DNA from: a virus
Reading direction: 5' to 3' (one strand)
IMG/VR virus record: IMGVR_UViG_3300020463_000141
Coordinates: 1 to 23,292 of that record
Length of the DNA stretch: 23,292 bases
Under the pieces are notes generated by a model, which saw nothing but the letters and a program-made list of their open reading frames with translations, was not told the DNA's origin and searched no databases. Positions 1 to 23,292 of the stretch are shown piece by piece. Within the stretch, counting starts at the first letter, position 1, and the number at the start of each line of letters is the position of its first letter. Position numbers and translations under genes: made by a program.

Positions 1-27
1 GCTGTACGTCGCTCTAATGCTGTCTAA
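1..27 (+). CDS. Possible 3' end of an upstream gene
   Basis: Frame 1 is open from the window edge and ends in TAA at 25-27, coding only AVRRSNAV. This would fit the tail of a gene that begins before the window, with a 20-base gap to the next start at 48. Eight codons are too few to judge, so this is only a possibility. Confidence 0.25.
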   Translation, partial: AVRRSNAV

Positions 28-47
28 AGGGGTGATTAAATAGTATT

Positions 48-692
48 ATGACCAAGTTTGTAAGTGTTATAGGGAATGGTGAAAGTAGACGTGGCTTTGA
101 TATTACACCATTAAAAGGTATTACCACAATGGTTGGATGTAATGCAATTTTTCGCGATCACAACCTAGAATATGTGGTTGCCTGTGACCGTCATATGTGT
201 CAGGAAGCCGCAAATACTTGTGGAAAAAATACTACAATCTATACCAGAGAAAATTGGTACAAACAGTTTGCATTTTGGCCAAATGTTAAGAGAGTTCCTG
301 ACCTGCCATACGAAGGTGACAAAAGACAAGATGACCCTTTTCATTGGGGCACAGGACAGTTTGCCGCTCTAGTCGGAATGAGTTTTAAACCTAAAGCGAT
401 ATTTTTAATAGGAATGGACTTATGGGGAATAGGCGATAAGAAAGGACCGGAGGGTGTTAACAACATTTACAAAGGCACAAAAGGATATACCTATATCAAA
501 AGACCTGTTGATCCTAGGTATTGGATATACCAATTTAACAAATTATTTCAACACTCAGACTGTAGATGGATAGTGGTAAATCAAGAAGACTGGAAAATGC
601 CCGACGAATGGAAAGAGAATAAAAACGTTTTCCAAGAATCATACGAAGGTCTTGCCAAATGGATCAATAAACAGTTGACAAAATCTAAATAA
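48..692 (+). CDS. DUF115/GT42-like Rossmann-fold protein, putative transferase (copy 1)
   Basis: The protein has 214 residues. Near the N-terminus it has a hydrophobic strand followed by GNGES (residues 9-13), and GCNAIFRD at 30-37. A second block, HWGTGQFAALVG followed by AIFLIGMD, lies at 99-124. This order (GNGPS-like loop, CN-x-x-[FY]-x-D, then a TSG-like turn before a buried strand ending in G-[IM]-D) is what I know from DUF115 proteins and GT42 sialyltransferases. A nucleotide-sugar transferase or similar Rossmann enzyme is therefore the best guess; donor and acceptor are unknown. No signal peptide or membrane segment is visible, so it should act in the cytoplasm. The gene at 4181-4939 is a paralogue. 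The ATG at 48 is preceded by AATAGTATT, as at 709, without a well-spaced Shine-Dalgarno sequence. An AAAGGGG at 26-32 is rather far away. Confidence 0.8.
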   Translation: MTKFVSVIGNGESRRGFDITPLKGITTMVGCNAIFRDHNLEYVVACDRHMCQEAANTCGKNTTIYTRENWYKQFAFWPNVKRVPDLPYEGDKRQDDPFHWGTGQFAALVGMSFKPKAIFLIGMDLWGIGDKKGPEGVNNIYKGTKGYTYIKRPVDPRYWIYQFNKLFQHSDCRWIVVNQEDWKMPDEWKENKNVFQESYEGLAKWINKQLTKSK

Positions 693-702
693 AGTTTACA
701 AT
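675..702 (+). promoter_or_regulatory. Sigma-70-type promoter for the 709-3836 gene run
   Basis: TTGACA (675-680) is followed after 16 bases by TACAAT (697-702), five of six matches to the -10 consensus. The next gene starts at 709, seven bases after the last base of the -10, which is where transcription would be expected to begin. No Shine-Dalgarno sequence separates them, so the mRNA should be leaderless. The -35 lies inside the end of the preceding coding region. Confidence 0.6.
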
Positions 703-708
703 AGTATT

Positions 709-1014
709 ATGTTTGAAAAAATAAAAGATGGAGATCTTATTACTCTAAAATTAGTGTCAGGAGAAGAAGTAATTGCAAATTACAAAAGCGGTAGTGATTC
801 ATACATCAGCATAGAAAAAGCATTGGTGTTAATGCAAGGACCACAAGGGTTGGCATTTGGTACATTTTTCTCAACTGCAAAACAAGACGAACCCATTAAC
901 ATAGCAAAGGATAAAATTACTTCTGTTGCTTTTATTAATGATAAAATTCGAGAAGAATACAACAGAGTATTCAGCAAAATCGAAGTTCCAAAAAAACCTA
1001 GCATAATAACATAA
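709..1014 (+). CDS. Sm/LSm-like small beta-barrel protein
   Basis: The protein has 101 residues. Residues 6-40 read like an Sm1 motif: a glycine, alternating hydrophobic strand residues, then SGEEVIANYKSGSDSYISIEKALVLM, matching the usual pattern of a strand, SG-x-E, a bent strand, S/D-x-Y-I-x-I and a further strand. Sm-like proteins of putative cyanophage origin are known from marine samples. Sm and Hfq proteins form rings that bind RNA, but no RNA-binding residue can be named here with confidence. The C-terminal 25 residues are basic and probably extend beyond the barrel. It is the first gene after the 675-702 promoter, and its stop overlaps the next start by one base (TAATG). Real gene: high confidence; Sm fold: moderate. 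Confidence 0.72.
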   Translation: MFEKIKDGDLITLKLVSGEEVIANYKSGSDSYISIEKALVLMQGPQGLAFGTFFSTAKQDEPINIAKDKITSVAFINDKIREEYNRVFSKIEVPKKPSIIT

Positions 1015-1271
1015 TGTCACATTTTGATAAACATAGCCGAAGCATTAAAGCACTAGTTGATGTTTCCGAAGCGATGCTAAATGCTATGGAGAAACATGGT
1101 GTTGATCCTGAGACTGTTGCAAATAGACCAGAATTTACTGTGTTTGTTCATTTTTTAAAATCAATCATTGATGGTGAACTGGATATTCCAAACGATGTTA
1201 CAGATGCAATCAGAAACAAGTCCGAAGAACTTGGATTTGACATAAATGATATTAAAAAGAGATTACACTAA
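1014..1271 (+). CDS. Small helical phage protein, function unknown
   Basis: The 85-residue protein is not recognised. It is mostly charged and likely helical, rich in Asp, Glu and Lys, with no cysteine and no membrane segment. Residues 5-30 (KHSRSIKALVDVSEAMLNAMEKHG) and 38-50 look like amphipathic helices, and the end (DINDIKKRLH) like a third. Its start overlaps the stop of the Sm-like gene by one base, and its own stop overlaps the next start by one base. It is therefore probably translated by re-initiation and made alongside the Sm-like protein and the QueD-like enzyme. A partner or adaptor role would be a guess. Confidence 0.7.
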   Translation: MSHFDKHSRSIKALVDVSEAMLNAMEKHGVDPETVANRPEFTVFVHFLKSIIDGELDIPNDVTDAIRNKSEELGFDINDIKKRLH

Positions 1272-1723
1272 TGGCAAAATATTATTCAACAAAAACATAT
1301 GGACATAACATAGGATTAGCCTGTGTGTTTAGACAACCAAACGCAGATCATTCCCACTGTCATTTATTGCATGGATATAGCCTACAATTTAAATTTACAT
1401 TTGGTTGTGATAAACTAGATAATAAAAATTGGGCAGTAGATTTTGGCGGACTTAAACCTTTAAAGAAATGGTTAGAAGACCACTTTGATCATAAGACAGC
1501 ATTGGACATGAAGGATCCTCATCTTGAAAAATTCAGAGAACTAGAAAAATTAGATCTTATGAGCATTGTTCTTTTCGATGGTGTTGGTGCAGAGAAATTT
1601 GCCGAACACGCCTTTAGATTTGCAGACAATTTAATAACAGTCAAGACAGATGGAAGATGCTGGGTCGAAAGTGTGGAATGTGCAGAACACGGAGCGAACA
1701 GTGCCATCTACTCAAGAAACTAA
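1271..1723 (+). CDS. QueD/6-pyruvoyl-tetrahydropterin synthase-like protein with altered zinc site
   Basis: The protein has 150 residues, close to the usual 120-150 of the family. It shows the T-fold landmarks in order: GLACVFRQ (15-22), HSHCHLLHGYS (27-37), DFGGLKPLKKWL (57-68), DHKTALD (73-79), GAEKFAEHAF (106-115) and VESVECAEHGANSAIY (132-147). QueD converts 7,8-dihydroneopterin triphosphate to 6-carboxy-tetrahydropterin, an early step towards 7-deazaguanine bases. In the standard family zinc is held by the histidine of AAH and by both histidines of HGH. Here those places read AC and HGY, while an extra HSHCH cluster is present. This is either a rearranged metal site or a changed chemistry. 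No other queuosine-pathway gene is in the window. ATG 1271 overlaps the upstream stop by one base. Confidence 0.82.
   Translation: MAKYYSTKTYGHNIGLACVFRQPNADHSHCHLLHGYSLQFKFTFGCDKLDNKNWAVDFGGLKPLKKWLEDHFDHKTALDMKDPHLEKFRELEKLDLMSIVLFDGVGAEKFAEHAFRFADNLITVKTDGRCWVESVECAEHGANSAIYSRN
1691..1694 (+). promoter_or_regulatory. Shine-Dalgarno GGAG deciding a GTG start at 1701
   Basis: GGAG sits six bases before a GTG at 1701 that is in frame with the long downstream coding region. The alternative upstream ATG at 1650 would overlap the QueD-like gene by 74 bases, and its first 17 codons read as an out-of-frame copy of that gene, so the GTG is preferred. Confidence 0.6.
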
Positions 1724-2843
1724 ATTCTTATTTGAAAAATTAATTGTATTTTACAACAACAAAAAAGTAAAAATAGATATCTATGATACTGGTCTGGGCA
1801 AAAGATTCATAGAAGCACTAAAAGATAATCTTGTTAAAAAAAGAATACTTGAAAAAAACTTTTGTTTTTTAGGTTGGGCAGATTCTAAAAGAGATTTAAC
1901 TTTTTTGTGCGATGAACTTAATAAAAATATAGATCAATTAAATTCGTTTACATTTGATCCACCCTATGAAAAAATACATCCTTTTGTAGCAGATGATTTT
2001 CAATACAGCAGTAAACTTCCAACAGGTTTGACACCATCGGAACATGGACATCTAAAGCCAGGCTTAAGATTAAAACATGATGCCTGCAATCTATTGCACA
2101 GATATTTTGAGGAACTGCAAGGAACTGCATGGCAAATATCAGAATATTACAAACAAGCAGATACAGAAACAAAATATGCCATACGTCAACTCAACAATCT
2201 TTGTCACGAAATAGAGAGTTGGGTATTAAGTTATAGAAAAAGCATAGTAGACCCAGACTGGATGAGACCTTCTCAAATCACAACATTTTTAAATGCACCC
2301 AGATATGATTTACACGAAGAGGATTATGATCTCTTTAAAGACAACAGATACGATAGAGAATTAGGTGGTGTGTATTTGCATTGGTCCCAAGTAGGAAAAA
2401 CATTATTTGAAGTTTATAGAGACGAACACGCACCTGAAATGACCGAAGCATTATGTTCAGAGATTAATCATCAAAAATATTATTCAGGAGAGTTTGATAT
2501 AGAGTGGGGAGATACTATTACAGAAAACACACACCCATTCAAAAAAGAAGAAATGGACGGCTTCAGAGCATGGCTCAAAGAGAACAACTACGATTGGGGA
2601 GATCCAAAACTATCGTTAGGTTATGTTAAAATTGGGCAAGTGGATATGGAATTATCATTTGGAAATAAATCATTCACAGAAGTTTACAATTCAATGAAAG
2701 AAAATTTAAATATAAAAAGTATTCAATCAATCGGATCTCAAAATTGGCAAAACGAGTATCCATACACACTTGACAGTGACGATTGGAAAAAAATACAAAT
2801 TGATTATTTGAAAGAGGGTTATGAATCACGTAGTATGCGTTAA
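1701..2843 (+). CDS. Large phage protein of unknown function
   Basis: The protein has 380 residues from the preferred GTG start at 1701 (GGAG at 1691-1694). I do not recognise it with confidence. It is soluble, rich in aromatic and acidic residues, and has no signal peptide or membrane segment. The first 80 residues look like an alpha/beta segment ending near LGWADS and FLCDELN. The middle contains a helical stretch and then DPDWMRPSQITTFLNAPRYD and ELGGVYLHWSQVGKTLFEVYRDE. The C-terminal part has FDIEWGDTIT, and then LSLGYVKIGQVDM, which suggests a beta-rich end. It overlaps the QueD-like gene by 23 bases upstream and the glycosyltransferase gene by 23 bases downstream, so it belongs to the same coupled run. 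Confidence 0.75.
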   Translation: MPSTQETKFLFEKLIVFYNNKKVKIDIYDTGLGKRFIEALKDNLVKKRILEKNFCFLGWADSKRDLTFLCDELNKNIDQLNSFTFDPPYEKIHPFVADDFQYSSKLPTGLTPSEHGHLKPGLRLKHDACNLLHRYFEELQGTAWQISEYYKQADTETKYAIRQLNNLCHEIESWVLSYRKSIVDPDWMRPSQITTFLNAPRYDLHEEDYDLFKDNRYDRELGGVYLHWSQVGKTLFEVYRDEHAPEMTEALCSEINHQKYYSGEFDIEWGDTITENTHPFKKEEMDGFRAWLKENNYDWGDPKLSLGYVKIGQVDMELSFGNKSFTEVYNSMKENLNIKSIQSIGSQNWQNEYPYTLDSDDWKKIQIDYLKEGYESRSMR

Positions 2844-3519
2844 ATGGGGCAACAAATATATTTCAAAATATGTTAATGTTTTGTCCAGTATGACAAAAAG
2901 GCACACAACATTGCCGTATCAATTTCATTGTATTACTGACGATCCCGCTGGATTAGATCCCGAAATAAATGTAATTAAATTGCCTACACATCCATGGATA
3001 AAAACATGGTGGAGCAAACTTTGGATGTTCTCACCTGAGTTTCCACTTAAAGGCAACGTCTTGTTTTTTGACCTTGATGTTATTATCCATAATAATATTG
3101 ATAACCTTTTTACACACAATCCTGGCAAGTTTATGATTATTAGAGATTTTAACAGATGCAGAGTTAAAGATTGGAAGCAATCAAACTCTAGTTGTATGCG
3201 TTGGGAGGCCGGAACAATGAATCATTTGTACACAGAGTTTACTGCAAACCATCAAAATATTATCAAACGATATTGGGGTGATCAAGATTGGATTATGAAG
3301 TCTGGACAACAACAAATTACTCACTGGCCGGATGAATGGATTAGATCATATAAATGGGAGATGGTTGGATTTAAAGATACAAAGTTAAGAGATAAATCTG
3401 GCAAATTTTATTTTAGAAAACCTGCTGTTGTGCTTCCAGAAAATAAAGTTGCAGTGTTTCATGGAGAACCTAATCCTCTTAATTGTAGTGATCAATTTGT
3501 AGTGGAGAATTGGAAATGA
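2821..3519 (+). CDS. Glycosyltransferase with DxD motif (GT-A type, GT8-like)
   Basis: The protein has 232 residues. It begins with a short strand and YVNVLSSMTKRH, then FHCITDD (35-41), INVIKLP (49-55), TWWSKLWMF (62-70) and NVLFFDLDVIIH (79-90). The D84-x-D86 after a hydrophobic strand is the metal and nucleotide-sugar site of GT-A glycosyltransferases, and K-x-WMF upstream fits the GT8-like pattern. Later W-rich segments (DQDWIMKSG, WPDEWIRSYKWE) and a terminal HGEPNP (about 215-220) match the HG-x-x-KP-like end motif of this class. It probably transfers a sugar in the cytoplasm; the acceptor is unknown. The start at 2821 follows GAAAGAGGG and overlaps the previous gene by 23 bases. Confidence 0.82.
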   Translation: MNHVVCVKWGNKYISKYVNVLSSMTKRHTTLPYQFHCITDDPAGLDPEINVIKLPTHPWIKTWWSKLWMFSPEFPLKGNVLFFDLDVIIHNNIDNLFTHNPGKFMIIRDFNRCRVKDWKQSNSSCMRWEAGTMNHLYTEFTANHQNIIKRYWGDQDWIMKSGQQQITHWPDEWIRSYKWEMVGFKDTKLRDKSGKFYFRKPAVVLPENKVAVFHGEPNPLNCSDQFVVENWK

Positions 3520-3836
3520 GTAGGTCCTACGGAAAAGTAAAAGTAAAAAGAATTAAACCTGAATTGGATGAAATACCGGAAGACTGTGGCTACATGAAAC
3601 AGTTCGAATTTGATGTTGATATGAATGCCAATGGTATAATGGGAGAGTGTATAGAATGGTGTCAAATTAATTGCAAAGGCAAATGGGGTTGGTGGTTTGA
3701 AGGACCTCCTGGTGATAATCCATATCATCACAACTGGCAGGAGCAAAATAGTTTTATGAGTTTTGAAATCAAAAAAGAAGCAACAGCATTTTGGTTGGCT
3801 GTTGGAATTAAAAATATGAACAGTCAAGAGTCATAA
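3516..3836 (+). CDS. Small phage protein, function unknown
   Basis: The protein has 106 residues from ATG 3516, preferred over TTG 3510 because GGAG at 3504-3507 lies eight bases upstream and the ATG overlaps the preceding stop as ATGA. I do not recognise the family. Visible features are an acidic N-terminal half (PELDEIPEDCGYMKQFEFDVDM), a cysteine- and tryptophan-rich core (ECIEWCQINCKGKWGWWFE) and an ending SFEIKKEATAFWLAVGIKN that looks like a strand followed by a helix. The cysteines at about 50-60 are not spaced like a standard zinc ribbon. It is the last overlapping member of the run starting at 709. Confidence 0.7.
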   Translation: MSRSYGKVKVKRIKPELDEIPEDCGYMKQFEFDVDMNANGIMGECIEWCQINCKGKWGWWFEGPPGDNPYHHNWQEQNSFMSFEIKKEATAFWLAVGIKNMNSQES

Positions 3837-3844
3837 TTACTAGT

Positions 3845-4180
3845 ATGAAATGGTTTGATATTACAGATCCAGCAAAAGGACAAATGGAAAGATTACTGGA
3901 AAAAAATCCAGGCAAATATGCAGTCAGTTTACAGGTAATAGGTGGCGGATGTGCAGGCTTCAAATACAAGTGGGATTTCATTGAAACAAAAGAAAACATT
4001 AACAAGGACGATGAATTAGTCGACTGGGGCACAGGCCGTTTTGTTGTTGATGAGGCTTCCATGATGTATATTGCTGGAACCAAGATAGACTGGGTAGAAG
4101 AAACATTTGGATCTCAGTTTGAAATTGTAAATCCAAATGCACAATCAGGTTGCGGTTGTGGAGAATCATTTGGCGTATAA
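3845..4180 (+). CDS. A-type Fe-S cluster carrier (IscA/ErpA/HesB family)
   Basis: The protein has 111 residues, the usual family length. It has GGGCAGFKYKWDF (33-45) and a C-terminal SGCGCGESF (101-109), giving the three conserved cysteines C36, C103 and C105. A-type carriers accept Fe-S clusters from the scaffold and pass them to apo-enzymes. In a phage this is best read as an auxiliary gene supporting Fe-S enzymes during infection. The variable segment between (FIETKENINKDDELVDWGTG) is longer and more acidic than in typical bacterial proteins. It starts eight bases after the preceding stop, with no clear Shine-Dalgarno sequence (TAGT directly before ATG), and the next gene begins immediately after its stop. 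Confidence 0.93.
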   Translation: MKWFDITDPAKGQMERLLEKNPGKYAVSLQVIGGGCAGFKYKWDFIETKENINKDDELVDWGTGRFVVDEASMMYIAGTKIDWVEETFGSQFEIVNPNAQSGCGCGESFGV

Positions 4181-4939
4181 ATGGATACAGCATTCGTAAT
4201 AGGAAACGGTGAATCAAGAGCAATTTTTCCAATAGAAGATTTAAAAGACAAAGGCACAATATATGGTTGTAATGCCATATACAGAGACCGGCCAGAAATT
4301 TGTGATCATATTGTTGCTGTTAATCAGCCAATGTTTGACGAATTAAAAGACTGGTATGATAAAACAAAACCAAATTTAAAAATACACGGACCAAATGATA
4401 TTAGCAAATGGAATTACATATGTCCTGGTGACGACGACACCACTGTTCCCAAAGGACTTAAACTTTATAAAATTTGGCGTGGTGGAGATATTAAAAAAGG
4501 TGGTGCTATTAGAACACTGGATTTTTCAAAAAGCAAAGGATCCGGTTGTTCAGCCATTGTGATGGCGGCCGAATCCGGAATAAAAAATATAGTAATATTG
4601 GCGTTTGATATTTTAGGTTCAAAACAATGGGAATATAATGCCCAAGGCGAAGTTAGCAGATCACAAAATAATGTTTATAAAAATACAACAAATTATCCAT
4701 CACGAATCAGCATGAAAGCATATTTGAAATATGAATGGATGTATCAACTTAGACAAACTTTTAGAAAATTTCCTGACACTAATTTTTATTTCATAAATCG
4801 CAGGGAATACCTCGACGGCAATCACTATATGCGTTGGTATTTCAATCTACCAAATGTTAATGTTGGAATTTATGCTGATCTCAGAAGGTGGGTAGACGGC
4901 ACCAGAGATAGTATTAATTGGATACGTTATAAAGTATAA
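4181..4939 (+). CDS. DUF115/GT42-like Rossmann-fold protein, putative transferase (copy 2)
   Basis: The protein has 252 residues and is paralogous to the one at 48-692. AFVIGNGESR (4-13) and GCNAIYRD (29-36) match the first copy almost exactly. The second family block, GSGCSAIVMAAESGIKNIVILAFD (120-143), has the same layout as HWGTGQ...IGMD in copy 1. The middle is longer (IHGPNDISKWNY, then PGDDDTT), and the C-terminal 70 residues (MRWYFNLPNVNVG, then LRRWVDGTRDS) have no counterpart in copy 1. A sugar or phospho-transferase is inferred from the DUF115/GT42 likeness. ATG directly follows the TAA of the Fe-S carrier gene, so coupling is likely. Its 3' end overlaps the convergent minus-strand gene by 13 bases. 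Confidence 0.8.
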   Translation: MDTAFVIGNGESRAIFPIEDLKDKGTIYGCNAIYRDRPEICDHIVAVNQPMFDELKDWYDKTKPNLKIHGPNDISKWNYICPGDDDTTVPKGLKLYKIWRGGDIKKGGAIRTLDFSKSKGSGCSAIVMAAESGIKNIVILAFDILGSKQWEYNAQGEVSRSQNNVYKNTTNYPSRISMKAYLKYEWMYQLRQTFRKFPDTNFYFINRREYLDGNHYMRWYFNLPNVNVGIYADLRRWVDGTRDSINWIRYKV

Positions 4940-5208
4940 GTCGTGCTTGATGCATCTAACTTGTAAACTTTACGCATTTTAACACCTTGTTTTTGAGCAA
5001 ATTTCTTTGAATCACAATACGAGCAAACGTGTTTATAATCGTTTGATGCACGTTCAGGATCCACCTGTGCTCTTGGTCTTAAAAACGTTACACCACAAGA
5101 ATCGCACTTGAAATAATATATGGTATTTTTCCGGTGAAAAGTGTGGTACACGCCCAATTTACTTTGGCGTTCGTATAATCTCATTGTTTTTAATGTCTCG
5201 ATGAACAT
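4927..5208 (-). CDS. Small zinc-ribbon protein, the only minus-strand gene
   Basis: The 93-residue protein is basic. It carries CDSCG and, 25-30 residues later, CSYCDS: two CxxC pairs (about residues 35-38 and 62-65) that would make a zinc ribbon. Between them is TFLRPRAQVDPERASNDYKH. The start MFIETLKTMRLYERQ leaves two possible ATGs; the inner one (MRLYERQ) would shorten it by eight residues. Small zinc ribbons like this often bind DNA or RNA, but no family is assigned. It is convergent with the transferase gene at its 3' end and divergent from the first fibre gene at its 5' end. The lack of overlap with any better plus-strand frame supports it as real. Confidence 0.72.
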   Translation of the reverse strand: MFIETLKTMRLYERQSKLGVYHTFHRKNTIYYFKCDSCGVTFLRPRAQVDPERASNDYKHVCSYCDSKKFAQKQGVKMRKVYKLDASSTTYTL

Positions 5209-5220
5209 TAATTTTATTTA

Positions 5221-5227
5221 ATAAATA
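5221..5227 (+). promoter_or_regulatory. T4-like late promoter motif ATAAATA
   Basis: ATAAATA lies 14 bases before the first fibre gene and inside the only divergent intergenic gap of the window (5209-5241). T4-type phages read late genes from TATAAATA-like -10 elements using a phage sigma factor. The surroundings (TTTATTTAATAAATA, 5213-5227) are nearly palindromic, so a similar element could also face the minus-strand gene. Confidence 0.55.
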
Positions 5228-5241
5228 CGTAAAAGAATTAT

Positions 5242-6198
5242 ATGGCTAGATTAACAATAGACACAGGAACCGAAGGAAACGTAGCAACAGGCGATACTTT
5301 ACGTACCGCTATGACTAAAATTAACACCAATTTCTTAGAAGTGTACACAGATTTAGCGGCTACAACTTCATCAAATGGCATACTAACAAATTCAGACACC
5401 AACGGTGATGTAAAAATACAACCAAACGGCACAGGAATAGTTGAGGTTGATCAGTTATTAATCACAGATGATGCAATAACTTCACTTGTTACAAACAGTG
5501 ATTTAACACTATCAGGAAATGGTACAGGTAATGTTCATATCAACGACGATTCGTTGATAGTAGGTGTCAACAACACCAATGCAACTATAACAACTCTCGG
5601 TACAGGTGACCTAACACTCAGCACAAATGGTGGAACAGATTCTGGAACAATTGAAATTAAAGACGGAGCCAATGGCGATATCACAATAGAAAATAATGGC
5701 ACAGGTGACATACTGTTAAAAGCAGGTGGCCAAGTGGGTATAGGTTCTGTCAGTTCACCCGACACTTCAGTACACGTTAAAACTGCGGCGGCAAAAGTAA
5801 CACTGCAAAGAACCGCTGACGCAAACACACCTGGCATAAGTTTTCAAAACTCAAACGGAAACGTGAGAGCGGAACTGATGATGGATGGTACCTCAGGTAC
5901 TTCGAATACAGTATTTGTGAAAACGTATGATGGTGCTTCATTGGCAGAAAGATTTAGGGTTACACACACTGGGGCCAAAGTAACAGGCACATTGGACATC
6001 GACGGCGGTATAAGCATCACTGATAACAAAATAACGTCATCGGCTTCAAATGCAAATATACAAATTGATGCATCTGGAACAGGTGCAGTAGAAATTTTAA
6101 CAACAGTGGTTTTGATGGCAAACTTGCCAACATCAGATCCTACTGTTGCTGGACAATTATTCAGAGACGGTACAGACTTAAAAGTAAGCACCGGATAA
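5242..6198 (+). CDS. Virion fibre-type structural protein 1
   Basis: The protein has 318 residues. Residues 5-36 carry the N-terminal module shared by four neighbours: a glycine, ATGDTLRTAMTKINTNF and an acidic residue with LEVY. This is followed by beta-rich repeats of the form SNSDL-x-L-x-GNGTGNV-x-I and a segment resembling fibre tips, GGQVGIGSVSSPDTSVHV (about 165-182). The final 30 residues (LPTSDPTVAGQLFRDGTDLK) form a tag also found at the end of the protein at 15729-16166. Composition is Thr, Asn, Gly, Asp and Ser rich with no cysteine, as in trimeric phage fibres. I infer a tail fibre or decoration protein. No strong Shine-Dalgarno sequence is seen before ATG 5242. Confidence 0.85.
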   Translation: MARLTIDTGTEGNVATGDTLRTAMTKINTNFLEVYTDLAATTSSNGILTNSDTNGDVKIQPNGTGIVEVDQLLITDDAITSLVTNSDLTLSGNGTGNVHINDDSLIVGVNNTNATITTLGTGDLTLSTNGGTDSGTIEIKDGANGDITIENNGTGDILLKAGGQVGIGSVSSPDTSVHVKTAAAKVTLQRTADANTPGISFQNSNGNVRAELMMDGTSGTSNTVFVKTYDGASLAERFRVTHTGAKVTGTLDIDGGISITDNKITSSASNANIQIDASGTGAVEILTTVVLMANLPTSDPTVAGQLFRDGTDLKVSTG

Positions 6199-6210
6199 TA
6201 GGAGATCGCT

Positions 6211-9200
6211 ATGGCACAGCAGATTATTGACACAGGCTCCATAGGTGATGACGGTACAGGTGATACTATCAGACTTGCTGGAGTTAAAATAAATGCAAAC
6301 TTTGATGAATTGTTTGCACTTGATGTTGTCAAATCGGACATTAGATTTTCTCAAAACGAAATAATAACACAATCTTCAAACGCAGACATCGTGCTACAAG
6401 CGGCAGGTGTTGGAACAATAAACTTTGGTGATGGTATTGTTATTAATGACAACAATATTCAAACAGCAAGATCAAATGAAAATTTAGGTATTGTTCCTAG
6501 TGGAACAGGACAGGTTATAATTGCTGGTTTAGGATTTACAAGTGGTACAACAATATCTGCTACTGACTCGTCAACAATCAATATCAATGAAAGATTACAA
6601 TTAGACGGAACGTTAACAGCCTCGAGTGCAATTACTTTTGATCAGGGTGTAACTTTAGAAAGCACATTAGACGTAACAGGTCATACCACATTGTCCACTT
6701 TGACTGTTTCAAGTAATTCCAGTTTTGCTGGCACAACAACAATTGACAATGTTACTTTCAATGATAACATTATCGGAACATCATCAAATGCTGATTTACA
6801 ATTAACACCAGGTGGTACTGGTGTTGTAAATGTTTCGAACATGACAATTGATTCGAGCATAAATTTAACCGATAACATATTAAAAGTAACAAGATCAGAC
6901 GATAATTTACAATTAACAGGAAGTGGTTCAGGAACAGTTGAGATAATATCAGGATTGACAACTGCGGCAGTCACAACCACTGGCAATGTTGATATCACAG
7001 GAACAAAAACAATTGACGGTCAGTTGGACGTTGAAGGAATTCAAATTAAAGATAATAAAATTTCAACAGATGAATCAAATTCTAACCTATTAATTTCAGG
7101 CAATACAAGTGGCAATGTAAAAATAGATGATGTTGATATCGGCGGTGGTACTGTAGATAATATTGCCATTGGAGCAACAACTCCTGCGGCAGGAACATTT
7201 TCAACCATAACTTTTGATCCGGTATCAAGTGCAACTTTGTCAACAACTGGAACAACAATTACCGATAACAAAATAACAGCAACAGAATCAAACGCAAATT
7301 TAGTGCTACAAGCAAACGGATCAGGATATGTAGAATTTAATGGTTTAAAAATGCCAAATTCAGATGGTGGTACTGGACAATTTTTAAGAACAGATGGATC
7401 AGGAAATATTTCTTGGGCAACAGTTCCTATTGCATTAGGTGTAACTGCAATTCAAGATGCAAGAGCAACAATTGGATTTGCATCAATTACTGAAATATCT
7501 GCAAACACGGCGGCTGGTGGACACGAGTCAATTGGTGTAACAACGAGTGTCGTGGACGAATTTGATCAAACAAAGTATGATAGTGCATGGTATTTGATTT
7601 TGCAAAGACATCTAAGTTCAGATAGCACAGTTGAATTTGCAGGAATGAAAACAACCATTGCACAAGGAACAGAAGACGGAAGCACTTTTGATGCATTTGA
7701 TGGTACTGGTCAAATTGTAAGAACACACACAGGCGATACAGTAATACAAACAAATTCAGATATTAGAAGTGCTGTCGGTAAGGTGAGATTTTTAGCAACT
7801 GGACCGGTTCTTCCAGATGGTTCATCTATTGCTCCGGAGACAGCATTAAGTTTTTACAGAATTGGTTTGGGAGATAATGACTCTTCAGGATGGAGTGACA
7901 ACAAGGCAAGTACGATTGTGGTTGCTGACTTAGATTCCGCAGAAGCAACATTGGACAGTTGGGCCAAAGGATCATATAGAGGTGCAAAATATTATATTTC
8001 AATTAATAACACAACAACAAACGAAGTACAAAACGTAGAAGTTATTCTTGTCCACAATGGGACTGATGCTTTTGTGCAAGAATACAACAGTTTTACAACC
8101 AATTCAGCAAACACATCTCTGGCAACATTTGCCGCAGACATAAGCGGAAGTGATGTTAGACTACGAGGTGCCAACGGAACCGCAGGCACGTGTAGAGTAA
8201 CAATGTACAGGATACTTTTGTCAGATAGCGAATCAGACACAACAATCAACAGTTATGAAAAGGTCATTGGTGCACAAACAGTCAGCAACACAGCATCAAC
8301 AACAATAGACACAAACTCTTTCAGAGGCGATGTAAATCCAGACATGAGCACACAAAAGGTGATCAACACCGTTGCTCAATCCGATTACGACAGTGTGTTC
8401 TATCACATGATACAGAAAGACATTACAAACAGCGAATTCAAAGCAAACAAATTATCAGTGCACCACGGTATCCTAACTGATGGAAGCACCCGAGATGCTT
8501 TTGTATCTGACTCACACGTTTTAAAATCAGGTGAAATGAATGACATCACAACTTTTGAGGTTGGCGTAAATGGATCAAACATAGAATTAAAAGCAACTGG
8601 TGTCAGTGACGGCTCTACAACAATACAAAATGCAATTTCATACTACGCAGTGGGCCTAGGAGATAACACTCCAACGAACACCACTGGAAAAATTGGAACA
8701 CACGCAGGAGTCACGTTTGGTGGGGCCAATGAAACAAGGGTTGACACTATTACAGCGACAGGAACTTGCACATCAATTCTAAACACACAAAGAACACTTG
8801 CGGATTTTGACAAGACGGCTTATGATAGTGCGTGGTTCATGGGTGTTTCAAACGATATTGAAAACTCAGGACTGGCCACTTTCAAATATTCAGTGATGCA
8901 TGGAACAACAAGCGACGGCAGTACTCAAGACGCATTCATAACATCATCATCAATCACAAGAACGGATATAAGTCACAATCACCTAGAAACAGATGTTGAT
9001 ATAAGCGGCAGTGATGTAAGACTGTTGGGTAATGGTGGAAGACTTGATGATTCTTCAAAATCAAATTCAAATACTATCGCATATTACAGAATTGGTTTGG
9101 GTGATAACGACTCTTCTGGTTATACAAGTGACGACGGCAATGCTGACACCGATGTTGTTACTGTTGGTGGTATTCAAGAAACAAATATTGACCGTGTGAC

Positions 9201-12132
9201 GGCAAGTGGAACTCATGCCACACTATCAGCATCAGGTTCAACAACCTGTGCAGAATTCACAGCAGGACAATATGACGGAGCATTATTCTATGTTTTAAGT
9301 CATGATGTGGCAAATGGTAGTTTTGAAACAATGAAAATATCCATGGCTCACAACCTAAGCGATTCATTCCAATCACAATCATCTATTGTTAAAACTGATG
9401 AAGGTGATACACACCCTGCATACACAACGGACATAGTTACGTCCGACGATAGTACAAGCAAAGTAAGATTAATATCAACTGACGCAGACGGTAGTACCGT
9501 GGCCAACAACAACACAATGGCTTACTACAGAATAGGTTTGGGAGATGATGATTCAACTGGACACATTGGTGAGTTAGGTTTGGTCACTGATATCATGCAC
9601 GTGGACATCATAGACAGCACAACAACCACACTTGATCAAATTGCTCATGGTCCACATTGTGGTGCAAAATATTTTATAACTGTAAACAATCAGTCAACAG
9701 GTGAAACGGGCAACATAGAAGCATTATTGACACACGACGGTACCAACGCATACATCACAACGTACAACGAAATTTTTACAGGCAATAATAGCCTTATAAC
9801 TTTGACTGCAGACATCAGTGGTTCATCTTTTAGATTGAGAGGTTCAGCAACAGCAGGCAGTAGCACAAAAGTCATAGTCAACAGGGTAGTTGCATTTGGA
9901 GACTCAGAGTCAACAGAAACCAATGCTGACAGCACAAGAAAAATAATTGGAAACACCATTGTGAGTAGTACGGCAACGGCATTTGATACATTCATGTCCA
10001 GCGAAACTGATGCGGCGCACTATGTGATCACTGGACAAAAAGGTTCGGATGAAAATTTCATATGTGAAGCGGTTGTCATAACCGATGGTACAACTGCATA
10101 CGTATCACAAGGACCTAATGTAAGTTCTAAAAGTACAGATATGTTGGAAATTACTGCGGCAATATCAAGTGGAGTGGTCACTGTTAGTGCAAGTTCTACT
10201 TCTGGATCATCAACTGTACAGGCCTATGCGATAAAATTAAAAGCACCTGAAAGTTCTACAGCAACAATTGATAGTTTTGCGGCAAGTTCATTCAGAGGAG
10301 CGAAATACTTTATATCTCTGAACAACCTAACCAGCAACGAGGTAAGCAACATCGAAGCACTAGTGGTGCATGATGGAACCAACGTTTTTATAAATTCATA
10401 CAACGAACACCACAGTGGCAGTGCAAGTTTGATCAACGGACAACTAACTGCAGACATCAGTGGTGGCAATGTAAGATTGAGATGTGTGGTAGCACAGGAC
10501 AATACAAGAATTACTTTCTATAAAATAATTTTAGCAGATGCTGAAACCGATATAACTGGCGGAACCAACGTAAATGTAATTGGTGATGTAACAGTATCAA
10601 GTACGGCAACGGCGATAGACACCTATGTGGACACAGACATAGATGGTGCCCATTATGTAATCATTGGATACAATTCCACTGAAGGAGCGGCATCAATACA
10701 AGAGGCCAATGTCATAACAAATGGCACAACTGCTTTTGTTTCTTCTGGTCCTTTTGTAAGCACCAAAGGTACAAACCAATTGGATCTCACAGCGGCACAT
10801 GACGGTTCTTCAACTGTAACATTATCAGCGGCATCTACTTCAGGTGGTTCAACCAAAGTAAACGCATACAGAATTCACATGAAGGCTCCTACTGGACAAA
10901 CAGATAATTTAGATACTTGGGCAAAAGGAACATACCGAGGAGCAAAATATTATATTTCTGCAAAAGAAACTGTAACTGGTTACACTAGCAATATAGAATG
11001 TTTAGTTGTCCATGATGGAACAACTGCTTATATAAATGATTTTAATGAACATTTTTCACACGTATCTTTGGTTACTTTAACAGTAGACATTAGTGGAGGT
11101 AATGTTAGATTGAGATGTGCGGGTAACATACCCGACGTCAAAGTTAAATTCTACAGAATACGATTGGCAGACAGTGAATCCAGTGCCGAAACGACCGACA
11201 CTAAACTGATTGACACAGTAACAGTATCAAGTTCTGCCACAGCAATAGATACTTTTATAGATTCAACTTATACAGGTGCTCATTATGTTGTTATAGGATA
11301 TAATGCCAGTGAAGGCACAGCAGAAATACAAGAAGCAAATGTTTTAACAAACGGTACAACTGCTTTCTTGTCTCACGCAAACCATGTTTCAAGTAAATCA
11401 ACACCGATGCTTGTACTGTCAGCGGCTCATGATGGATCAAACACAGTTACTATTAGTGCGGCATCAACTGCAGGCGGTAGCACAACTGTTAATGCATACA
11501 GAATACATATGTTACGTGGTGATGCTTTCCAATACGACGTGCTAGATAGTATTGGATACGCAGGATACCCTTTGGCAAACTATATCGTTGTAGGAAAAAA
11601 TGCGGCCAACGAATCTCAGATAGCAGAATTAATGGTTGTGTCTGACGGCACAGCACCATATATCTTGAAAGACGGTGCAAACATCAGCACACATTCAACA
11701 TCCACAATGTTGATGGATTTTACGGTTGGACACAACGGCAGTAACGTTGAATTACGTGCAGAAAATACTCAACAAAACACAGACACCACGGTCAACGCAT
11801 ACAGGATAGCCTTATCAAGGACGGCAGGTAATCCAAGTTCTATTGCAACTTTAGACAGTTGGTCTGCCAGCACATACAGAGGTGCAAAATACACAGTTTC
11901 AATTAGTGATTCGGGCAGTGGTGCTCTTGGTTTATACGAAACACTAGATGTAAATCTTACACACGACGGTTCGACAGTTTATATTTCAACCTTTGGTAGG
12001 GTTACAAATCATACCGGAGACATGGTCACGTTTTCTGCTGATATTGACAGTGGAAATGTTAGACTCAGAGCAACGATAAGTAATACTAATACACACACAG
12101 TTACAGTGGTACGAAAGGTTATGGACGCATAA
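6211..12132 (+). CDS. Giant modular tail-fibre-like protein, 1973 residues
   Basis: It opens with the shared module (MAQQ, GTGDTIR, KINANFDELF). Residues to about 410 are beta-rich repeats (TDN-x-I-x-T-x-x-SN-x-NL-x-L-x-x-x-GSG-x-V-x-I), closing with GGTGQFLRTDGSGNISW, a motif common in phage fibres. From about 415 to the end is an array of roughly twelve modules of about 100 residues, in at least three related types. The B type has LDSWA-x-G-x-YRGAKYYIS, then LVHDGT-x-A-x-I, then TADISGGNVRLR. The final module ends exactly at the C-terminus. The first 400 residues align end to end with the next gene. No protease or enzymatic motif is recognised, so a host-binding or spacer fibre is inferred. 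GGAG at 6201-6204 precedes the ATG; the stop overlaps the next start (TAATG). Confidence 0.88.
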   Translation: MAQQIIDTGSIGDDGTGDTIRLAGVKINANFDELFALDVVKSDIRFSQNEIITQSSNADIVLQAAGVGTINFGDGIVINDNNIQTARSNENLGIVPSGTGQVIIAGLGFTSGTTISATDSSTININERLQLDGTLTASSAITFDQGVTLESTLDVTGHTTLSTLTVSSNSSFAGTTTIDNVTFNDNIIGTSSNADLQLTPGGTGVVNVSNMTIDSSINLTDNILKVTRSDDNLQLTGSGSGTVEIISGLTTAAVTTTGNVDITGTKTIDGQLDVEGIQIKDNKISTDESNSNLLISGNTSGNVKIDDVDIGGGTVDNIAIGATTPAAGTFSTITFDPVSSATLSTTGTTITDNKITATESNANLVLQANGSGYVEFNGLKMPNSDGGTGQFLRTDGSGNISWATVPIALGVTAIQDARATIGFASITEISANTAAGGHESIGVTTSVVDEFDQTKYDSAWYLILQRHLSSDSTVEFAGMKTTIAQGTEDGSTFDAFDGTGQIVRTHTGDTVIQTNSDIRSAVGKVRFLATGPVLPDGSSIAPETALSFYRIGLGDNDSSGWSDNKASTIVVADLDSAEATLDSWAKGSYRGAKYYISINNTTTNEVQNVEVILVHNGTDAFVQEYNSFTTNSANTSLATFAADISGSDVRLRGANGTAGTCRVTMYRILLSDSESDTTINSYEKVIGAQTVSNTASTTIDTNSFRGDVNPDMSTQKVINTVAQSDYDSVFYHMIQKDITNSEFKANKLSVHHGILTDGSTRDAFVSDSHVLKSGEMNDITTFEVGVNGSNIELKATGVSDGSTTIQNAISYYAVGLGDNTPTNTTGKIGTHAGVTFGGANETRVDTITATGTCTSILNTQRTLADFDKTAYDSAWFMGVSNDIENSGLATFKYSVMHGTTSDGSTQDAFITSSSITRTDISHNHLETDVDISGSDVRLLGNGGRLDDSSKSNSNTIAYYRIGLGDNDSSGYTSDDGNADTDVVTVGGIQETNIDRVTASGTHATLSASGSTTCAEFTAGQYDGALFYVLSHDVANGSFETMKISMAHNLSDSFQSQSSIVKTDEGDTHPAYTTDIVTSDDSTSKVRLISTDADGSTVANNNTMAYYRIGLGDDDSTGHIGELGLVTDIMHVDIIDSTTTTLDQIAHGPHCGAKYFITVNNQSTGETGNIEALLTHDGTNAYITTYNEIFTGNNSLITLTADISGSSFRLRGSATAGSSTKVIVNRVVAFGDSESTETNADSTRKIIGNTIVSSTATAFDTFMSSETDAAHYVITGQKGSDENFICEAVVITDGTTAYVSQGPNVSSKSTDMLEITAAISSGVVTVSASSTSGSSTVQAYAIKLKAPESSTATIDSFAASSFRGAKYFISLNNLTSNEVSNIEALVVHDGTNVFINSYNEHHSGSASLINGQLTADISGGNVRLRCVVAQDNTRITFYKIILADAETDITGGTNVNVIGDVTVSSTATAIDTYVDTDIDGAHYVIIGYNSTEGAASIQEANVITNGTTAFVSSGPFVSTKGTNQLDLTAAHDGSSTVTLSAASTSGGSTKVNAYRIHMKAPTGQTDNLDTWAKGTYRGAKYYISAKETVTGYTSNIECLVVHDGTTAYINDFNEHFSHVSLVTLTVDISGGNVRLRCAGNIPDVKVKFYRIRLADSESSAETTDTKLIDTVTVSSSATAIDTFIDSTYTGAHYVVIGYNASEGTAEIQEANVLTNGTTAFLSHANHVSSKSTPMLVLSAAHDGSNTVTISAASTAGGSTTVNAYRIHMLRGDAFQYDVLDSIGYAGYPLANYIVVGKNAANESQIAELMVVSDGTAPYILKDGANISTHSTSTMLMDFTVGHNGSNVELRAENTQQNTDTTVNAYRIALSRTAGNPSSIATLDSWSASTYRGAKYTVSISDSGSGALGLYETLDVNLTHDGSTVYISTFGRVTNHTGDMVTFSADIDSGNVRLRATISNTNTHTVTVVRKVMDA
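6460..7425 (+). repeat. Beta-rich fibre repeats, N-terminal half of the giant fibre
   Basis: Units of about 25-30 codons recur: DNNIQTARSNENLGIV, FNDNIIGTSSNADLQL, LTDNILKVTRSDDNLQL, IKDNKISTDESNSNLLI and ITDNKITATESNANLVL, each followed by a Gly-rich GSG or GTG turn and a V-x-I strand. The same units occur in the fibre genes at 12132 and 13733 and, more loosely, at 5242. The repeats are clear in protein but diverged in DNA. Confidence 0.8.
7456..12129 (+). repeat. Array of about twelve ~100-residue protein modules
   Basis: By eye the modules run approximately: A1 7456-7920, B1 7927-8238, A2 8245-8690, A3 8740-9130, A4 9180-9600, B2 9601-9915, C1 9916-10254, B3 10255-10545, C2 10546-10905, B4 10906-11178, C3 11179-11520, C4 11521-11829 and B5 11830-12129. 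Marks are YRGAKY in B, GAHYVIIGYN in C and YYRIGLGDNDSSG in A. B and C alternate strictly from 9601 to 11520, suggesting growth by duplication of a B-C pair. A sixth B-like module ends the next gene (about 13390-13673). Boundaries are approximate. Confidence 0.8.
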
Positions 12133-13676
12133 TGGCACAACAAACGTTAAATGTAGGATCAAACGCAAACGACGGAACAGGTGATACGTTAAGAGCCGCA
12201 ATGATCAAGGTGAATGACAATTTCACCGAAGTTTTTGCCGCTCCGGGTATTTCTGGAGATACTATTGCAATCAGTGGAAATAATATTACTGCTGTTAGAA
12301 GTGATGATGACTTAAATTTTAGACCATCAGGTGCAGGAGCCGTAACAACACCAGCATTTAGATTCAACGGAAATAATATTGAAGGTATTAGAACAAACGA
12401 AGATATTAATTTAGTACCATCAGGATCAGGATCAGTTGTATTTGGTGCAATTAAAATTTCAGGAACTACAATTAGTTCAGATGACTCATCAACTATCAAT
12501 TTAAATGATGGTTTACGTGTTGATGGACAAATGAACGTTGAAGGATCAACTACTTTGACAGGTGCGGCAACACTAGAAAGTACTTTAGGTGTTGCTTCAG
12601 GACTTACAACTCTGTCAACTTTAACTGTAACAAGCACATCCACACTTACCGGCACAGTAACAATAGATAATTTAACAATTAATGATAATATTATTGCATC
12701 GGCATCAAATGCTGATATTAGATTAGAACCAGGCGGAACTGGTGCTGTAACTATTAGCAATTTAACTATTGATGATAATATTAATATCACCGATAATATT
12801 ATTAAGACAACAGTATCAAATTCAAACTTGCAATTATCAGGAAATGGTTCAGGGACAGTTGAAATAGTATCAGGATTAACAACTGCGGCAATAACCACTG
12901 TCGGTAACGTAGGTATAACTGGAACAGAAACTATAACTGGACAATTAGATGTTGACTATGTTAGAATTAAAGACAATACAATTACAACAAATGCTTCAAA
13001 TGCCAATTTAGAAATTTCTGCAAATGGATCAGGTGTTGTTAAAATAGACGATGTTGATATAGGTGGAGGAGCGATTGATAATACACCGATTGGAGCGACA
13101 ACTCCTGCCGCTGGAACATTCACAACACTTTCAACAACTGCTTCTGTTATAATAGATGGTGTTACAATCAACGATAACACAGTTTCAACAAATGCATCAA
13201 ACTCCGACTTGCAATTGACAGGAAATGGTTCAGGATCAGTAACAATTAGTGGTTTTACTTTTCCAACTGCAGATGGAACAACCGGACAGTTTTTAAAAAC
13301 AGACGGTCTTGGTGCACTATCTTGGGGAGCGGCGGGTGCCACATTAAACCATTCTGATATTGCAGACGCAACCACAAGTGTTGCAAGTTCAACAACCACT
13401 GTGATGAATACTTTTGATAAAACTGTATATAGAAGTGCAAAATATTTTATATCAATAGCAGATGCAACAAACAGCAGATTTGAAATAGTTGAAGCAAATG
13501 TCACACATGATGGGTCAAATGCCTATATTGCCAGTTTTGGATCAACAACCAATTACACTGCACCATTATGCACATTTACCGCTGACATAGACAGTGGAAA
13601 TGTACGGGTTCTTGTAACAAATATATCAAATAACACCACTGTATTCAAATTCCAAAGAACAGCAATAGACGTATAA
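12132..13676 (+). CDS. Tail-fibre-like protein, short paralogue of the giant fibre
   Basis: The protein has 514 residues. Residues 1-410 align along their whole length with the giant fibre upstream: MAQQTLNVGS and GTGDTLR at the start, shared blocks such as DDVDIGGG, IGATTPAAGTF and SGLTTAAIT, and the closing TTGQFLKTDGLGALSWG. After that comes one B-type module (FDKTVYRSAKYFIS, then VTHDGSNAYI, then TADIDSGNVRV) to the C-terminus, where the giant fibre has a dozen. It is a plausible simpler form of the same fibre, or a second fibre attached at the same virion site. It starts in the stop codon of the previous gene (TAATG) with AAAGG at 12114-12118, so the two are co-translated. Confidence 0.87.
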   Translation: MAQQTLNVGSNANDGTGDTLRAAMIKVNDNFTEVFAAPGISGDTIAISGNNITAVRSDDDLNFRPSGAGAVTTPAFRFNGNNIEGIRTNEDINLVPSGSGSVVFGAIKISGTTISSDDSSTINLNDGLRVDGQMNVEGSTTLTGAATLESTLGVASGLTTLSTLTVTSTSTLTGTVTIDNLTINDNIIASASNADIRLEPGGTGAVTISNLTIDDNINITDNIIKTTVSNSNLQLSGNGSGTVEIVSGLTTAAITTVGNVGITGTETITGQLDVDYVRIKDNTITTNASNANLEISANGSGVVKIDDVDIGGGAIDNTPIGATTPAAGTFTTLSTTASVIIDGVTINDNTVSTNASNSDLQLTGNGSGSVTISGFTFPTADGTTGQFLKTDGLGALSWGAAGATLNHSDIADATTSVASSTTTVMNTFDKTVYRSAKYFISIADATNSRFEIVEANVTHDGSNAYIASFGSTTNYTAPLCTFTADIDSGNVRVLVTNISNNTTVFKFQRTAIDV

Positions 13677-13703
13677 AATCACATTCGGTTTATAAAATTT
13701 CCG

Positions 13704-13710
13704 CTAAATA
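13704..13710 (+). promoter_or_regulatory. Late promoter-like motif CTAAATA
   Basis: CTAAATA lies in the 56-base gap before the fibre gene at 13733, 22 bases upstream of its ATG. A Shine-Dalgarno AAAGGA (13718-13723) lies between them. It resembles the other ATAAATA motifs of the structural region with one change. Confidence 0.4.
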
Positions 13711-13732
13711 ATCGTACAAAAGGAATTTATAT

Positions 13733-15715
13733 ATGGCACAACAATCAATTAATGTAGGAACATCTGCTAATGACGGCACAGGTGATCCGTTAAGAACAGC
13801 ATTCAATAAAATTAATTCAAACTTTACGGAGTTATACGGAACATCCGCATTTGACACACAGGTTACAATTTCAGGAAATTCTATATCAGCAAATGAATCA
13901 AATGCTGATTTAGTTTTAAACGGAAGTGGAACAGGCGGCATTGTTACTGGTGCTATAAGAATAGACGGAACATCATTAAGTTCAACCGATTCAACACAAA
14001 TTAACATAAATGAAAATTTAGATGTAGGCGGAAACATCACAGCATCAGGAGATATTACTGCGACAGGAAATATATTCGCCAAAGGAAATATTAATTTGGG
14101 AGATGCCGCAGGAGACCAAACAAAAGTTACTGGTGTATTTGAAGCAGACCAATTACAAATCGATGGTACTACAATGACAAGTACTGTCACAAATGGTGAC
14201 GTTACTATTACAGGAAATGGTTCAGGTGGTGTTAACATTGACAATTTAACTTTCAATGATAACTCAATTACATCGGCATCAAACGCAGATATTAACATAA
14301 CACCAGGCGGAACAGGAAACATAGTTGCAGGTGCAGTTACAATTAATGGCACAACTTTAAGTGCCGCTGATTCATCTTCGATAACTGTTGCAGAAGCATT
14401 AGATGTTACAGGTACATTAACAGGAACATCGGCATCTTTAAGCACAACACTCGCAGTGACAGGTGCAACAACTTTATCAGGTGCAACAACAGTTAATAAT
14501 AGTTTAACAGCAACGTCATTAATGACAAACACAATATCTTCAAATGGTTCTAATGCAGATTTAAGCATACAACCAAGTGGTACAGGTGATGTTGTTATAA
14601 GTGCATTAAGAGTTAATGGTACAACATTAGATTCTTCTGACTCAACAGTAATTACAGTGGCAGAAACATTAAACGTTACTGGAACATTAAACACAGCAGA
14701 TGTCAGCACAACAGGTGCAACAACAGTTTCAGGAGCATTAACGGCAGGTTCAATTAACGTTGGTGACTTGAACATCTCAGCAGACGGTACAATTACAACT
14801 GACACAAACGGTGATATTAATATTAATCCCGCAGGATCAGGTGTGGTTGTTTTAAGTTCTGATGTTACGCACACAGGAACACAAACTACAACAGGACAAT
14901 TAAACGTTGACAGTTTAAGATTAGACGGAAATGTAATATCAGCAACAGCAGGAAGTATAACACTTTCACCAGCGGCAGGAACAAACGTAGTGCTTGGTCC
15001 AACAGCAGGCGGTATAGTTACTGCACCAGAAATACAAGCAACAACAGGTGAATTTGTTGTATTAAGAGCATCGAGAATTGAAAATGATATTTCAAACCAC
15101 ACTTTAGAAATTGGTGCACAAGGTTCGGGTGTAGTTAAAATTGGACAAACAGAAATATCAGCATCAGCCTCTACGATAACAGGTACAGTTACAAACGGTG
15201 ACATAACAATTAGTCCAAATGGCACAGGTGCAGTAACAACAGCAAACCAATTAACTTTAACAGGATCTTTTAAACAGGCAATACATACTATCACAGCCAC
15301 AGATGCAATTACTGAGGCAGAACACTCAGGTAGAACATTATTACTTGGTGAAGTGGGTGGAAACGCAAATGTAGTTTTGACACTTCCAGATGCTACAGGT
15401 TCAGGAAACATTTATCACTTTATTGTAAGTGTTGCAATGGGCGGATCAACTACATATAAAATTCAAGTTGCTGACGCAGACAACACTATCACAGGTCAAA
15501 TAATGTATCTAGACGAAGACGGAACTGCTGTTACTTCATTTCCAACAGTGGCGGCTTCTGATACAGTCACTTTAAACAGTGGTACTCAAGGCGGATTGGT
15601 TGGTGATACATTGACACTTATTGATATAGCCACAGACAAATATGCGGTATCCGGACAAATGAGAGTATCTGCTGGTGCCAATCCAGCGACGCCATTTACT
15701 GCGGCAGTATCGTAA
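13733..15715 (+). CDS. Virion fibre-type structural protein 3
   Basis: The protein has 660 residues. The shared N-terminal module (MAQQSINVGTSANDGTGDPL, then FNKINSNFTELY) is the clearest example of the family here. Repeats follow: SNADLVLNGSGTGG, NGDVTITGNGSGG, SNADINITPGGTG, SNADLSIQPSGTG and NGDININPAGSG, with IDGT-x-L-x-S-x-DS segments between. From about residue 513 there is a separate beta-rich domain (HTITATDAITEAEHSGRTLL, LTLPDATGSGNIYHF, TITGQIMYLDEDG), which looks like a trimeric fibre head. No cysteine is seen. A tail fibre or head-decoration fibre is inferred. It has its own late-type promoter motif and an AAAGGA Shine-Dalgarno sequence. Confidence 0.86.
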   Translation: MAQQSINVGTSANDGTGDPLRTAFNKINSNFTELYGTSAFDTQVTISGNSISANESNADLVLNGSGTGGIVTGAIRIDGTSLSSTDSTQININENLDVGGNITASGDITATGNIFAKGNINLGDAAGDQTKVTGVFEADQLQIDGTTMTSTVTNGDVTITGNGSGGVNIDNLTFNDNSITSASNADINITPGGTGNIVAGAVTINGTTLSAADSSSITVAEALDVTGTLTGTSASLSTTLAVTGATTLSGATTVNNSLTATSLMTNTISSNGSNADLSIQPSGTGDVVISALRVNGTTLDSSDSTVITVAETLNVTGTLNTADVSTTGATTVSGALTAGSINVGDLNISADGTITTDTNGDININPAGSGVVVLSSDVTHTGTQTTTGQLNVDSLRLDGNVISATAGSITLSPAAGTNVVLGPTAGGIVTAPEIQATTGEFVVLRASRIENDISNHTLEIGAQGSGVVKIGQTEISASASTITGTVTNGDITISPNGTGAVTTANQLTLTGSFKQAIHTITATDAITEAEHSGRTLLLGEVGGNANVVLTLPDATGSGNIYHFIVSVAMGGSTTYKIQVADADNTITGQIMYLDEDGTAVTSFPTVAASDTVTLNSGTQGGLVGDTLTLIDIATDKYAVSGQMRVSAGANPATPFTAAVS

Positions 15716-15721
15716 TAAATA
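15715..15721 (+). promoter_or_regulatory. T4-like late promoter motif ATAAATA
   Basis: ATAAATA begins on the last base of the preceding stop codon, and only seven bases separate it from ATG 15729. A transcript from it would start at or near the start codon, and there is no Shine-Dalgarno sequence. Confidence 0.5.
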
Positions 15722-15728
15722 CTTACAT

Positions 15729-16166
15729 ATGTTCAAAGTAGGAAAAAATATTACAATTAATGCAGACCAAGTTTTGGAATTCAGGGGCCTCAATGATGCC
15801 GGAGAAGAACTTAAAATTGGACAGATCAAAGGCAGTATCAAAGATAACAAAAAAGGTCTGGACCAAAGCGTCATAACAATTATTGGACGTAAGGACGGAC
15901 AGCACAAACCTTTATTGACTGTTGCCAACAATGCCATTTATGCCCATCACAATGTGCCATTATGCCTACAAAACACGGGCGGTAAGAAAACTTTTTTGTC
16001 TGGCAAATCAAGCACAAAGAGACATATCGATCTACCCGACGATAACGGTGAACTCATGATCAATAACAAAGGCAAAGTTATGGCAACTGACTTACCTACA
16101 AGTGATCCCAACAATGCGGGTCAACTCTGGAACGATAGCGGCACAGTTAAAATTAGTGCTGGATAA
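15729..16166 (+). CDS. Small virion structural protein with shared C-terminal tag
   Basis: The protein has 145 residues from ATG 15729. An upstream in-frame ATG at 15675 is rejected because it lies in the end of the previous gene and adds a non-family-like basic peptide. The body (FKVGKNITINADQVLEFRGL, then GRKDGQHKPLLTVANNAIYA) is a beta-rich fold that I do not recognise. The last 27 residues (TDLPTSDPNNAGQLWNDSGT, then VKISAG) match the end of the fibre protein at 5242-6198 and resemble a C-terminal tag seen in marine T4-like virion proteins. Such a tag may serve assembly or attachment. Expression is probably late. Confidence 0.78.
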   Translation: MFKVGKNITINADQVLEFRGLNDAGEELKIGQIKGSIKDNKKGLDQSVITIIGRKDGQHKPLLTVANNAIYAHHNVPLCLQNTGGKKTFLSGKSSTKRHIDLPDDNGELMINNKGKVMATDLPTSDPNNAGQLWNDSGTVKISAG

Positions 16167-16193
16167 TACAGAATAATAATATCCTAAATCGCA

Positions 16194-16200
16194 ATAAATA
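16194..16200 (+). promoter_or_regulatory. T4-like late promoter motif ATAAATA
   Basis: ATAAATA followed by C lies 21 bases before ATG 16222 in a 55-base gap, with AAGGAG (16207-16212) correctly placed in between. This is the most complete late promoter plus ribosome-binding-site arrangement in the window. Confidence 0.6.
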
Positions 16201-16221
16201 CTGACGAAGGAGTAAGTTCTA

Positions 16222-18726
16222 ATGTCAACACCAGTGTGGACAACCACAGCAGGTAAAATTGCGTCAATCGACGAACAAGTAGCATATTCGCTACAATTAG
16301 AAGCGAATACGACCGATTCTACGGCTATCACTTACTCTTTAATAGCAGGAAGCCTACCTTCAGGAATGGAACTTACTTCAACAGGCTTACTGACAGGAAT
16401 TCCAGCCGAGGTTTCGAAAAGAACTAGATACACCTTCGTAGTACGTGCCACGGCTGGAACAAAAATTACAGACAGAACTTTTTATCTTGATGTTTCAGGT
16501 GCAGATGCACCAACATTTACCACTGCATCCGGACAACTTAAAATGGAAGATTCCACAAGAGTTGGATTATACTGGATACTTGATGGTGCAAGTTTAAGTG
16601 TACAACTTCAAGCCACTGACGCAGACACCAGAGCAGGCCAGCAATTGGTTTATGAACTAGTGCAAGGTGAACTACCACCAGGTATTACCATGACATCAAC
16701 TGGTTTAATATCAGGTATTGTTCAACTTACACAAGATATATTTGCAAAAGCAAGGGGTGGATACGATAATAATAATGAAGCATACGATGATGTTATCTAT
16801 GATAAAACAGTTACATCAAAAAGTATTTCAAGAAACTTTGACTTTATTGTTAGAGTTTCAGATGGTACAAGTTGGGTTGAACAAAACAATTCAATATTTG
16901 TATATTCAGCAGATTATTGGAGAGTTTCAAACACACAAATAACAATTGATATGACCATTGTTGATGGTTCACCACTGACAATGGATTTAAGTTCTAGCAG
17001 AAGACCAGTATTTAAAACAGCATCAGATCTTGGCACATTTAGACATGACAACGAAGTTGTTATTAAAATTGATGTTGAAGATTTTGATCCTTTACAGGCA
17101 GATCTAGACTATTCTTTATTGTCCGGATCATTGCCAAGTGGATTATCATTGAACACAAACAATGGAGAAATAGCAGGAAGATTGCCAACACAATCAGCAG
17201 TGCAGGAAGATTACTCATTTGTTGTGAGAGCAAACAGAGTTGTAACAACAGGAGTAAATGTATTTTCAGATCAAACATTTACTATGAAAGTAATTGGAGA
17301 AATAAACATAGGTATATCATTTATTACTCCTTCAAATTTAGGAACACTGACAGCAGATATTCCAAGTTTACTTTCAATTGAAGCAGTATCAGATAATGCA
17401 AACAGAGTTTTCACTTATACAGTAACATCTGGATCATTACCGACAGGAATTACATTATCCAAGTCTGGAAATTTAATAGGAACAATTGATCCAAGTGACT
17501 TTACGGATTCTACAAGATCATTTACATTTACAGTTACAGTGAGCGATCAATATCAAGCATCTGCATCAACAAAAGAATTTACACTTGAAGTTGATATACC
17601 ATTCACTACTGTTGAATACGGTAGCATGATGGGACATTCAACATCATTTATTGATCAAAACATATTTTATAAAATTGCACAGGATTCAGATATAAATTCA
17701 CCAAATTATATCTTTAGAGGAGAAGATACAAACTACGGAATGAAAGCATCTCCTGAAATATTATTACTTGCAGGATTACAACAACAAACACTTACAACAT
17801 TCCAACAGCAAATGGAACAAAATCATGCACCTAAAAGACTAAGATTTGGTGATTTAAAAACAGCAATAGCAAAACAAGATGGAAAAATAGTTTACGAAGT
17901 TGTATATTTAGAAATGAAAGACGAACTTGTTAACAATGACGGAGATGCAATAAGTTCATCCTTTAATTTGCGTACAGAAGTAACAAAATCAATTTTAGGA
18001 CCAAGAGCAGGAACGACAAATTTGACTGCTGACGCTGACGAATATAATGTTACAACTAATAGTGGTCTATCTTTTAGTACTTCCGGTTCAAAAGTTAGAT
18101 TTGCAAGTCAACTATCATCAGATCTAGGCATAATTGCTACTTTATATCCAAACGCAGTTGAAAATATGAGAACAAGAATGAAAAGTTTAGGACATAAAGA
18201 ATGGACACATTTACCACTTTGGATGAGAACTATCCAATCTGGAGGAAAAGCACCACTAGGTTATATACTGGCTGTACCAATTTGTTTTTGCAAACCTGGA
18301 ACTTCATCATTATTAAAAAAGAGAATTGAAGATAAAAATTTAACATTTAAAAATATAGAATTTGTAATTGACAGATACCAAATCAGCAAGTCAACAGTAT
18401 CACCTGCAACATTCACAGCAGACGGTTCTACAACAGACTTTGAACTTAACGAGATTGTCCATCAAGAAGACATACTTGTTAAGAAAGGCGATGTTGTTGT
18501 ATATGTTGGTGATAATGTGACTGCAGACAATAATATTGATCCAACATATCTAAGAGCAGATTCACAACTTAGATCTGCGGATCATGAACACGAAATATCA
18601 CTTACTCATAACGCATCAGATAAAAAAACTACTGTATCGTTTGTAAATGCACCTGACTCTGGAACAATAATAAGGGTGGGCAGAGGTGCTGATAAATATC
18701 TAGTGTTTAGAAACAAAGGAATTTAA
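16222..18726 (+). CDS. Ig/cadherin-like (He_PIG-type) repeat virion protein
   Basis: The protein has 834 residues. Four repeats of the putative-Ig, dystroglycan-cadherin type are seen at about 15-93, 110-230, 263-358 and 365-458. Each has the hallmark [YF]-x-L-x-x-GSLP-x-G-[IML]-x-L-x-x-x-TG-x-[IL]-x-G followed by a strand F-x-V-x-V and a closing FTLEV-like strand. The second repeat carries an insertion rich in Asn, Asp and Tyr (about 170-200). From about 460 the protein changes to a non-repeat domain (MMGHSTSFIDQNIFYK, ASPEILLLAGLQQQ, QNHAPKRLRFGDL) that looks like the virion-binding part. Such repeats bind carbohydrate or other surface ligands in many phages; that role is inferred. AAGGAG at 16207-16212 sets the start. 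Confidence 0.85.
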   Translation: MSTPVWTTTAGKIASIDEQVAYSLQLEANTTDSTAITYSLIAGSLPSGMELTSTGLLTGIPAEVSKRTRYTFVVRATAGTKITDRTFYLDVSGADAPTFTTASGQLKMEDSTRVGLYWILDGASLSVQLQATDADTRAGQQLVYELVQGELPPGITMTSTGLISGIVQLTQDIFAKARGGYDNNNEAYDDVIYDKTVTSKSISRNFDFIVRVSDGTSWVEQNNSIFVYSADYWRVSNTQITIDMTIVDGSPLTMDLSSSRRPVFKTASDLGTFRHDNEVVIKIDVEDFDPLQADLDYSLLSGSLPSGLSLNTNNGEIAGRLPTQSAVQEDYSFVVRANRVVTTGVNVFSDQTFTMKVIGEINIGISFITPSNLGTLTADIPSLLSIEAVSDNANRVFTYTVTSGSLPTGITLSKSGNLIGTIDPSDFTDSTRSFTFTVTVSDQYQASASTKEFTLEVDIPFTTVEYGSMMGHSTSFIDQNIFYKIAQDSDINSPNYIFRGEDTNYGMKASPEILLLAGLQQQTLTTFQQQMEQNHAPKRLRFGDLKTAIAKQDGKIVYEVVYLEMKDELVNNDGDAISSSFNLRTEVTKSILGPRAGTTNLTADADEYNVTTNSGLSFSTSGSKVRFASQLSSDLGIIATLYPNAVENMRTRMKSLGHKEWTHLPLWMRTIQSGGKAPLGYILAVPICFCKPGTSSLLKKRIEDKNLTFKNIEFVIDRYQISKSTVSPATFTADGSTTDFELNEIVHQEDILVKKGDVVVYVGDNVTADNNIDPTYLRADSQLRSADHEHEISLTHNASDKKTTVSFVNAPDSGTIIRVGRGADKYLVFRNKGI

Positions 18727-18729
18727 TAA

Positions 18730-19290
18730 ATGGCAAGTAATATAGTACCTGGTAATATTGATGGAAGTTTTCCTAAAGCAGGACAAGACAATAGTTCTCA
18801 AGGTTTTAGAGATAACTTTCAATCAACAAAAAATAATTTTACAGAAGCAAAAACTGAAATAGAAGCACTGCAGGCCAACAAGGCTAGCCTAGATGGAAGT
18901 AGTGATTTCCAAAACAACGAAGTCCTTAAAGCAAAATTTAAAAACACTTCTGAAGAAGTTTATGGTCATGGAACCACAGGTGGTAGTATTACATTAAATC
19001 ACAACAACGGTCATTACCAAACTATTACCACAAATGCATCAGTTACATTAGCATTCACAAACTTTCCAGCAGGAGCAAAAGGAAGAATAATTTTAGATAT
19101 CACTTATGTGTCAAACGCACACACAATCACAATACCTACTGCGGTAATTGTTGCTGATAACGTAACAGGTGGTGACGGTTCTTCCGACACAATCACTGTT
19201 GTAAATTCAGGCAGATATCTATACGAGTTCATATCACCAGATGGCGGAACAACTATCTTGATGCATCAACTCGGCAAAATGTACGTCTAA
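18730..19290 (+). CDS. Virion structural protein, short fibre-like
   Basis: The protein has 186 residues. The N-terminal 60 residues (NIVPGNIDGSFPKAGQDNSS, then FRDNFQSTKNNFTEAKTEIE) form a distant version of the NF-x-E module of the fibre proteins, ending in a likely short coiled coil. The rest is beta-rich (SITLNHNNGHYQTITTNASV, FTNFPAGAKGRIILD, NSGRYLYEFISPDGG), like fibre tips of marine T4-like phages. It starts four bases after the preceding stop with AAAGGA about nine bases upstream. An ATAAATA at 18692-18698, inside the previous gene, could serve as an extra late promoter. Confidence 0.8.
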   Translation: MASNIVPGNIDGSFPKAGQDNSSQGFRDNFQSTKNNFTEAKTEIEALQANKASLDGSSDFQNNEVLKAKFKNTSEEVYGHGTTGGSITLNHNNGHYQTITTNASVTLAFTNFPAGAKGRIILDITYVSNAHTITIPTAVIVADNVTGGDGSSDTITVVNSGRYLYEFISPDGGTTILMHQLGKMYV

Positions 19291-19302
19291 TAGGAGAGGG
19301 TA

Positions 19303-19554
19303 ATGTTCTACCATCCATTACAGGAAGAAATAGGTAATTTATCCGACGAAGATATTTCAAAAAGAATAAAAGACCTTTCAAGAAAAGTTGGAATAGCAAG
19401 ACGTGGAAGAAACCCTGAAATGTTAGCAAACTTACAAAAGGCACTTGCAACTTATCAAGATGCTATAAGACAGAGACGTGTAGAGGAATGGCACAAAAAT
19501 TATAAGAAAGCCAGAAACGAACCAGATATGGGTGACCTCATCAACATGGAATAG
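19303..19554 (+). CDS. Small helical basic protein, function unknown
   Basis: The protein has 83 residues and a strong Shine-Dalgarno sequence (GGAGAGG from 19293). It is predicted to be almost entirely helical and highly charged: EDISKRIKDLSRKVGIARRG, then NPEMLANLQKALATYQDAIR, then a basic QRRVEEWHKNYKKARNEP and an acidic end. No family is assigned. Its place right after structural genes and the good ribosome site suggest late expression, perhaps as an assembly or packaging accessory; this is inference. Confidence 0.75.
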   Translation: MFYHPLQEEIGNLSDEDISKRIKDLSRKVGIARRGRNPEMLANLQKALATYQDAIRQRRVEEWHKNYKKARNEPDMGDLINME

Positions 19555-19566
19555 TAAGTAAGTTTG

Positions 19567-20205
19567 ATGTCAAACAGTTTTACGTGGAAAACAAAATTCA
19601 AATCAATTATTATTGTTGATGGAGAATTGTTTTCAAATGAATATAATGTTAATGTTCATATCACTCCACACACAGCAAATCTAAAAGAGCAGACAGACTA
19701 TTTTGAAAGATTAAAAAATCTTTTTGAACAAATGTTTGCAAATACAATTACCACTTGGAGAGAGGAAAAACTTTATCACACTCTTAAAAAAGTTTCAAAC
19801 AATAGATTTATAGAATTACCAAAACCTCCTTATGACCAGATAATGGCGGCAGTTTGTTTTTGTAAAGCAAACGCAGTACTTGATTCGGTAATTACCGTCA
19901 GCAAATTAGATTTATCATCATGGCAAGGTGATGGTATTACATATTCAGTTGACAGCGACAGCAAAGAACTGTTATTATTAGACATACCAAACTGGTTCTC
20001 AGACAAATACAAAGACTTTGATCCATGGTGGTTAAGGGCAGACACGGCAACATATGATCAAGAATTTGACAAAGGCATATACACAGGACACTTCAGTTGG
20101 AACAACACAAAGAAAATATCTGTTGACAAGAAGCACGAAGATCATGCTAAAATATTCGAGTTCAACCCGAAAGTTTTAGATGGTGGCAAAAATAAAAATA
20201 AATGA
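19567..20205 (+). CDS. Phage protein of unknown function
   Basis: The protein has 212 residues from ATG 19567, preferred to the adjacent TTG at 19564. It opens with two hydrophobic strands (FKSIIIVDGELF, then NVNVHITPH), then a helical part with Phe and Tyr (LKEQTDYFERLKNLFEQMF), then VCFCKANAVLDSVITVSKLD. A Trp-rich C-terminal segment (LLLDIPNWFSDKYKDFDPWW) is followed by GIYTGHFSWNN. It is soluble with no known motif, so I cannot assign a function. Its end overlaps the next gene by 26 bases, so both are probably made together. Confidence 0.72.
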   Translation: MSNSFTWKTKFKSIIIVDGELFSNEYNVNVHITPHTANLKEQTDYFERLKNLFEQMFANTITTWREEKLYHTLKKVSNNRFIELPKPPYDQIMAAVCFCKANAVLDSVITVSKLDLSSWQGDGITYSVDSDSKELLLLDIPNWFSDKYKDFDPWWLRADTATYDQEFDKGIYTGHFSWNNTKKISVDKKHEDHAKIFEFNPKVLDGGKNKNK

Positions 20206-20701
20206 AACAGGTGATTGTATCTTTACAGAGCAAGATGCAATAGAGTTGCTATACACAGATCCATCTTTTGATATATCAAAATTATATTTTGACAACACAG
20301 AACAATACAATAATAGTGTGTCAAAAACAGCATTAAATTATTCTAAATTACAAGAACTTCCAGAGAGACCAGCAGTAGATATTTTTGATAAAAATAATAT
20401 CGAAAATTGGTATATGCCCGAACAGTATTACCAAATAGATGTTCTTGATTGGTTATTGACCAAGTGTCAAACCCAGGAAGAAAAAGATAGAGTAAATTTA
20501 GAGTACAAATTATTCGAACAAAAAAAATTTATAAAAGTTTTACAATTTTTAATATACTTCGTAGATACATTGAGAAAAAATAACATAGTATGGGGAGTAG
20601 GCAGGGGCAGTTCTGTTGCAAGTTTTTGTTTATTCTTAATTGGCATACATAAAATCAACCCACTACAATACAATTTAAATATTACTGAATTTTTACGATG
20701 A
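20180..20701 (+). CDS. DNA polymerase III alpha-like palm fragment protein
   Basis: The protein has 173 residues. From about residue 79 it follows the start of the bacterial C-family (DnaE/PolC) palm: MPEQYYQIDVLDWLL, a helix leading into FIKVLQFLIYFVDTLRKNNI (117-136), then VWGVGRGSSVASF (137-149), LIGIHKINPLQYNL (153-166) and TEFLR (169-173). The GRGSS (141-145) equals the GRGS loop that binds the incoming nucleotide phosphates in C-family polymerases, and INPLQYNL equals the family's IDPL-x-[YF]-x-L. In DnaE the next 10-15 residues carry the catalytic PD-[FI]-D-[IV]-DF. Here the gene simply stops, so it cannot polymerise alone. The first 75 residues are unlike the PHP domain. It overlaps the previous gene by 26 bases. 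Confidence 0.75.
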   Translation: MVAKIKINETGDCIFTEQDAIELLYTDPSFDISKLYFDNTEQYNNSVSKTALNYSKLQELPERPAVDIFDKNNIENWYMPEQYYQIDVLDWLLTKCQTQEEKDRVNLEYKLFEQKKFIKVLQFLIYFVDTLRKNNIVWGVGRGSSVASFCLFLIGIHKINPLQYNLNITEFLR

Positions 20702-20729
20702 TAAGTAATATAAAATAGGAGCATATAAT

Positions 20730-21122
20730 ATGGTAGCGAGACCAACAAGAAAAAGAATGTATAGATCGATGCAGGGAAGAATGATCGATATTGAAAAATT
20801 AAGAGCGGCAAATGAAGATATTAGAGCAGTTGGTAATATGAATGTAAATGCAAGGGGTGACGTTTTAGGAAAAGGCGGACAAGTTGCAACTACAAAGGCT
20901 AAAGTTATTGCAAAATATTATGAACAGCCAAAAGGTAGAGTAGACGATACACCGATGAGGGCAAGACCCACACCTGCAAGAAAAACTCCACCGGCACCAA
21001 GAGCAGTAGAAACAAAATCACAACCTATTGCACCTACACCACAAGCAAGAGCACCTAGACAGTCTAAACCTAAAGCAACACCTAAAAAAGGTATTGACGC
21101 GGCTCTTGACGGAATAGAATAA
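20730..21122 (+). CDS. Basic, Pro/Ala-rich tailed phage protein of unknown function
   Basis: The protein has 130 residues and a good Shine-Dalgarno sequence (GGAG at 20718-20721). The N-terminal half (RKRMYRSMQGRMIDIEKLRA, then NMNVNARGDVLGKGGQV) looks ordered and conserved in style. The C-terminal half is low-complexity and basic, with repeats of Pro, Ala, Arg, Lys and Thr (RARPTPARKTPPAPR, then PQARAPRQSKPKATPKK), and is probably disordered before a short acidic end (GIDAALDGIE). Disordered basic tails often bind nucleic acid or act in assembly, but no role is assigned. The -35 hexamer of the next promoter lies in its last codons. Confidence 0.75.
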   Translation: MVARPTRKRMYRSMQGRMIDIEKLRAANEDIRAVGNMNVNARGDVLGKGGQVATTKAKVIAKYYEQPKGRVDDTPMRARPTPARKTPPAPRAVETKSQPIAPTPQARAPRQSKPKATPKKGIDAALDGIE

Positions 21123-21134
21123 TCAATATATAAT
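21106..21134 (+). promoter_or_regulatory. Near-consensus sigma-70 promoter before the GroES-like gene
   Basis: TTGACG (21106-21111) is followed after 17 bases by a perfect TATAAT (21129-21134). The start codon at 21143 is nine bases after the last base of the -10, so the leader would be about zero to two bases long. There is no Shine-Dalgarno sequence in the gap. Confidence 0.7.
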
Positions 21135-21142
21135 ACTTCTAT

Positions 21143-21610
21143 ATGGGACAAATAGAAGACTTACAAGCAAAAGGTTTTGGATCACACGGTGGTAAACAAT
21201 ACATTGTTGAAAATGATATCACCCCTTTAAAGAAAAGAGTTTTAGTATCAGATATGCACTTTGGAGAAACAAAATCCAAAGGCGGTATTATATTAGTCGA
21301 CGATGATGGTACTGCTGACGGCATTCACCCAAGATGGGGGAAAGTTTATGCAATCGGAAATCAGCAAGACGATGTTAAAGTTGGACAATGGATATTAGTT
21401 GCCCATGGTAGATGGTCAAGAGCATTTAAAATTAAAAGAAAAGAAAAAGGTTCTGCTGGTGACATAGGCGTTGAACTGGAAGTAAGAATGATTGATGAGA
21501 ATGACATACTGCTTGTATCAGACACAGAGCCAGAATTCAACAGACACAAAGCCGGGTACATCAATATGGGCGGTGCTCAACAGATGACTAAACTACCGGG
21601 AAATGACTAA
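21143..21610 (+). CDS. GroES-like co-chaperonin (T4 gp31-type role)
   Basis: The protein has 155 residues; bacterial GroES has about 97. After a phage-specific N-terminal stretch of 27 residues comes PLKKRVLVSDM (28-38), equal to the PL-x-DRV strand of GroES. ETKSKGGIILVDD (42-54) equals its mobile loop with the GGI-[VIL]-L motif that docks on GroEL. Then WGKVYAIGNQQ (65-75) and DVKVGQWILVAHGR (77-90) match the [GK]-x-V-x-A-[VI]-G and VKVGD blocks, and NDILLVSD (120-127) matches ESDILA. T4 gp31 replaces GroES so that GroEL can fold the capsid protein, and a similar job is likely. The C-terminal 28 residues (TEPEFNRHKAGYINMGGAQQ) are extra. First gene after the 21106-21134 promoter. Confidence 0.88.
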   Translation: MGQIEDLQAKGFGSHGGKQYIVENDITPLKKRVLVSDMHFGETKSKGGIILVDDDGTADGIHPRWGKVYAIGNQQDDVKVGQWILVAHGRWSRAFKIKRKEKGSAGDIGVELEVRMIDENDILLVSDTEPEFNRHKAGYINMGGAQQMTKLPGND

Positions 21611-21869
21611 ACGTCTTCATACGTGTTATCAGTGTAAAAAATCTTTTTTTAATGCAATATACTGGATGGACACATTACATTTTAATAATTTTGATAAAAG
21701 ATTAATAAGACCTTTTTGTGGACCAAAATGTGTTCAAGATTACAATGAAACTTCCGGAGCAAGAGATTGGCCAAATAGAAAACCATCAGATTATCCGATA
21801 CTGCAAAGAAAAGGTCCAGAATGGCGTATAATAGACAACATAGATTATATAGAATATGAAAGCGATTAA
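21603..21869 (+). CDS. Small zinc-finger protein
   Basis: The protein has 88 residues. It has CYQCKKSFF (8-16), a CxxC pair, and RPFCGPKCVQDYNE (36-49), a CxxxC pair. Together they make a treble-clef or FCS-like zinc finger. Between them are many aromatic residues (YWMDTLHFNNFDKRL), and the C-terminal part is acidic (IIDNIDYIEYESD). The family is not identified. It starts within the end of the GroES-like gene (8-base overlap) and overlaps the ParB-like gene by 14 bases, so the three genes form one operon. Confidence 0.75.
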   Translation: MTKRLHTCYQCKKSFFNAIYWMDTLHFNNFDKRLIRPFCGPKCVQDYNETSGARDWPNRKPSDYPILQRKGPEWRIIDNIDYIEYESD

Positions 21870-22227
21870 AGTAGAAATTAAAAAATTAGTAACAATGGCA
21901 GACATAGGATTAGGGGTTGAAAGACCTTTAAACAAAGAAAAACGTAATTGGATAAAAGCATTAACAAAAATTAAAAAACAAAAACCAATACTTGTTGCTC
22001 CAATAAAAGATTCTGGATATTATATTTTGTTAGACGGTTGGCATAGAGTACAAGCACTGAAAAAGCAAAAGCAAAAGAAAGCACTTGCAATAAAAGTACC
22101 AGTTGCCCAAGGACTACAATTAGCAAGAGCAAATAAAATTTTACGAGATGTTGATCGAGATTCTAAATTCAAATTAAAAGTTTCCAGTTTAATTAACGAT
22201 TGGGCACAAGATCAACTTGACAATTAA
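21856..22227 (+). CDS. ParB/Srx-like domain protein
   Basis: The protein has 123 residues. KPILVAPIKDSGYYILLDGW (43-62), then HRVQALKK, is the core of the ParB N-terminal-like fold: a strand, then a strand ending in DG-x-HR-x-x-A, which is the nucleotide-binding box. The rest is basic and helical (KKQKQKKALAIKVP, then RANKILRDVDRDSKFKLKVS). In plasmid and chromosome ParB this fold binds CTP; in phages and toxins related folds act as nucleases or ATPases. Which applies here cannot be told from the sequence. No helix-turn-helix partner or parA gene is nearby. Its final codons contain the -35 of the next promoter. Confidence 0.8.
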   Translation: MKAIKVEIKKLVTMADIGLGVERPLNKEKRNWIKALTKIKKQKPILVAPIKDSGYYILLDGWHRVQALKKQKQKKALAIKVPVAQGLQLARANKILRDVDRDSKFKLKVSSLINDWAQDQLDN

Positions 22228-22244
22228 CATAAATCTGCTATAAT
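22217..22244 (+). promoter_or_regulatory. Consensus sigma-70 promoter directly before the UV endonuclease gene
   Basis: A perfect TTGACA (22217-22222), spacer of 16 bases and a perfect TATAAT (22239-22244) lie across the end of the ParB-like gene. ATG 22250 is six bases after the -10, where transcription is expected to start, so the mRNA should be leaderless or nearly so. No Shine-Dalgarno sequence is present. Confidence 0.78.
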
Positions 22245-22249
22245 TTAGA

Positions 22250-23292
22250 ATGACTAAACGTATTGGATTCTGCTGTCAATGGTTTCACCATGATCAGACT
22301 ATTAAAAAGAAACAATTAGAAGAAATCCAAAGACCTTTCAACACAAAAGCAACCACAGTTCGTTGGCTTAATGAACATAAAGACGAAGCCGAAGCAAAAC
22401 TTGATATGGTTGTTAAACACAACATTGAATCAATTAAAAAACTTATTACAAAAGTCGGTACTCTTCCACCGGAACGTAGAATGTGTAGGTTAAGTTCACC
22501 AATATTACCAATGGCAACCGAAGCCACTTGGCGTTATTACATTGACTCTCCAGACATAGTACGATATTGTGAAAAACATTTTGCAGAAGTAGGCGATCTT
22601 GCTCGTAAATTGGATGTAAAAATATCTTTCCATCCTGGACAGTTCACAGTACTTGCATCTGAAACTCCAGACATTGTGGATCGTAGCATAGATGAATTTG
22701 AATATCACACCAACATGGCACGTTGGATGGGATTTGGCAAAAGTTTCCAAGATGGTTGCAAAATTAATGTACATATTTCAGGCAGACAAGGTCCTGAAGG
22801 TATTATCAAAGCACTTCCTAGACTGTCGCCAGAAGCAAGAAACTTAATTACTATTGAGAATGACGAGATGGGTTGGGGATTGGATGCAAGTTTAGAACTT
22901 GAAAAACATCTTGCACTTGTTATGGACATACATCATCATTGGATACGAGATGAAGAATACATTGAACCCAACGATGACAGAGTAAAACGTGTGATAGATT
23001 CTTGGCGTGGTGTTAGACCTACCATGCACTATTCATATTCCAGAGACGAAGCACTTGAACCTGCACAGTTGGGTGATAAGACTCATACAGAAATGCACAA
23101 TATTAGAGATTTGATAGATAAAGGTTGCAAAAAGGTAAAACTTAGATCACATTCTGATCTATTACCAAATGCAAAAGTAAATGACTGGGCATTATCCTTC
23201 AATGAACAGTTTGACATACAGGTAGAAGCAAAAGCAAAAAATCTTGCCGCTGAACAATTATATACACAACATCTTGAAAACACCACAATATA
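22250..23292 (+). CDS. uvsE: UV damage endonuclease (UvdE/UvsE family), 3' end cut by the window
   Basis: The frame is open for 347 codons to the edge; the last two bases (TA) could begin a stop or a tyrosine. UvdE enzymes are TIM barrels with metal ions that nick DNA 5' of UV photoproducts. Matching landmarks are CRLSSPILP (79-87), SFHPGQFTVL (126-135), NVHISG (173-178), TIENDE (201-206), MDIHHH (225-230), MHYS (259-262), SHSD (300-303) and VEAKAK (325-330). Probable metal ligands by analogy with known UvdE are H128, H175, E203, D226, H228, H260, H301 and E326. The length is near the family's usual 300-350, so little is likely to be missing. It has its own promoter, which suggests early expression for repair of phage DNA in sunlit water. 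Confidence 0.92.
   Translation, partial: MTKRIGFCCQWFHHDQTIKKKQLEEIQRPFNTKATTVRWLNEHKDEAEAKLDMVVKHNIESIKKLITKVGTLPPERRMCRLSSPILPMATEATWRYYIDSPDIVRYCEKHFAEVGDLARKLDVKISFHPGQFTVLASETPDIVDRSIDEFEYHTNMARWMGFGKSFQDGCKINVHISGRQGPEGIIKALPRLSPEARNLITIENDEMGWGLDASLELEKHLALVMDIHHHWIRDEEYIEPNDDRVKRVIDSWRGVRPTMHYSYSRDEALEPAQLGDKTHTEMHNIRDLIDKGCKKVKLRSHSDLLPNAKVNDWALSFNEQFDIQVEAKAKNLAAEQLYTQHLENTTI

Follow-up and report, generated by a model that had tools for sequence, protein, structure and literature searches.

A split, minimal alpha subunit of polymerase III (Pol III alpha) has been described for the group 2.2 jumbo phages by Iyer et al. 2021 (PMC7824862). In that system, a short phage protein corresponds to the portion of Pol III alpha that binds NTPs, the portion that binds Mg2+ and the template is encoded by a separate and distant gene, and the genome also carries a family B polymerase. 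Since the split enzyme is already set out there, the core of the explanation given below has been published, as a prediction. With the bacterial Pol III alpha (DnaE) the two phage proteins, here called the N half and the C half, have in common the phosphate loop, the PDxDxDF strand, the third aspartate in a KxD motif and the KSHxxxY motif. DnaE differs in being a single polypeptide of about 1160 aa that has complete fingers as well as PHP, beta-binding and OB domains, whereas the phage has two chains of about 370 aa together. The compact single-chain DnaE-like polymerases of phages (about 575 aa) are also C-family enzymes without a PHP domain and combine the segments of both halves within a single protein, but their fingers are more complete than those of the split pair. 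In the PHROG library, family 11127 corresponds to the N half over nearly its full length and family 11778 to the C half; both are annotated 'DNA polymerase', but they are not linked as halves of one enzyme. The short gene was noted as a truncated alpha subunit by the authors of the CBB study and goes unmentioned in the MIJ3 paper. The literature searched contained no experiment on either of the halves.

The N half analysed here is a member of this known split polymerase family, in a marine phage lineage. It was found in positions 1 to 23,292 of the viral record IMGVR_UViG_3300020463_000141 (IMG/VR), a fragment of 23,292 nucleotides which is referred to as the window (Table 1). The list of open reading frames of the window contains the gene as an intact frame of 173 aa. 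The Pfam family DNA_pol3_alpha (PF07733) matched residues 94-172 with an E value of 1.4e-12, which exceeds the curated cut-off, and PHROG 11127 (171 positions) matched residues 6-173 on positions 8-171 of the profile, that is up to its last position, with 8.9e-47. Several NCBIfam DnaE models also ended at residue 172. The PDB match of the N half was weak when only the single sequence was used (E 0.043) and was better with a profile (0.003). The Pfam, PHROG and NCBIfam matches agree with the initial annotation, which had the frame stopping right before the PD-x-D-x-DF strand. It had also proposed that residues 117-173 follow the C-family palm; the homology was confirmed and includes GRGSS, but it starts nearer to residue 94 than to 117. 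The residues G141, R142, G143, S144 and S145 of the phosphate loop were invariant in 66 N-half sequences. The catalytic PDxDxDF strand and the third aspartate of a complete C-family polymerase are not in the N-half chain. A D-x-D-x-D[FVYL] strand was absent downstream of the gene, as had been stated before, and in every frame of the window. The Shine-Dalgarno sequence that had been assigned to the next gene was found as AGGAG ahead of the ATG at 20730.

Table 1. Features of the N-half locus in the window
Feature	Position	Strand	Details
Upstream ORF, 213 aa	19564-20205	+	Shares 26 bases with the beginning of the N-half gene
N-terminal half of split Pol III alpha (PHROG 11127)	20180-20701	+	173 aa; stop TGA 20699-20701
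Segment homologous to E. coli DnaE about 320-392 (palm helices and phosphate loop)	20459-20695	+	Residues 94-172; PF07733, profile alignment
GRGSS phosphate loop	20600-20614	+	Residues 141-145
Conserved end E-F-L-R-stop, split point	20687-20701	+	End-point comparison, 80 relatives
AGGAG, ribosome-binding site of the next gene	20717-20721	+	Sequence
Small protein with VDxDxL...NE...VNARGD motif, PHROG 14844 (unknown function)	20730-21122	+	Profile match, locus survey
Cpn10/GroES-like co-chaperonin	21143-21610	+	PF00166, 7.9e-7

The end point of the N half was then compared among relatives from viral contigs. In 75 of the 80 relatives, the stop codon follows exactly 35 residues past the initial G of GxGRGS, and in the other five it comes 1-4 residues later; none of those compared runs on into the catalytic strand. 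The same short gene is present in the jumbo phages 121Q, MIJ3, Atu_ph07, Phosso, SCTP-2 and Vibrio phage 2.275.O. The gene is under purifying selection, with a dN/dS of about 0.13-0.18 against seven relatives. The earlier view of an intact short gene was thus borne out by the frame, the selection (dN/dS about 0.15) and the shared end.

The catalytic part was found as a separate gene in the long relatives. When the longer genomes were searched with the Pfam fingers family, only weak matches were obtained, in ORFs of about 200 aa that start at or near PDVDIDF or TDIDIDF. This C half of about 190 aa matches PHROG 11778 and shows the motifs DxDIDF, KxD, RPxK and FKKSH or FKKPH. A script located the strand in 73 loci; in 62 of these the C half starts two residues before DxDxDF, with M-PD[VI]DIDF in most, and in nearly all of the others it starts a few residues earlier. 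Its residues D3, D5, D7, K66 and D68 were invariant in 49 diverse sequences and correspond in the profile alignment to D401, D403, D405, K553 and D555 of E. coli DnaE; the D-x-D-x-D series is kept even in the divergent C half of the Alishewanella phage Slicko01. When aligned to E. coli DnaE, the profile of the N half reaches as far as L392, and that of the C half begins at M399 and continues collinearly over 595-641 and 753-767, so that only the six residues NPERVS separate the halves. The spacing from RPxK to FKKSH is 26 residues in the C half against 114 between the corresponding motifs of E. coli. About 90 fingers residues are missing from the C half, including LRRAMGKK (708-715) with the arginines 709-710, and with this loss an ordinary polymerase activity is not assured. 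One C-half copy (L068:5001-5558) had an in-frame stop within an otherwise intact frame, which may reflect a sequencing error or decay.

Two other sources of the catalytic strand were considered. The VDxD strand of the gene next to the N half was dropped as a donor in trans because the real PDVDIDF C half was found, and the copy in the window reads IDIE. As to a split by an intron or intein, no Rfam match was obtained in the window, the halves are in separate neighbourhoods and the C half begins directly with M-PDVDIDF.

AlphaFold2 predicted the N half with a mean pLDDT of 90.9 as nearly all helical with the phosphate loop, and the C half with 86.9 as carrying the beta strands. The top PDB matches of both models in Foldseek were Pol III alpha (E 6e-4 to 0.2), with a modest TM by query of 0.35-0.50. 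With the strands in the C half, the N half by itself would make up only part of a palm. The term 'palm' used for it before was too generous for a model of almost only helices plus the phosphate loop, the beta-sheet being predicted in the partner.

The occurrence of the two halves was examined in the longer records. One copy of each was present in nine of nine named phages, including the circular 141-kb genome of Slicko01, and in six long viral contigs (G004, G006, G008, G009, G011 and G013); in G004, a marine contig of 196 kb, the N half is 69% identical to that of the window. In the coliphage 121Q, the N and C halves are gp56 and gp16. The contigs G001, G002, G012, G014 and G015 have an N half without a C half, but they also lack the gp41 helicase, the neighbour of the C half, and are therefore fragments in this region. 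G007, the sole contig with only a C half, is likewise missing gp44, which elsewhere lies beside the N half. The exception is G010, which has the N half and no C half although gp41 is present, 3.9 kb from the contig end. All long relatives whose sequence spans the region concerned have the C half. It is absent from the window, which as a 23-kb fragment led the initial annotation to miss it and to see a lone C-family fragment without an obvious role; for the genome of the window itself, a C half is predicted from the relatives. A family B DNA polymerase, which had been expected for T4-like phages, was detected in 20 of the 21 longer records tested and is likewise absent from the window. A DnaQ-type exonuclease as an obligate partner was unsupported, since only 6 of 15 genomes have one.

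Atu_ph07, where both halves were found here, belongs to group 2.2 of Iyer et al. (PMC7824862), whereas the marine contigs and the 141-kb phage lie outside that jumbo set. With the pair in this phage and in many marine contigs, the split enzyme is not confined to jumbo phages. The single-chain polymerase of about 575 aa was also encountered (L202:1477-3201 and L204:1432-3180), and in G016-G019 it follows the gp41 (DnaB) helicase. Three apparent N-half matches near C halves were actually this different polymerase. At least one phage contig, G009, combines three polymerases: the split pair, a single-chain C-family polymerase and a family B polymerase.

The neighbourhood of the N half was surveyed at 80 loci with 2.5 kb or more of downstream sequence. 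The VNARGD protein was found downstream in all 80, the Cpn10-like gene in 79 and the gp44 clamp loader in 71; the VNARGD protein is a candidate for a third subunit of the split polymerase or for a factor in its assembly. A Toprim primase and a DnaB helicase follow the C half in 53 of 53 loci, and UvsW lies upstream of it in 39 of 47. Both halves are thus in T4-like replisome neighbourhoods, which argues for a role in replication or repair. In the passages of Iyer et al. (PMC7824862) considered here, no link of either half to replisome genes is mentioned.

Other genes of the window were inspected as well. The ORF upstream of the N half had no family match in Pfam or PHROG. A partial UV-damage endonuclease UvdE (22250-23292; PF03851, 1e-37) is a repair gene close to the N half. 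A repetitive fibre-like protein of 1973 aa (6211-12132) had no Pfam match and shares a similar N-terminal motif, MAQQ...GTGDTLR-like, with adjoining ORFs, one of which matches a baseplate wedge PHROG with its first residues. A QueD-like 6-pyruvoyl tetrahydropterin synthase (1271-1723) and a HesB-like protein of Fe-S cluster biosynthesis (3845-4180) are probable auxiliary metabolic genes. A search of the window for the T4-like late promoter TATAAATA gave no match.

The homology of both halves, the split point, the conservation of the catalytic residues, the co-occurrence, the purifying selection on the N half and the linkage to the replisome are all features of the sequences. From these we infer the physical assembly of the halves, their catalysis and their role beside gp43. 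In the most likely case, the two halves come together as one nucleotidyltransferase for replication or repair, and we consider it probable that they make up a two-piece minimal C-family polymerase. The N half would supply the binding of the nucleotide phosphates, and the C half, from PDVDIDF on, would bring the catalytic aspartates together with the beta-sheet of the palm and what is left of the fingers. The two chains should associate and thereby restore the active site of Pol III alpha, which is pol-beta-like, in an enzyme without PHP, beta-binding or OB domains that would work in replication or repair beside the family B replicase gp43.

Several other explanations were weighed. The N half ends abruptly relative to DnaE, as would a truncated or frameshifted polymerase pseudogene, but the end common to 80 relatives, the dN/dS of about 0.15 and the frame checks, in which no frame contained the catalytic strand, rule this out for practical purposes. 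That the N half is a virion structural protein re-using the fold, as had been suggested, is hardly credible: tail fibre-like and baseplate-like proteins are among its neighbours in the window, but the published list of 55 virion proteins identified by mass spectrometry in phage CBB, the one phage to which this evidence refers, includes neither the N half (CBB_328) nor the C half (CBB_287). CBB_286, encoded next to CBB_287, is on that list. The single domain with a confident fold and an invariant GRGSS loop would also suit a nucleotide-binding protein or a decoy that acts alone and regulates the host Pol III, the idea put forward before. This is very unlikely, as the same genomes encode a partner that starts at the exact next strand and the phages bring their own replisome.

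An assembled but catalytically dead or non-polymerising pair, which would have a scaffolding or regulatory role between clamp loader and primosome in a T4-like replisome, is improbable but deserves more weight. Most of the fingers are gone, among them the LRRAMGKK arginines, and a family B replicase is already on hand. Such a scaffold would be expected to lose its aspartates; that these and K66 are invariant in the diverse C halves, and the series is retained in the divergent Slicko01 copy, counts against it. The two-piece polymerase remains the preferred explanation. In analogy to Pol alpha, the fingers-poor split enzyme might be a distinct two-chain nucleotidyltransferase at the junction of primosome and clamp loader, not a normal replicative polymerase, that for example extends primers before the hand-off to gp43; we regard this as a speculative possibility.

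New here are the exact split point, the linkage of the N half to gp44 and of the C half to the primase and helicase, and the loss of about 90 fingers residues. In large phages, the gene that is often annotated as 'DNA polymerase III alpha' or 'hypothetical' encodes half of an enzyme, whose other half often has no annotation or, as with CBB_287, is labelled a 'putative membrane protein'. The exact and conserved split point defines a minimal Pol III of about 370 aa that lends itself to testing. As the phages with the split pair already own a family B replicase, the finding raises the question of why two unrelated polymerases are kept.
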